Assembly (NCBI RefSeq): GCF_000021565.1
Contig: NC_012440.1
Coordinates: 1,070,210 to 1,134,209 of the forward strand
DNA from: Persephonella marina EX-H1
Lineage (GTDB): Bacteria > Aquificota > Aquificia > Aquificales > Hydrogenothermaceae
Reading direction: 5' to 3'
Length of the DNA stretch: 64,000 nucleotides
Part shown: in pieces, positions 1 to 64,000 of the stretch
Layout of the letters: every line of letters starts with the position of its first letter
How positions within the stretch are numbered: position 1 is the stretch's first letter
The notes under the pieces: model-generated
The model's input: only the letters and a program-made list of their open reading frames with translations
Databases searched by the model: none
Told to the model about the DNA's origin: nothing
Program-made: the position numbers and the translations under genes

Positions 1-647
1 ACACCCTGATCAAAAAGCCTTTTAGCCTCAAAGAGTGATCTGCTTATAGAGAGAGCCGCTTTCCTCTCATTCTCCGAGAGATATTTATTCCTTGAAGACA
101 TGGCAAGACCGTCCTTTTCCCTCACTATAGGACATCCTATAACCTGAACATCCATATTCAGATCCCTCACCATCTTCTGTATCACCTTAAACTGCTGGTA
201 GTCCTTCTTCCCAAAGTAAGCCCTATCAGGCTTTACAATATTAAAAAGTTTTGTGACAACAGTTGTAACACCTTTAAAATGTCCAGGTCTGAAAGCACCA
301 CAGAGCTTCTCCGTTATACCCTCAACAACAACGTATGTTGAAAATCCTTCAGGATACATATCCTCATAAGATGGATAAAAAAGATAATCAACACCTTCCC
401 TTCTGCATATCTCCATATCCCTCTCTAAATCCCTTGGATACCTATCAAGATCCTCATTTTTACCAAACTGGAGAGGATTAACAAATATACTTACAACGGT
501 TATATCATTCTCCTTCTTTGAAGCTCTTATTAGAGATATATGACCTTCATGAAGGTATCCCATTGTTGGAACAAAACCTATAGATCTTCCTTCCTTCTTC
601 AGTTCTCTAATAATACTTTTCATCTCAGATATATCCTTTACAAGCAT
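1..647 (-). CDS. panC: Pantothenate synthetase (partial, 3' end outside window)
   Basis: The minus-strand frame reads from an ATG at 647-645 to the window edge without a stop, giving about 215 residues of a family usually near 280. It opens with a nucleotide-binding segment containing [13 protein letters not shown], the HxGH motif of pantoate-beta-alanine ligase, followed by [13 protein letters not shown] and [11 protein letters not shown], both typical of PanC. A later [10 protein letters not shown] segment is the family's second nucleotide-binding signature. The enzyme condenses pantoate and beta-alanine with ATP in the cytoplasm, the last step of pantothenate (coenzyme A precursor) synthesis. 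An AGGAG ribosome-binding site lies just upstream of the chosen ATG. The C-terminal part is not visible. Identification is firm from motifs; the gene end is unknown. Confidence 0.95.
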
Positions 648-729
648 ACTTTTCCTCTCCTTTACTTTTTTTATCATTTATAATTATTATATAGATTAAT
701 AAATTTTAAATAATTTATGGAGAAACTGG

Positions 730-960
730 ATGATTACAAAGATACTGTGGGAAACATTCTCAGTAGCTCTCTTACTTTACGGACTTTATCTTGTTTATGT
801 TTTCATCTGGTTTTCAACCTTCAGAATAACAGAAACAGACATACAGACATCAAAACTGATCGCAGGCTCTGTTATAGGGATCATTCTCATAGTCTCATCT
901 TACAGATGGTTTAAGAAGAAAAGGGAAGAGTTGAAAGCATTAAAAGAAGAGGAAGGGTGA
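730..960 (+). CDS. Small two-helix membrane protein of unknown function
   Basis: This 76-residue protein has two predicted membrane segments (about residues 8-29 and 42-58) followed by a charged, lysine/glutamate-rich cytoplasmic tail. I do not recognise a family. A GGAG sequence lies about ten bases before the ATG. Its stop codon overlaps the start of the next small gene (TGATG), and that gene is followed after three bases by a c-di-GMP signalling gene, so the three are probably one transcript. The 82-bp gap to panC is very AT-rich and probably carries divergent promoters. Being real is supported by the overlap and ribosome-binding site, but function cannot be inferred. Confidence 0.7.
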   Translation: MITKILWETFSVALLLYGLYLVYVFIWFSTFRITETDIQTSKLIAGSVIGIILIVSSYRWFKKKREELKALKEEEG

Positions 961-1178
961 TGTTCGTCCAGATAGATGAAGGGGTTTACATAAATTCTGA
1001 TATGGTGACAGCTGTAGAGCTGTCTGTTGTTAGCTCTGAGCCTTACGGTGAGATATTCAGATGGGCTTTTTACACGAACGCAGGTGAGAAATCTGTATTT
1101 TTCAGTAAGGATTTTGACAGCAGGGAAGAGGCTGAGAACTGGTTTGAAAATATAAGGTTTATGATAAATAAAGGTTAA
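960..1178 (+). CDS. Small soluble hypothetical protein
   Basis: A 72-residue acidic protein with no membrane segment and no motif I recognise. The alternation of short strands with a C-terminal helix (EEAENWFENIRFMINK) would suit a small single-domain fold, which is inference only. Two starts are possible: GTG at 957 or ATG at 960. The purine-rich AGAGGAAG at 948-955 is too close to 957, so I prefer 960, which gives a TGATG overlap with the preceding gene. The stop lies three bases before the GTG of the following PAS-GGDEF-EAL gene, suggesting translational coupling. Function unknown. Confidence 0.65.
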   Translation: MFVQIDEGVYINSDMVTAVELSVVSSEPYGEIFRWAFYTNAGEKSVFFSKDFDSREEAENWFENIRFMINKG

Positions 1179-1181
1179 GAA

Positions 1182-3152
1182 GTGGACAACAGAGATAGAG
1201 ATGACCTGATAGAAAAGACGATTGTTATATCACCGCAAAGGGTTATAGAGCTAAAGGATCTTCTTTTTGTTTGCGATAGAAATGAAAGCTGTGTTCTTTA
1301 CTCTGAGGACAGGTATATAACGGACAGAGATATAGAAGAGATATACATATTAGACAGCTCAGGAAATAAATTTAAACTTATTGATCTTGTCAATGAACTT
1401 ATAGAAAGGGAAGAAGATCTTTACAGCTATGACTTTTCTCTCGTTTCCGGAGATGAGAGCATACCTGTTTACCTCTCAGTATCAACAGTTCATCTCAAAG
1501 ATGGGTATAAAGGTGCTGTTGTTACTGTAAGGGATATAACATCTTTGAGGAAAACTGAAGAGAAGCTTAACCTTTATGAAAAGATATTCCATGAAGCCCA
1601 GGATGGGATTGCCGTTATAGACAGTAAAGGAAGGTATGTTATACAGAATGTATCCCACAGGAATCTTACAGGATATTCTGATGAAGAGATAATAGGAAAA
1701 ACTCCTGCGATCTCCATCGGTGAGAAAAAGTTAAAACAGATCATAAGGAAGGTGAATGAACAGGGAAAGTTCAGAGGGATAGTGGATCTGAAAAGAAAAG
1801 ATGGGACAGTTTTAAATATTGATCTCTCCGTCTTTCCTGTAAAAGACAGGAAAGGGAAAACTATATACTACGTTGGTATAAAAAGGGATATAACAGAGAT
1901 AATAAAAAGAGAAAAGGAGCTTGAGAATCTGAATAGAAAACTTGAAAAACAGCTTTTTACAGACTCATTAACATCGCTACCAAACAGACTTAAGCTGATT
2001 GAGGATATAAAGGGATCATCAGATCCAAAACTTGCCATATTCAATATCAACAGCTTCAAAGAGATAAATGATTTTTACGGTCAGGAGATAGGGGATGAGC
2101 TTCTAAAAAAGGTTGGCAGAAAGATAAACTCCTACGTTGATAAAGACAGGTACACAGTTTACAAACTTTCAGGTGATGAGTTTGCCATCCTTTCAGATAG
2201 AGATATTACTATGGATCAGTTCTCTAACACTATTCAGAGGATAATAGAAAACATCCATGAAGAGATATTTATATGCGGTGAGACAGAGATACATATATAT
2301 ATGACAGCAGGCTATGCCTCAGGGAAGGAAAGACTTATCAGCAGAGCAGATATGGCACTGAAATACGCAAAACAGCATAAAAAAAGTATTCAGCTTTACT
2401 CTAAAAACCTTGGTATAGAAAAGCAGTACATCCACAACATAACAGTTATGAAAAAGATAAAAGAGGCATTAAGAAAGAATATGGTTACCGTTCATTTCCA
2501 GCCTGTTTATAACAACAGAACAGGACTTGTTGAAAGTTACGAAACACTTGTAAGACTTAAAGATACCGATGGGTCTGAGATACTCCCTGAAACATTCTTT
2601 GATATCGCTAAAAAAAGTCCCGTCTATCCAGAGATAACAGCAAAAATAATTGAGACGATATTCAAAAAGATAAAGGATATCCCCCATAAATTCAGTTTAA
2701 ATCTATCTGTGAGGGATATAGAGAACAGGGAGCTTACAGAAAGGATATTTGAGTTTCTGAAAAGTTATAGAAATGATATTATCTTTGAAATTCTTGAGTC
2801 TGAGAGTATAAGAAATTACAGAACTGTATCCCAGTTCATAAAAGAGGTTAAAAAACTTGGAGCCCAGATAGCCATAGATGATTTTGGAAGTGGATACTCA
2901 AATTTTGAGTTTATACTAAAGCTTGATGTTGATTATATAAAGTTAGACTCCTCACTTATAAAAGATATAGACAGAAATATAAACTCACAGATCATAGTTG
3001 AGACTATAGTTGGATTTGCAAAAAGATTGGGTAAGAAAACCGTTGCTGAGCATGTCCATTCTGAAGAGGTGTTTGAGGTTGTAAAAGAGCTTGATGTTGA
3101 TTTCTCTCAGGGTTTTTACTTCGGAAAACCATCTCCTAACATTTTGATATGA
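1182..3152 (+). CDS. PAS-PAS-GGDEF-EAL c-di-GMP signalling protein
   Basis: This 656-residue protein has two PAS-like sensor domains (about 18-125 and 128-235), a GGDEF domain (about 255-405) and an EAL domain (about 415-656). There is no signal peptide or membrane segment, so it is a cytoplasmic sensor. The GGDEF signature is altered to SGDEF, a variant that is active in some cyclases. The EAL signature reads ETL, but other metal and catalytic positions appear present: NLS, the DDFG motif (IDDFGSGYSN), KLD and an AE pair (AEHV). Phosphodiesterase activity is therefore plausible and cyclase activity uncertain. Translation starts at GTG 1182, since no later Met precedes the first PAS domain. 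The 3' end overlaps convergent hisC by 17 bp. Confidence 0.92.
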   Translation: MDNRDRDDLIEKTIVISPQRVIELKDLLFVCDRNESCVLYSEDRYITDRDIEEIYILDSSGNKFKLIDLVNELIEREEDLYSYDFSLVSGDESIPVYLSVSTVHLKDGYKGAVVTVRDITSLRKTEEKLNLYEKIFHEAQDGIAVIDSKGRYVIQNVSHRNLTGYSDEEIIGKTPAISIGEKKLKQIIRKVNEQGKFRGIVDLKRKDGTVLNIDLSVFPVKDRKGKTIYYVGIKRDITEIIKREKELENLNRKLEKQLFTDSLTSLPNRLKLIEDIKGSSDPKLAIFNINSFKEINDFYGQEIGDELLKKVGRKINSYVDKDRYTVYKLSGDEFAILSDRDITMDQFSNTIQRIIENIHEEIFICGETEIHIYMTAGYASGKERLISRADMALKYAKQHKKSIQLYSKNLGIEKQYIHNITVMKKIKEALRKNMVTVHFQPVYNNRTGLVESYETLVRLKDTDGSEILPETFFDIAKKSPVYPEITAKIIETIFKKIKDIPHKFSLNLSVRDIENRELTERIFEFLKSYRNDIIFEILESESIRNYRTVSQFIKEVKKLGAQIAIDDFGSGYSNFEFILKLDVDYIKLDSSLIKDIDRNINSQIIVETIVGFAKRLGKKTVAEHVHSEEVFEVVKELDVDFSQGFYFGKPSPNILI

Positions 3153-4239
3153 TCTCTCCAAGTTTTTCTAAAAATATTTTATTCTGATCCTCCCTTCCTA
3201 TTGATACCCTCAGATAGTTATCAAAACCAAATGCAGGTCTCACAATAACACCTTTTTTCATAAGTTCCTTATAAACCCTTTCCCCATCATCAACTTTAAA
3301 CATAACAAAATTACCATAAGAAGGGATAAAATGAACATCTAATCTCTCAAGTCCTTCATATATCTGGAGTTTACCCTTCTCATTCATCTCAACGGAAAAT
3401 CTGACAAAATCCTGATCCTTAAGAGCCTCTAAAGCGGCTACCTGTGCAAGATGGTTTGTGTTAAAAGGCTGTCTTACCTTTTCTAAAACCTCTATAATCT
3501 CCCTGTTAGATATCCCATAACCTATTCTAAGACCTGCAAGCCCATAAACCTTTGAGAATGTTCTCAGAACAATTATATTTTTTTCAGGTATGTCAGGATT
3601 AATCCTTCTTATATAGTTTATCCCGTCAGGAACGCCGTGTTCCTTCGCATACTCAAAGTACGCCTCATCTAAAACAAGGAGTATATTATCAGGCAGATCC
3701 TTTAAAAAGCTTTCAAACTCCTCTTTTTTATTTGCAAAACCTGTAGGGTTACAGGGATTATCAATAAAAATAACCTTCGTTCTCTCTGTTATATAATCAA
3801 AAATCTTATTCAGATCCCTTGAAAGATCACACTCTAAAGGTATCTCTCTGAATATCCCACCTGATATTTCTGTAACAAGTTTATAAACAACAAAACTCCC
3901 TTCAAATGCTAAAGCCTCAGAACCATCAGAAAGAAATACCCTGCCTATCATATCTATTATCTCGTTTGATCCGTTACCGAATATGATCTGATCAGGTTCA
4001 ACAGAATGGAAATCTGATAAAGCCTCTCTCAGATAGTAAGCCCCACCATCAGGGTAGAAATTTATATTTACAGCCTCCCTCTCAACAGCTCTTTTTACAG
4101 AAAGGGAACAACCAAAAGGATTCTCATTTGATGCTAACTTTATTACCTCTTTAAGACCAAGTTCCCTTTTTACCTCTTCTACAGGCTTTCCGGGTTTGTA
4201 AGTCTGGATATTCTTCAAAAAATCCGGATAATTTATCAT
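3136..4239 (-). CDS. hisC: Histidinol-phosphate aminotransferase
   Basis: A 367-residue fold-type I PLP aminotransferase. It shows the HisC pattern: KLASNENPFG near the N-terminus, a NPCNPTG segment at about 161-167, the DEAYFEY strand near 191 and the PLP-lysine motif RTFSKVYGLAGLRIGYG with Lys230 as the likely Schiff-base residue. It transfers the amino group from glutamate to imidazole-acetol phosphate in histidine biosynthesis; HisC-like enzymes may also serve aromatic amino acids. The start overlaps the stop of moeA by four bases (ATGA), so the two are co-translated on the minus strand. Length matches the family. No other his genes lie nearby, so the pathway is dispersed. Confidence 0.95.
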   Translation of the reverse strand: MINYPDFLKNIQTYKPGKPVEEVKRELGLKEVIKLASNENPFGCSLSVKRAVEREAVNINFYPDGGAYYLREALSDFHSVEPDQIIFGNGSNEIIDMIGRVFLSDGSEALAFEGSFVVYKLVTEISGGIFREIPLECDLSRDLNKIFDYITERTKVIFIDNPCNPTGFANKKEEFESFLKDLPDNILLVLDEAYFEYAKEHGVPDGINYIRRINPDIPEKNIIVLRTFSKVYGLAGLRIGYGISNREIIEVLEKVRQPFNTNHLAQVAALEALKDQDFVRFSVEMNEKGKLQIYEGLERLDVHFIPSYGNFVMFKVDDGERVYKELMKKGVIVRPAFGFDNYLRVSIGREDQNKIFLEKLGEIISKC

Positions 4240-5477
4240 CTCTTCCTCATAAAATCAGTATCAAAAACAATAACATCTATCATCTCCCCATCCTTTATCT
4301 CCTTAACACCAATATCAACAAGACCAAAACCATCTGCATAGAGCATACTTGTCAGTATGTTTGAGCCCTGCTTTTTGTATGCCCTCGCCACGAAACCTTC
4401 ATCTGTAAGCTCAAGTGATACCTTTATGAACTCAAGCCTCTCGGCCTTTTTTCTTTTATATCCTCCTGAAAGTTTCGCTTTTACAACAGGATCAAATATA
4501 TAGCTCTCACCTCTCATCTTCCTTACAGCAGGCTTAACCATAGTCTCAACTACAGTCATTGCAGCAACAGGATTACCAGGTATACCAAAGAACAGCTTCT
4601 CTTTTTTATCACCCCAGACACCAAAAGCAACAGGTTTTCCTGGCTTCTGTGCAACCTTCCAGAAAAGAATCTCAACACCTAAAACATCAGTCACAAAATC
4701 CTTAACAAGATCATACTCACCTACAGATATTCCACCTGTTGTGAGGAGAATATCACAGCTCTCAGCATAGGAGAGCTTTTCTTTAATATCCTCAGGATCA
4801 TCCTTTGCAAAGCCAAGTATTACAGGTTTTGCACCCATACTTTTTATCTGTCCGTAAAGAGAGTATGTGTTTGATGTTCTTATCTGTGAAAGCTTTGTAA
4901 CAGGCTCTCCAAGATCCAGTATCTCATCTCCGGTTGTAAGTATTCCAACAACAGGCTCTCTATAGACATAAACAGTAGGCTTATTAACGGAAGAAAGTAT
5001 CCCAAGCTCAGCAGATCTTATCTTTTTACCTGACTTTATGAGAAGATCACCTTTCCTGTAGTCACCGCCCTGAGGTCTTATATTTGATCCTTCAGGTAAC
5101 TCCTGGAATATAAAGACCTTATCATCCTCAACCTTTGTCAATTCCTTCTGAACAACAGTATCTGCACCTTCAGGTATAAGACCTCCTGTGTATATATATG
5201 CTGCTGTTCCTTTTTCAACCTTAACAAGCTCTCCACCTGCCTTTGATTCTGCAACGATCTTTAAAACAGCCGGGCTGTCCTCAGAGGCACCTTTTATATC
5301 CTCGTATCTTACCGCAAAACCGTCCATACCACTGTTGTCTGCAGGTGGGTTATCCCTGTCCGCATATATATCCTCAGCAAGAACCCTTCCCAGAGCATCA
5401 GGTAAGAACACCTTCTCCTTTTGAAGGATCTTTGTATTCTCAATGATAATATCCATAGCCTCATCAAATCTGATCAT
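4236..5477 (-). CDS. moeA: Molybdopterin molybdenumtransferase
   Basis: The 413-residue product has the MoeA domain order: an N-terminal segment with PADNSGMDGFAVR, a beta-barrel region, the MogA-like core with GILTTGDEI and TTGGISVGEYD, then IPGNPVAAM and a C-terminal domain. MoeA inserts molybdate into adenylated molybdopterin to make the molybdenum cofactor in the cytoplasm. A GGAG ribosome-binding site overlaps the end of the upstream carB fragment, which stops four bases before this start, and hisC follows with a four-base overlap. The three therefore look like one operon (carB-moeA-hisC) although their pathways are unrelated, as is common in Aquificales. Length is normal. Confidence 0.96.
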   Translation of the reverse strand: MIRFDEAMDIIIENTKILQKEKVFLPDALGRVLAEDIYADRDNPPADNSGMDGFAVRYEDIKGASEDSPAVLKIVAESKAGGELVKVEKGTAAYIYTGGLIPEGADTVVQKELTKVEDDKVFIFQELPEGSNIRPQGGDYRKGDLLIKSGKKIRSAELGILSSVNKPTVYVYREPVVGILTTGDEILDLGEPVTKLSQIRTSNTYSLYGQIKSMGAKPVILGFAKDDPEDIKEKLSYAESCDILLTTGGISVGEYDLVKDFVTDVLGVEILFWKVAQKPGKPVAFGVWGDKKEKLFFGIPGNPVAAMTVVETMVKPAVRKMRGESYIFDPVVKAKLSGGYKRKKAERLEFIKVSLELTDEGFVARAYKKQGSNILTSMLYADGFGLVDIGVKEIKDGEMIDVIVFDTDFMRKR

Positions 5478-5481
5478 AGCA

Positions 5482-7074
5482 TCACTCCTGAAACATCTCC
5501 TGTAATGGTTTTACACTTAATTCTTTATCTCTAAAAGATCTTATAGCCTCTAAGGAAGCGTAAGCTGCCCTGACTGTGGTGAAGTAAGGTATCTTATGCT
5601 CAACAGCCGCCCTTCTTATATAGTAAGCGTCAGATCTCTCCCTCTTCCCTGAAGGTGTATTTATTATCATCTTTATCTCACCATTTCTTATTCTATCAAC
5701 GATATTAGGTCTTTCCTCTGATAGCTTATTTACAAGGAATGAATCAATACCATGCTCTTTAAGAAAGCTGTGTGTTCCTTTTGTTGCGAATATATTAAAA
5801 CCGAGATCTATAAGACCTCTTGCAAGCTCCACGATCTGAGGTTTATCCCTGTCTGCAACAGATATAAAGATATTCCCTTCTGTAGGAAGAACAGAACCTG
5901 TAGCTGCCTGAGCTTTGTAATATGCAAGTCCAAAATCCTCATCTATCCCCATAACCTCACCTGTGGATTTCATCTCAGGTCCCAGTAAAGGATCAACCTC
6001 AGGAAATCTGTTCCAAGGGAAAACAACTTCTTTTATTGAGTACCTTTTAAACTCCTTAGGTTGAAAATCCGTAGCAGGGTGAGTCTCTTTTATATCAAAA
6101 ACATCAGGAAGTATATCCTTAAGTTTTCTCCCTACAATAACCTTAGAAGCGATCTTTGCCAGAGGATAACCTATAGCTTTACTTACAAATGGGACAGTTC
6201 TTGAGGCCCTTGGATTCACCTCTATTATGTACACCTCATCATCCTTAACGGCGAACTGAACGTTCATAAGACCTTTAACATTGAGAGCCTTTGCCAGCAT
6301 CCTTGTCTGTCTTTTCACCTCGTACATTATCTGATCTGAGAGGGTGTATGGAGGTATGCATGTTGCACTGTCACCGGAATGTATGCCTGCTTCCTCTATA
6401 TGCTCCATAATAGCACCAACAAGGACATCATCACCATCGGAAACAGCATCAACATCAAGCTCGATAGCATCCTCAAGAAATCTATCTATAAGAAGGGGTT
6501 TGTCCTCAGTTACATACACAGCCTCTTCTATATAGTTAAGCAGTTCAGGTGTGTCATAAACAAGCCTCATAGCCCTTCCACCGAGTACATAGGAAGGTCT
6601 CACAAGGACAGGATATCCTATCTTCTCAGATATTATTATTGCCTCTTCCTTTGATCTTGCTATACCGCTTTCAGGCTGTTTAAGTCCCAGTTTTATAACA
6701 AGATTTCTGAACCTTTCCCTGTCTTCAGCTATATCTATACTATCTGGAGATGTTCCAAGTATGTTAACACCTGCATTCTGGAGAGGAACAGCGAGTTTTA
6801 AAGGTGTCTGACCTCCAAACTGAACTACAACACCGACAGGTTTTTCACTTTCTATTATATTTATAACATCCTCATAAACTATAGGTTCAAAGAAAAGCTT
6901 ATCTGATGTGTCATAATCGGTTGAGACAGTTTCTGGGTTACAGTTTACCATAATTGCCTCATAACCCTCTTCTTTTAAGGCCCATACACAGTGAACACAG
7001 GCATAATCAAACTCTATCCCCTGTCCTATCCTGTTTGGACCACTACCAAGAATTATAATTTTCCCTTTTTTCAC
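5482..7074 (-). CDS. carB: Carbamoyl-phosphate synthase large subunit, C-terminal half
   Basis: This 530-residue protein corresponds only to the second half of the usual CarB of about 1070 residues. It starts with GKIIILGSGPNRIGQGIEF, the segment that opens the second synthetase half, continues with an ATP-grasp domain (RPSYVLGGRAM, EVNPRASRTVPF) and ends with an MGS-like allosteric domain (about 400-530, with TPSGK and TVRAAYASLEA). It would phosphorylate carbamate to carbamoyl phosphate for arginine and pyrimidine synthesis, partnered by an N-terminal half encoded elsewhere. The upstream extension to 7140 is rejected because a strong AGGAGG sits seven bases before the GTG at 7074. Split CarB is known in Aquifex, so this is a lineage trait rather than a mutation. 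Confidence 0.95.
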   Translation of the reverse strand: MKKGKIIILGSGPNRIGQGIEFDYACVHCVWALKEEGYEAIMVNCNPETVSTDYDTSDKLFFEPIVYEDVINIIESEKPVGVVVQFGGQTPLKLAVPLQNAGVNILGTSPDSIDIAEDRERFRNLVIKLGLKQPESGIARSKEEAIIISEKIGYPVLVRPSYVLGGRAMRLVYDTPELLNYIEEAVYVTEDKPLLIDRFLEDAIELDVDAVSDGDDVLVGAIMEHIEEAGIHSGDSATCIPPYTLSDQIMYEVKRQTRMLAKALNVKGLMNVQFAVKDDEVYIIEVNPRASRTVPFVSKAIGYPLAKIASKVIVGRKLKDILPDVFDIKETHPATDFQPKEFKRYSIKEVVFPWNRFPEVDPLLGPEMKSTGEVMGIDEDFGLAYYKAQAATGSVLPTEGNIFISVADRDKPQIVELARGLIDLGFNIFATKGTHSFLKEHGIDSFLVNKLSEERPNIVDRIRNGEIKMIINTPSGKRERSDAYYIRRAAVEHKIPYFTTVRAAYASLEAIRSFRDKELSVKPLQEMFQE

Positions 7075-7157
7075 ACTGAACCTCCTGATGTTGACTATAC
7101 ATATTTTAACTGTTAATTTATAAAAATAACAGATATACACCTCGGGGAGAAAACATT

Positions 7158-7805
7158 ATGTCTGAAGATTCCTGTTTTACACCCTCTTTAACCCATTATG
7201 CTTCCATTGAGATAGAAACTGATCAGGGATCCTTACCTGTCTATTTCAGCTTTAAGGTAGATAGGGTAAAGGATAATCAGGTAGAGATAGGAAGAATCTC
7301 TCCTCCAGAGATTGAAGAACTACTTCTATCAAAAAAAAGTACAAAGCTTTTACTTAAGAAGAATAAAAAAGTACTAATATGTGAACTTAAAGAAATAAGA
7401 AGATCAAAAAGACTGCTGAAAGCTGAGTTCAGATACCATGGTCTGGACAAAAGAGCCTACTTCAGACTGAATATTCACAGGTCTTCTAAAAATAAGTTCG
7501 TGCTGAGTAGAAAAGCACAGCTAATATCTTCCAAAATCCACATTAAAGATATATCCCTTGATCCGCCATCATACCGTCTTATTACAGGTATAGGAATCGT
7601 CGTTCCTGATTACGTAGAGTTTGCTGTCAGCACAGGGGATATACTTACCGTGTCCGGACATAAGCTTAAAATTAAGTTTGAGGTCAGGTGGATAAGAGGA
7701 AACGAGATTGGTGGTAGGGTTCTATCAGCAGATAGAGACTCTTACAAAGTTCTATCTGCACTTTACCACGACACTGTGGACAACTTTTTAAAGAGATTCA
7801 GGTAG
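7158..7805 (+). CDS. PilZ-like c-di-GMP-binding protein (divergent)
   Basis: A 215-residue cytoplasmic protein with no membrane segment. The second half begins with KRAYFRLNI, which resembles the RxxxR arm of PilZ domains, followed by IKDIS and later GIGIV, an imperfect match to the D/NxSxxG signature. The first ~100 residues look like the beta-rich YcgR-type N-terminal domain often paired with PilZ. If correct, it is a c-di-GMP receptor, fitting the two c-di-GMP enzymes nearby (1182-3152 and 10466-11758). A GGGGAG ribosome-binding site precedes the ATG by eight bases. It is divergent from carB and convergent with thiE. PilZ membership is inferred from short motifs, so moderate confidence. 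Confidence 0.6.
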   Translation: MSEDSCFTPSLTHYASIEIETDQGSLPVYFSFKVDRVKDNQVEIGRISPPEIEELLLSKKSTKLLLKKNKKVLICELKEIRRSKRLLKAEFRYHGLDKRAYFRLNIHRSSKNKFVLSRKAQLISSKIHIKDISLDPPSYRLITGIGIVVPDYVEFAVSTGDILTVSGHKLKIKFEVRWIRGNEIGGRVLSADRDSYKVLSALYHDTVDNFLKRFR

Positions 7806-8366
7806 CTAACTTATAAATAGTCTTATACCTGCTATACCGTAAACTCCTGTTTTCAGAACATCAGGAATTCTGTCCTCGGTTATTCCTCCGAGAGCGTAAA
7901 CCGGTATGTTAACGTTCTCAACAACCTTTTTCAGTTCTTCCAGACCTACAGGTTTTCCTTTTCCGGGAGTTTCAAAAATAGGTGAGAAAAAAATATAATC
8001 CGCTCCATCTTCTTCAGCCTTTAATGCTGACTCTAATGAATGACAGGACTTCCCAACTATAAGATCAGGAAACTTATGTTTAACAACATCTAAAGGAATA
8101 CTATTTTCAGGAAGGTGAACACCAGCAGCACCTGTTAAAACAGCTATATCAACCCTTTCATTTACAGTAAAAAAGGCATCATATCCTTTTAATAGATCCT
8201 CCATGATCTTTGCATATCTGAAAAGTTCACTGGATGGAAGATCTTTCTCCCTGAGCTGGAAAAAACGGATCCCGGCATCAAGCATCCTTTTTATCTGGGT
8301 CTCAAAATCATACTTAAACTGCTTTCTGTCTGTTATAGCGTAGAACTTCTTCAGAATCTGGTGCAT
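7806..8366 (-). CDS. Thiamine phosphate synthase / TenI family protein
   Basis: This 186-residue TIM-barrel protein belongs to the ThiE/TenI family: FQLREKDLP near residue 38, GVHLPENS in the middle, GADYIFFSPIF, and PVYALGGI near the C-terminus. ThiE couples HMP pyrophosphate with thiazole phosphate to thiamine phosphate; TenI is a thiazole tautomerase. The HLPENS segment, in place of the usual H-x-GQxD of ThiE, and the GKGKP segment lean towards TenI, but I cannot settle this without alignment. Its ATG lies one base after the stop of a 31-codon membrane-protein gene, using GGGGTGAT as ribosome-binding site. There is no TPP riboswitch upstream. Convergent with the PilZ-like gene, with no gap. 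Confidence 0.85.
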   Translation of the reverse strand: MHQILKKFYAITDRKQFKYDFETQIKRMLDAGIRFFQLREKDLPSSELFRYAKIMEDLLKGYDAFFTVNERVDIAVLTGAAGVHLPENSIPLDVVKHKFPDLIVGKSCHSLESALKAEEDGADYIFFSPIFETPGKGKPVGLEELKKVVENVNIPVYALGGITEDRIPDVLKTGVYGIAGIRLFIS

Positions 8367-8367
8367 A

Positions 8368-8463
8368 TCACCCCTTATCCAGATAAAGTATTATTCCAAA
8401 TACAACAACAGCAAGAACTACCATACCTATTATGATAGCTGGAAACAAAGTTGAAGGATCCAT
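8368..8463 (-). CDS. 31-residue single-span membrane protein
   Basis: A short minus-strand frame runs from ATG 8463 to TGA 8368, encoding 31 residues with one hydrophobic helix from about residue 6 to 27 and a short LDKG tail. An AGGAGG ribosome-binding site stands six bases before the start, stronger than for many larger genes here, and the stop is followed after one base by the thiE/tenI ATG. The position and ribosome-binding site argue it is translated. The size and topology resemble small subunits or regulators of membrane complexes (for example CydX- or CcoQ/CcoS-like peptides), but I see no sequence basis to assign any of these. Confidence 0.65.
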   Translation of the reverse strand: MDPSTLFPAIIIGMVVLAVVVFGIILYLDKG

Positions 8464-8525
8464 TAACTGACCTCCTTTAAGTTTATATTATAGAATTATA
8501 TAACTAATATTAACTGGAGGAAATT

Positions 8526-8723
8526 ATGATACCTGAAGATATACTGCAGATATTAGCCTGTCCTGTATGTAAAAAGGATCTCATATATACGGAGAACTCT
8601 TTTGTATGTACAGAATGTAAACTTGAGTATCCTATTATAGACGATATTCCTGTTTTCCTTATAGAAGAGGCGAAAAAGTTAACCGATGAAGATATTAAAA
8701 AGATGATAGAAAAGGAAAGATGA
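8526..8723 (+). CDS. Trm112-like zinc-ribbon protein
   Basis: The 65-residue product matches the Trm112/UPF0434 family: ILACPVCKKDL near the N-terminus, CTECKLEYPIIDDIPVFL in the middle and a charged C-terminal helix. The two CxxC pairs probably bind zinc. In eukaryotes and archaea Trm112 activates methyltransferases acting on tRNA, rRNA and release factors; the bacterial role is less clear. A GGAGG site lies six bases ahead of ATG 8526. Its stop overlaps the start of the following solute-binding protein by four bases (ATGA), an unexpected pairing that suggests coupled translation rather than shared function. Confidence 0.88.
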   Translation: MIPEDILQILACPVCKKDLIYTENSFVCTECKLEYPIIDDIPVFLIEEAKKLTDEDIKKMIEKER

Positions 8724-10465
8724 AAGATTATATACTCACATTTATAAAAGCTTTTTTATCCATAACTGTTCTTTTCCTCCCAATATATCTGATCCAGACT
8801 TCAGGTGAGGAGTACAGTTACACGATAAAAAAGGTTAACCCCGATGAATTCCGTTTAGAGATAGGGAGAGAAGGCGGAACTTTAAAGAGGGCTCTTTCAG
8901 GAGATGCAAAGACATTCAATCCTGTTATGGCTCAGGAAACATCATCAACAGCTGTAATAGGAGTTCTTTTCAACGGCCTTACAAAAACAGACCTTAAGAC
9001 CCTACTGCCTGAGCCTGATCTTGCAGAGAGATGGGAAAGGGATAAATCCGGAAAGGTGTGGAGATTCTACCTTAGAAAAGATGCAAGATGGTTTGACGGA
9101 AAGCCTGTAACTGCTGATGATGTTGTTTTCACGTACAACGAGATATACTACAATCCTGATATTCCTTCATCTGCAAAGGACATGCTCATAATTGAGGGGA
9201 AGAAATTCAAGGTTAGAAAGATAGATGATCACACTGTAGAGTTTGTTATACCAAAACCTTTCGCACCATTTCTTCAGGCTGTAGGACAGCCTATCCTGCC
9301 CAAACATATACTTAAAAAGTATGTGGATAATGGAACATTCACATCAACATGGGGGATTAACACACCTCCCGAAGAGCTTATAGGAACGGGTCCTTACAGA
9401 CTTGTGGAGTACGTTGTTGGTCAGTATGCTGTTTATGAGAGAAATCCTTATTACTATGAAAAAGACAGTAAAGGTCAGAAAATACCTTATATTACTAAGG
9501 TAAAAGCCCAGATTATAGGTGATCCGGATGTAAGGCTTATTAAATTCCTTTCAGGAGAGATCGATTACTATGGTGTCAGACCTGCTGATCTTCCTGAAAT
9601 TCTTCCAAAGGCAGAAGAGAAAGATTTTACAGTTTACAATCTTGGAGCAACTCCATCAACTCTGTTTGTCGTTTTTAACCAGAACCCAAAAGCTCCCATC
9701 CCTGAATACAAGCTTAAATGGTTTAAAAACAAACTTTTCAGACAGGCTATATCTTATGCAGTTGACAGACAGGGGATTATAAATATAGCTTACAACGGGC
9801 TTGCATACCCTATATACACTGCCGTAACTCCTGCAAACAGAAGGCTGTTTGATGAAAATTTCTACCCTAAATACCCTTTTAATCTAAAAAAAGCAAAAGA
9901 GATTCTACTTTCAATTGGTTTTAAAGAGGGAAAAGATGGTTACCTTTACGATCAGGAAGGTCACAAACTTGAGTTCACGCTAATCACGAACTCTGGAAAT
10001 AAAGAGAGGGAGATTATAGGAAATATTCTGAAAGATGACCTTAGAAGAATAGGTATTGAGGTTAACTTTCAGGCTATAGATTTTAACAACCTTGTAACAA
10101 GACTTATGTCCAACTACGACTGGGAGGCCGTTATAATAGGTCTTACAGGAAGTATGGATCCTTACTTTGGTCAGAATGTCTGGCTCTCATCAGGACATCT
10201 ACATATGTGGTATCCAAACCAGAAGAAACCAGCAACAGAATGGGAGGAGGAGATAGACAGACTCTTCAACAGGGCAGCTGTTGAGCTTGATCCTGAAAAG
10301 AGAGATAGACTGTACATGGAAGCCTTCAAAATAATAGGTGAACAACAGCCAATGATATTTATCGCCGCTCCTGAAGAGCTACTTGCAGTTAAGAACAAAC
10401 TTAAAAATGTATTTCCTACAGTGTGGGGATGGTACAAAAGTGAGTATGTCTATATAGAGGAATGA
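8720..10465 (+). CDS. Peptide/nickel-type ABC substrate-binding protein, orphan
   Basis: A 581-residue family-5 extracellular solute-binding protein (OppA/DppA/NikA-like). An N-terminal hydrophobic segment (about residues 8-27) acts as a signal peptide or anchor; no lipobox cysteine is visible. Typical features are NGLTKTDLKTLLPEPDLAERW, FYLRKDARWFDGKPVTADDV, GTGPYRLVEY and a C-terminal RDRLYMEAFKIIGEQQPMI. It would capture peptides or related solutes in the periplasm. No permease or ATPase genes are adjacent: upstream is a Trm112-like gene (four-base overlap) and downstream a convergent diguanylate cyclase. Thus it either serves a transporter encoded elsewhere or has another role. Ligand unknown. 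Confidence 0.92.
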   Translation: MKDYILTFIKAFLSITVLFLPIYLIQTSGEEYSYTIKKVNPDEFRLEIGREGGTLKRALSGDAKTFNPVMAQETSSTAVIGVLFNGLTKTDLKTLLPEPDLAERWERDKSGKVWRFYLRKDARWFDGKPVTADDVVFTYNEIYYNPDIPSSAKDMLIIEGKKFKVRKIDDHTVEFVIPKPFAPFLQAVGQPILPKHILKKYVDNGTFTSTWGINTPPEELIGTGPYRLVEYVVGQYAVYERNPYYYEKDSKGQKIPYITKVKAQIIGDPDVRLIKFLSGEIDYYGVRPADLPEILPKAEEKDFTVYNLGATPSTLFVVFNQNPKAPIPEYKLKWFKNKLFRQAISYAVDRQGIINIAYNGLAYPIYTAVTPANRRLFDENFYPKYPFNLKKAKEILLSIGFKEGKDGYLYDQEGHKLEFTLITNSGNKEREIIGNILKDDLRRIGIEVNFQAIDFNNLVTRLMSNYDWEAVIIGLTGSMDPYFGQNVWLSSGHLHMWYPNQKKPATEWEEEIDRLFNRAAVELDPEKRDRLYMEAFKIIGEQQPMIFIAAPEELLAVKNKLKNVFPTVWGWYKSEYVYIEE

Positions 10466-11758
10466 TCATATAACAACCTTGTTCTTACCTGTTCTTTTGG
10501 CCCTTAACATCTTTTTATCAGCCCTTTCTATAATATCATTAACAGTCTCATTAGGGTGAAGTGTTGCACCTTCAACCCCTACACTTACAGTAACCTTTAT
10601 GGTATTTTTCCCACAGATAATATCTTTCTCCTCTATCTTCTTTCTCAGCTTTTCCATAACCTTAAAGGCATCCCTTTTTTCTGTAAAAGGCATAAAAATG
10701 AGAAACTCCTCCCCACCAAACCTGAATATCAGATCAGACTTTCTAAGACTTTTCTGTAGTATAGAGGAAACCTGTTTTATAACACAGTCTCCAACAAGAT
10801 GTCCATAGCTATCGTTTATCTTTTTAAAATCATCTATATCAAGTAAGGCAATCGAGACAGGCCTGTTTGATATCTTTGATATCTGGTACTGATTGTTAAG
10901 TATAAACTCCATCGGTCTTCTGTTTAGAACACCTGTAAGAGGATCAACATTGGCATCTTCAACACTTCTAACAGCGATCTTTACTGTTAAAAGTGATAAA
11001 AACTGGGCTGAAAGTTTCTGAAGGTTTATATAATCAAACAGAAGATTTATAAAATTTCTCTCCTCAATGCTGTAATAAATATCAATAGCCGTTTTATGTA
11101 TCTTCTCATGAATATCTTTAAGTATGTTAAATTTCTTTTTACTTATATTAAGTACAGTCTCATCCTCTAATAAACGAGAGAACTTACATTTGTTTACATC
11201 AAGCTCAACACTGCTTTCCTTTCTCAGCTTCTTAATATCCTCAATTATCTTGTTCAACCAAACAAGATGTTCCTTAACGTAAAATCTCAGTTCTTCTTCT
11301 GAGTACTTTACAGTCCTTAATTTTTCCCTGATTACAACCTTATCAATCTGGAGAAATGAAAAAAGATAACCGTAAGCAACAGAATTTCTCAAAATATGGT
11401 ATATACCGTCAATCTTTTTTAAGGCATCCTCAGGATTAAAGTTCAGTTCCATAAATCTGGTTTTTATAAATCCGGATAAAACATACTCCATCTTTTCAAG
11501 GTTTGTAAGTGTAGCACTGAAAGGTATTGACATTGAGAAATGGATTTTCCCGAGTATAAATCCCTTTCTTTTAACATTGTTCAGATCCCCCTCTATCCCT
11601 GATAGAAAAGCCTCCATATGGATCTTTTTCAACTTTTCAACATCTGATCTGTCAAAGTATTTCTGCTGATAAGGATTTCTGAGGATTATTGAACATAGAT
11701 AATCAAATCCCTCTGTAAAGATACTTTTTGCAAGTTTTATCTCTAAATTTTCACCCAT
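10466..11758 (-). CDS. Diguanylate cyclase with possible globin-like sensor domain
   Basis: The 430-residue protein ends in an intact GGDEF domain (about 265-430): DPLTGVLNRRP, the active motif RFGGEEF, and an RxxD inhibitory site (RKSD) five residues ahead, so it should make c-di-GMP with product inhibition. The N-terminal ~150 residues are helical; the stretch around LGKIHFSMSIPFS (His73) resembles the IGxxHxxxGIxP segment around the haem-ligating histidine of globin-coupled sensors. A helical linker with several histidines follows. The globin assignment is inference. No membrane segments. The ATG at 11758 has only a distant GGAG. The gene ends one base from the convergent solute-binding protein gene. 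Confidence 0.9.
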   Translation of the reverse strand: MGENLEIKLAKSIFTEGFDYLCSIILRNPYQQKYFDRSDVEKLKKIHMEAFLSGIEGDLNNVKRKGFILGKIHFSMSIPFSATLTNLEKMEYVLSGFIKTRFMELNFNPEDALKKIDGIYHILRNSVAYGYLFSFLQIDKVVIREKLRTVKYSEEELRFYVKEHLVWLNKIIEDIKKLRKESSVELDVNKCKFSRLLEDETVLNISKKKFNILKDIHEKIHKTAIDIYYSIEERNFINLLFDYINLQKLSAQFLSLLTVKIAVRSVEDANVDPLTGVLNRRPMEFILNNQYQISKISNRPVSIALLDIDDFKKINDSYGHLVGDCVIKQVSSILQKSLRKSDLIFRFGGEEFLIFMPFTEKRDAFKVMEKLRKKIEEKDIICGKNTIKVTVSVGVEGATLHPNETVNDIIERADKKMLRAKRTGKNKVVI

Positions 11759-11841
11759 TATTACAAAAAAGCTCCAAATAAATAACAGTTATTAGTTTCA
11801 AATACTTATTATGGGTTCTTATAAAATAATTTTCAATATCA

Positions 11842-12306
11842 TTATTTACTTTTTTTTATCTTTTTCAGATCTGTTAATATTTTTGTTATTTTATCCACCA
11901 TTTCCGGATCTACATAGTTCATAACCTCCCCCGCAAGCCTATCTTTCATGTTGTATATGATGTAAGCAGCCTTTACAGGATCTGTCATTTTAGATATCTT
12001 CTCTCCTGCCATCTCAGGATCCATCTTCTCAAAAACTTTTGCAAGTTTTTTATATCTGTCTTCCTCAGCTTTTTTCAAAATTTTCTTTATATTTTCCTCC
12101 CTTTTTATAAGGGCTTTCTCCCTTTCCTCAATCTGTTTCAGAATCTTCTTTTTTTCTTCAAGAAGTTTCCTTATCTCTTCCCTCAACTTTGAGAGTCTTT
12201 CTATCTCTTTCTGTATTTCTATCTTTTCAGCCTGTTGATTATCAACAGAATACGCCGTTAAGAAAAGAGAAAAACTAACGCCTGTTATTATAAGAAGTCT
12301 CAGCAA
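11842..12306 (-). CDS. MotE-like / MgtE-N-domain protein
   Basis: A 154-residue protein: an N-terminal hydrophobic signal or anchor (about residues 2-18), a long highly charged coiled coil (about 25-85) and a C-terminal segment (FEKMDPEMAGEKISKMTDPV) typical of the MgtE intracellular-N domain found in MotE, which stabilises the flagellar motor protein MotC in other bacteria. An ATG at 12342 would add twelve Arg-rich residues, but an AAGGAG seven bases before TTG 12306 decides for the TTG. It overlaps the 3' end of the FliJ-like gene by 32 bp, in line with a flagellar role. Assignment rests on domain shape and neighbour. Confidence 0.75.
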   Translation of the reverse strand: MLRLLIITGVSFSLFLTAYSVDNQQAEKIEIQKEIERLSKLREEIRKLLEEKKKILKQIEEREKALIKREENIKKILKKAEEDRYKKLAKVFEKMDPEMAGEKISKMTDPVKAAYIIYNMKDRLAGEVMNYVDPEMVDKITKILTDLKKIKKSK

Positions 12307-12676
12307 TCTGTATCTCCTTCTTAAGTTCCTTCTTAAGAGCATCTCTGTTGATATTCTTAATATACTTCTCTACGCTTTTTTTCTCGGCATTTTTCAGTTT
12401 AATCTGAAGTTTAACAGCTTCCTTTTTCATCTCAAGTACTTTTATCTTTTCATCTATTGATAATATCTCCTTCTCAAGTTTTTTCAGGTACTCAATCTTA
12501 TAATGAAGTGTGTTGACATCACTGAAACTCTCATTTTTTGTTCTTTCATACCGCTCATAGAGCATGTTTCTTCCAGAGATAAGATCAGCAAGCTCCCTAT
12601 CAATCTGATCAATCTTTGTTCTGTAAACCCTGATATCAAACTTTAACTTCTTTTTAAAAAGCTCTAATATTTTCAT
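12275..12676 (-). CDS. fliJ: FliJ-like flagellar export chaperone
   Basis: This 133-residue protein is almost entirely charged coiled coil, starting FKKKLKFDIRVYRTKIDQID with a tyrosine-containing repeat and a lysine-rich end. This fits FliJ, the small coiled-coil protein that links the flagellar export ATPase FliI to the export gate. FliJ sequences are weakly conserved, so the call depends on length (about 140 in the family), coiled-coil character and the MotE-like gene directly downstream, which overlaps it. A CXX-free, soluble protein with no signal peptide. AAGG lies six bases before the ATG. It starts eleven bases after the AhpD-like gene. Alternative: an unrelated coiled-coil protein. 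Confidence 0.65.
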   Translation of the reverse strand: MKILELFKKKLKFDIRVYRTKIDQIDRELADLISGRNMLYERYERTKNESFSDVNTLHYKIEYLKKLEKEILSIDEKIKVLEMKKEAVKLQIKLKNAEKKSVEKYIKNINRDALKKELKKEIQIAETSYNNRR

Positions 12677-12687
12677 TAAAAACCTTT

Positions 12688-13218
12688 TTACTTTCCAAGA
12701 CCGAAAACATTGGAAAGTGTATTTATATAATTAAAGTATGCAGTTATCGTTATCGCCTCAACTAACTGTGTTACCGTATAACCAAGTGAAAGAATCCTGT
12801 CTATATCCTCCTTTGTCATCTTGTAGTTATCCTTCCTCGAGGCCCTTATACAGAACCTTAAAAGCTCCTTTTCTTCTTCTGTAGTATTGATATGATCAAC
12901 ACCCTTTAATGTTTCCTCAATCTGCTCCTCAGACATACCCAGCATCTTTGCTATATTCTTATGTACATCAACGCACATAGGACAGTTATTTTCTTTTGAG
13001 ATTAAAAGGGCTATCCTTTCTTTTGTTGAGTACGGAAGTTCTGTCTCCTTTAAAAGGAGGGTCTTTACACAGTTATCCGTCATAAAGTATATATCCTTTC
13101 TGATAGCAAGCAGCTGGAATATCTCCCCTAACTTTCCTGTTTTTTTAAGTATCTCTTTTGCAAGCTCCTGAATTTCAGGATCCATCTCTTCAAGTTCAGG
13201 TAATTTGATGTAAGCCAT
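12688..13218 (-). CDS. AhpD-like carboxymuconolactone decarboxylase family protein
   Basis: A 176-residue all-helical protein with the AhpD active-site pattern E-X11-C-X2-C-X3-H: Glu67, Cys79, Cys82 and His86 in the stretch NCPMCVDVHKN. Proteins with this set are alkylhydroperoxidases or peroxide/thiol-disulfide oxidoreductases, acting in oxidative stress defence; the substrate here is unknown. GGAGG sits eight bases before ATG 13218. It heads a minus-strand set with the FliJ- and MotE-like genes and is divergent from mdh across 147 bp that holds the mdh promoter. Length agrees with the larger AhpD-like proteins. Confidence 0.88.
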   Translation of the reverse strand: MAYIKLPELEEMDPEIQELAKEILKKTGKLGEIFQLLAIRKDIYFMTDNCVKTLLLKETELPYSTKERIALLISKENNCPMCVDVHKNIAKMLGMSEEQIEETLKGVDHINTTEEEKELLRFCIRASRKDNYKMTKEDIDRILSLGYTVTQLVEAITITAYFNYINTLSNVFGLGK

Positions 13219-13294
13219 TTTTTTACCTCCGTCAGATTTTAACTGTTAATAATTATAAGACTCAATTAATACTCAATCTACCCTGAAAAACAAA

Positions 13295-13334
13295 TCAAAC
13301 GCTGTTTGACAAAACTTTTTATAAAGTTTAGACT
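13295..13334 (+). promoter_or_regulatory. mdh promoter with palindromic operator
   Basis: TTGACA at 13306-13311 and TAGACT at 13329-13334, separated by 17 bases, form a strong sigma-70 type promoter. A perfect inverted repeat TCAAAC-GCT-GTTTGA (13295-13309) overlaps the -35 element, the position of a repressor or class II activator site. The left part recurs twice before korA (17897-17943). Seen directly; binding is inferred. Confidence 0.75.
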
Positions 13335-13365
13335 AATTTAAACTATCAAAATATGGAGGCCGCCA

Positions 13366-14364
13366 ATGGGAGAGTACAAAAGACCAGTAGTATCAGTGGT
13401 CGGAGCCGGGAACGTTGGTGAACACGTCGCAAATCTAATAGCCATCAAAGAGATCGCAAATGTAAGAATGTTTGATCTTGCAAGACAGACAGAAGATAAA
13501 GTTTACGAAATAGTAAAAGGTAAAGCCCTTGATATAAAACAGATGGCGGCAGCTATTGGATGTGATGTTGAAGTCGAAGGATATACAGTAACAGCTGATG
13601 GTGAAGGTTACGAAGCTCTTGCAGGATCTGATATCGTTGTTGTTACGGCAGGTTTCCCGAGAAGACCAGGTATGAGCAGAGATGATCTCCTCTCAAAAAA
13701 TGTAGGTATTATAAGAACGATATCAGAAAGGATAGCCCAGTTTGCACCTGAGGCTATAGTTATTGTTGTCTCAAACCCTGTTGATGTTCTGACTTATGCG
13801 GCGTTCAGACTTACCGGTTTCCCTGCAAACAGAGTTATGGGAATGGCAGGTGTTCTTGATACAGCAAGATTTAAAGCATTTTTATCAATGGAACTTAAGG
13901 TGTCAGTTAAAAATATAAACGCCTATGTTTTAGGAAGTCATGGTGATGACATGGTGCCTCTCCTGTCTGTTTCAAATGTAGGAGGAGAACCTTTAACAAA
14001 ACTTATACCTGAAGAAAGATTAAAGGAGATAGTTGAAAGAACAAAGTTTGGTGGAGGCGAGATAGTCAGTCTGATGGGAACTTCCGCATACCATGCACCA
14101 GGCGCATCTGTTGTGGAGATGGTTGAGGCGATAATAAACGATAAAAAAGAGATACTTCCATGCTCGGTATACTTAGACGGCGATGTCGCAGAGTTTTATG
14201 ATGCAGAAGATGTATGTATAGGTATTCCTGTTAAACTTGGAGCTCACGGTGTTGAGGAGATACTAAAACTTGACTTCACACCGGAAGAAAAAGATCTGTG
14301 GAAATCATCTGTAAACTCAGTAAAATCAGGAATTGAAAGAATAAAAGAACTTGGATTGATTTAA
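13366..14364 (+). CDS. mdh: Malate dehydrogenase
   Basis: A 332-residue NAD-dependent lactate/malate dehydrogenase-type protein: SVVGAGNVGEHVANL is the Rossmann glycine-rich loop, TAGFPRRPGMSRDDLL the substrate loop (the arginine next to the Met marks malate specificity), VVSNPVDVLTYAAF the family signature, and GSHGDDMVPL contains the catalytic histidine. In an autotroph using the reductive TCA cycle it reduces oxaloacetate to malate. GGAGG lies six bases before ATG 13366. It is the first gene of a seven-gene block whose order follows the cycle: mdh, fumarase, succinyl-CoA synthetase, 2-oxoglutarate synthase. Length is typical. Confidence 0.96.
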   Translation: MGEYKRPVVSVVGAGNVGEHVANLIAIKEIANVRMFDLARQTEDKVYEIVKGKALDIKQMAAAIGCDVEVEGYTVTADGEGYEALAGSDIVVVTAGFPRRPGMSRDDLLSKNVGIIRTISERIAQFAPEAIVIVVSNPVDVLTYAAFRLTGFPANRVMGMAGVLDTARFKAFLSMELKVSVKNINAYVLGSHGDDMVPLLSVSNVGGEPLTKLIPEERLKEIVERTKFGGGEIVSLMGTSAYHAPGASVVEMVEAIINDKKEILPCSVYLDGDVAEFYDAEDVCIGIPVKLGAHGVEEILKLDFTPEEKDLWKSSVNSVKSGIERIKELGLI

Positions 14365-14374
14365 GAGGTAGGTA

Positions 14375-15220
14375 ATGAGAGAGATACAGGCTTCTTTGAT
14401 TACAGAGATAGTTAAAGATCTTGTAATGGACGCAGAGTACAATCTACCTGAGGATTTTATACATGCAATAGAAAAATCCGTTGACAAAGAAGAATCTCCT
14501 ATAGGAAAAGAGATACTTAATGAGATACTGAAAAATGCCCAGGTCGCATCTAAAGAGAAGGTAGCTTACTGTCAGGATACAGGTTATCCTGTATTTTTTG
14601 TGGAGATAGGTCAGGATGTCCATATAGTAGGTGGAAGTATAAGAGATGCTATAAATGAGGGCGTAAGAAAAGCTACCAAGGAAGGTTATCTAAGAGCATC
14701 TTTAGCGTTTGATCCTGTTTTTGAGAGGAAAAATACAGGGGATAACACACCTGCACTTATATACTTTGATATCGTTCCGGGAGATAAGATAAGGATAAAG
14801 TTTGCAGCTAAAGGTGGAGGATCTGAAAATCAGAGTAAGCAGATCATGCTGAGACCTGCTGACGGCCTGGAAGGTGTTAAAAAGTTTGTTCTCAAATGTA
14901 TTGCAAATGCAGGTCCAAACGCATGCCCACCATTTACAGTTGGTGTAGGTATAGGAGGAACGTTTGATTACTCAGCTGTTCTCGCAAAGAAAGCCCTTTT
15001 CAGACATATAGGTGAGAGACATCCTGACCCTAAAATAGCAGCTCTGGAAGAGGAACTTCTTGTTCTTGCAAACCAGCTCGGTGTGGGACCTTTAGGGTTT
15101 GGAGGAACAACAACAGCTGTTGATGTAAAGATAGAGATAGCTCCTGTTCATATAGCCTCTTTACCTGTTGCTGTAAACATACAGTGCCATGCCTCAAGAC
15201 ATAAAGAGATTGAGATATAA
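14375..15220 (+). CDS. fumA: Fumarate hydratase class I, alpha subunit
   Basis: The 281-residue product is the N-terminal-type subunit of the two-subunit, oxygen-sensitive [4Fe-4S] fumarase (TtdA/FumA-N family). Cysteines suited to the cluster occur in AYCQDTGYPVF and GPNACPPFTVG, and a later IQCHASRH segment supplies another; AAKGGGSEN and GPLGFGGTTTA are further family signatures. It dehydrates malate to fumarate in the reductive direction. It starts ten bases after mdh with GAGGTAGGT as ribosome-binding region and is followed after ten bases by the beta subunit, so the two are made together. The gene symbol is by homology; it could also be named fumarase alpha. Length is normal for the split enzyme. 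Confidence 0.93.
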   Translation: MREIQASLITEIVKDLVMDAEYNLPEDFIHAIEKSVDKEESPIGKEILNEILKNAQVASKEKVAYCQDTGYPVFFVEIGQDVHIVGGSIRDAINEGVRKATKEGYLRASLAFDPVFERKNTGDNTPALIYFDIVPGDKIRIKFAAKGGGSENQSKQIMLRPADGLEGVKKFVLKCIANAGPNACPPFTVGVGIGGTFDYSAVLAKKALFRHIGERHPDPKIAALEEELLVLANQLGVGPLGFGGTTTAVDVKIEIAPVHIASLPVAVNIQCHASRHKEIEI

Positions 15221-15230
15221 GGGGTAAGCT

Positions 15231-15794
15231 ATGTCTGAGATAAAAAGGATAACAACACCACTAACAGAAGAGATAATAGAGAACCTGAGAGCAGGCGACA
15301 GGGTTTTAATCTCAGGATACGTCTATACTGCGAGAGATGCAGCACATAAAAGAATGTTAGAGGAGTACGAGAAAACAGGAAAGCTCCCATTTGATATAAG
15401 GGGGCAGATAATTTACTACGTTGGACCCACACCACCAAGACCTGGACAGGTTATAGGTTCAGCAGGTCCAACTACAGCCTACAGAATGGACAAATACACA
15501 CCTAAACTTCTTGAACTGGGTTTAAAAGGAACAATAGGAAAAGGATGGAGAGGAGAGGAGGTTAAGGAAGCATTAAAGAGATTCAAGGCTGTTTACTTTG
15601 CAGCCTATGGAGGAACAGCGGCGCTTTTATCAAAACATATAAAAAGTGTTGAGATCATAGCCTATGAAGATTTAGGACCAGAGGCTATCAGAAAACTGTA
15701 CTTTGAAAACTTCCCTGTTATTGTTGCAAATGATATCTACGGAGGAGATGTATTTGAGGAGGGACAGAAAAAGTTCAGAAAGTTAGTGATATAA
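15231..15794 (+). CDS. fumB: Fumarate hydratase class I, beta subunit
   Basis: A 187-residue protein matching the C-terminal-type subunit of split class I fumarase: GDRVLISGYVYTARDAAHKR near residue 22, GPTPPRPGQVIGSAGPTTAYRMD and KGTIGKGWRG in the middle, and GGTAALLSKHIKSVE before the C-terminus. It completes the active site with the iron-sulfur alpha subunit encoded directly upstream. Translation starts ten bases after fumA behind a GGGGT sequence, and sucC follows 32 bases later with its own GGAGG. Function in the reductive TCA cycle is inferred from operon context. The name is by homology and does not imply the E. coli FumB isozyme. Confidence 0.92.
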   Translation: MSEIKRITTPLTEEIIENLRAGDRVLISGYVYTARDAAHKRMLEEYEKTGKLPFDIRGQIIYYVGPTPPRPGQVIGSAGPTTAYRMDKYTPKLLELGLKGTIGKGWRGEEVKEALKRFKAVYFAAYGGTAALLSKHIKSVEIIAYEDLGPEAIRKLYFENFPVIVANDIYGGDVFEEGQKKFRKLVI

Positions 15795-15826
15795 AAAGAA
15801 TAAGAAAATAAATAGGAGGCATTCAG

Positions 15827-16993
15827 ATGAAAGTACATGAGCATCAGGCCAAAGAGATATTTGCAAGATACGGGCTTCCTGTTCCAAAAGGATATCCTGC
15901 ATTCACAGTCGAGGAAGCAGTTGAAGCTGCCCAGCAGCTGGGAAAATTCCCTGTCGTTGTTAAAGCCCAGATTCATGCTGGTGGAAGAGGAAAAGCAGGC
16001 GGTGTAAAACTGGCAAACAACCTTGATGAGGTTCAGAAGTATGCAGCTGAACTTCTTGGAAAAACACTTGTCACTTTCCAGACAGGACCTGAAGGACTTC
16101 CAGTTAGCAGAATCTACATAGAAGAAGGAACAAACATTGATAAAGAGTTTTACGTAGCGATCACACTTGATAGAAGTAAATCAAAACTGATAATAATGGC
16201 ATCCTCAGAAGGTGGAATGGAGATAGAAGAGGTTGCAGCGAAAAACCCAGAGGCGATTATCACAGAGGTTATAGATCCTTTCTTAGGCCTCAGACCGTAC
16301 CAGGCAAGAGAGATAGCGTTAAAGCTTGGACTTCCTAAAAATCTCTTAAACAAAGCAGCAGGTCTATTTGTAAAACTCTACGAGCTTTACATGAAAGAAG
16401 ATGCATCTATGGTTGAGATAAACCCTCTCGTTCTCACAAAAGAGGGAAATATCGTAATACTTGACGCAAAAGTTGATTTTGATGACAACGCTCTTTTCAG
16501 ACATCCTGATATTATGGAGATGGAAGATCCTACTCAGGAATCTGAACTTGAGGTTAAGGCAAAACAGTACAACCTTAACTACATCAAGTTAGATGGAAAT
16601 ATAGCATGTATGGTTAACGGTGCAGGACTTGCTATGGCTACAATGGACACAATAAAGCTTGCAGGTGGTGAACCGGCAAACTTCCTTGATGTTGGAGGAT
16701 CAGCCAATGCTGAACAGATAGCAAACGCATTCAAGATAATCCTTTCAGATCCCAATGTAAAAGCTATATTCATTAATATATTTGGTGGAATTCTCAGATG
16801 TGACAGACTTGCTGAAGGTATAATACAGGCATCAAAAGAGGTAAACCCTCATGTACCAATAATAGTTAGAATGGAAGGAACAAACGTTGAGCTTGGGAAG
16901 AAAATGCTTGCAGAATCAGGATTAGACCTTATTCCCGCAGACACAATGTGGGAAGGTGCAAAAAAAGCTGTTGAGCTTGCAAGCAAAGCATAA
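15827..16993 (+). CDS. sucC: Succinyl-CoA synthetase, ADP-forming, beta subunit
   Basis: This 388-residue subunit carries an N-terminal ATP-grasp domain ([35 protein letters not shown] as the nucleotide lysine/glycine loop; EINPLVLT for metal binding) and a C-terminal CoA-ligase domain with [10 protein letters not shown]. With SucD it converts succinate, ATP and CoA to succinyl-CoA, which is then carboxylated by the korAB enzyme in the same gene block. Hydrogenobacter has a related citryl-CoA synthetase, but the length here (388) fits ordinary SucC rather than the longer CcsA. GGAGG is present seven bases upstream of the ATG. SucD follows after 23 bases. Confidence 0.96.
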
Positions 16994-17016
16994 TACAAAA
17001 AATAAGGAGGAAGAAA

Positions 17017-17895
17017 ATGAGCGTACTTGTAGATAAAAATACAAAGGTTATAGTTCAGGGAATAACAGGAAGGGAAGGATCCTTCCATGCAACACAGTGT
17101 AAAGCCTACGGAACACAGGTTGTTGGTGGAGTTACCCCAGGAAAAGGAGGACAGGAGGTAGAAGGGATACCTGTTTTTGATTCTGTAAAAGAGGCTGTAG
17201 ACAACACAGGTGCTGACTGCTCCCTGATATTTGTTCCACCTCCATTTGCAGCAGATGCTATTCTTGAAGCTGTTGACGCCGGAATAAAAACAGTAATATG
17301 TATAACAGAGGGAATTCCCGTAAATGATATGATACCTGTTAAAAACTACATAAAAACATACTATCCAGATACTGTTCTTATAGGTCCTAACTGTCCTGGA
17401 GTTATAACACCTGAAGAGGCAAAAATAGGAATTATGCCAGGACATATATTTAAGAGAGGAAATGTAGGGATAGTTTCCAGATCAGGAACTCTCACATATG
17501 AGGCAGCATTCCAGCTATCAAACAAAGGGATAGGTCAGTCAACAGTTATAGGAATAGGAGGAGACCCTGTTCCAGGAACTGTGTTCTCTGATGTTTTAAA
17601 ATGGTTCCAGGATGATCCAGAAACAGAAGCTATCGTTATGATCGGTGAGATAGGTGGAACAGCTGAAGAGGAAGCTGCTGAGTTTATAAAAGAGTATGTT
17701 ACAAAACCTGTAGTGGCTTATATTGCAGGTGTTACAGCACCTCCGGGAAAAAGAATGGGACATGCTGGTGCGATAATAGCAGGAGGAAAAGGAACAGCTG
17801 ATGAAAAGTACAGAGCTCTTGAGGCAGCTGGTGCAACGACTGTTAAAAATATATCAACTATTGGAGATGTTGTTGCTGAGGTGCTTGGAAAATAA
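17017..17895 (+). CDS. sucD: Succinyl-CoA synthetase, ADP-forming, alpha subunit
   Basis: A 292-residue alpha subunit: CoA-binding Rossmann domain with [15 protein letters not shown] and [29 protein letters not shown], and the ligase domain with the phosphohistidine segment [10 protein letters not shown] (active-site His about 250). It is the catalytic partner of SucC, with which it makes succinyl-CoA in the reductive TCA cycle. AGGAGG precedes ATG 17017 by seven bases. About 100 bp separate its stop from korA; no terminator hairpin is visible there, but a second promoter and two operator-like repeats are, so korAB may be expressed both by readthrough and independently. Confidence 0.96.
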
Positions 17896-17896
17896 A

Positions 17897-17948
17897 AATC
17901 AAACAGCGTTATAAAAACTTGATTTTACAAATCAAACAGTGTTATATT
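17897..17948 (+). promoter_or_regulatory. korA promoter region with two direct-repeat operator sites
   Basis: Two copies of AATCAAACAGYGTT stand at 17897-17910 and 17930-17943, 33 bp apart (about three helical turns). TTGATTT-TAC-AAATCAA (17919-17935) is a perfect inverted repeat. TTGATT (17919) and TATATT (17943-17948) separated by 18 bases could be the promoter. The core TCAAAC-N3-GTT is shared with the mdh operator at 13295. Confidence 0.65.
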
Positions 17949-17993
17949 TTAGAGAAGTAAATAAGACTCAAAACAAATAAGGAGGATTCCGCT

Positions 17994-19796
17994 ATGGCAT
18001 TCGATTTAACAATCAAGTATGCCGGTGAAGGTGGTGAAGGGGTCATTTCTGCAGGTGACTTCACCATGAGAGCCGCATCCAATTTAGGTTACGAAGTTGT
18101 GACATTCAAATCATTCCCTGCTGAAATAAAAGGAGGATACGCTCTTTCTCAGGTTAGAATGTCTGATGAAAAGATACTTTCTCAGGGGGATGGTTTTAAC
18201 ATCCTTGTCGCATTCAATGGTGAAGCTTATGAAGTAAACAAACCTTTACTTAAAAAAGGAACTGTTCTTATATGGGACGGACCTGAAGGTGGAGATTTTG
18301 AACCTGACATAGAAGAACTAGAAGCAAAAGGTGTTTTTGTATATGCGGTTCCAATGTCAAAGATAGCAAAAGAGGATGTTGGTGCGTACATAACAAAAAA
18401 CGTTGTTGCAATGGCTGCAACATTTGAACTTTTTGGATTTCCTATAGAAGTTCTCAAACAGGAGATAACAAAGAAATTCTCTAAAAAAGGTGAAGATGTT
18501 GTTAACCTAAACTTCAAAGCTGTTGAAGCAGGTGTTAACTACGTAAGAGAGAATATCAAAAAAATAGATCCTTACAAAGTACCAGGACCATTACCAAAGA
18601 AGGATGTTATCATTCTTGAAGGTAACGAGGCTATCGCTTTGGGTGCTGCAGCTGCTGGAGTTAAAGTTTTTGCAGCATATCCGATCACACCGGCTACTAC
18701 AGTTGGTAACTACCTTTCACCAATAATACTAAAAACAGGTGGATTTGTTTACCAGTCTGAGGATGAGATTTCCTCAATGGCTGCTATAATCGGTGCTTCA
18801 TTCGCAGGTGTTAAAGCGATGACAGCAACATCAGGTCCAGGTATATCTCTTATGCAGGAGCTTATAGACCTTGCATCAATGACTGAGCTTCCAGTTGTAG
18901 TTGTTGATGTTCAGAGAGCTGGTCCATCAACAGGTATGCCAACAAAACACGAACAGGCAGACCTATTTGCTGCTGCATTAGGTGGACACGGTGATGACCA
19001 GAGGGTTGTCATAGCACCTAAAAACGTTGAAGAGAACTTCTACCTGACAATAGAAGCATTCAACTTATCAGAAAAGTATCAGCTTCCTGTTATAATGCTT
19101 ACGGATGGTTCTCTATCCCTCAGAGCAGAAGCTATACCAACACCTGATATAAAGAAAATAAAAGAAAACCTTATAGAAAGACCAGTTGTAAGAAAAGAAG
19201 ATGTAAAACCTGAAGAACTGGATAATCTTTTCAGATATGCCATAACTGAAAGTGGAATATCTCCTGTGTTTGTTCCAACAGTATCACCTAAACCTTACAC
19301 AGCTACAGGTCTTGAACACGCTGAGAACTCACGTCCAAGAACAACACCTAAAGAAAGAACTGTAATGATGGACAAGAGATTCAGAAAGATAGCAAATATA
19401 GAACAGGAAAATCCACATCTGGTAGAGTGGGATCTTGGAGACCTTCAGGAAGGTGATAAGGCTGATATAGCTGTTGTTGCATGGGGATTAACAGCATCAA
19501 TAACACAGGAAGCTGTTAAGAGACTTAGAGAAAAAGGATACAAGATAGCAGCTTTATATCCAAAACTCCTCTATCCAGTTCCTAAGAACGCACTTGAAAA
19601 ACTTGCATCTATGGCAGATCAGATACTTGTTCCTGAAGCTTCTTATCTTGGACATTTCGCAAGATTTATGAAGATGTTCACAAACATCCCTCAGGAGAAA
19701 ATAGTACAGTTCAACATATACAGAGGTGAACCATTCATACCAGCTGAGATTGAAGAAAAGATATTAGAACTAGTTGGACAGAAAGCAAGTGCTTAA
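17994..19796 (+). CDS. korA: 2-oxoglutarate:ferredoxin oxidoreductase, fused gamma-alpha subunit
   Basis: The 600-residue protein fuses a gamma domain (about 1-190; GEGGEGVISAGDF and FPAEIKGGYAL) to an alpha domain (about 205-600; GNEAIALGAAAAGVKVFAAYPITPATTVG, EDEISSMAAIIGASFAG, ATSGPG, GPSTGMPTKHEQADL). This arrangement is that of the two-subunit KorAB type 2-oxoacid:ferredoxin oxidoreductase. It reductively carboxylates succinyl-CoA to 2-oxoglutarate, one of the two irreversible steps that define the reductive TCA cycle. AGGAGG lies seven bases before the ATG, and korB follows after 32 bases. The substrate is assigned by neighbours (sucCD) and the two-subunit form; pyruvate oxidoreductases in this group usually have more subunits. 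Confidence 0.92.
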   Translation: MAFDLTIKYAGEGGEGVISAGDFTMRAASNLGYEVVTFKSFPAEIKGGYALSQVRMSDEKILSQGDGFNILVAFNGEAYEVNKPLLKKGTVLIWDGPEGGDFEPDIEELEAKGVFVYAVPMSKIAKEDVGAYITKNVVAMAATFELFGFPIEVLKQEITKKFSKKGEDVVNLNFKAVEAGVNYVRENIKKIDPYKVPGPLPKKDVIILEGNEAIALGAAAAGVKVFAAYPITPATTVGNYLSPIILKTGGFVYQSEDEISSMAAIIGASFAGVKAMTATSGPGISLMQELIDLASMTELPVVVVDVQRAGPSTGMPTKHEQADLFAAALGGHGDDQRVVIAPKNVEENFYLTIEAFNLSEKYQLPVIMLTDGSLSLRAEAIPTPDIKKIKENLIERPVVRKEDVKPEELDNLFRYAITESGISPVFVPTVSPKPYTATGLEHAENSRPRTTPKERTVMMDKRFRKIANIEQENPHLVEWDLGDLQEGDKADIAVVAWGLTASITQEAVKRLREKGYKIAALYPKLLYPVPKNALEKLASMADQILVPEASYLGHFARFMKMFTNIPQEKIVQFNIYRGEPFIPAEIEEKILELVGQKASA

Positions 19797-19828
19797 TATA
19801 AATAACTCAGAAAAAGGAGGATTTAATT

Positions 19829-20755
19829 ATGGAATATATTAAGTTAGAAGAAAAACTCCCACCTAAGGAGTACAGGAGTGATATAGAACCAACATGGTGT
19901 CCAGGGTGTGGAGACTTTGGTGTTGTTACAGCTTTAACTAAAGCATTCTCAGAAGAGAGATTTGATCCAACAGCGATTACAATGACATCCGGTATAGGAT
20001 GTTCTTCAAGACTTCCTCTCTGGATGAACGCTTTCGGAATACACACAGCTCACGGTAGAGCACTTCCTGCAGCTGTTGGTGTAAGACTTGCAAGACCTGA
20101 AACACCTACTATAGTAACAGCAGGTGATGGTGATATATTCTCAATAGGTATGGAGCACTTCCCACACACTGCAAGAAAGAACTTTGATATAACACTTATA
20201 GTTATGGATAACAGAATGTATGCTTTAACAAAGAACCAGACATCTCCAACATCAAGACATGGGTATAAAGGATCTTTAAACCCTTACGGAAATATTGAAG
20301 ATCCGTTCAACGTTATCAAGTTCGCTATAGCTTCAGGTGCAACTTTTGTTGCCCAGTCTTACTCAGGTAATCCAAAACATCTTGCTGAAACAATACAGGC
20401 AGCTGTAGAACATAAAGGATTTTCTTTCGTTAACGTTCTCTCTCCATGTCCAACTTTCAACAAGATAGATACTTTCAAATACTACAAGGGAAGACTGATA
20501 GATATAAACAAGGAGCTAGGACACGATCCTTCAGATATGAAGGCAGCTCTTGAGCTTGCTTCCCATGTACTTGATGCTGATTATCCTGAGCTTGAGGATG
20601 CTGAGCCGTTCAAAGGAAAAAGACCTATCGGAATATTCTATAAAGTGGAAAAAGAGACATTTGAGGAAAGAATAGCAAAGCTGAAAGAGAAGTTCGCTCC
20701 TAAGGAAGGAGAAGAACCTGACTGGGACGAGATACTTGCAAAATACAGACCTTAA
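19829..20755 (+). CDS. korB: 2-oxoglutarate:ferredoxin oxidoreductase, beta subunit
   Basis: A 308-residue thiamine-pyrophosphate and iron-sulfur subunit. TWCPGCGDFGV gives the first cluster cysteines, SGIGCSSRLPLW another, and VTAGDGDIFSIGMEHFPH with VMDNRMYALTKNQ is the TPP-binding segment. CPTF near residue 208 supplies a further cysteine. It receives electrons from reduced ferredoxin and performs the carboxylation with KorA. AGGAGG lies eight bases before the ATG. The gene ends the reductive TCA block and is followed within seven bases by a strong intrinsic terminator. A C-terminal acidic extension (KFAPKEGEEPDWDEILAK) is present, of unknown meaning. Confidence 0.94.
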   Translation: MEYIKLEEKLPPKEYRSDIEPTWCPGCGDFGVVTALTKAFSEERFDPTAITMTSGIGCSSRLPLWMNAFGIHTAHGRALPAAVGVRLARPETPTIVTAGDGDIFSIGMEHFPHTARKNFDITLIVMDNRMYALTKNQTSPTSRHGYKGSLNPYGNIEDPFNVIKFAIASGATFVAQSYSGNPKHLAETIQAAVEHKGFSFVNVLSPCPTFNKIDTFKYYKGRLIDINKELGHDPSDMKAALELASHVLDADYPELEDAEPFKGKRPIGIFYKVEKETFEERIAKLKEKFAPKEGEEPDWDEILAKYRP

Positions 20756-20761
20756 TTTGAA

Positions 20762-20785
20762 GGCCGCTTTAAGCGGCCTTTTTTT
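20762..20785 (+). terminator. Intrinsic terminator after korB
   Basis: GGCCGC-TTTAA-GCGGCC (20762-20778) followed by seven T residues (20779-20785). It lies six bases after the korB stop and separates the carbon-fixation block from the rRNA promoters immediately downstream. Confidence 0.92.
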
Positions 20786-20795
20786 ATTCAAACCC

Positions 20796-20823
20796 TTGAC
20801 AATCATCAGTTTAGAACTATAAT
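20796..20823 (+). promoter_or_regulatory. rRNA operon promoter P1
   Basis: Perfect consensus TTGACA (20796-20801) and TATAAT (20818-20823) with a 16-base spacer, about 140 bases before the 16S gene. Confidence 0.88.
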
Positions 20824-20852
20824 TAATATTCCCTGTTTGAAGAACAAAAAAC

Positions 20853-20881
20853 TTGACATTGATTAAAATCTAAAATATACT
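20853..20881 (+). promoter_or_regulatory. rRNA operon promoter P2
   Basis: TTGACA (20853-20858) and TATACT (20876-20881) with a 17-base spacer. Tandem promoters are usual for rRNA operons. Just downstream TGCTTTAAG (20889-20897) may be a BoxA-like antitermination element; that part is weak. Confidence 0.88.
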
Positions 20882-20919
20882 GTGTATCTGCTTTAAGCGG
20901 CTGAGGTAAAGGCGCTTAG

Positions 20920-20954
20920 GCTACATGGCAGATGAATAGGGGAGCCAGATGTGC
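20920..20954 (+). other. 16S rRNA processing stem, 5' side
   Basis: GCTACATGGCAG (20920-20931) and GAGCCAGATGTGC (20942-20954) are perfectly complementary to CTGCCATGTAGC (22561-22572) and GCACATCTGGCTC (22538-22550), in the right nested order. Together they form the long helix around 16S rRNA that RNase III-type enzymes cut. Confidence 0.85.
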
Positions 20955-20963
20955 GTAAGGAAT

Positions 20964-22505
<1,542 letters not shown>

Positions 22506-22537
22506 TAAGGGAAAAAAGTTAGGGAAGATGATATATA

Positions 22538-22572
22538 GCACATCTGGCTCTCCTGTTGAGCTGCCATGTAGC
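22538..22572 (+). other. 16S rRNA processing stem, 3' side
   Basis: Contains GCACATCTGGCTC and CTGCCATGTAGC, complementary to the leader segments at 20920-20954 (13 and 12 base pairs without mismatch). Confidence 0.85.
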
Positions 22573-22582
22573 GGCGACCTAG

Positions 22583-22656
22583 GGGCCTTTAGCTCAGACG
22601 GTTAGAGCGTACCCCTGATAAGGGTAAGGTCGGTGGTTCGATTCCACCAAGGCCCA
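22583..22656 (+). tRNA. tRNA-Ile (GAT)
   Basis: Cloverleaf with acceptor arms GGGCCTT/AAGGCCC, anticodon loop CTGATAA giving GAT, T-arm GGTGG-TTCGATT-CCACC and discriminator A. No CCA is encoded. It sits in the 16S-23S spacer. Confidence 0.96.
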
Positions 22657-22670
22657 CTTGCCTTTATGAT

Positions 22671-22743
22671 GGGGACGTAGCTCAGCTGGGAGAGCATCTG
22701 CTTTGCACGCAGAAGGTCAGGGGTTCGAATCCCCTCGTCTCCA
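22671..22743 (+). tRNA. tRNA-Ala (TGC)
   Basis: Acceptor GGGGACG/CGTCTCC, anticodon loop TTTGCAC giving TGC, T-arm GGGG-TTCGAAT-CCCC and discriminator A. No encoded CCA. Second spacer tRNA of the rRNA operon, the usual Ile-Ala pair. Confidence 0.96.
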
Positions 22744-22774
22744 CTAAGAGAAGCTACATGGCGAAGAAGGTTAC

Positions 22775-22820
22775 ATGGCAATAGAATAAGGGGTAAGAAA
22801 GAGGTCAATTAAGAAGTAAG
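22775..22820 (+). other. 23S rRNA processing stem, 5' side
   Basis: ATGGCAATAGAATAAGGGG (22775-22793) is perfectly complementary over 19 bases to 25824-25842, and ATTAAGAAGTAAG (22808-22820) over 13 bases to 25800-25812, enclosing the 23S gene. Confidence 0.88.
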
Positions 22821-22824
22821 AAAA

Positions 22825-25799
<2,975 letters not shown>

Positions 25800-25800
<1 letters not shown>

Positions 25801-25842
25801 TTACTTCTTAATACCTCTACTTGCCCCTTATTCTATTGCCAT
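25800..25842 (+). other. 23S rRNA processing stem, 3' side
   Basis: CTTACTTCTTAAT and CCCCTTATTCTATTGCCAT pair with 22808-22820 and 22775-22793. Confidence 0.88.
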
Positions 25843-25844
25843 TT

Positions 25845-25962
25845 CCCTGGTGCCCATAGCGGGGAGGTTACACCCGGTCCCATTCCGAACCCGGCAGTTA
25901 AGCTCCCCTGCGCCTATGATACTGGCCGGGAGACCGGTCGGGAAAGTTGGTCGGTGCCAGGG
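25845..25962 (+). rRNA. rrf: 5S ribosomal RNA
   Basis: About 118 bases, starting CCCTGGTGCCCATAGC and ending GGTCGGTGCCAGGG, with the terminal helix CCCTGGTGCC/GGTGCCAGGG and the conserved CCCATTCCGAACCCGG loop. The only termination signal is a T-rich run at 25971-25981, which lies inside the 3' end of the opposing MATE gene. Confidence 0.95.
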
Positions 25963-25963
25963 C

Positions 25964-27268
25964 TTATATCTTTATTTTTTTCCAGAAACCACTCTTAAAA
26001 ACAGTCCAGAGAATAAAACCCTTTATAAAAGTCTCAATCGTCATAACTATATAAACGATCAATATATCATTGAATATCTTTGCTGATATGTAGGCAGGTA
26101 TAATTCTGAATATCCAGAAAGAAAGGCTGTTTATAATCAGTGTAACCTTTGTAGCTCCCGCACCTTTTAATGCTCCATTCAGAACAAAGTCAACTGCGAG
26201 AGGAATCTGTGATACACCTACTATTCTTAAATATAAAGATCCTTCTCTGATGGTTTTTATATTATCTGTGAATAAAGATACAAAAAACTCCGGAAAAACA
26301 ATAAAGAAAACACCAACTATTCCCATAAATAAACCAGCTAATTTTACAGTCTGTATAACGCTTTTTTCAGCCTTCTCAGGTTCCTTGGCTCCCATATACT
26401 GTCCAACAAGAACCATAGCTGCTGTAGCAAACCCAAAACCCGGCATAAAAGCCAGTCCTTCTATTCTTAAACCGATCTGGTAACCTGCCAGAACGTACGT
26501 CCCAAATCCAGTCACTATTTTTACGAATATGAGAAATGACCCAAATGATACGAACTTTTCTATCCCAGCAGGAATCCCCACTTTTAAGGCTTTTAATACA
26601 TAATGGAAAGATAGGCTGAGTTCAGGTTTTATCCCTGTCTTTCCTGAAAGAAATATGAAAAAGTATATGAGAACTTCCAGTATATAGCTTATCGTTGTTG
26701 CGATCGCCGCTCCTTCTACTTCCAATCTGGGAAAACCAAAATTTCCAAAGATCAAACAGTAATTAAGGAATGTGTTTAACAAATTTGTAAACAGGCTGAT
26801 TATAAGAGGTGTTTTTGTATCACCTGAAGCTACTATGCTGCTATATAAAACAGCTCCGATAAAAAGAAAAGGGATAGAGAGAGAAAGTATAGAGGTATAA
26901 TCAGTTCCCAGATTTATAACCGATCTTTCTGCTCCCATTAATGAAAAATAAGATCCAGAAAATTCATATGTGTATATGAAAAACGGTAAAGAGAATAAAA
27001 CTGAGATAATCAGAAGACCTGATACAGCTTTGCCTGCTTCTTCTGGTTTTTTCTCACCGTAAAACCTTGATACAAGAACGTTTGTCCCTATATAAAAAAT
27101 TGAGATAAAGCTGTAGATCAGAATTATTAACTGTCCGCTAAGACCTACAGCACCGACAGCCTCTGGCGATATCCTGCCTACCATTAATATATCAATAAGA
27201 AGCTGCAGTGTATCAAGTAGGTTTGTTAATGCTGCAGGGATAGCCAGATGTAAAATCTTTTTATTCAT
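25964..27268 (-). CDS. MATE-family multidrug/cation antiporter
   Basis: A 434-residue integral membrane protein with about twelve hydrophobic helices in the two-fold repeated MATE arrangement. The N-terminal half begins LAIPAALTNLLDTLQLLIDILMVG with later VSRFYGEKKPEEAG, and the second half repeats with KVGIPAGIEKFVSFGSF, GQYMGAKEPEKAEKS and VLNGALKGAGAT. MATE proteins export drugs, dyes or metabolites using sodium or proton gradients; the substrate here is unknown. Its stop codon lies only one base from the 3' end of the 5S gene on the opposite strand, so rRNA transcripts may continue antisense into it. AAGGA precedes the ATG at a long distance, a weak start. Confidence 0.93.
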   Translation of the reverse strand: MNKKILHLAIPAALTNLLDTLQLLIDILMVGRISPEAVGAVGLSGQLIILIYSFISIFYIGTNVLVSRFYGEKKPEEAGKAVSGLLIISVLFSLPFFIYTYEFSGSYFSLMGAERSVINLGTDYTSILSLSIPFLFIGAVLYSSIVASGDTKTPLIISLFTNLLNTFLNYCLIFGNFGFPRLEVEGAAIATTISYILEVLIYFFIFLSGKTGIKPELSLSFHYVLKALKVGIPAGIEKFVSFGSFLIFVKIVTGFGTYVLAGYQIGLRIEGLAFMPGFGFATAAMVLVGQYMGAKEPEKAEKSVIQTVKLAGLFMGIVGVFFIVFPEFFVSLFTDNIKTIREGSLYLRIVGVSQIPLAVDFVLNGALKGAGATKVTLIINSLSFWIFRIIPAYISAKIFNDILIVYIVMTIETFIKGFILWTVFKSGFWKKIKI

Positions 27269-27366
27269 TTCTATTTTTATCCTTGTGATCTCAAGTTTTA
27301 TTTTACGATTTTTAGTGAAGTATGGAAATTTTAAGATATATATTTATATTATTCTTCCTGTGAAAC

Positions 27367-27377
27367 TCTGATATAAT
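27367..27377 (+). promoter_or_regulatory. Extended -10 promoter of the copper ATPase gene
   Basis: CTGATATAAT (27368-27377) matches an extended -10 (TG-N-TATAAT). No good -35 is visible. The start codon is 31 bases downstream. Confidence 0.5.
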
Positions 27378-27407
27378 TGGATTTCAAAAAGCAGCAGGAT
27401 TGGATTT

Positions 27408-29534
27408 ATGGAAAGAGAGGGTTTATCTATAAAACCTACAATTGAGTGTGAATGTACAAAGCCTGTTCATGAGGCTGTTGAATGTTTTCAGTGTGGTATC
27501 CCTATAACAGGTAAACCTGTCAGATATAATATTGATGGGAAAGATGAAAACTTCTGCTGTTTCGGATGTTATCTGATATATAAGACCACAGGGCTTAAAG
27601 GTGATGAAGGAACTGCTGTTGCTTTCTTAGGTAAGTTTGGTTTTGGGTATTTCCTTGCAATGCTCGTTTTTATGCTCAGTACATATCTTTATGGAGCCCA
27701 TCTTACACCTGATGATCCTCAGGCACAGATGTTTACAGGCTTTATTAAATATATCATCCTTATACTTGCCACTCCTGTTATGATCCTTCTTGGTTATCCT
27801 ATACTGAAAAATGCGTTCTCAGGTGGAAGGATAAATCTTAACACGGACACATTAATAGCTATTGGAGCTTTCTCAGCTTATTTCCTTTCTGTTTACTCTG
27901 TTTTCACGAACAAACCTTCCATATACTTTGAGACCGCAACTATGATACTTGTTCTTGTCACATTTGGAAGGTATCTGGAGACTTCTTCAAGGGCTAAAGC
28001 TTCAAATTTTATGAAAAAACTTATGGAACTTTCACCTGAGAAAGCTACTATCATAAAGGATGGGAAAGAGGTTGAGGTATCACGGGATGATATAAAGGTT
28101 GGTGATATAGTAAAGATAATTCCTGGAGAGAAGATACCTGCTGATGGGATTGTTATTGAAGGTCAGGGACATGTTGATGAATCTCTTTTAACAGGAGAGG
28201 TAAAGCCTGTTCTTAAGAATGTTGGTGATGAGATATTCACAGGAACTGTTAATATAGATGGTCTTTTTAAGATTAAAGTTAACAAACCTTCAGAGGACTG
28301 GACATTAAACAGATTTATAAATCTGATGAAAGAGATAAGAGCTTCTAAAGCTCCTATTAACAGAATCTCTGATAGAATAGCCGCTTTTTTCCTTCCTCTT
28401 GTTATAATCCTTGTCTCTGGTTCATTTGTTTACTGGTTTTATCAGGAGGGATTTGAGAGAGCTCTTATAGTATCAATGTCAGTTCTTCTTATATCCTGTC
28501 CCTGTGCTTTCAGTATAGGTGCTCCTCTTGCCTTATGGATTGGTCTTGGGGAGGCTATGAGAGAAGGGATTATTATAAGAGGTGCGGATGTTCTTGAGAA
28601 GCTCTCTACAGTTAAGTATGTATTCTTTGATAAAACAGGAACGATAACAGAGAAAGATATGGTTGTCAGTTATGTTAAAGCATTGGATGAACAGACTGTC
28701 AGAAAAGCCTGTGCCCTTGAAAGAAACTCAGAACATCCCCTGGGTAAAAGCTTTGTTAACTACTGTGTTAATAGAGGTTTTGATTGTGACTGTAAAGTTG
28801 AGGATTTTAAGGTTCATTTTGGTTATGGAATAGAAGGATTGGTTGATGGAGAAAGGATTTATATAGGTAGCGAAAAATTTATGAAAAAATTAGGTCTTGA
28901 GATACTTGAGGATCTTAAAAAGATTGAGAATAAAGCAGAGAGGGAAGGAAATGTTCCTGTTTTTATAGCTGACGATCAAAAGGTTGCAGGCATTGTTCTC
29001 TTCTCACAGAAGATAAAGGAAGAAGCTCCTGTGGTATTCAGGGTTTTACAGAAACTGAAGATAAAATTTGCAATACTTACTGGGGATACTCCGTATTTTG
29101 CAAAAATAGTTAAGGAAAAGTTAGGTATAGATCAGGTTAAAGCCGGTCTGCTTCCTGAGGATAAGCTCAGGATAATATCTGAAGCAAAGAAAAAGGGTAA
29201 AACTGTTGCTATGGTAGGAGATGGGATAAATGATGCTCCAGCTCTTGCATCAGCTGATATAGGAATTGCCATGGGTTGTGGAACGGATCTGACAAGGGAA
29301 AGTGCTAATGTAAGTCTTCTTGGAGATGACCTCAGAAAAGTTCCATTAATGATACTTCTTGCAAAGAAGGTAAGAAAGGTTATATACACAAATATGTTCT
29401 GGGCTTTTATATACAATATTATCGGTCTTGGTCTTGCTCTGATGGGTAAGCTGAATCCTATCTTTGCAGCCCTTGCTATGGTTCTAAGCAGTGCCTTTGT
29501 TATTGCAAACTCTGTAAGGGTTAAGAACTGGTAA
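27408..29534 (+). CDS. ccoI: CcoI/CopA2-type copper-transporting P1B ATPase
   Basis: This 708-residue P-type ATPase has an N-terminal cysteine-rich domain (CFQCGIPITG, then FCCFGC) like that of FixI/CcoI, rather than the usual CxxC ferredoxin-like HMA domain. Eight hydrophobic helices follow the P1B pattern. The transmembrane metal site is C364-P365-C366 (LLISCPCAFS), the phosphorylation motif DKTGT begins at Asp408, SEHPLGK holds the His-Pro of P1B pumps, and GDGINDAPALASADIG is the hinge. CcoI exports copper for cytochrome cbb3 oxidase assembly, a likely respiratory need of this organism. No cco genes are in the window, so the exact role is inferred. The start codon has a weak ribosome-binding site. 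Confidence 0.88.
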   Translation: MEREGLSIKPTIECECTKPVHEAVECFQCGIPITGKPVRYNIDGKDENFCCFGCYLIYKTTGLKGDEGTAVAFLGKFGFGYFLAMLVFMLSTYLYGAHLTPDDPQAQMFTGFIKYIILILATPVMILLGYPILKNAFSGGRINLNTDTLIAIGAFSAYFLSVYSVFTNKPSIYFETATMILVLVTFGRYLETSSRAKASNFMKKLMELSPEKATIIKDGKEVEVSRDDIKVGDIVKIIPGEKIPADGIVIEGQGHVDESLLTGEVKPVLKNVGDEIFTGTVNIDGLFKIKVNKPSEDWTLNRFINLMKEIRASKAPINRISDRIAAFFLPLVIILVSGSFVYWFYQEGFERALIVSMSVLLISCPCAFSIGAPLALWIGLGEAMREGIIIRGADVLEKLSTVKYVFFDKTGTITEKDMVVSYVKALDEQTVRKACALERNSEHPLGKSFVNYCVNRGFDCDCKVEDFKVHFGYGIEGLVDGERIYIGSEKFMKKLGLEILEDLKKIENKAEREGNVPVFIADDQKVAGIVLFSQKIKEEAPVVFRVLQKLKIKFAILTGDTPYFAKIVKEKLGIDQVKAGLLPEDKLRIISEAKKKGKTVAMVGDGINDAPALASADIGIAMGCGTDLTRESANVSLLGDDLRKVPLMILLAKKVRKVIYTNMFWAFIYNIIGLGLALMGKLNPIFAALAMVLSSAFVIANSVRVKNW

Positions 29535-29942
29535 TTATCTCTCTACAGGTAGTCCTTCATCTCTCCAGGATTTGATCCCACCTGCGATATTATAGACATC
29601 ATATCCCAATGATGATAAAAGTCTTGAGGCTGAGGCACTTCTCATTCCTGATCGGCAGTAAACAATAACCTTTTTATCCCGGGGAATTTTATCTATCTGG
29701 TTTGGCAGAGAATCCAAAGGGATAAGAGTTGAGTCTGGAATATGACCTTCTTTATACTCCTGAGGGGTTCTGACATCAAGTATAAATACATTATCTTTTT
29801 CCTTTTCTATAAGGCTGTAAGCTGATTTAGGATCTAAATTTTGAAAGTCTGAGAATATATATCCTTTCAGATAAAGATAGTAGGTAACTCCCAGTCCTAT
29901 TATCAGAAGAAAAATCAGATTTGATGATGAGAACTTTCTCAT
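29535..29942 (-). CDS. Membrane-anchored rhodanese-domain protein
   Basis: A 135-residue protein with an N-terminal hydrophobic segment (about 9-27) that is a signal or anchor, followed by one rhodanese domain (about 35-135). The active-site loop YCRSGMRSASA contains the catalytic cysteine, and FILDVRTPQEYKEGHIPDS and YNIAGGIKSWRDEGLPVE are family signatures. It would handle sulfane sulfur, probably at the outer face of the membrane, which suits a sulfur-oxidising or -reducing chemolithotroph; the substrate is unknown. The gene ends one base from the convergent copper ATPase. Pentapeptide gene upstream is on the same strand, 74 bases away. Confidence 0.93.
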   Translation of the reverse strand: MRKFSSSNLIFLLIIGLGVTYYLYLKGYIFSDFQNLDPKSAYSLIEKEKDNVFILDVRTPQEYKEGHIPDSTLIPLDSLPNQIDKIPRDKKVIVYCRSGMRSASASRLLSSLGYDVYNIAGGIKSWRDEGLPVER

Positions 29943-29990
29943 TTTTACCTCTAATTTTTTATTATTTGAGATATTATAACTGTAAATGGT

Positions 29991-30011
29991 GGGAAGGGAG
30001 AAACCCTTCCC
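29991..30011 (-). terminator. Possible hairpin after the pentapeptide-repeat gene
   Basis: GGGAAGGG-AGAAA-CCCTTCCC is a perfect eight-pair hairpin six bases past the stop of the minus-strand gene at 30017. There is no T run on either side, so it may be a Rho-type pause or an mRNA 3' end stabiliser. Confidence 0.45.
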
Positions 30012-30016
30012 TGACT

Positions 30017-30649
30017 TTAGTCATCCCAGTTTGGAGCTTTTATCTGATCAAGATCTAATTTTGCTTTGCTACCTTCTATCCATGGAGCCTTTCCGTAGAG
30101 TAAAACCTCTTCAGCTTTTATATTCTCAAACCATGCTCTTTGAAGCTGTGCTTTCCTGAGGTCACTGAAACTAATATTTGTTCCAATAAAGGATGCTTCC
30201 TGAAAATCTGTTGCTCTGAGATTTGAGTGGGTTATTATCGCTTTGTCCATTATCGCCCTTCTGAATCTTGTTTTCTCAAGTCTTGACTGTCTCATATCGG
30301 CACCTTTAAAGTTAGCACCTGAGGCATCACATACCATAAGCTGAACTTTAAACATATTTGCGTTCTCAAAATTTGCGTTTCTCAGGTGAACTCTCTGGAG
30401 AACAGCCCTTGATAGATTTGCATTTCTGAAGTTACATCCGGACAGATCAGCATCAGCAATAAATGCTCCTTCAAGATTTGCTCCTTCAAAGTTTGCATTT
30501 CTTATCTCCGCTCCTGTCAATGAAGCTCCGGAAAGGTCAACACCTGAAAAATCGATTCCATCAAGCTCAGCAAATGTAAGATCTATATCCTTAAGAGATA
30601 CTCCTTCCTTTATCATCCTTTCTACATCTTCCTTCCTTAAGATATCCAT
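30017..30649 (-). CDS. Pentapeptide-repeat protein
   Basis: A 210-residue soluble protein whose central region (about 25-175) is built of A(D/N)LXX-type repeats, for example FSGVDLSGASLTGAEIRNAN and ANLEGAFIADADLSGCNFRN. Such repeats fold into a right-handed quadrilateral beta helix. The N-terminal ~22 residues (LRKEDVERMIKEGVSLKDID) look like a helical cap, and the C-terminal ~30 residues (APWIEGSKAKLDLDQI) leave the repeat pattern. No signal peptide. Some members mimic DNA and protect gyrase, others have no known function; nothing here identifies the role. GGAGG sits about nine bases before ATG 30649. Confidence 0.93.
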   Translation of the reverse strand: MDILRKEDVERMIKEGVSLKDIDLTFAELDGIDFSGVDLSGASLTGAEIRNANFEGANLEGAFIADADLSGCNFRNANLSRAVLQRVHLRNANFENANMFKVQLMVCDASGANFKGADMRQSRLEKTRFRRAIMDKAIITHSNLRATDFQEASFIGTNISFSDLRKAQLQRAWFENIKAEEVLLYGKAPWIEGSKAKLDLDQIKAPNWDD

Positions 30650-30727
30650 AAAAAACCTCCTGATTTTTTTGAAACAATATAATACAGTTTATCAGATATT
30701 TTCATGTCCTAACTCATATTAAGCTTC

Positions 30728-30837
30728 TGACAATTTCTGACACCTTAACTGACAAAATTTGTCACATCTTATTTCTGCAGTAAATTTAAAATCTTTCTCT
30801 TGATTAAAGCTGACAACGTTTTGGTTTGTTAATGTCA
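30728..30837 (+). promoter_or_regulatory. Cluster of TGACA/TGTCA half-sites upstream of pilin promoter
   Basis: TGACA occurs at 30728, 30738, 30750 and 30811, and TGTCA at 30760 and 30833. Those at 30750 and 30760 form the 15-bp palindrome TGACAAAATTTGTCA. The cluster lies about 25-135 bases before the sigma-54 promoter, the place for an enhancer-binding activator such as PilR. Binding is inferred. Confidence 0.6.
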
Positions 30838-30862
30838 TCAAATTTTTAAAGTTTAAAAAAAA

Positions 30863-30878
30863 TGGCACAGGACTTGCA
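30863..30878 (+). promoter_or_regulatory. Sigma-54 (RpoN) promoter of the major pilin gene
   Basis: TGGCAC-AGGAC-TTGCA matches the -24/-12 consensus without mismatch, with the GG (30864) and GC (30876) exactly twelve bases apart. It is 37 bases before the pilin ATG. Confidence 0.92.
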
Positions 30879-30914
30879 ATAAAAAAAACAAAATATTAAT
30901 CGGAGGTAACAGTC

Positions 30915-31337
30915 ATGAAAGACTTAAGGGAAAGACGTAAAAAAGAAGGCGGTTTTACACTGATTGAGCTGCTGATCGTTATCGCTATCATCGCTATTCT
31001 GGCATCTATAGCAATTCCTCAGTATTTAAAATACCAGCAAAAAGCTAAAGTTTCTTCATATGCTGAGCCAATAGCAAGAGGTTGTGTTATGGATATGGTT
31101 ACTGCGTGTATAGAAGATCCAACAAACTATCCTCCAACAAATCTGCCAAACTGTGTAGCAACTGCAGCAACACCCGGAGGAACTGTAAATCAGCAGACTC
31201 TTAACAATGGAACATGTACTAATGGAACTCTAACAGGTGCATCTGCTGTTTATAGATTAGATGGTGTTGCTGATTATGAAGCCAATTGTCAGACTGATGC
31301 AAGTGGAAACATAAAGTGTTCTGTACAGCCAATATAA
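30915..31337 (+). CDS. pilA: Type IV pilin, major-type
   Basis: A 140-residue prepilin. A positively charged 13-residue leader (ending KKEGG) is followed by the mature N-terminus [20 protein letters not shown], with Glu at position 5, the site for prepilin peptidase cleavage and methylation. The mature part, about 127 residues, is small for a pilin and contains several cysteines ([35 protein letters not shown]), which could form disulfides. Polymerises on the inner membrane into type IV pili. GGAGG precedes the ATG by eight bases. It has its own sigma-54 promoter and terminator, so it is a strongly expressed single gene. PilA is a name by role; it could also be a pseudopilin. Confidence 0.9.
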
Positions 31338-31364
31338 TAGTATAGTGTAAATATAATACAAAAG

Positions 31365-31400
31365 AGGTGGGCTCTAAAAAGGGCTCACCTTTTTATTTTT
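31365..31400 (+). terminator. Intrinsic terminator after the first pilin
   Basis: Ten-pair stem AGGTGGGCTC/GGGCTCACCT (two G-T pairs) with loop TAAAAA, followed by TTTTATTTTT. Confidence 0.9.
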
Positions 31401-31553
31401 GTTCAGACTTATTCATACTACTTCAGAACTCTTTAGATATCTCCTTTAACTCATTACCATCTTTTATTCTTATAAAGATTCTTAATTAATTCAATGTAAT
31501 ATTGGCATAATATTTTCTTAATTTTGTTAATAAATCCTAATAGGGGGGATGTG

Positions 31554-31973
31554 ATGGTTCATAACAAGAATGGATTTACAATTGTTGAACTTTTAATAGT
31601 TGTAGCAATACTCGCTATTCTTTCCTCAATGTCTCTGGTTATGTATCAGAAATACAGAAATAAATCTTTCGTTGCATCCCATCTTTTACCTATAGCTGAT
31701 GGCTGTTCTAAGGAAATAGTAGCATACTGTATAGGGTTAAATGTTGAAACACCTACAGTTATAAATGTTTCTTCTTTATCTCTGAGTAATTGTAAAAATG
31801 TAACCCTTCCAGATTACAATCTTACAGTTAATGTTACAGGTAGCTTTGTATGTAATCCAGGTGGCAATGTCTCAGGTGGGACTGTAGATGCTGAATCCGA
31901 TAAAATACCGGAGTACAAAGCTGAATGTAATCTTTTAGCTGAAGGAATTAAATGTTCTGTTGTTGAAAAATAA
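31554..31973 (+). CDS. Second type IV pilin, paralogue of the first
   Basis: A 139-residue prepilin starting at ATG 31554, preceded by AGGGGGG; a farther upstream start (31524) is not supported by a ribosome-binding site. The short leader ends NKNG and the mature end is FTIVELLIVVAILAILSSM, again with Glu5. The segment LPIADGCSKEIVAYC parallels [15 protein letters not shown] of the preceding pilin, so the two probably arose by tandem duplication and diverged. Four later cysteines are present. A much weaker promoter lies upstream (an imperfect TGGCAT-N5-TTTCT near 31503). It may be a minor or alternative pilin subunit. It faces the minor-pilin operon and ends two bases before its 3' end. Confidence 0.88.
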   Translation: MVHNKNGFTIVELLIVVAILAILSSMSLVMYQKYRNKSFVASHLLPIADGCSKEIVAYCIGLNVETPTVINVSSLSLSNCKNVTLPDYNLTVNVTGSFVCNPGGNVSGGTVDAESDKIPEYKAECNLLAEGIKCSVVEK

Positions 31974-31975
31974 AG

Positions 31976-32488
31976 CTAAGGTGTTGTTGGAGGGGATGTT
32001 CTGTATATAAAATCTATCTCAGCCCTTTCTGGTCTGTCAATTCTTGAAGAAACAACCCTTATAGCATAAATATCATATCCACCTGATGTTGTATCTTTAT
32101 GAATAATAAAAGCTTCAATCTGATAATCACCTATGTTTGAATAACTTCCCAGATCAAATCTGTCAACAGGCTTACCATCAGGACATTCAAGTCTGTTAAG
32201 GTCAGGATTCCATGTCACCCTGTAGCATGGACATAACGTAGTCTCACCAACGCATATCATTCTTTCCGCATCGCTTTCCATATACTGATCTGTGGATAGT
32301 CTGTTCATAATATAGTTTGCTGCACCTTTAGCCGCCTCAAGTGCGGATGTGTATCTTTCTTCTATGACTGAGGTTTTTTTTCCGTATATCATAAATGTCA
32401 TCAATGCCGCAACGATAGCCATTGCTACAAATCCGAGAAGCATCGTTGTTATCAGAGCCATTCCCTTTTCATTTCCTGCCTTCATCAC
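31976..32488 (-). CDS. PilX-like minor pilin / membrane-anchored pilus protein
   Basis: A 170-residue protein. The N-terminus NEKGMALITTMLLGFVAMAIV is a class III-like signal of PilX type: charged leader, glycine, then a hydrophobic helix without the usual Glu5. The rest is a small globular domain with cysteines (CVGETTLCPC, LECPDG). PilX-type proteins belong to the minor pilin complex that primes pilus assembly and carries PilY1. It is the last gene of the minus-strand operon pilY1-fimT-pilV-pilW-this gene, six bases after pilW. Function rests on position and N-terminal shape. Confidence 0.78.
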   Translation of the reverse strand: MMKAGNEKGMALITTMLLGFVAMAIVAALMTFMIYGKKTSVIEERYTSALEAAKGAANYIMNRLSTDQYMESDAERMICVGETTLCPCYRVTWNPDLNRLECPDGKPVDRFDLGSYSNIGDYQIEAFIIHKDTTSGGYDIYAIRVVSSRIDRPERAEIDFIYRTSPPTTP

Positions 32489-32494
32489 GAACCT

Positions 32495-33448
32495 CTACTT
32501 GATTATTGACATCGGTTTTACAGATATCTTTATAACCTTCCATCTGTAATGTATAAAATCTGAGGAGCCAGGAAGGTAAAGTTTCATCCCGTTTACCTGT
32601 ATGTAATTTCCGTTGGAGTCAGTGCTGTAATTTTTAAACTCATAGTCTGGATTAAATCCACCTTCCTGTATGAGTAGATAAACATTTATCCTCTTAAGCT
32701 GGAGTCTCAGATCATTCGCTGGAATAGAATTATCAACTATCTGGTCTGTAAGATCAACGATATTATCATCATCTATATCCAGATCTATAGTGAATTTAAA
32801 GTCTGCAACACAGGATAAAAGGGGGTTTCCTCCTGTAGCGTTATTGACTTTTCTAAGTAGGTTGTATGTTTGGGGATGACAGTGAGAGGGAAGGTTGGTA
32901 TTACTAAGATAATAAACTATTTCAGAGCATGTACCACCGCATCCTGTAGACGCTGGATCAAAAGGAAATCCTACAAGTATCCCATCGGATGGGCATAATC
33001 CGTCGTTTACAACTCCCGCCACAAAGCCTTCATTATCAACAAATACCAGATTATCATTTGGAGCTTCTAATTCTGCATGAACTGGATCATTTCCTGCATT
33101 GTTGTTACATAAAACCCATCCTATAGTTGTGTTATTCGTATTATTCATTGTGGATCTTATCAAAAGATCCTTACCATCATTTACAGATTCTAAAATAAGG
33201 TAGTCGGATCCAAGTGTAAGAGGTTTCCCTATTCCATAGCCGACATGCTCAAGATCAAGTCTCAGAAGCTCAAGGCCTACAATCTTTTCCATCTGAAGCT
33301 CAACAGATTCAGACTCCCCTTTCATACTTTTAAATATGCTCACGTAGGTAAAATAGGCTGCACTCAGTATCAGAGATACTATAAATAGTGTTATTAGAAC
33401 CTCTATTATTGAGTAACCTTTATCTCTGTCAGTTATAAATCTCATCAC
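32495..33448 (-). CDS. pilW: PilW-like minor pilin
   Basis: The 317-residue protein has a charged leader (FITDRDKG) and mature N-terminus YSIIEVLITLFIVSLILSAAY, with Glu5, marking a type IV prepilin. It is longer than major pilins, like PilW, and contains paired cysteines (GCGGTCSEI) and an aspartate-rich stretch (DLDIDDDNIVDLTDQIVDN) that could bind calcium. The start overlaps the end of pilV by four bases. PilW-type minor pilins form the tip complex with PilV, PilX and PilY1. Identification rests on the prepilin signal, length and gene order. Confidence 0.82.
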   Translation of the reverse strand: MMRFITDRDKGYSIIEVLITLFIVSLILSAAYFTYVSIFKSMKGESESVELQMEKIVGLELLRLDLEHVGYGIGKPLTLGSDYLILESVNDGKDLLIRSTMNNTNNTTIGWVLCNNNAGNDPVHAELEAPNDNLVFVDNEGFVAGVVNDGLCPSDGILVGFPFDPASTGCGGTCSEIVYYLSNTNLPSHCHPQTYNLLRKVNNATGGNPLLSCVADFKFTIDLDIDDDNIVDLTDQIVDNSIPANDLRLQLKRINVYLLIQEGGFNPDYEFKNYSTDSNGNYIQVNGMKLYLPGSSDFIHYRWKVIKISVKPMSIIK

Positions 33449-33927
33449 TCTTCCCTTGCTATCACAGTAGATATTGTATGTGTTATCTTGTTTCCTGTAT
33501 GGAAATCTTTATAATCTGTGCATATTGTAACTGTTACACGGAATATATCTGCTGTTGGATCAGGCTGGTTTACAATCACCTGTTTGCCAAACTTTATATT
33601 CACATTCCTTACCTGTCTTGTTATTACACATTCAGGAACTGTTGGCTCTGTTGAGCATACAGGACAGTCAGTTCTGTTTACAACATCTTCAAAGCTACCA
33701 TCGTTATTTATATCGTATATTCTGTTCGGATCCATATTTCTTATAAACTCAATCTCATCCTGCGCGATCTTAACTGTTTCATCTTTAATAAGCTTCTGAA
33801 AATTTATCTTGTATGCCACTGTGAATCCCTGGAGCATAAAGATAAGAACAAGTGCAAAGATAAAAAGAGAGACAAGAGCCTCTACAAGCGTATATCCTTT
33901 CTTATTTAACAACACAGTCTGTACCAT
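33445..33927 (-). CDS. pilV: PilV-like minor pilin
   Basis: A 160-residue prepilin: leader ending LNKKG, mature YTLVEALVSLFIFALVLIF with Glu5. PilV/GspI-type proteins characteristically carry TLVEAL at this position. It contains CPVCSTEPTVPEC, a cysteine cluster that could bind metal or form disulfides. It overlaps fimT by 26 bp at its start and pilW by four at its end, so it is translationally coupled within the minor-pilin operon. Probably part of the pilus tip complex; no enzymatic function expected. Confidence 0.83.
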   Translation of the reverse strand: MVQTVLLNKKGYTLVEALVSLFIFALVLIFMLQGFTVAYKINFQKLIKDETVKIAQDEIEFIRNMDPNRIYDINNDGSFEDVVNRTDCPVCSTEPTVPECVITRQVRNVNIKFGKQVIVNQPDPTADIFRVTVTICTDYKDFHTGNKITHTISTVIAREE

Positions 33928-34351
33928 TCCATTCTCCCATCTTGACCCTTATATAACTTATGGAGATACAGTCAAAGACCGCACCCTTTTTATCTCCTGT
34001 GAAGTATATACTTCCATTTGTGAATGTCCCTCTTTTATCAATGGTAATTGTTACTGGATTGTAACTGCTTTTATTCAGATTTACACATTTTATAACTGAG
34101 GATGTGGCCTCATCTATAAGACAGGCTGATTTATCAGCTGGATTAAGACTGAAGATAAGCCTTCTTTTCTCTCCAAAAGCGGTCATCCTTCCTTCCTGAA
34201 GCAGTCCATACATCCTCCTTATATCCGTTTCAATCTTGTTTGCTTCTATCTTATTCTTAAAAGGAACAACGGCAATTGCAGCCAGTATTGCAAACAGTAC
34301 TATCACCAGAAGCAGTTCAACTATTGTAAAACCTTTTATCTTTCTAACCAT
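33902..34351 (-). CDS. fimT: FimT/GspH-like minor pilin
   Basis: The 149-residue product starts MVRKIKG, then FTIVELLLVIVLFAILAAIAV with Glu5, followed by a GspH/FimT-type domain (RRMYGLLQEGRMTAFGEKRRL, then a CxIDEATSS-like segment). FimT-type minor pilins participate in pilus priming and, in some species, DNA uptake. GGAGGAG lies ten bases before the ATG. It overlaps pilY1 by 16 bp upstream and pilV by 26 bp downstream. Confidence 0.82.
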   Translation of the reverse strand: MVRKIKGFTIVELLLVIVLFAILAAIAVVPFKNKIEANKIETDIRRMYGLLQEGRMTAFGEKRRLIFSLNPADKSACLIDEATSSVIKCVNLNKSSYNPVTITIDKRGTFTNGSIYFTGDKKGAVFDCISISYIRVKMGEWNGTDCVVK

Positions 34352-37300
34352 AAAAGTATCTCTCCTCCAGGTGTGTAAGCCGTTTGTGGACTCTGACCCC
34401 CGACAACAAGATGTTTTTTCCAGCCTGTATTTCCTGAGGTTGAAAAATCACCTGTTGTAGATTCTGGTTTATTTTCCTGATTTATTCTACCACCGGTATC
34501 AGAGTAAAGTAATGTATAACTTGCTGTTATGTAGTATCCAGCATCACAGTTGTAAGTTACTGGAGCTCCTGTAGCACAGTTGAGATGCCATATTCTGTGT
34601 CTTCCTCCAACACTACATATATCAGCGTTAGGTTGTGATGTTGCGAAAAATACAGCTCCAAAGTTTGTAACTGAAGGGCTTGCGAGATTTTTCTCTTTCA
34701 TATAGCTACCAGAGCCCAGATCCAGTTCTCTGTACCATCCAACCCTTGAGGATGTAATGTAGTTACAAACACCTGTTGCTGATCCTGAAACATTATAGAC
34801 AGAACCTATAACCGAACAGCCTGAAGTATCACAGTTTAAAGGAATTCCATATATTCTGTTTGGTTTTGTAGTTTGAGGGTTATCATCTTTATAAAACCAT
34901 TTTCCGGTTCCAAAAAAGATATAGGGAACATTGAAACAGTCCATAAAAGAGACTGACGTTACTACAGGAAGCATTCCTCCAGAGGATATTGATGAGGTTA
35001 TATCTGTCCATGAATATCCACCACTGGTTTTGATAACAAGGATTCCTCCTGTTTGTGTAGAGATAGAACTGCCTTTTGTATATCCCAGGAACAGGTAATC
35101 AGTATTTCCATCTTCATCAAGATCCAGGCCTTCGTACTGTAATCTTCCTCCAAATGCTTCTGTGATGCCTGTGTCTATCACAGTATCAATACTTCCTGTT
35201 TCCGCGTCAAGTATAAACAACTTAAGGCTTTGATTTGATATACCTTTGTAGTCTGTAGGTCCTGATGCAAAAAGAACTTTTGCTTTCTGGGCGTTTCCGT
35301 TGAGAACTCTTATTACACCTGGTCCAGAAAAGCTAAATCCAAGATCTTTATCAGAAAACTCCCATAGGAGTTTTGGATTTAATGGATCTGTAATATCAAG
35401 TGCAAAATAAGAGGATCTACCAACGCAGGATGAGGATGCAGGATCGGGACAGGTGTCAGAAGGAGGATTTACACAGTTTGTTCCGCTACAACCACATGCT
35501 CCTCCCAGTCTCATTCCTCCGATCAGTATTATCCTGTCAGGTTTTTCATTTAGATCTGTAATATCTTTATCAAGGTATATGATGTAAGGTGATTGATCTA
35601 TGTAATAAATGTGACAGTAATCAGGATCAGCCAGATATCTCAAGTATGGAAGAGCATTTTTAGGTATGAAAGCCCACAGCTCTTTCCCAAGACCTTTTGT
35701 AGTATAGTCTGTTATGAGTTCTGCAACCTGATATTTTGTAAGTAATCTTTTAATCTTTCCAGCCTCAAAAGCATGTAGCATACCATCATTGGCTCCCACA
35801 AAAACTATACTTCCTCTGTATAAGCTTGATTCATACTGAACGATCGCTGGAGATGAATGCATTATATCTCCCAGCTTCCATATCCTGTCAGCTGTTCCGT
35901 CAAAAAATGTTCTGTTGCGACATTTAAAGTCAGATTCTCCCCTTATATACCTTATAAGGTTATCTATCTTTTCGTTATCATTATTGCCTGGAATACACGA
36001 TGGGATTAAAGATGCATTTCCCAGTAAATTTGCAAACGAGGATTTGTTTGCAGGTTCAAAACTTACGATACTGTTTGAGGAAACAGCTGCGAATATGTTT
36101 CTCTGCAATCCATCTGTTAAAGCAAGTTCTTCACCGGCTTCCCAGAGGTAATGGGTTTCTTCTATTGAAGGAATAGGATTGGGGTCGTATTCTGCAGGTA
36201 TAGGATCACCAGCAATATCGGTTCTCAGTTCACCTTTAAGCTCGCTCTCATAGAGATTTGCAATAATGTTTCCATCAGGATCTGTATCAAACATCAGTAT
36301 AAAATCGTAGTAATCATTAACAGTAATCGGTTCACCACTTGCTTTTTTCTGATCGTAAGATGGGTTATAAACATCAAGAATGATTCTTCCGCTGTTATCT
36401 ACCGTATTGTCTCTAACATTCTGTGCGTATTTTGTGTTTAAAAACCAGTATGTATATAAAGATCCTATCCATGTAAGGTCTATATCTCCAAATGTTTTTT
36501 TCGGATAGCTTGCGGCATGGTTGATTATAGAACCTTTACCTTTACCAGTTGTTTGGGCAGCTATAACGGTTCCTGAGGTTGCTCCTTTCTTGATCTCTCC
36601 AAATATCTCTCTCAGTGCGGCTTCTATCTCTGCACCACTGTTTGCCTGATAAAATGTGTCTGGCACACCATCATTATCCTTATCCCATTCTTCACAGCAT
36701 GGAAAATATGTTCCGTTAGGATCACAGTGAGGTCTCGGAAATTCTACATATCTACTATTTGTTCCAAGTCCTGGAAGATCATAGGGGTAGTTATCATTAC
36801 TGCAGGTATCGTCAAAACTGCCGTGAGCAGCAACAGTTTTCATTGAGTAAATTCCTTCCACATCCGTATTGAATATGTATAGTGAGAAGACTTTTGCTTT
36901 TTGATCTCCTGAGAGATCAGATCTCAGATCTGTGGTGTGTATAGTGTTCGCTGGGCTATCTGGATCTAAATCACCATTCCATAAACCATCAGATATAAGC
37001 AGAACATAGTTATTTCTACAACTTGCCGGAACAACATCACCACTTTCAAGAACTTCGTAGTATGGATCTTTTTCTGTTCCAAGACCTATAAATCCGGTAT
37101 TACTTTCAAACCAGTGATCGTTACTCTGCTTCAGATAATCATAGGCCTCCCATACTGCTTCACCGGTTGGTGTCCCGTAATATGGAATCTCATTTTGTAA
37201 AGCAGTTATTAACGCATTTAGATCATTCTGGTAAAAAGCGTATCTTATTTCACCTTCTCTTATGTTGTTTCCCCCGTATACCATAAATGTTATTCTTACA

Positions 37301-38040
37301 TCATCAAAACTTTCCTGAATTACGCCTGTATAATCATCTTTAGGTATCTTAACGTTAACAGCCCTTCCATCTGTAATCTGTCCCAGGGCACATGATCTAT
37401 TTCCATCAAATATGTACAGGTAGTCATTTTTATCCTGGTATGAAGGTGTTGTTCTGCTGTAATTTTCAGGTTCTATATATATAATGCAGTCAAGATTTGA
37501 ATCATAAACGCCTCTTCTTGAACCCTGTGATCTTAAGATACAGTCTGTGTCTGTACATGTGGCTTTTCCACCTATTAATGCTTTAAGTGCAGCATCAATT
37601 CTTGTTGTTGTTGCCCAGTTTAAGAAGTTTCCACTCAGACATCCTATATTTCCGGCACCATTATTTCCAGAACAATCGCAGGAGCTTTTTATCCAGTATC
37701 CGTCTGCTGTGCTGTACTCGTAACATGCATTACTATCAAAAAGGCCGTAATACACTGTTGTATTATCATAGTTACTTATGACCACGGTGTTTCGTGAGAC
37801 ACACTCAGCCACATAACTATCGTAGTAGTATGGATACCCCCAATTACATGGATAATATGCTGGGAACTGCATACTTCCTGAATAATCCATAACCATGACA
37901 ACATTAGGTTTTACTTCAGTTTTGAGGAATGGGGGAATTGTACAGTAATTGGTCATATTACCGTAGGATAGTGATACGAAACTTAGAAATATTACTAAAA
38001 GAGCACTAATTTTCTTTATATATATCATGATCTTCTTCAT
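34336..38040 (-). CDS. pilY1: PilY1-like pilus tip adhesin / mechanosensor
   Basis: A 1234-residue secreted protein. Start chosen at ATG 38040 because GGAGGAAGAGA precedes it; the 22-residue upstream extension is not supported. Signal peptide about residues 1-27. A von Willebrand A domain follows, with the metal-binding DYSGSM (Asp52, Ser54, Ser56) near the N-terminus. The C-terminal half (about 650-1200) is the PilC/PilY1 beta-propeller, with GANDGMLHAFEAG. Two EF-hand-like calcium loops, DKDNDGVPD (near 452) and DLDEDGNTD (near 972), are visible. In Pseudomonas PilY1 sits at the pilus tip with minor pilins and signals surface contact. It is co-operonic with the minor pilins and a two-component system. 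Confidence 0.93.
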   Translation of the reverse strand: MKKIMIYIKKISALLVIFLSFVSLSYGNMTNYCTIPPFLKTEVKPNVVMVMDYSGSMQFPAYYPCNWGYPYYYDSYVAECVSRNTVVISNYDNTTVYYGLFDSNACYEYSTADGYWIKSSCDCSGNNGAGNIGCLSGNFLNWATTTRIDAALKALIGGKATCTDTDCILRSQGSRRGVYDSNLDCIIYIEPENYSRTTPSYQDKNDYLYIFDGNRSCALGQITDGRAVNVKIPKDDYTGVIQESFDDVRITFMVYGGNNIREGEIRYAFYQNDLNALITALQNEIPYYGTPTGEAVWEAYDYLKQSNDHWFESNTGFIGLGTEKDPYYEVLESGDVVPASCRNNYVLLISDGLWNGDLDPDSPANTIHTTDLRSDLSGDQKAKVFSLYIFNTDVEGIYSMKTVAAHGSFDDTCSNDNYPYDLPGLGTNSRYVEFPRPHCDPNGTYFPCCEEWDKDNDGVPDTFYQANSGAEIEAALREIFGEIKKGATSGTVIAAQTTGKGKGSIINHAASYPKKTFGDIDLTWIGSLYTYWFLNTKYAQNVRDNTVDNSGRIILDVYNPSYDQKKASGEPITVNDYYDFILMFDTDPDGNIIANLYESELKGELRTDIAGDPIPAEYDPNPIPSIEETHYLWEAGEELALTDGLQRNIFAAVSSNSIVSFEPANKSSFANLLGNASLIPSCIPGNNDNEKIDNLIRYIRGESDFKCRNRTFFDGTADRIWKLGDIMHSSPAIVQYESSLYRGSIVFVGANDGMLHAFEAGKIKRLLTKYQVAELITDYTTKGLGKELWAFIPKNALPYLRYLADPDYCHIYYIDQSPYIIYLDKDITDLNEKPDRIILIGGMRLGGACGCSGTNCVNPPSDTCPDPASSSCVGRSSYFALDITDPLNPKLLWEFSDKDLGFSFSGPGVIRVLNGNAQKAKVLFASGPTDYKGISNQSLKLFILDAETGSIDTVIDTGITEAFGGRLQYEGLDLDEDGNTDYLFLGYTKGSSISTQTGGILVIKTSGGYSWTDITSSISSGGMLPVVTSVSFMDCFNVPYIFFGTGKWFYKDDNPQTTKPNRIYGIPLNCDTSGCSVIGSVYNVSGSATGVCNYITSSRVGWYRELDLGSGSYMKEKNLASPSVTNFGAVFFATSQPNADICSVGGRHRIWHLNCATGAPVTYNCDAGYYITASYTLLYSDTGGRINQENKPESTTGDFSTSGNTGWKKHLVVGGQSPQTAYTPGGEILLWLER

Positions 38041-38344
38041 TCTCTTCCTCCACAGGAATAATAATGAATCTGCCTGATTCTTTCTGGATGAGATAGATCT
38101 TTTCACCCTGTTTAAGTTCCTTTTTTCCTACTATTTCAGCGTCATTTAGGTTTATGATCACTCTGTTTGGAAATATGAAGCAGACAATATAGTTGTCTCT
38201 TTTTTTTAGGATCTTTATTGGTCCTATCGCTTTATCTCCTTTTTCTATATGTGAGGCTACATAAGGAGGGATGGAAACTATTTTTCCCTGTGAATAACTG
38301 TAAAACAGGAATAGGACTGAAAGTACAATATGCAGATATTTCAT
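38006..38344 (-). CDS. Small secreted protein preceding PilY1
   Basis: The 112-residue protein has an N-terminal signal peptide (about residues 1-20, LHIVLSVLFLFYSYSQG) and a beta-rich mature part (DNYIVCFIFPNRVIINLNDAE) with an acidic tail. I do not recognise a family. It resembles small pilus-accessory lipoproteins or periplasmic proteins such as those linked to minor-pilin operons, but without a lipobox. It overlaps pilY1 by 35 bp, which couples their translation, and follows the kinase gene at 73 bases. A pilus function is inferred from position only. Confidence 0.7.
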   Translation of the reverse strand: MKYLHIVLSVLFLFYSYSQGKIVSIPPYVASHIEKGDKAIGPIKILKKRDNYIVCFIFPNRVIINLNDAEIVGKKELKQGEKIYLIQKESGRFIIIPVEEENEEDHDIYKEN

Positions 38345-38416
38345 CTGTTACATCCCCTTGTAATATATTTATCCATATATTTTAATTAATTCCTTTAGTA
38401 TAAAAAAATCGTGAGT

Positions 38417-39379
38417 TTATCTTTTCAGCTTTATTACAGTTAAAAACTCTTTTTTCGCTTTTGTTTTTATCTCTCCTCCATATCTGGATAATAAAAACTC
38501 AGAGATTTTCAGACCAACTCCAGAACCTTTCTGTATCTCCTGTATATCATTTTTTATAAACAGATAACAGATCTTTCTATCTGTACACATCCTTATATGT
38601 ATCTTACTTTTTGAGTATTTGATACTGTTTTCAATTATTGTGTGAAATATATTTTCCGCATCTACAGGATCAATTTTTATATAGAAATCTTTAAGATGAA
38701 GGATTACTTTCCTGTCCAAAAGATGATCTGAGAAAAGATCAAGTGTGTTTAGTATTACATCCTTTATGTTTATTATTCTTAGACTTCTTTTCCTTTCTGA
38801 TATCTTTTTTAATATCTGAAGACTGCTTTTAAAGTCTGTCTCAATAAGCTGGTAAGCTTTTTCAAGCCTCTCTACAGGCTTTATATTACATTTTGATTTT
38901 ATAAGTTCTATATTCAGTTTCTGTGAGGACAGAAAGTTTCCAAGTTTATGTGTTATCGTAAGTAAAAATATCTCAAGAAGTTTCCTGTTCTCTTCCTTTT
39001 CCTGTATATGTCTTATTATTGTTATGTACATAACAAAAAGAAGTGTAACTGTTAAAACAGCTTCCCACACAAGAAGGTTAAGACCGAATGTTTTTATCTT
39101 TTCTATCTTGTAGTTTTTGTCAAGAAGTATGTAGTTTCCACCTAAGAATGTTACAATCTCGTATCTTTCTGGATCAAAGCTGCTGTCGATGGTGAAATAT
39201 CTGGGAAGTTTTAAGAAAGGTTTTTCAGTCAGTATAGCCTTATAAAGATGAGCCTCTTTGTAAAGCTGATACTCAAGGTTTTTTTTGAAAAAGATGATAC
39301 TGATTCCGTTTATTACTGAAAAACCAATTGTAAGCACAATACTGAAAATGATAAGTATCTTCTTCTCAAATGATATCAA
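38417..39379 (-). CDS. Membrane sensor histidine kinase
   Basis: A 320-residue protein with two transmembrane helices (about 7-30 and 103-122) enclosing a ~70-residue periplasmic sensor region. The cytoplasmic half has a dimerisation/phosphoacceptor helix, THKLGNFLSSQKL with His144 the likely phosphorylation site though the usual E-L-R-T is replaced by K-L-G-N. The ATPase domain has an N box (IENSIKYS) and a G box (GSGVGLKISEFLL). Its start overlaps the response-regulator stop by four bases. Downstream genes are a secreted protein, PilY1 and minor pilins, so it may sense pilus or envelope state; that link is inference. Confidence 0.9.
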   Translation of the reverse strand: MISFEKKILIIFSIVLTIGFSVINGISIIFFKKNLEYQLYKEAHLYKAILTEKPFLKLPRYFTIDSSFDPERYEIVTFLGGNYILLDKNYKIEKIKTFGLNLLVWEAVLTVTLLFVMYITIIRHIQEKEENRKLLEIFLLTITHKLGNFLSSQKLNIELIKSKCNIKPVERLEKAYQLIETDFKSSLQILKKISERKRSLRIINIKDVILNTLDLFSDHLLDRKVILHLKDFYIKIDPVDAENIFHTIIENSIKYSKSKIHIRMCTDRKICYLFIKNDIQEIQKGSGVGLKISEFLLSRYGGEIKTKAKKEFLTVIKLKR

Positions 39380-40020
39380 TTTAGTTTATAACCTCTTCCT
39401 TTGTAGGTAACGATAGCATCCTTAGGCAGGATTTTTCTCAGTTCCTTAATGTAAGTTCTGACTATCTCATCTCCAACAGGTTTGTCTCCCCATACATAGG
39501 CGAGTATTCTCTCAGTAGGAACGATGGATCCTCTGTTTTTTACTAAAAGGTAAAGAAGTTCCCATGCTGTTCTTGATAGTTTTACCTCTTCTCCTTTTTT
39601 GTAAACCATCTGGTTGTCTATATCTATAGTTATATCCCCTATCTTTACACAGTACTCCCTGTGTTTTCTTTTTGACAGGGCTTTAAGTCTGAGTAAAAGC
39701 TCTTTAGGATCAAAAGGTTTTGTTAAGTAGTCATCAGCACCAAGGTTAAAGCAGACCTCTTTATCCCTTATATCTGATTTTGCGGTAAGTATAAGAACTG
39801 GTACATCAACACCTCTATTTCTTATATCCCTTAATATCTCCTCCCCTTTTCTGTACTTCAGCATAAGATCAAGAACTATAACATCAAACTGGTTTAGATC
39901 AAATATATCATCAATCTCCCTGTCATCCTGTATCCATTTAACAGTTATGTTATTCTCCTTCAGATACTCTTCTATAGTCTCCCCTAATAATGGATCGTCT
40001 TCCACCAGAAGTACATGCAT
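39376..40020 (-). CDS. OmpR-family response regulator
   Basis: The 214-residue protein has a receiver domain (about 1-115; LVEDDP, phosphoacceptor Asp51 in VIVLDLML, TAKSD, TKPFDPKE) and a winged-helix DNA-binding domain (about 130-214; LSRTAWELLYLLVKNRG, VWGDKPVGDEIVRTYIKELR). It heads the minus-strand operon that continues with the kinase, a secreted protein, PilY1 and the minor pilins. AGGA lies seven bases before the ATG. It is not an NtrC-type activator, so it cannot be the PilR expected at the sigma-54 pilin promoter. Probable target is its own operon, inferred. Confidence 0.94.
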   Translation of the reverse strand: MHVLLVEDDPLLGETIEEYLKENNITVKWIQDDREIDDIFDLNQFDVIVLDLMLKYRKGEEILRDIRNRGVDVPVLILTAKSDIRDKEVCFNLGADDYLTKPFDPKELLLRLKALSKRKHREYCVKIGDITIDIDNQMVYKKGEEVKLSRTAWELLYLLVKNRGSIVPTERILAYVWGDKPVGDEIVRTYIKELRKILPKDAIVTYKGRGYKLN

Positions 40021-40093
40021 ATTATTTTCCTAAATTTAATTTTTTATTTATCATATATTCGGATCTTTTTAATTTTAATTCAAGGAGTTTGCA

Positions 40094-40762
40094 ATGAAGG
40101 TAACGGCTGTTTTACTGGCTGCAGGGAAAGGAAGAAGAATGGGTGAGAAAAAGCAGTTTATAAAACTGAAGGGAGAGCCTGTATTCCAGTATTCCCTTAA
40201 TACTATAAATAAGGTTGATCTTATATCTGAGATAGTTCTTGTACTTCCTGAAGAGGATATAGATAGAGTAAAGATATTTTCGTTTAAAAATGTTATAAAG
40301 GTTCCCGGTGGTAGGGAAAGACAGGAATCTGTTTATAATGCGTTAAGATCAATAGAAGATGCAGATATTGTTGTTATTCATGATTCTGCAAGACCTTTTG
40401 CTACCGAAAGGATGTTTATAGATGGTATAAAAAATGTTAAATCTGGATGGGACGGCAGTATTACAGCTTTAAAAGCGAGGGATACTGTAAAAAGGGTCAG
40501 GGATAAAAAGGTGGTTCAGACATTAAACAGGGAAGAGCTATATATAGTTCAGACACCACAGACGTTTGATTATAAAAAAGTTCTTGATGCCCATGAAAAA
40601 GCTGTTAGAGATAAGATTTTTGGGACGGATGATGCTTTTCTTATGGAAAAGTACGGTTACAGTGTAACTGTAAATGAAGGATCTGTTCTTAACTTTAAGA
40701 TAACAACAAAGGAAGATATGATACTTGCAAACTGTCTTGCAAAAGAGAAGACACCTTTTTAG
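40094..40762 (+). CDS. ispD: 2-C-methyl-D-erythritol 4-phosphate cytidylyltransferase
   Basis: A 222-residue nucleotidyltransferase with VLLAAGKGRRMGEKKQF as the CTP-binding loop, VPGGRERQESVYNAL, IHDSARPF and VQTPQTFDY, all IspD signatures. It adds CMP to methylerythritol phosphate in the non-mevalonate isoprenoid pathway in the cytoplasm. AAGGAG precedes the ATG by seven bases. Length is near the family norm, and no IspF fusion follows. It is divergent from the response-regulator operon and overlaps the phosphatase gene by four bases at the convergent end. Confidence 0.95.
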   Translation: MKVTAVLLAAGKGRRMGEKKQFIKLKGEPVFQYSLNTINKVDLISEIVLVLPEEDIDRVKIFSFKNVIKVPGGRERQESVYNALRSIEDADIVVIHDSARPFATERMFIDGIKNVKSGWDGSITALKARDTVKRVRDKKVVQTLNREELYIVQTPQTFDYKKVLDAHEKAVRDKIFGTDDAFLMEKYGYSVTVNEGSVLNFKITTKEDMILANCLAKEKTPF

Positions 40763-41391
40763 AGTATAACCGTTTCTGTTCTCTTTTCTGTCTCAAGATG
40801 TTTTGAGTAGTTGAGAAGTTTTATCTCTGTTTTTCTGCCGTCAGTTTCTAAAACCGAGATTCCGGTGTTTGTATGTTTTAAAGCCCAGAGATTTTCAAGC
40901 CCTAAACCTGTCATAATACAGATTATACCCTGGATAGATCCACCGTGGGCTACGATAAGTATGTTATCCTCTGGAAGTTTCAGTATGTCCTTTATAAATG
41001 ATTCAAGTCTTGATCTGAAATTCTCAATATCTTCCTGGTATGGAAGGGGGCACGCTACAGGATTTTTAAGCCAGTTCTGGAAAGTCTGGTAATCCGTCTC
41101 AAATATATGATCGTATGTTCTTCCTTCCCATTCACCAAAGCTCATCTCCCTTATTCTTTTATCCTTTGTGATATCCATATCCAGAACATCAGCTATTATC
41201 TGTGCAGTTCTGAATGCTCTCTTTAGATCTGAGCTGAAAACTCTCTGGATATTAAATTTTTTAAGCTCTTCCCCTGCGAGTCTTGCCTGGACAACACCTG
41301 CAGGTGTAAGATCTGTGTCTATATGGCCCTGAATTATTCTTTTTGCGTTGTACTCACTCTCTCCATGTCTGCAAAGTATAAGCCTTTTCAT
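40759..41391 (-). CDS. Histidine phosphatase (phosphoglycerate mutase-like)
   Basis: A 210-residue protein of the histidine phosphatase superfamily: catalytic LCRHGESEYN near the N-terminus, FSSDLKRAFRTAQII, MSFGEWEGRTYD and VAHGGSIQGI with the second histidine. ATG 41391 is preferred over the 14-residue upstream extension because GAGGATCA precedes it and it overlaps the argA stop by four bases. Members of this group are phosphoglycerate mutases or phosphatases of small metabolites (such as alpha-ribazole or phosphoserine); the substrate cannot be told. Convergent with ispD, four-base overlap. Confidence 0.9.
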   Translation of the reverse strand: MKRLILCRHGESEYNAKRIIQGHIDTDLTPAGVVQARLAGEELKKFNIQRVFSSDLKRAFRTAQIIADVLDMDITKDKRIREMSFGEWEGRTYDHIFETDYQTFQNWLKNPVACPLPYQEDIENFRSRLESFIKDILKLPEDNILIVAHGGSIQGIICIMTGLGLENLWALKHTNTGISVLETDGRKTEIKLLNYSKHLETEKRTETVIL

Positions 41392-41855
41392 GACTGATCC
41401 TCTAAATTTAAGAGAACGGGAACTTCGCTGCACTCATTGAACTTCACACAGTGGATGCACTCTGTCCATACCTTCTGTGGAAACTCTGATTTTTCAACAG
41501 TTCTAAAGCCAAGTTTTTCAAAAAACTGTGGAACGTAGGTCAAAGCAAAAACCTTTTTTACACCAAGTGATCTTGCATCCTCTATACATCTTTCTACAAG
41601 TTTCTTACCTATACCCCTTCCCTGATATTCAGGGAGAACTGCAAGGGATTTTATCTCAGCAAGATCTTCCCAGAAGATATGAAGTGAGCAAACACCTGCT
41701 ATCTTCCCATCTATCTCATAGACGAAAAAATCCCTTATATGCTCGTATATGCTGTTCAGACTTCTTGGAAGAAGGATGCCCTTTATGGCGTAACTCTGGA
41801 GTATTTTGAATATCTGGTGGGCATCCTTTACATTCGCCTTTCTTATACCTGTCAA
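41388..41855 (-). CDS. argA: Amino-acid N-acetyltransferase, short form (N-acetylglutamate synthase)
   Basis: A 155-residue GNAT protein with the pattern of the short ArgA family: [52 protein letters not shown], the acetyl-CoA loop [10 protein letters not shown], and [20 protein letters not shown] ending with [11 protein letters not shown]. It acetylates glutamate in the first step of arginine synthesis. Cys residues at the end may bind a metal. Start overlaps the lon stop by four bases. Short ArgA lacks the kinase-like domain of the E. coli enzyme. Good match by motif, although the substrate can be argued only by family. Confidence 0.85.
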
Positions 41856-44257
41856 CTCTCTTTATTACCCTTTTTGTTTATCTTTTTCTCAAAATCCTTT
41901 ATAGCTATCTTGAAAACCTGATCAATATGATCAACGAATATAAGGTTTATATTCTTTCTTGCAAATGGTGGCAGATCTTCCATAACCTCATCTTTATTGT
42001 CCTTTGGAAGGATCACATCCTTTATCTCAGCTCTCTTAGCAGCGAGTATCTTTTCTTTCAATCCACCAACAGGAAGTACTTTTCCCCTTAATGTTATCTC
42101 ACCGGTCATTGCAACATCAGCCCTTACAGGAAGATTCATAAACAGTGAACATATAGCTGTTGCTATTGAAATACCTGCAGAAGGACCATCCTTTGGTATA
42201 GCTCCGGCAGGTACGTGTACATGTGTATCATACTTCTGGAAGTCTTCAGGGTCTATTCCATACTCCTCAGACTTTGATTTTACGTATGATAGTGCTGTCA
42301 TCGCTGACTCTTTCATAACATCACCAAGTGATCCTGTCAGTATCAGCTGTCCCTTTCCAGGCATTCTTGTTGCTTCAATCTTCAGTATCTCACCTCCAAC
42401 CTCTGTCCATGCAAGGCCAGTAACAACACCGATCTCATCTGATTTTTCCTTTTCTGGCATGTATAATGGAGCACCAAGGAATTTCTTAACAAGTGATTTT
42501 GTTATTCTGTACTTTTTCTTTTTACCTTTAAGGGCTATCTCCTTTGCTATCTTTCTCAATACAGCATTTATCTGTCTCTCAAGACTTCTAACACCGGCTT
42601 CCCTTGTGTAATGCCTTATTAAAAATCTCAGTCCTGAGTCTGTGAACTCAACATATTTTTGGCTCAGACCGTTCTCTTTAAGCTGTCTTGGGATAAGATA
42701 GTTCTTTGCTATATAAAGCTTTTCCTCTTCAGAGTAACCGGGTATTCTTATAACCTCCATTCTGTCAAGTAAAGGTCTTGGTATTGTGTCTATCCTGTTT
42801 GCTGTGCATATAAACATAACCTCAGATAGATCAAAAGGAACGCCAAGGTAATGATCCGTAAACTCTCTGTTCTGTTCAGGATCTAAAACCTCAAGTAACG
42901 CTGAGGCAGGATCCCCTCTAAAGTCTGATGCAAGTTTATCAACCTCATCAAGCATTATCACAGGATTCTTAGTACCTGCCTGTTTTATAGCCTGTATGAT
43001 CCTTCCTGGTAAAGCACCAACATATGTTCTTCTGTGTCCCCTTATCTCAGCCTCATCTCTAACGCCACCAAGGGACTGTCTTACAAACTTTCTCCCAAGA
43101 GATCTTGCTATGGATTTCCCGAGAGAGGTTTTACCAACTCCAGGTGGTCCAACAAAGCATAGTATAGGACCTTTCATAGATTTTTCTTTTTTAAGTTTCT
43201 GGACGGCAAGATACTCAAGTATTCTCTCTTTTACCTTCTCAAGATCGTAATGATCCTCGTCCAGTATTCTTTTTGCCCTCTTGAGATCAAGTTTATCCTT
43301 TGTTCTCTTACTCCAGGGAAGTTCAACAAGCCAGTCAAGGTATGTTCTTATTACACCTGCCTCTGCAGAGTCAGGGTGCATCTTCTCAAGTCTTTTAAGC
43401 TGTTTCTCAGCCTCCTCTCTCACATCCTCAGGCATGCCTGCTTCTTCAATCTTTTTCCTGTACTGTTCTACCTCTTCCTGTCTCTCATCTTTCTCTCCAA
43501 GCTCTTCCTGGATAGCCTTTATCTGCTGTCTCAGGAAGTACTCCCTCTGATCTTTCTCCATAGATTCTCTTGCTGCTGTTCTTATCTTGTGCTGTATCTC
43601 AAGGAGCCCAACCTCTTTTATAAATAGGTCATGAACGTATCTTAATCTCTCAACAGGATCAACGATCTCAAGTATCTTCTGGGCATCAGGTGATTTTAGA
43701 TCAAGTATTGATGCCACAAGATCAGAAAGCTTTCCTGGCTCTTCAAGAGTTCTTATTATCTCAACAAGATCTGGAAGTACCTGTTTACCAAGGGCTATAG
43801 ATTTATCTAAAAGATCCTTGATTGAGTGTATGAGAGCTTCAACCTCAATATTCTCTTCAGGCGGTTTAGGTTCTTCTAAAACCTCAAGCTTTACCTTATA
43901 CAGGTTGTCTTCTTTTATGAACTCTTTTATTTTCCCCCTTGCTACACCCTGAACGAGTATTTTTATCCTGTCATCCTCCAGTTTCATCATACGGAGGATT
44001 GTTGCAACGGTTCCTATCTCATAAAGATCATCCTTTGTAGGCTCTTCTATATCTTTGTCTTTTTGTAGAGCCAGAAATATATATCTGTCGTGACTTTCTA
44101 TGGCTTCTTCAATAGCTTTTATTGAAAAAGGTCTTCCAACAAAGATAGGGAAAACCATGTAAGGGAATATAACAAGGTCTCTTATAGGAAGAAGTGGAAG
44201 TTCTTCAGGTATAGGAGCTTCCATGTTTGTTTCTTCATCAAATAGGGACAGAGCCAT
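41852..44257 (-). CDS. lon: ATP-dependent protease Lon
   Basis: An 801-residue Lon protease: N-terminal LON domain ([21 protein letters not shown]), coiled-coil middle, AAA module ([31 protein letters not shown]) and C-terminal serine protease domain with the Ser-Lys dyad at Ser693 (DGPSAGIS) and Lys736 (GGLKEK). It degrades damaged and regulatory proteins in the cytoplasm. Two bases separate it from the small heat-shock protein gene, and it overlaps argA by four, so the set sHSP-lon-argA-phosphatase is one operon with trmD. Length is typical of bacterial Lon. No heat-shock promoter was identified immediately upstream. Confidence 0.97.
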
Positions 44258-44259
44258 TC

Positions 44260-44598
44260 TTACCTCCTGATCAGTATCTTGATTTTGGTATTAATGATTA
44301 GTTTGTCCATAGCTTTTGGAACCTTTATAAATAAAATACCATTTTCCATTTTTGCGTAAGCATTTTCAATATTTATATGATCCTTAAATACAACCTTTCT
44401 TTTAAATCTTCCTGTTGATCTCTCCATAATCACATACTTACCTGCGATCAGAGGTCTTTTTATTCCCTGAATAGTTATACTGTTCTCATCACCTTTTATC
44501 TCAATATCCTCAGGTAAAACACCTGGAAGATCCATAATTATGATGAAACTGTCATTCTCCTCAACAATATCTACAGGTGGTTTTTCTTTAGAAACCAT
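44260..44598 (-). CDS. Small heat-shock protein (Hsp20 family)
   Basis: A 112-residue alpha-crystallin domain protein with little N-terminal extension: [25 protein letters not shown], then [33 protein letters not shown], the conserved end of the domain, and a short IXI-type tail (IKILI). It holds unfolding proteins in the cytoplasm. It lies two bases upstream of lon and 29 bases after trmD, forming a chaperone-protease pair on one transcript. Members usually have 140-160 residues, so this one is short. There is a good match to the family. Confidence 0.9.
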
Positions 44599-44627
44599 CT
44601 GAACTACCTCATCAGTTTGTAAATGAA

Positions 44628-45398
44628 TTATACCTTATATTTCTTTAAAAAATCTTCAAAGGATAAACCTTTTTTTATAGCATCAATGATCTTTTTGTCA
44701 CTGTCTGAAAGATCTGCTTTTTTCAGAAGCTCTGGTTTTCTGACAGCTGTTTTTTCAATCTGCTTCCATCTTCTCCATAACTTGATCAGTTTATGGTTCC
44801 CTGATCTCAGAACTTCAGGAACTTTCATTCCTCTGTACTCTGCAGGTCTTGTGTAGTTAGGATATCCAAGTAAACCGTCATTACTGAACGAGTCAGCATT
44901 TAAGCTCTCACTGTCACCTACAACACCGGGAATAAGCCTTATAACAGCATCCATTATAACAAGGGCTGCTGGTTCTCCACCTGAGAGTATAAAATCTCCT
45001 ATAGATACCTCCTCATCAACAATGCTTTTTACTCTCTCATCAACACCTTCATATCTTCCACAGATTATCATTATCTCTTCTTTCTTTGATAACTCCTCAG
45101 CAAATTTCTGGTCAAACTTTCTACCCCAAGGTTCTGTGATAAGGACGTAAGGTTTATGACCTTTTTCAGTTATGCTGTCGTATGCTTTAAAAATAGGTTC
45201 AGGTTTTAAAAGCATACCTGGACCGCCGCCGTAGACTACATCATCAACAGTTCTGTGCTTATCCTCAGTAAAATCTCTCAGATCTACGCTTTTTATATCA
45301 ACGATACCTTTTTTTACAGCCCTTGATACAATACCCGTATTTATAAAGCCTTCAAAGAACTGGGGAAATATTGTTAAGACAAAGAACTTCATTTTCAT
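44628..45398 (-). CDS. trmD: tRNA (guanine37-N1)-methyltransferase
   Basis: A 256-residue TrmD: N-terminal FFVLTIFPQFFEGF, GGGPGMLLKPEPIF, the SAM-binding trefoil-knot segment CGRYEGVDERV and SIGDFILSGGEPAALV, and C-terminal LLGYPNYTRPAEYRG. It methylates G37 next to the anticodon of Leu, Pro and Arg tRNAs, preventing frameshifting. Three near-by starts exist (GTG 45401, ATG 45398, ATG 45392); I choose 45398, with no strong ribosome-binding site. Its start is only about 20 bases from the 3' end of the RNase P RNA on the same strand, so the two are probably co-transcribed. Downstream hsp20 follows after 29 bases. Confidence 0.95.
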   Translation of the reverse strand: MKMKFFVLTIFPQFFEGFINTGIVSRAVKKGIVDIKSVDLRDFTEDKHRTVDDVVYGGGPGMLLKPEPIFKAYDSITEKGHKPYVLITEPWGRKFDQKFAEELSKKEEIMIICGRYEGVDERVKSIVDEEVSIGDFILSGGEPAALVIMDAVIRLIPGVVGDSESLNADSFSNDGLLGYPNYTRPAEYRGMKVPEVLRSGNHKLIKLWRRWKQIEKTAVRKPELLKKADLSDSDKKIIDAIKKGLSFEDFLKKYKV

Positions 45399-45417
45399 CA
45401 CACATCTATTTATTTTT

Positions 45418-45798
<381 letters not shown>

Positions 45799-45803
45799 GA
45801 GAT

Positions 45804-45831
45804 ATTATAATAACATTGTAAGATTTTTCAA
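45804..45831 (-). promoter_or_regulatory. rnpB promoter
   Basis: On the minus strand TTGAAA (45831-45826) and TATAAT (45809-45804) are 16 bases apart, and the predicted transcription start (about 45798) coincides with the mature RNase P RNA 5' end. Confidence 0.8.
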
Positions 45832-45854
45832 GAAAACCTTATGCTGAAATGTAG

Positions 45855-45860
45855 TATAAT
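45855..45860 (+). promoter_or_regulatory. -10 element of the skp-like gene
   Basis: TATAAT (45855-45860), preceded by GTAG; no convincing -35 was found. The start codon is 26 bases downstream. It is divergent to the rnpB promoter in an 87-bp gap. Confidence 0.5.
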
Positions 45861-45885
45861 TGAGAAAAATCTTAATGGAGGCATC

Positions 45886-46326
45886 ATGTTTAGAAAAGTT
45901 CTATCGCTGGTAATATTTTTTGCGTTTTTTGGGGTTTCTCTGGCAGAAGATGGGATAGTTTATATTGATATCCAGAAGGTAGTCTCACAATCAGCTGCAG
46001 GAAAGGAAGCACAGTCCGTTCTTGAGAGAGAAGCTCAGAAATTTCAGGAAGAGATACAGAAAAAACAGCAGGCAGGTGAAACACAGTCACAGCTTCAGGC
46101 TTATGCTGCAGAAAAACAGCAGGAGCTGATGAAAAAAAGGCAGGAGCTTGCTGAGAAGTTTATGAGATTACTCCAGGAGAATATCCAGAAGTTTTCAAAG
46201 GAGAAAGGTTACACACTTGTTGTTGATAAGCAGTCCCTTTTGTACGCAAACCCTAAATATGACAGAACAGACGAGTTTTTAAAGTATTTTGACAAAAACT
46301 ATAAAAAGGGAAGTCTTAAAAATTAA
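45886..46326 (+). CDS. OmpH/Skp-like periplasmic chaperone
   Basis: A 146-residue protein with a signal peptide (FRKVLSLVIFFAFFGVSLA, cleaved near residue 20) and a long coiled coil rich in Gln/Lys/Glu (AQKFQEEIQKKQQAGETQSQ and following), ending with GYTLVVDKQSLLYANPKYD, the terminal motif of the OmpH/Skp family. Skp holds unfolded outer-membrane proteins in the periplasm. GGAGG precedes ATG 45886 by five bases; the upstream extension to 45841 is rejected. The stop overlaps the start of the next gene (TAATG). Length is near the Skp norm of about 160. Confidence 0.88.
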   Translation: MFRKVLSLVIFFAFFGVSLAEDGIVYIDIQKVVSQSAAGKEAQSVLEREAQKFQEEIQKKQQAGETQSQLQAYAAEKQQELMKKRQELAEKFMRLLQENIQKFSKEKGYTLVVDKQSLLYANPKYDRTDEFLKYFDKNYKKGSLKN

Positions 46327-47093
46327 TGAGAGTTATAGCCCTTTTAACAGACTTCGGAACTGAGGACGGTTTCGTTGGTGCTGTTAAAGGGGTTATAAAG
46401 AGTATAAATCCTGCTGTAAGTATTGTTGATATTACACATGGTATAGAATCTTTTGATATCCTTGAGGGAGCTTTAATCCTTTCCTCTACTTACAGGTACT
46501 TTCCAGAAGGAACAGTTTTTGTCTCTGTTGTTGATCCAGGTGTTGGAACAGAAAGGAGACCGATTGTAGTAAAAACTGAGAAATACTTTTTTGTAGCTCC
46601 TGATAATGGTGTTGTATCACTTGCAGTTAAAGATCAAAAGATTGAGAAGATAATAGAGATAAAGAATGAAGATTTTATGCTGAAAAGGGATACTGAGACA
46701 TTCCACGGAAGGGATATATTTGCTCCAGTGTCTGCCTATATATCAAGGGGTATTCCTTTAGATATGTTAGGAAAAGAGTTAAAAGATATTAAAAGAATAA
46801 ACCTGCCTGAGCCAGAAATAAAAGATAATACTATGACAGGACAGATAATAAAGTTTGATAAGTTTGGTAACTGTATAACGAATATTAAAGAGCTTCCAGA
46901 TTTTTACGAAATTGAGATTAATGGGATCACTATTAAAAAAGTTGTAAAGAGTTTCCTGGAAGGGGAAAGAGAAAGTTTAAATCTGATCAAAGGAAGTTTT
47001 GGTTTTTATGAGATTTTTGTCCCTGAAGGAAGCTGTAAGGATATTTTTAAACTAAAAAAAGGGGACAGGATATTAATAAAATTAAAAAGGTGA
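46326..47093 (+). CDS. SAM hydrolase / DUF62-family protein
   Basis: A 255-residue protein of the DUF62 family (S-adenosylmethionine hydroxide adenosyltransferase, relatives of fluorinase/chlorinase): LLTDFGTEDGFVGAVKG, IVDITHGIESFDILEGALIL, VSVVDPGVGTERRPIVV, APDNGV and ETFHGRDIFAPVSAY are the conserved segments, and the C-terminal domain ends with FGFYEIFVPEGSCKDIF. Members split SAM to adenosine and methionine with water; the physiological purpose is uncertain. One-base overlap with the skp-like gene suggests coupled translation; a zinc-ribbon gene follows. No chlorination-specific loop can be judged by eye. Confidence 0.9.
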   Translation: MRVIALLTDFGTEDGFVGAVKGVIKSINPAVSIVDITHGIESFDILEGALILSSTYRYFPEGTVFVSVVDPGVGTERRPIVVKTEKYFFVAPDNGVVSLAVKDQKIEKIIEIKNEDFMLKRDTETFHGRDIFAPVSAYISRGIPLDMLGKELKDIKRINLPEPEIKDNTMTGQIIKFDKFGNCITNIKELPDFYEIEINGITIKKVVKSFLEGERESLNLIKGSFGFYEIFVPEGSCKDIFKLKKGDRILIKLKR

Positions 47094-47097
47094 GAGG

Positions 47098-47304
47098 ATG
47101 TTGATTATCAAATGCTCAAACTGTGGTTTTGAGATAACAGACTGGAAAAAAGCCCAGCTTTATGGCGGGACAGAAAAGGTTATGGCTATAATAGTCGGCT
47201 CAGGATCATCAATAGAGAAAAGAAGAAAGCTTGCGGCTCTTTTTAACCAGCAGGGAACAGCATGTCCTAAATGTAGAGAAACTGATATCTGGACATGGAT
47301 CTAA
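47098..47304 (+). CDS. Zinc-ribbon protein of unknown function
   Basis: A 68-residue soluble protein with IIKCSNCGFE at the N-terminus and ACPKCRETD near the end, together four cysteines for a zinc ribbon whose knuckles are split by a ~45-residue helical insert (KKAQLYGGTEKVMAIIVGSG). I do not recognise a family. It lies five bases after the DUF62 gene and its stop overlaps the convergent acyltransferase fusion by four bases. May be regulatory or structural; nothing points to a specific role. The ribosome-binding site GAGAGG overlaps the upstream stop. Confidence 0.75.
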   Translation: MLIIKCSNCGFEITDWKKAQLYGGTEKVMAIIVGSGSSIEKRRKLAALFNQQGTACPKCRETDIWTWI

Positions 47305-49742
47305 ATATTTTTTGATATCTCTGTGTAAGTCTCATTTACAATCTGATCTTCCGTTTTACCCTCCGGATACACAGGCTTTAAGAAAGTGATTGTAACCTTA
47401 CCAGGTTTTGGAAATCTTGAGCCGATAGGGAAAACATTATAAGCACCTTTTATAGCAACAGGAACAACAGGTATGTTTAATTCTTTACTGAGGATCGCAA
47501 AACTCTTTTTGAAAGGCAGAAGTTTCCCATCCCTTGTTCTTGCCCCTTCAGGGAATATCACAACATTTTTCCCTTTCTTCAAAAGTGTTGCCGTTTTCTG
47601 GAGCGATAGCTTCAGATCTCTGTTTATGTTTACTGTGAGTATATGGAAGTATTTTGCCAGGAGTTTTCTTAAAGGAGATCTAAAGTATATCTCCTCAGCA
47701 AGGAAGTATGTATCTACAAGATTTTTATCTGGAAGTGAGGCTATAAGGAAAAAACCGTCAAGTAAAGACTGGTGATTTGGTGCAAGTATAAAGTTTTCTG
47801 AAGGTATATTTTCCAGTCCCTTCACCTCTAATGAGAAGTAGGCTTTAAATACAGGCTTTGTAACTTTTTTCAGAATTAATACAGGTAGTTCTGTCTCTTT
47901 TATATCAATCTTCACCTCTTTTTCAAATAACTTTTTCCAGTTTATTTCCTCAAACTCTATCTTCTTTTTCTTCTCCGATATGTATCTGGAAAGCTCTTCT
48001 ACAGTCTGGAGATTTGATAACTGCTGATCCGTTATCTCAATACCAAATGTTTTCTCAATAAAGGCCTGAAGTTCAACCTTCTCAAGTGAATCAAGTCCAA
48101 GATCAAGCTCAATATGGCTGTCAGGATAGATATCCTTTTTACTGACCTTTTTCAGATATTCCTTTAAGATTCTGTACTCCTCAAGATCAGGCTCTTTTAC
48201 CTCTCTTTTTATTACTTTTTCTTCTTCAAGAAATCTGTCTAAAAGGAATCTCCTTATCTTTCCAAGCCTTGTTTTTGGAAGTTCCCTCTTTACTATCTTG
48301 AATCTGTATATCCTTTTATAATCTGGGACTGTAAGATTGTATTTGTCTATAACATTCCATTTTATAGTTTCCTCTATATTCAGAACTCCTGACTGTGATA
48401 TCTTCTGGAAGTCCGGATAAACGAGCGCAAAAAGCTGCCCATCCTTCATCATAACAGCAACTTCCTTTACAAGATCTGATACCTTTAAGATCTTTGATTC
48501 TATCTCCTCAGGATTTATATTTTTTCCTGTTGGAAGCACAATAATATCTTTCTTTCTTCCTGTAACATAAAGATATCCTTCATCGTCCAGATAACCTAAA
48601 TCACCTGTGTAAAGCCATCCATCCTTTATAACCTCCGCTGTTTTTTCAGGTTTTTTGTAGTAACCTTTCATAACATTGTCGCCTTTTACAATTATCTCAC
48701 CATCTTTTATCTTTACATGAACACCTTTTATAGGCTTTCCAACGGATCCAAGTTTTATCTTTTCTGGTGGGTTAAATGAAACGATAGGAGATGTTTCTGT
48801 AAGTCCGTAACCTTCAACGATCTTAAATCCAAGAGCCCAAAGATCCTTTGCTATATCCTCATCAAGCTTTGCTCCACCGCTTACAAAATATTTGATATTA
48901 CCTCCAAATGTTTTATGAACTTTACTGAAAATAACTCTACTTAAACTCTGGTTGTTTATCGTTTTGGTTATATTAAAAAGTGTTCTGGTTATCAAGTTGC
49001 TGTTTATCTTCTCAAATATCTTTCTGTGAAAAAGTGTGTAAAGACGGGGAACACCTATAAGTATTGATACTTTATGTTTTTTCATAAGGTTGAGTATCTC
49101 TTCGGAGGATAGCTTCTCAAGAAATATTATCGTTGCACCAAGTGTTAATGGGACAAGCATTGATACCATTAAAGGGTAGGAATGATGAAAAGGAAGGATG
49201 GCTATCGTTTTGTCAGAGCTGTCAGCTATCTCCGTTTCATGGATACTTTTTATGTTTGAAAGTAGATTTTTATACGAGAGCATAACACCTTTTGGAGGAC
49301 CTGTTGTCCCCGATGTGTACAGTATCACAGCTGTATCTTCTTCTGAGACGGTTATCTCTCTGATACTTTCCTTTATGCCTTCTGTTTTAAGATCTTCAAA
49401 GATGATAACCGGTATATCCTTTTTTAGAATATTCAGGGCCTTTTCAACGGTTGGATACCTCTCTTTTGAACAGAATATATAGGAAGGTTCGCTATCTCCC
49501 AATATGTACGAGACTTCTTCCTCAACGGACATAAAATCTATCGGGACAGGGATTCCCCCTTTTTTCCATATGCCGAAAAAGCTGTATATCCACTCAGGTC
49601 TGTTCTCTGAGAAAATACATACCCGATCGTCTTTTTTTATAACTAATTTTGATGAGAAAATATCTATGTTCTTTTCAATCTGAGGATGGTTGATAATCTT
49701 ATTACCTGCTATAAGCTGTGAGTCCTTATGGATATATATCAT
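47301..49742 (-). CDS. Acyl-CoA/ACP ligase - carrier - acyltransferase fusion
   Basis: An 813-residue three-domain protein. Residues about 1-520 are an AMP-forming ligase (VILYTSGTTGPPKGVMLSY, EGYGLTETSPI, YTGDLGYLDDEGY and the lysine segment LPKTRLGKIRR). About 530-605 is an acyl-carrier-like domain with LGLDSLEKVEL, where Ser would carry phosphopantetheine. About 640-813 is a PlsC acyltransferase (ILAPNHQSLLDG, HX4D; FPEGARTRDG). It resembles Aas-type 2-acyl-glycerophosphoethanolamine repair enzymes, but with an internal carrier. Start at ATG 49742; the 12-residue extension to 49778 is unsupported by a ribosome-binding site. Role: phospholipid repair or fatty-acid uptake, inferred. Confidence 0.88.
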   Translation of the reverse strand: MIYIHKDSQLIAGNKIINHPQIEKNIDIFSSKLVIKKDDRVCIFSENRPEWIYSFFGIWKKGGIPVPIDFMSVEEEVSYILGDSEPSYIFCSKERYPTVEKALNILKKDIPVIIFEDLKTEGIKESIREITVSEEDTAVILYTSGTTGPPKGVMLSYKNLLSNIKSIHETEIADSSDKTIAILPFHHSYPLMVSMLVPLTLGATIIFLEKLSSEEILNLMKKHKVSILIGVPRLYTLFHRKIFEKINSNLITRTLFNITKTINNQSLSRVIFSKVHKTFGGNIKYFVSGGAKLDEDIAKDLWALGFKIVEGYGLTETSPIVSFNPPEKIKLGSVGKPIKGVHVKIKDGEIIVKGDNVMKGYYKKPEKTAEVIKDGWLYTGDLGYLDDEGYLYVTGRKKDIIVLPTGKNINPEEIESKILKVSDLVKEVAVMMKDGQLFALVYPDFQKISQSGVLNIEETIKWNVIDKYNLTVPDYKRIYRFKIVKRELPKTRLGKIRRFLLDRFLEEEKVIKREVKEPDLEEYRILKEYLKKVSKKDIYPDSHIELDLGLDSLEKVELQAFIEKTFGIEITDQQLSNLQTVEELSRYISEKKKKIEFEEINWKKLFEKEVKIDIKETELPVLILKKVTKPVFKAYFSLEVKGLENIPSENFILAPNHQSLLDGFFLIASLPDKNLVDTYFLAEEIYFRSPLRKLLAKYFHILTVNINRDLKLSLQKTATLLKKGKNVVIFPEGARTRDGKLLPFKKSFAILSKELNIPVVPVAIKGAYNVFPIGSRFPKPGKVTITFLKPVYPEGKTEDQIVNETYTEISKNI

Positions 49743-49771
49743 AGATATGAATTTAATATATTGTGATCGTC

Positions 49772-49800
49772 TTGACAATTTTTATAATTTAAATTAAATT
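49772..49800 (+). promoter_or_regulatory. Promoter of the tRNA-Lys-Glu-Val cluster
   Basis: TTGACA (49772-49777) and TAAATT (49795-49800), 17 bases apart. The same stretch read on the minus strand gives TTGTCA and TAAATT for the fusion gene, so two divergent promoters overlap here. Confidence 0.6.
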
Positions 49801-49823
49801 ATTTAGTCCTTGTTGAATATGTT

Positions 49824-49896
49824 GAGCCGCTAGCTCAGTTGGTAGAGCACCGGTCTTTTAAACCGGTGGTCCTGGGTTCGACCCCCAGGCGGCTCA
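49824..49896 (+). tRNA. tRNA-Lys (TTT)
   Basis: Acceptor GAGCCGC/GCGGCTC, anticodon loop CTTTTAA giving TTT, T-arm CTGGG-TTCGACC-CCCAG and discriminator A. No encoded CCA. Confidence 0.97.
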
Positions 49897-49921
49897 CTTT
49901 TATGGTATAATCTTACGCTAT

Positions 49922-49996
<75 letters not shown>

Positions 49997-50008
49997 TTTT
50001 TAATTTGT

Positions 50009-50082
50009 GGTCGGTTAGCTCAGATGGCTAGAGCGCCTGCCCGACACGCAGGAGGTCGGAGGTTCGAATCCTCCACCGACCA
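50009..50082 (+). tRNA. tRNA-Val (GAC)
   Basis: Acceptor GGTCGGT/ACCGACC, anticodon stem CCTGC/GCAGG with loop CCGACAC giving GAC, T-arm GGAGG-TTCGAAT-CCTCC and discriminator A. CCA not encoded. Confidence 0.96.
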
Positions 50083-50184
50083 TTCATCTTCCTCCCTTTT
50101 CTCAATCCTCCCGACAATCTACATTAGCCAAAATTAAAAAAGTGTTTAAATTAAATACTGTAAAAGAAAAAAAGGAGGGTTGAG

Positions 50185-50571
50185 ATGAAAGTATTCATAA
50201 GAGAAAAAGATGGGAGGTACCAGCTTGTAAACCCATACACTCAGGAGGTTATCTCAGAGTTTTCAGATGTATCTGATGCTGTTAGAGAGGCACTTGACAA
50301 CGATCTTCAGCTCCCATTAAGGGCTGTTGATGGTGAGTTTGTTATTGATAAGGAAGGAAATCCTGTTTATATAAATGAAAAGGGAATACTTGAGCTTGCA
50401 GATGGAACATTACTTGAGGAATGCAGAATCTGTCCGAAATGTGGATGGATAGCATACTGGGAAGAGGTTATGGATGAGGATAAAGAGCCAAGAGAATGTT
50501 ATGTCTGCCCACACTGCGGTAATGTTTTTGGATGTACCCCTGAGCCTGAAGATATAGGTGAAGGAGATTAA
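50185..50571 (+). CDS. Zinc-ribbon protein of unknown function
   Basis: A 128-residue acidic protein. The N-terminal ~80 residues form a beta-rich region with two similar segments (EKDGRYQLVNPYTQEVI, DKEGNPVYINEKGILEL). The C-terminus carries two CxxCG knuckles, ICPKCGWIAYW and VCPHCGNVFGC, that should bind one zinc like rubredoxin or TFIIB ribbons. I do not know its family. AGGAGGG lies five bases before the ATG. It stands alone on the plus strand between tRNA genes and convergent tatA, with a strong terminator at its 3' end. Function unknown. Confidence 0.78.
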   Translation: MKVFIREKDGRYQLVNPYTQEVISEFSDVSDAVREALDNDLQLPLRAVDGEFVIDKEGNPVYINEKGILELADGTLLEECRICPKCGWIAYWEEVMDEDKEPRECYVCPHCGNVFGCTPEPEDIGEGD

Positions 50572-50575
50572 AAGG

Positions 50576-50595
50576 GGGGCTCAAGCCCCTTTTTT
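50576..50595 (+). terminator. Intrinsic terminator between the zinc-ribbon gene and tatA
   Basis: GGGGC-TCAA-GCCCC followed by six T residues, five bases after the zinc-ribbon stop. On the minus strand the hairpin is followed by TTTT and can also stop tatA transcripts. Confidence 0.88.
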
Positions 50596-50839
50596 ATGCT
50601 GTAGATTTTTCTTTTTCTTTAGCTTCTACCTTTTCTTCTTTTGTAACTTCAGCTTCTATCTCTTTAGTAGGTATTACCTTCTCTTCTTTTTTTTCTGTTT
50701 CGCCACTTAATGAGTCTTTAAAACTTCTTATACCTTCACCTAAACCTTTACCTATTTCAGGCAGTTTTTTTGCCCCGAAAAGAAGGACAAGAATACCAAA
50801 TATTATTAAAAGTTCCCAGATTCCAATACCACCAATCAT
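50594..50839 (-). CDS. tatA: Twin-arginine translocase subunit TatA
   Basis: An 81-residue protein with a short N-terminal periplasmic part, one membrane helix (GIWELLIIFGILVLLFGAKK), the family's FGAKKLPEIGKGLGEGIR amphipathic helix and an acidic, lysine-glutamate-rich tail. TatA oligomers form the transport pathway for folded proteins. The tail (residues 45-81) is a simple low-complexity EK region. It lies ten bases downstream of the peroxiredoxin gene on the same strand. No tatB or tatC is in the window. Length is normal; a TatB assignment is less likely as the sequence is short and lacks its longer helix. Confidence 0.95.
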   Translation of the reverse strand: MIGGIGIWELLIIFGILVLLFGAKKLPEIGKGLGEGIRSFKDSLSGETEKKEEKVIPTKEIEAEVTKEEKVEAKEKEKSTA

Positions 50840-50849
50840 AAAAATCCTC

Positions 50850-51341
50850 CTATATTCCGCGAAGTTTTTTAACAGTTTTAATTATATCATCAATGTTATC
50901 TTCAATGACTTTAGGTTCCCAGACCTGTACAATTCTTCCCTGTGGATCAAGTAGAAAAACAGTGCTGACGATCTTCTCCTTCTCTATACCATGTACATCA
51001 ACCTTTTCATAAACACCATAACCTTTTATAGCTGTCATATCAGGATCACTTAACATAAGAAATTTTATATCATGATCATGTTTAAATCTTTTGTGTTCCT
51101 CAACAGGATCAGGATCAATAACAACTACTGTTACGCCAAGGTTCATAACCTTTTCAAGATTTTCTTTCAAAGGACATTCTGATCTGTCACATCTTCTTTT
51201 TTCTTCTGTCTGTGAAAAATATATAAGAACATGCCTGTTTTCACTTAAAAGATCTCTGAGGCATACCTCCTTACCTTCAGCTTCTATCAGACAAAACTCA
51301 GGAGCTATTTCCCCAACTTTTTTTCTTTTGTCTTTAGCCAT
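50850..51341 (-). CDS. Bcp-like peroxiredoxin, unusual active site
   Basis: A 163-residue thioredoxin-fold protein of the AhpC/TSA group: GEIAPEFCLIEAEGKEVCLRDLL at the start, HVLIYFSQTEEKRRCDRSECPLKENLE around the active site, VVVIDPDPVEEHKRFKHDHDIKFLMLSD, and TVFLLDPQGRIVQVW. In Bcp-type enzymes the peroxidatic cysteine lies in T-P-G-C-T; here the corresponding segment reads EKRRCDRSEC, so CX4C is kept but the Thr and Pro around it are not. Peroxidase activity is thus uncertain. It overlaps the esterase stop by eight bases and precedes tatA. Confidence 0.8.
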   Translation of the reverse strand: MAKDKRKKVGEIAPEFCLIEAEGKEVCLRDLLSENRHVLIYFSQTEEKRRCDRSECPLKENLEKVMNLGVTVVVIDPDPVEEHKRFKHDHDIKFLMLSDPDMTAIKGYGVYEKVDVHGIEKEKIVSTVFLLDPQGRIVQVWEPKVIEDNIDDIIKTVKKLRGI

Positions 51342-51915
51342 TTTTACCCTCCATTTTTATTATTCTCTTTATATCCTCAATAAGCTCAGGCATATGTTTA
51401 AATCTATGATCTCCACCTGGAAAAAGCTTCACATAAAAATCTTTAAAATACTCAGCTGTTTTCCTGCTATCTAAAACCTCATCACCTTCGTCAAGATAAA
51501 CATATATCCTATCTCTTATATTTTCCAGTTTTTCTAAAGGAACAAAAAATCTCTCCAGGGATCTAAAATGTTTCTCTGTAAACTCATACTCCTCATCTGT
51601 CTTGTAATTCTTGTGGTGTCCTATTTCTGATCTCAGTATGATATGTGCATCAACTGCCGGATTTATAAGAACGGATCTATTCCCATATTTATAGGAGAGG
51701 TATAGAGCATAAAATCCTCCCAGAGATGTTCCTACAAGTATTAAAGGCTCTTCTCTCAGATTTCTTACAAGATACTCAAGAAGTTCAACAGCCTTCTCAG
51801 GGTCATAGGGAAGGTTTATAGATATTACATTTTCACTGCCAAAGGCTTCTCTTAGATGATTTACTTTATCTCCATAACCGGCTGAGTTAAAGCCGTGAAT
51901 ATAAAGAAATTTCAT
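51334..51915 (-). CDS. YqiA-like alpha/beta hydrolase (esterase)
   Basis: A 193-residue protein from ATG 51915, where AAGGGG lies ahead; a longer start at 51942 is less likely. It has FLYIHGFNSAG (oxyanion HG), nucleophile elbow GTSLGGFYAL with the catalytic Ser, a DEGDEVLD acid site and GGDHRF with the catalytic His near the C-terminus. That matches the small YqiA/DUF676-type esterases that hydrolyse short acyl esters; the physiological substrate is unknown. Head of the minus-strand trio esterase-peroxiredoxin-tatA; the promoter region is shared with the divergent tRNA cluster. Confidence 0.88.
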   Translation of the reverse strand: MKFLYIHGFNSAGYGDKVNHLREAFGSENVISINLPYDPEKAVELLEYLVRNLREEPLILVGTSLGGFYALYLSYKYGNRSVLINPAVDAHIILRSEIGHHKNYKTDEEYEFTEKHFRSLERFFVPLEKLENIRDRIYVYLDEGDEVLDSRKTAEYFKDFYVKLFPGGDHRFKHMPELIEDIKRIIKMEGKNG

Positions 51916-51983
51916 ATCAAACCCCTTGAAATTTAAAGTCACTATATTATATTAGTGAAATTGTAAAATTCAAACAATGATTG

Positions 51984-52012
51984 TTGACAATAGATAACTT
52001 TTGTGCTTAAAT
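51984..52012 (+). promoter_or_regulatory. Promoter of the tRNA-tuf operon
   Basis: TTGACA (51984-51989) and TTAAAT (52007-52012), 17 bases apart, 25 bases before tRNA-Thr. Confidence 0.65.
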
Positions 52013-52036
52013 ATTTAGCCTCGTGGGAATAGGTAA

Positions 52037-52109
52037 GCTGGCGTAGCTCAGTCGGCAGAGCAGGTGATTTGTAATCACCAGGCCGTGGGTTCGAGTCCCA
52101 CCGCCAGCT
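52037..52109 (+). tRNA. tRNA-Thr (TGT)
   Basis: Acceptor GCTGGCG/CGCCAGC, anticodon stem GGTGA/TCACC with loop TTTGTAA giving TGT, T-arm GTGGG-TTCGAGT-CCCAC and discriminator T. CCA not encoded. First of four tRNAs ahead of tuf. Confidence 0.96.
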
Positions 52110-52120
52110 CTTTAGAATAA

Positions 52121-52208
52121 GGAGGAGTCGCCTAGCCTGGCCAATGGCGGGAGACTGTAAATCTCCTGGCGAAAGCCTGCGCAGGTTCGAATCCTGCCTC
52201 CTCCACCA
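52121..52208 (+). tRNA. tRNA-Tyr (GTA)
   Basis: A class II tRNA with a long variable arm. Acceptor GGAGGAG/CTCCTCC, anticodon stem GGAGA/TCTCC with loop CTGTAAA giving GTA, T-arm GCAGG-TTCGAAT-CCTGC, discriminator A (52205) followed by an encoded CCA (52206-52208). Confidence 0.95.
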
Positions 52209-52217
52209 TATGAATAT

Positions 52218-52293
52218 GCGGGAGTAGCTCAGCTGGTAGAGCATCTGCCTTCCAAGCAGATGGTCGCGGGTTCGAGTCCCGTCTCCCGCTCCA
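52218..52293 (+). tRNA. tRNA-Gly (TCC)
   Basis: Acceptor GCGGGAG/CTCCCGC, anticodon stem TCTGC/GCAGA with loop CTTCCAA giving TCC, T-arm GCGGG-TTCGAGT-CCCGT, discriminator T (52290) then encoded CCA (52291-52293). Confidence 0.96.
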
Positions 52294-52396
52294 TTAACAA
52301 ACTTATGGTTCTCCATTTATCATAAAAGTTAATCTTTACAAAAAATGTCTATCTCTGTTATAATATTTTTTTGCTTGAATAAAATAGCTGTATTAT

Positions 52397-52469
52397 GCCC
52401 ACGTAGCTCAGTCGGCAGAGCACACCCTTGGTAAGGGTGAGGTCGGCGGTTCAAGTCCGCTCGTGGGCT
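52397..52469 (+). tRNA. tRNA-Thr (GGT)
   Basis: Acceptor GCCCACG/CGTGGGC, anticodon stem CACCC/GGGTG with loop TTGGTAA giving GGT, T-arm GGCGG-TTCAAGT-CCGCT and discriminator T. CCA not encoded. Directly upstream of tuf. Confidence 0.96.
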
Positions 52470-52509
52470 TAGGCAGGCAGACTAAAGATCACAGGAGGTA
52501 AAAAAGAGA

Positions 52510-53700
52510 ATGGCAAGAGAGAAGTTTGAGAGGAAGAAAGAGCACGTAAACGTGGGGACGATAGGACACGTAGACCACGGAAAGACGACATTAACAGCTG
52601 CTATAACATACGTACTATCAAAGAAAGGGTTAGCGGAGTTCATAGGGTACGGAGAGATTGATAAGGCACCGGAAGAGAGAGACAGAGGAATTACGATCAA
52701 CATCACACACGTAGAGTACGAGACAGAGAAGAGACACTACGCACACGTTGACTGTCCAGGTCACGCAGACTACATCAAGAACATGATAACAGGTGCTGCA
52801 CAGATGGACGGAGCGATACTTGTGGTATCAGCAGCGGACGGACCAATGCCACAGACAAGGGAGCACGTGTTATTAGCAAGACAGGTTAACGTTCCATACA
52901 TAGTAGTATTTTTAAACAAATGTGACATGGTAGATGACGAGGAGCTATTAGAGCTTGTAGAGCTAGAGGTAAGAGAGCTACTGAACAAGTACGAGTTTCC
53001 AGGTGATGATGTACCAGTGATCAGAGGTTCAGCGTTAGGGGCACTGAACGACGAAGAGAAATGGGTTAAATCAATAGAAGAGCTATTAGATGCTATGGAC
53101 AACTACATACCGACACCAGAGAGAGCGACAGACAAACCATTCTTAATGGCGATAGAGGACGTATTTACGATATCAGGAAGGGGGACAGTTGTTACAGGAA
53201 GAGTAGAGAGAGGAACATTAAAAGTAGGAGATGAGGTAGAGATAGTAGGGTTATCAGACGAGATCAGGAAGACAGTAGTGACAGGTATAGAGATGTTCAG
53301 GAAGACACTTGACGAGGCAGTAGCAGGGGACAACGTAGGAGTGTTATTAAGAGGAATAGGAAAGGATGAGGTAGAGAGAGGGCAGGTATTAGCTGCACCG
53401 GGATCAATCACACCACACAAGAAGTTCAAAGCACAGGTATACATACTTTCAAAAGAGGAAGGAGGAAGACACACACCATTCTTCCTTGGATACAGACCAC
53501 AGTTTTACATCAGGACAGCAGATATAACAGGTACGGTAGTAGAGTTACCGGAAGGGCAGGAGATGGTAATGCCAGGGGACAACGTAGAGTTAACAGTAGA
53601 GTTAATGGAGCCAGTAGCTATAGAGGAGCAGATGAGATTTGCCATCAGGGAAGGTGGTAGAACTGTTGGTGCTGGTGTTGTTACTCAAATAATTGAATAA
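52510..53700 (+). CDS. tuf: Elongation factor Tu
   Basis: A 396-residue EF-Tu: G domain with [22 protein letters not shown] and [10 protein letters not shown], followed by domain 2 ([21 protein letters not shown]) and domain 3 ([34 protein letters not shown]). It delivers aminoacyl-tRNA to ribosomes. Codon use is distinctive: Leu is mostly TTA and Val mostly GTA with A/G-ending codons throughout, while the ~17 last codons (GTT, GGT, CAA) look like neighbouring genes. AGGAGG lies nine bases before the ATG. It follows four tRNA genes and precedes rpmG, as in E. coli tufB. Confidence 0.98.
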
Positions 53701-53720
53701 CAAAAATAGAGGAAAGTGTA

Positions 53721-53873
53721 ATGCCTAGAGAGATAATAACTTTAGCTTGTACGGAATGTAAGAGAAAGAATTACACAACAACTAAAAATAAAAGAAAGCA
53801 TACAGACAGACTTGAGCTCAGAAAGTATTGCAAGTTCTGTAGAAAACATACATTACATAGGGAGATAAAGTAG
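53721..53873 (+). CDS. rpmG: 50S ribosomal protein L33
   Basis: A 50-residue protein starting ATG 53721: [20 protein letters not shown], then [20 protein letters not shown]. The two CxxC pairs (LACTEC and YCKFC) make a zinc-containing L33. It binds the large subunit near the E site. GAGGAAAG lies before the start. It is followed after eight bases by tRNA-Trp and then secE, a gene order common in bacteria. Length 50 is normal, and the family match is unambiguous. Confidence 0.96.
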
Positions 53874-53881
53874 CTTTAGAA

Positions 53882-53955
53882 GGGGCAATAGCTCAATTTG
53901 GCAGAGCAGCGGACTCCAAATCCGCAGGTTGGGGGTTCGAGTCCTCCTTGCCCCG
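53882..53955 (+). tRNA. tRNA-Trp (CCA)
   Basis: Acceptor GGGGCAA/TTGCCCC, anticodon stem CGGA/TCCG with loop CTCCAAA giving CCA, T-arm GGGGG-TTCGAGT-CCTCC (one G-T pair) and discriminator G as in other tRNA-Trp. The 3' CCA is not encoded. Confidence 0.96.
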
Positions 53956-53978
53956 CTGTATCTATAAAATGGAGAGAT

Positions 53979-54170
53979 ATGTTGAGTATAGGTGAAGCGA
54001 TAAAGTTTCTTAAAGAAGTTAGGGAAGAGCTTAAAAAGGTAACATGGCCTTCTAAACAGCTTGTAAGGACAGCAACTATAGCTGTGATCGTTTTTACACT
54101 GATCGTTTCTGTTTATTTATGGGGATTGGATATCCTCTTTGACAGGATATTTAACTTCCTTTACAAATAA
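53979..54170 (+). CDS. secE: Preprotein translocase subunit SecE
   Basis: A 63-residue protein: a cytoplasmic amphipathic helix (AIKFLKEVREELKKVTWPSK, with the conserved VTWPSK) and one membrane helix (about 30-52). SecE clamps SecY in the inner-membrane translocon. Start at ATG 53979, four bases after GGAG; longer frames run through tRNA-Trp and are rejected. It is the single-helix form usual outside enterobacteria. Followed by nusG after 16 bases. Confidence 0.95.
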   Translation: MLSIGEAIKFLKEVREELKKVTWPSKQLVRTATIAVIVFTLIVSVYLWGLDILFDRIFNFLYK

Positions 54171-54186
54171 AAGAGGTAAAAGCTGA

Positions 54187-54981
54187 ATGTCTGAAGAGAT
54201 GAAACAGAATGAAAATCTTGAAAATACGGAAGTAAATAAAGAAGAGAAAGATAAAAAGAAGAAATGGTATGCCCTGTACACACAATCAAACCTTGAGATA
54301 AGGGCTAAAGAGAACCTTATAAAGATGCTTGAGATGAACAATATGAAGCATCTTGTTGATGAGGTTCTCGTACCAGCTGAAGAAAAGGTTGTTATAAAAG
54401 CCCTCGGAAAAGAGAAATACAAGCTCTCCCTTAAAGGTGCAAACAGAGAGATAGATGTTATGGGAAAGAAGGGAATCACAAAATTCCTTATAGAGGATGG
54501 AAAGGTAAGGGTTTTAGAGAGCGTTGAAGGTGATGAACAGTGTGTTGCACACAGCCCTATATCCAAACCTGGACAGAAGATCCAGTGTAAGGAAAACAAA
54601 ACCGAAGCCCGTATTGTTCTTGAAAACAAAGTATTCCCGGGATATCTCCTTATTAAAGCAGAGCTTAACGATGATCTTATAGATCTTATAAAGAAAACCC
54701 CATTTATAATCGGTTTTGTGAGTGCCGGCGGAATGCCTGTTCCACTGAAGGATGAAGATATAGAGAAAGTTCTGAGCCAGATCCAGAAAGGAGCTCCAAA
54801 AGTTAAAAAGCTTCTCTTCCAGAGAGGTGATCAGGTAAGAATTATTGAAGGTCCATTTATGAACTTTACAGGTGTTGTAGAGGAAGTTATACCTGAAAAA
54901 GAGAAATTGGTTGTTGCAATATCAATATTTGGAAGATCAACACCGGTTGAACTTGAGTTCTCCCAGGTGGAAAAGATCTAA
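54187..54981 (+). CDS. nusG: Transcription antitermination factor NusG with inserted domain
   Basis: A 264-residue NusG, longer than the common ~180. N-terminal NGN domain begins [22 protein letters not shown], the chain is then interrupted by an extra ~70-residue domain (about 75-150, with [17 protein letters not shown]), resumes with [15 protein letters not shown] and ends in the KOW domain ([24 protein letters not shown]). NusG couples RNA polymerase to ribosomes and Rho. A comparable domain II insertion occurs in Aquifex NusG. A highly charged N-terminal extension (residues 1-28) is also present. Start overlaps no neighbour; rplK follows after 24 bases. Confidence 0.95.
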
Positions 54982-55005
54982 AAGACTCAAGGAGGTGTAT
55001 TTTTT

Positions 55006-55443
55006 ATGGCTAAAAAGGTTGTAGGAACGATTGAGCTGATGATACCGGCTCAACAGGCTTCTCCATCTCCACCTGTTGGTCCTGCGTTAGGTCAGCATGG
55101 TGTGAATATAATGGAGTTTGTTAAAAGCTTTAATGCAGCTACAGCTGAGATGAAACCTGGAACAGTAGTTCCGGTTGTGATCACAGTTTATGCTGACAGA
55201 TCATTTACTTTCATTCTCAAGACACCACCTGCTTCATACCTGCTTAAAGAGGCTGCAGGTATTAAAAAAGGTGCTTCAGATCCAAAAAGGGAAAAGGTTG
55301 GGAAGGTAACGAAGGAGCAGATAAGAGAGATAGCTGAGATCAAGATGAAGGATCTTAATACTGAGGATATTGAGGCTGCTATGAGAATTATAGCCGGAAC
55401 AGCCCGTTCAATGGGTATTGAAGTAGAAGGATTGGAGGCGTAG
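55006..55443 (+). CDS. rplK: 50S ribosomal protein L11
   Basis: A 145-residue L11: N-terminal domain with [22 protein letters not shown] and the C-terminal RNA-binding domain with [13 protein letters not shown] and [21 protein letters not shown] and [14 protein letters not shown]. It organises the GTPase-associated centre with L10-L12. AAGGAGGTG precedes the ATG by eight bases. The nusG-rplK-rplA-rplJ-rplL-rpoBC order is the classic bacterial arrangement. Length 145 is typical. Confidence 0.97.
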
Positions 55444-55445
55444 CC

Positions 55446-56174
55446 ATGGCAAAAAGAGGAAAGAAATACCTGAAAGCTCTTGAGCTTGTTGATAAAGATA
55501 AACTTTACTCTATTGAAGAGGCTGTTGAGACATTAAAGAAGATGGAAGAGGTTCTCCAGAGAAAGTTTGATGAGACGGTAGAGCTTATATTCAGACTTGG
55601 GGTAGATCCTAAGTATGCTGATCAGATGGTCAGAGGTTCTGTAGTTCTCCCACACGGATTAGGTAAAGAGCTTAAGGTTCTCGTCATAACTCAGGGTGAG
55701 AAAGTTAAGGAAGCTGAGGAGGCTGGTGCTGACTATGTTGGTGGCGAGGATATGATAAACAAAATACTGAATGAGAACTGGCTTGATTTTGATGTTGTTA
55801 TAGCAACACCTGATATGATGCCTAAGGTTGCAAAGTTAGGTAGAGTTTTAGGTCCAAGAGGACTTATGCCTAACCCTAAAGTGGGAACTGTAACACAGGA
55901 TGTTAAAAAGGCCGTTACAGAAGCTAAAAAAGGTAGAGTAGAGTTTAAGGTTGATAAAACTGGAAACCTTCATGTTCCTATAGGTAAGATATCATTCGAT
56001 AATAACAAGCTCGTTGAAAACGCCCTTGAGGTTATAGAGACAGTTCAGAAGTTAAGACCTTCCGGTTTAAAAGGACAGTATATAAAGAATATGGTTATGA
56101 AAACAACGATGAGCCCATCTGTTAAACTTGATGTGCTTTCTATACTAAGAAGCTTAGAAGCTAAAGCAGCATAG
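55446..56174 (+). CDS. rplA: 50S ribosomal protein L1
   Basis: A 242-residue L1, a bit longer than the common 230: [21 protein letters not shown] at the start, [33 protein letters not shown] with [14 protein letters not shown], and [21 protein letters not shown] at the end. L1 forms the ribosomal stalk that moves deacylated tRNA and can repress its own operon by binding mRNA; no L1 target hairpin was recognised here. The start is three bases after rplK with a GGAGG inside the rplK end. Confidence 0.97.
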
Positions 56175-56190
56175 TTTGGAGGAATAGAAA

Positions 56191-56736
56191 ATGTCAGAAG
56201 CAGTTATGAGAAGATCGGTATTAAAGAAACAACAGCTTGTTGAGGAGATAAAGGAAAAAATAGATAAAGCAAAACTTATGGTCATATTTGATTTTACAGG
56301 TATTGATGCAAATGCGATGGCAGATTTCAGGAAAGAGATAAAGAAGAACAACGCAGAGATAAAGGTTATAAAGAACACAATCCTTTACAGGGCTTGCAAC
56401 GGAACAGAGCTTTATGATAAAATTGATATTTTCAAAGGGCCATCTGCTGTTGTGTTTGCATACGAGGATGTTGTTGCAGCTGCAAAAGCCTTAAAAGAGT
56501 TTTTAAAGGAAAATGAGGCAGCTAAGGTTAAAGCAGGTCTTGTTGAGGGAAGCTTTGTTTCTGCTGAAGGAATTGATGCTCTTGCTTCGCTACCAAGCAG
56601 AGAGGAGCTTCTTGCACAGCTGTTCGCTACTATGATGGCACCTGTAACAAACTTTGTACGTGTGCTTAACGCTGTACCACAGAAAGCTGTTATGGTACTT
56701 AACGCAATTAAAGAAGAGAAAGAAAAACAGGGATAA
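56191..56736 (+). CDS. rplJ: 50S ribosomal protein L10
   Basis: A 181-residue L10: SVLKKQQLVEEIKEKIDKAKLMVIFDFTG (written in parts: KLMVIFDFTGID), ADFRKEIKKNNAEIKVIKNT, LYDKIDIFKGPSAVVFAYED and PSREELLAQLFATMMAPVTN. L10 anchors the L7/L12 stalk dimers. GGAGG lies six bases before ATG 56191, and rplL follows after 38 bases. Length is close to the norm. Confidence 0.96.
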   Translation: MSEAVMRRSVLKKQQLVEEIKEKIDKAKLMVIFDFTGIDANAMADFRKEIKKNNAEIKVIKNTILYRACNGTELYDKIDIFKGPSAVVFAYEDVVAAAKALKEFLKENEAAKVKAGLVEGSFVSAEGIDALASLPSREELLAQLFATMMAPVTNFVRVLNAVPQKAVMVLNAIKEEKEKQG

Positions 56737-56774
56737 TCTAATAAACTGAAAAATTTTAAGGAGGTTTAAATACT

Positions 56775-57158
56775 ATGGCAACAATCTCAAAGGAAGAGAT
56801 CAAAGAAGCTATTAAAAACATGACTGTTTTAGAGCTTGCTGAGCTCGTTAAAGAATTAGAGGAAGAGTTTGGAGTTTCTGCTGCTGCTATGGTAGCTGCT
56901 GCTCCAGCTGCAGGTGGTGCTGCTGCAGGTGCTGCTGCAGAGGAAAAAACTGAGTTTGATGTTATCCTCCAGAGCCCAGGAGATAAAAAGATCAACGTTA
57001 TCAAAGTTGTTAGAGAGATCACAGGTCTTGGGCTTAAAGAAGCTAAAGAACTCGTTGATTCTGCTCCAAAAGCTATCAAAGAAGGTGTATCTAAGGAAGA
57101 AGCTGAACAGTTCAAAGCTAAACTTGAAGAGGCAGGTGCTACTGTCGAAGTTAAGTAA
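56775..57158 (+). CDS. rplL: 50S ribosomal protein L7/L12
   Basis: A 127-residue acidic protein: N-terminal dimer helix ([22 protein letters not shown]), alanine/glycine hinge ([15 protein letters not shown], about 42-56) and the C-terminal domain [21 protein letters not shown] with [22 protein letters not shown]7/L12 recruits translation factors. AAGGAGG precedes the ATG. It is separated from rpoB by an attenuator-like hairpin. Length agrees with the family. Confidence 0.98.
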
Positions 57159-57198
57159 TTTGCTATTCTGGAAAAAGATACCGGCAATTTAGCTAAAG

Positions 57199-57231
57199 AA
57201 GGCAGACCTTTTATGGTATGGTCTGCCTTTA
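57199..57231 (+). terminator. Attenuator hairpin between rplL and rpoB
   Basis: AAGGCAGACC (57199-57208) and GGTCTGCCTT (57220-57229) pair over ten bases around an 11-base loop, followed by TATTC. It matches the position of the partial terminator that lets ribosomal protein genes be expressed above rpoBC. Confidence 0.75.
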
Positions 57232-57282
57232 TTCATTTTAATACAGTTTTAAAATAAACAATATCATAGAAGGTGGTGCAAT

Positions 57283-60200
57283 ATGAGAAATATCAAACAT
57301 TTACCCTTCAATCCATTAAGAAAAAATCTCTCAAGAAGAAAAGAGGTAATATCTCCACCTGATCTTTTACACGTTCAGAAGAAATCTTTTGAGGATTTTG
57401 TACAGTTCAATAAAAACCCTTATAAGAGGGAGAATAAAGGCCTTGAAAACATATTCAGAACTTCCTTTCCTTTTGAAGATCCAAACGGACAGATAGAGAT
57501 CAGGTATATTGCATACGAGATAGGAGACTGGGAGTGTGGTAAATGTAGAAAACCTCTTCCAGAGGATGTTGTAGGTGGGCCTGAGATACCGTGTCCTAAC
57601 TGTGGTGGAGTTCTGATATACAAGGAGAAAAACAGTATAGAGGAATGTAAATACAAAGGGCTTACATACAGTGCACCCCTCAGAGTTCTTCTTGAGCTTA
57701 TAGTTAACCATGTTGATCCTTCAACAGGCGAGATAACTCCAAAAACGATTAAAAGGCATAAGGTTTACTTTGGTGATATACCTTTACTTACAGATAAAGC
57801 TTATTTCATCATAAATGGTAGTGAAAGGGTTGTAGTATCACAGCTTATCAGATCTTCAGGAATATTCTTTGAGGCAAAAGAGGACAAAACTAAGGATATC
57901 CTTACAAGAATTATATACAAGGGAAGCATCATTCCTGAGAAAGGTTCAAGACTTGAGTTTGAACATGCCACAAATGTTGAGATATTCAATGCGAGAATAG
58001 ACAGAAGAAAACTACTCGGAACAACTATCTTAAGGGCTTTCGGTCTTGATTCTGCTTATAAAATACTTAAAGCTTTCTACTCAGATGTTAAAAGGTATGT
58101 TAAAAAGGATAATGAGTATATTGATGAGAAAACAGGCGTTGTTTATAACATAGATGAGCTTGTTAAAGAGCTTGAGAATGATGAGATATTTATAACATAC
58201 ACAGTAGAAGAGCAGGATGAAAAGGGTAATGCTGTCACAATAAGACATGAAAAGGCTGTTGAGCCTCAGAACTTAGAAAAGTATCTTTTAGATGACAGGT
58301 TAACTATAGAGGAGATCGTTGCGATATCACCTCTTGTATTCAGAAAATCACCTTATGGAAATATCATAATTGAAACACTTAAGAAGGATGAGCCACAGAT
58401 AAACGCTATGTTCACATTCCAGGACGCAGCAAGGGTTGATATTTACAGAAAGATGCGTCCAACAGACACAGCTGTTATGGATCCTAAAGCTTTCCTTAAG
58501 AGAGCGAATGAGCTTTTCAACAGCGTTTTCTACGATCACCAGAGATATGATCTGTCTAAGGTTGGTAGAGTTAAGATAAATGCCAAGGTTCATGATATTC
58601 CTAAAACTATAAAGCCCCTTGATCTTGACACACTTCTTGAGAAGTATCCACCTCTTGCACTTGGTGAGGATGTTGAGATTGAAGGTGAAACATTAAAAGC
58701 CGGAACAAAGATAGATCAGTCTGTTATAGAGAAACTTAAGACGTTAAAGTTTGAGGAGATAAAGGTAGAGCAGTACCTTGATGATGAGGCCAGATTTATC
58801 CTCCTCCCTGATGTTATAGCTATAGTCAAGTATCTACTTGAGATAAGACTTGGTAAGAAAGAGCTTGATGATATAGCACATCTTGGAAATAGAAGGGTAA
58901 GACCTGTAGGTGAGCTTCTTGAAAATCAGGCAAGACTCGGTCTTGTCAGAATGAACAAGGCTTTCAGAGACAGAGTTGCCACAGTTGATATAGAAGATCC
59001 AAACCTGAAAGCGGCTGATATTGTAAATCCAAGATATGTGACAGGATCTATACTTGAGTTCCTTAAAGGTGGACAGCTTTCACAGTTTATGGATCAGGCA
59101 AACCCACTTGCTGAACTCACACATAAAAGAAGACTCTCCGCACTTGGTCCAGGTGGTTTAACAAGGGATAGCGCAAAGTTTGAGATCAGGGACGTTCATC
59201 CAACACATTACGGAAGGGTCTGTCCAATTGAAACACCTGAAGGTCAGAATATCGGTCTTATATCATCTATGACTGTTTACTCAACAATAAATGAGTTTGG
59301 ATTTCTTGTTTCTCCATACAGAAAGGTGAAAAATGGAAAAGTGACAAATGAGATAGAGTATCTGGCAGCTTATGATGAAGAGAAGTATGTTATAGCACAG
59401 GCTAACGCTCCTGTTGATGATGAAGGAAACTTCCTCGCAGAGAGGGTTCTTGCAAGGGCAAAAGGTGATATACGTCTTGTTGATCCTAAGGAAGTTGATT
59501 ATATGGACGTATCACCGAAACAGGTTGTTTCTGTTTCAGCATCACTGATCCCATTCCTTGAGCATGACGATGCTAACAGGGCTTTGATGGGATCAAACAT
59601 GCAGCGTCAGGCCGTTCCACTTCTAAAAACAGAGTATCCTCTTGTTGGAACGGGAATGGAAAAGATCGTTGCTAAAAACAGTGGTGCTGCTGTCGTTGCA
59701 AAGAGAGGTGGTGTTGTTGAGTCCGTTTCAGGAAACAGAATAGTGATAAAGGTTAACCCTGAAGAGATAAATCAGGATGATCCACTTGATATAGGTCTTG
59801 ATGTTTACGAGCTTATGAAGTTTAAAGGCTCAAACCAGGCAACATGTATGAACCAGAGACCACTTGTAAGAAGGGGTGATAAGGTTGAGGCAGGTGCTAT
59901 TATAGCTGATGGAACTTCAACATACAGAGGAGAGCTTGCACTCGGAAAGAACGTTCTTGTTGCGTTTATGCCATGGAGAGGATACAACTTTGAGGATGCT
60001 ATCGTAATATCTGAGAGACTTGTTAAAGATGATGTTTTCACATCCATTCATATAGAAGAGTTTGAGTGTGAGGCAAGGGAGACAAAACTTGGGTCTGAAG
60101 AGATAACAAGAAATATAGTTGGTGTTTCTGAAAAAGCTCTTGCAAACCTTGATGAACATGGAATTGTAAGGGTTGGTGCTTACGTAAAACCTGGAGATAT

Positions 60201-61758
60201 ACTTGTTGGAAAGGTTACACCAAAAGGTGAGACACAGCCTACACCTGAAGAGAAGCTTCTCCTTGCAATATTCGGTGAGAAAGCTTCTGAGGTAAAAGAC
60301 TCTTCTCTAAGGGTTCCAGCAGGTGTTGAGGGTATCGTTATAGATGTCCAGGTTTTCGCTAGAAAGAAAACAGGCAAAAAAGAGGACAGATACCTAAAAC
60401 AGCTTGCAGAGGAAGAGATAAACAGACTTGAGAAGGAGCTTGAGGAGAAGAAAAGATTTATTCAGGCTAGAAGGGATGAGCTTGTAAAAGAGCTTATAAT
60501 AGGTCAGAAGGTTCCAAGGGATATTAAGGTTGCAGGTAAGGTTGTTGTTAAGAAAGGTGAGGAGATAACAGAAAAAACTGTAGATGCTATACTCAGATTT
60601 ATCGTTGTAAACCCATCAGGATTCCTTTCAGATAAAAAGGTTGCTGAGGACGTTGAGAAGATCGTATCAAAGGCAAAACTTCAGATAGAGCTCTGGGAGA
60701 ATATCTACGAGAAGCAGAAGGCTGCTGTCCAGAAAGGATCAGACCTGAAACCTGGTGTAAACGAGCTTGTTAAGGTCTATATAGCGCAGAAGAGAAAGAT
60801 ACAGGTCGGTGATAAGATGGCCGGAAGACACGGAAACAAAGGTGTTATATCCGTTGTTCTTCCAGAGGAAGATATGCCGTTTATGGAAGATGGAACTCCT
60901 GTTGATATAGTACTCAACCCACTTGGTGTTCCATCACGTATGAACGTTGGTCAGATACTTGAAACACACCTTGGACTCGCTGCTAAAAAGTTAGGACAGA
61001 AGCTTTACGAGGAGCTGAAAAAGCTAAACTCTAAAGAAGCTTTAATAGACAAGATAATAGAGTACTACGAGATAGCGAATGATACAGCTGGTGAGCTTGC
61101 ACAGAAATACAGAGAGGAAGATATAAGGGAACTTAGAAGGTATCTTGAATCCCTTGATGATGAAACATTGAAGGCTATCATTAAGGATCTCGGTGAGATA
61201 GGTATCCCTGTTAGAACACCTGTTTTCGAGGGAGCTACAGAGGAAGATATAAAAACAATGCTCAGGAAAGCAGGCTTCAAAGAGACAGGTAAGATGAAGC
61301 TTATAGATGGTAGAACAGGTGAACCTTTTGATCTTGAGGTTACAGCCGGTTATATGTACATGCTCAAGCTTATTCATATGGTTGATGACAAGATACACGC
61401 AAGATCAACAGGACCTTACTCACTTATCACACAGCAGCCACTTGGTGGTAGAGCCCAGTTTGGTGGACAGAGATTCGGAGAGATGGAAGTCTGGGCACTT
61501 GAGGCTCACGGTGCGGCATACACACTACAGGAGATGCTCACAGTTAAGTCTGATGATATAGAAGGTAGAAAGAGGGTTTATGAGTCTATAGTAAAAGGTA
61601 GATATTACTACGATATAGGTGTTCCAGAATCATTTAAGGTTCTCGTTAGGGAGCTAAAAGCTCTTGCACTTGATGTCCAGTGTAATATGGAAGGTGGCGA
61701 AAAACAGGCCTGTGATCAGGTTGATATCGTTTCTAAAAGCAAGAAGAAAGAGCTTTAA
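57283..61758 (+). CDS. rpoB: RNA polymerase beta subunit with zinc-ribbon insertion
   Basis: A 1491-residue beta subunit, longer than the E. coli 1342. Normal landmarks include the RIF region ([32 protein letters not shown]), [39 protein letters not shown] and the C-terminal clamp [21 protein letters not shown]. Near the N-terminus a zinc ribbon is inserted: Cys85, Cys88, Cys104 and Cys107 (CX2C-X15-CX2C), in place of a short loop before the conserved GLTYSAPL. A second insertion near 1030-1110 ([18 protein letters not shown]) is a helical module as found in other lineages. The gene follows the rplL hairpin. Confidence 0.98.
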
Positions 61759-61761
61759 CTG

Positions 61762-61782
61762 AGGGAGAGCTATCTCCCTTTT
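61762..61782 (+). terminator. Hairpin between rpoB and rpoC
   Basis: AGGGAGA-GCTA-TCTCCCT with TTT, between the rpoB stop and rpoC; probably a weak attenuator or mRNA processing site. Confidence 0.5.
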
Positions 61783-61784
61783 AA

Positions 61785-64000
<2,216 letters not shown>

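Follow-up and report, generated by a model that had tools for sequence, protein, structure and literature searches.

A conserved two-component pair and a candidate DNA box ahead of PilY1 and minor pilin genes in Persephonella marina and other Aquificota

The window, which is the whole stretch of 64,000 nucleotides that was analysed, comes from the complete genome of Persephonella marina EX-H1 (G000; 1.98 Mb, two contigs). All eight genes that the initial annotation had placed on the minus strand at 31976-40020 were found, and their names were upheld: a response regulator (RR), a sensor kinase (HK), a small secreted protein (SEC), PilY1 and four minor pilins (with Pfam matches for RR, PilY1 and three of the pilins, and the PilX-like protein assigned by position and relatives; Table 1). 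Neighbouring genes overlap or almost abut (RR/HK -4 bp, SEC/PilY1 -35, PilY1/FimT -16, FimT/PilV -26, PilV/PilW -4, PilW/PilX +6), the exception being the gap of +72 bp between HK and SEC. The 72-bp gap contains a conserved box, which suggests that the eight genes, for all their tight spacing, do not form one simple transcription unit. Since this box directly follows the stop codon of HK, a second promoter within the run can be argued for, and the eight genes probably form two transcription units with the break between HK and SEC. Downstream of the run, on the opposite strand, lies a pair of pilin genes, pilA1 and pilA2.

Table 1. Features of the pilus-tip locus, with positions in the window
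Feature	Position	Strand	Evidence or remark
OmpR/PhoB-type response regulator (RR), 214 aa	39376..40020	-	Response_reg and Trans_reg_C
Membrane sensor kinase (HK): two TM segments, about 60-residue periplasmic part, HKLGN box, ATPase domain nearly lidless	38417..39379	-	26-member alignment, CpxA profile match, model, hydropathy
Putative RR box CTCACGATTTTTTTATAC, directly after HK stop codon; second half-site degenerate, 9/14	38398..38415	-	
Small secreted protein (SEC), divergent; placed by position in PilY1-associated OB-fold family	38006..38344	-	
PilY1: vWA with MIDAS, beta-propeller with Ca loop	34336..38040	-	T4P_PilY1, 3hx6 match, motifs
FimT/FimU-like minor pilin	33902..34351	-	N_methyl, orthologues
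PilV-like minor pilin	33445..33927	-	N_methyl, orthologues
PilW-like minor pilin	32495..33448	-	N_methyl, orthologues
PilX-like minor pilin	31976..32488	-	Position; relatives 33-44% identical
Major pilin pilA1, convergent with the eight-gene run	30915..31337	+	N_methyl, E 6e-10
Second pilin pilA2	31524..31973	+	N_methyl, E 9e-8
Sigma54-type promoter TGGCACAGGACTTGCA of pilA1	30863..30878	+	TGACA/TGTCA repeats ahead at about 30728-30837

PilY1 matches the T4P_PilY1 family (PF05567) above the cut-off (E 8e-13) and likely starts at the ATG at 38040, not at the GTG at 38106. As had been noticed from the translation, it carries a vWA domain with a MIDAS motif (D52-YSGS) and two calcium loops (DKDNDGVPD at 453 and DLDEDGNTD at 973). 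Residues D52, S54 and S56 of the MIDAS are almost invariant across 13 relatives, and the second loop aligns with the calcium-loop region of the P. aeruginosa PilY1 structure 3hx6. Pfam detects the N-methylation motif in three of the minor pilins (FimT-, PilV- and PilW-like) and gives no pilin match for the fourth, PilX-like one. The genome encodes two PilT-family ATPases that score above the cut-off, which makes pilus retraction plausible. For SEC no sequence family was found. Most of its counterparts share C-x-G plus a later cysteine, the window copy being without these cysteines, and a canonical relative (L092) was modelled as an OB fold whose nearest matches, CusF/SilF, are weak (best E 1e-3). 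SEC travels with pilY1 rather than with RR-HK, and also precedes pilY1 in many genomes where the pair is unlinked.

The RR combines a receiver domain (Response_reg, E 4e-25) with a DNA-binding domain (Trans_reg_C, E 6e-17) and scores far under every NCBIfam equivalog cut-off among those listed. Its receiver residues E7, D8, D9, D51, T79 and K101 are invariant in 11 sequences, and the protein is therefore expected to receive phosphate from some source. The kinase was also read correctly as a membrane protein with a small periplasmic part and a divergent H box: hydropathy gives two hydrophobic segments and a periplasmic part of about 60 residues, and the box reads H144-K145-L-G-N148. Both its best profile match and its top fold match are CpxA, and it was modelled as a two-TM sensor with strands at 62-87 between the TM segments, followed by CpxA-like DHp and ATPase domains (mean pLDDT 86; the pTM of 0.51 leaves the domain arrangement uncertain). 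The HATPase_c match is sub-threshold only. Among 26 sequences, H144, G147, N148, N251, N277, D278, G287 and G289 are invariant; the phospho-accepting H144 (26/26) is followed by K in 21/26 and R in 5/26, and by an acidic residue in 0/26. Moreover, the ATP lid is nearly absent, with 8-10 residues between D278 and G287 compared to about 25 in CpxA.

These residues bear directly on the predicted activity. Mutagenesis of the HisKA kinases CrdS, HK1190, HK4262 and HK853 has shown that the acid at H+1 is needed only for kinase activity and the Asn or Thr at H+4 only for phosphatase activity, in mutants that cover replacements other than K or R at H+1 (PMC3510030). With K or R in place of the acid that kinase activity requires, and with an invariant N at the position required for phosphatase activity, the HK would, on balance, act mainly as a phosphatase; its divergent H box fits a phosphatase-type sensor better than a classical kinase. 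The phosphate on the RR would then have to come from elsewhere, either from acetyl phosphate or from another kinase. Alternatively, the HK could be an active kinase that relies on a different base and a remodelled ATP site, a serious possibility that stops short of being probable. The invariance of H144, N251, D278 and the glycines does indicate that selection maintains the histidine and the core of the nucleotide site, but an active kinase would have to work without the acid that was essential in all four HisKA kinases (PMC3510030) and with an ATP lid that is almost missing.

The initial annotation had called for a check on whether the linkage of kinase, regulator and PilY1 is conserved. Profile searches for HK and PilY1 in 136 Aquificota genomes, with about 40 loci inspected, found it in 27 genomes from 11 genera (counted by coordinates, including fragments, and HK alone where the contig is short), so it is not accidental. 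The linked genomes come from two families within the order of the window and, in another order, from the Desulfurobacteriaceae (L127, G131, G132, G135). In one genome (G054), HK adjoins pilY1 but is divergent. The pair stands apart from pilY1 in seven genera (g4, g5, g11, g13, g14, g15 and g18), with unrelated neighbours where inspected. In two genomes (G043, G073), RR-HK adjoins ispD just as it does in the window, but pilY1 lies at another locus and has a strong box. In the tree of RR and HK, whose deep nodes are weakly supported, unlinked Hydrogenothermaceae (G043; g4/g5) fall among linked ones, and linkage has thus probably been lost several times. Relatives that keep the pilus genes away from the pair had been named in advance as a sign of accidental linkage. 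Such relatives do occur, but the box is still found ahead of their pilY1 unit, and linkage and control are therefore separate questions. The conserved gene order and the box kept in unlinked genomes together support a functional tie of the pair to the PilY1 and minor pilin genes. HK is also kept in several near-complete genomes, most of them from genus g11, in which PilY1 was not detected, so the pair probably has other targets as well.

The box itself is a direct repeat, TTCACGA-N4-TTCACGA, with an 11-bp period, found upstream of the SEC/pilY1 unit in genomes with and without the linkage. It was scored against this 14-position consensus in the 500 bp upstream of pilY1 with a threshold of 11, and the consensus was fixed on a first batch of genomes when the second was still unseen. 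A score of at least 11/14 was reached in 38/42 genomes with HK and 1/15 without it (Fisher p=5e-9), and in the unseen batch by 18/18 and 1/12, respectively (p=2e-7); as the genomes are related and many of those without HK come from one other family, these p-values overstate independence and are guides only. Of 900 Markov-resampled upstream regions, 7 reached the score. The window box is worn and lies under the threshold used, at 9/14, and three of the four failures among HK-carrying genomes (G000, G035, G041) carry the site at the corresponding position in a Persephonella form, CTCACGATTTTTTTATA, while the remaining one (G007) has a weak site. A box with no detected HK occurs in a genome that is 78% complete (G061), and the region upstream of SEC in G135, which falls outside the common scoring rule, scored 8. 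Relatives of the same family that are without RR-HK (G012, G006, and G063 at 74% completeness) also have no box. In unlinked genomes the site lies apart from the HK gene and is therefore not a by-product of its coding sequence.

The signal of the box comes from its location and from exact matches; when one mismatch was allowed, the number of matches across the genome did not exceed that of the reversed-pattern control. Exact matches were found at the SEC-pilY1 site in 5/6 linked genomes, and 3/4 of those in the scanned unlinked genomes lie ahead of pilA. The 15-mer YTCACGATTTTTTYA has exact matches at only two places in the window's genome. A second box core ahead of a multihaem cytochrome gene (G000:C2:1394124) was rejected as a candidate target, with no counterpart among the inspected matches in other genomes. 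Boxes were also seen ahead of two lipoprotein genes in G010.

Gene order, conservation, box distribution and residue conservation together suggest that the RR very probably binds this box and that it likely controls the pilus-tip genes through it; there is also good reason to expect activation rather than repression. It is improbable that another transcription factor binds the box and that RR-HK is a mere neighbour. Such an arrangement would fit the finding that no clear box, and hence no sign of autoregulation, lies ahead of the RR gene, but the box tracks the presence of HK across 57 genomes, with both absent in some members of the same family. Moreover, a direct repeat with an 11-bp period is the usual site of OmpR/PhoB-type regulators.

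The major pilin gene presents a more varied picture. The box stands in reverse orientation 85-110 bp before pilA in G001, G009, G010, G013, G019 and G044, and G000, G041, G035, G015, G025 and G012 have a sigma54-like site some 55 bp ahead of the pilA start, with TGACA/TGTCA repeats farther up; before pilA in G018 and G031 neither site is clear. Since some lineages have the box and others the sigma54-like site, the regulator of the major pilin seems to have changed from lineage to lineage, whereas the box was retained at the tip genes, and pilA1 in the window appears, from its upstream sequence, to be under separate sigma54 control. Perfect CTGACA..TGTCAG sites were tried as a marker and did not mark pilA1. 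The genome has nine strong sigma54-activator matches and PilR was not identified, as 0/8 of those scanned passed the NCBIfam equivalog cut-off.

In the proposed circuit, the OmpR-type RR would bind the repeat and switch SEC-pilY1-fimT-pilV-pilW-pilX and, in some genera, pilA, and the inner-membrane HK with its small periplasmic part would set RR phosphorylation, mainly by removing phosphate supplied by acetyl phosphate or another kinase. The HK could take its input from the pilus-tip complex, whose state would feed back as reported for FimS-AlgR, or from a more general cue in the envelope or the environment. Feedback from the tip or the surface is a tentative suggestion. It is also quite conceivable, if not probable, that RR-HK senses a general cue (temperature, redox, a metabolite or envelope state) and sets the level of tip genes with no pilus feedback. 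The pair is widely kept beside unrelated housekeeping genes and in the near-complete genomes with no detectable PilY1, and the periplasmic part of the HK is variable; however, the recurrence of the pilY1 neighbourhood across 11 genera points to the tip genes as the main shared target of the pair, and tip feedback has a precedent in FimS-AlgR (PMC5979040). As the periplasmic part is poorly conserved and shortened in genus g5, the idea of direct contact with PilY1 is weakened. The fullest version would be that, in Aquificota and some neighbours, a conserved lidless and mainly phosphatase HK reports pilus-tip state to a box-binding OmpR-type RR that governs the tip genes and some pilA genes, as an independently evolved counterpart of FimS-AlgR; taken as a whole, this is rather doubtful.

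A surface-contact circuit had first been envisaged, in which a signal from PilY1 and the minor pilins activates a classical kinase with c-di-GMP as the output. The MIDAS and calcium loops of PilY1 and the response of FimS-AlgR when minor pilins and PilY1 are lost (PMC5979040) are in line with this scheme, but the replacement of the kinase-essential acid in 26/26 HKs, together with sequences that give no sign of contact between HK and PilY1, makes it distinctly improbable. Furthermore, the first 12 kb of the window contain two c-di-GMP genes (1182-3152, PAS-GGDEF-EAL; 10466-11758, GGDEF) instead of the three once counted, and neither has a box nearby, which speaks against c-di-GMP as the output.

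No publication on this circuit was found in the literature searched, and its parts resemble known systems to different degrees. The RR shares its domain architecture with PhoB/OmpR regulators, and the 11-bp direct repeat is also of the kind generally known for them, but the sequence of the box and its targets are unlike theirs. The HK differs from CpxA and other HisKA kinases in the K or R at H+1 and in the 8-10 residues at the place of the ATP lid. Pseudomonas and Myxococcus already provide examples of two-component control over PilY1 and minor pilin genes. The fimU-pilVWXY1Y2E operon of P. aeruginosa is driven by AlgZ(FimS)-AlgR, whose activity rises when select minor pilins or PilY1 are lost (PMC5979040, PMC8787478). 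The canonical motif for ATP coordination is missing from FimS (PMC5979040), for which a phosphatase role has been suggested (PMC8787478). The likeness lies in a pair with an unorthodox kinase that controls minor pilin and PilY1 genes, the control here being predicted. However, FimS is a four-TM protein without a periplasmic domain (PMC5979040), whereas the HK has two TM segments and a small periplasmic part. The RR-HK pair is, in addition, often encoded beside the operon, which is a further difference from FimS-AlgR. AlgR is a LytTR-type regulator, whereas the RR carries Trans_reg_C (OmpR-type) and no LytTR-type DNA-binding domain. Similarly, the HsfBA phosphorelay of M. xanthus directly sets expression of the pilY1.1 and pilY1.3 clusters (PMC9109919), again joining a two-component system to pilY1 and minor pilin clusters as is predicted here, but it consists of a hybrid kinase and an NtrC-like regulator (PMC9109919), and the protein families differ. 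The circuit may work like FimS-AlgR and HsfBA by analogy, and is not a member of either, because its regulator and kinase families are different. Here such control is predicted for a thermophilic, deep-branching phylum and involves different proteins, suggesting that two-component control of the pilus tip arose more than once. The analysis also offers a DNA box, a short set of candidate targets, and a natural family of kinases with a motif that predicts phosphatase but no kinase activity.

The major pilin gene pilA1 is preceded by a sigma54 promoter and a set of repeats, and since akin sites are found in five further genomes, the pilA of the window seems, from its upstream sequence, to be under the control of some sigma54 activator. 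At the ispD locus, beside which the response regulator and sensor kinase genes lie in the window, a longer PilY1 type was found at L061 and L089. The longer gene adjoins the regulator-kinase cassette in genome G023 and occupies its place in G012, without the putative regulator box (TTCACGA-N4-TTCACGA) or the small secreted protein gene, and looks like a replacement of the tip module.

Coordinates of the probable pilin control sites and of the longer PilY1 genes
Feature	Location	Context
sigma54 promoter, clean	window 30863-30878	before pilA1
TGACA/TGTCA repeats	window 30728-30837	before pilA1
Longer PilY1 type, about 1600 aa	L061 9364-14160; L089 7103-11971	ispD locus

Window positions 11842-12676, adjoining the GGDEF gene, encode short proteins that match FliG_N and FliJ weakly; this may be a flagellar gene neighbourhood.

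The core of the box recurs without mismatch at a second place in P. marina (G000:C2:1394124-1394138; locus L144). There it lies ~90 bp before the gene for a secreted protein of 251 aa that carries four CxxCH haem motifs, and the gene on the opposite side codes for a protein with eleven of these motifs. In G010, box matches (G010:C1:1482920 and 1662663; L136, L140) precede two lipoprotein-like genes, which are possible further targets of the regulator. Relatives of the regulator-kinase pair also occur in Desulfurellaceae MAGs, labelled as outside the window's phylum (L126, L128, L130); at L130, a box-like site (11/14 positions) stands upstream of a PilY1 gene that lies about 6 kb away.
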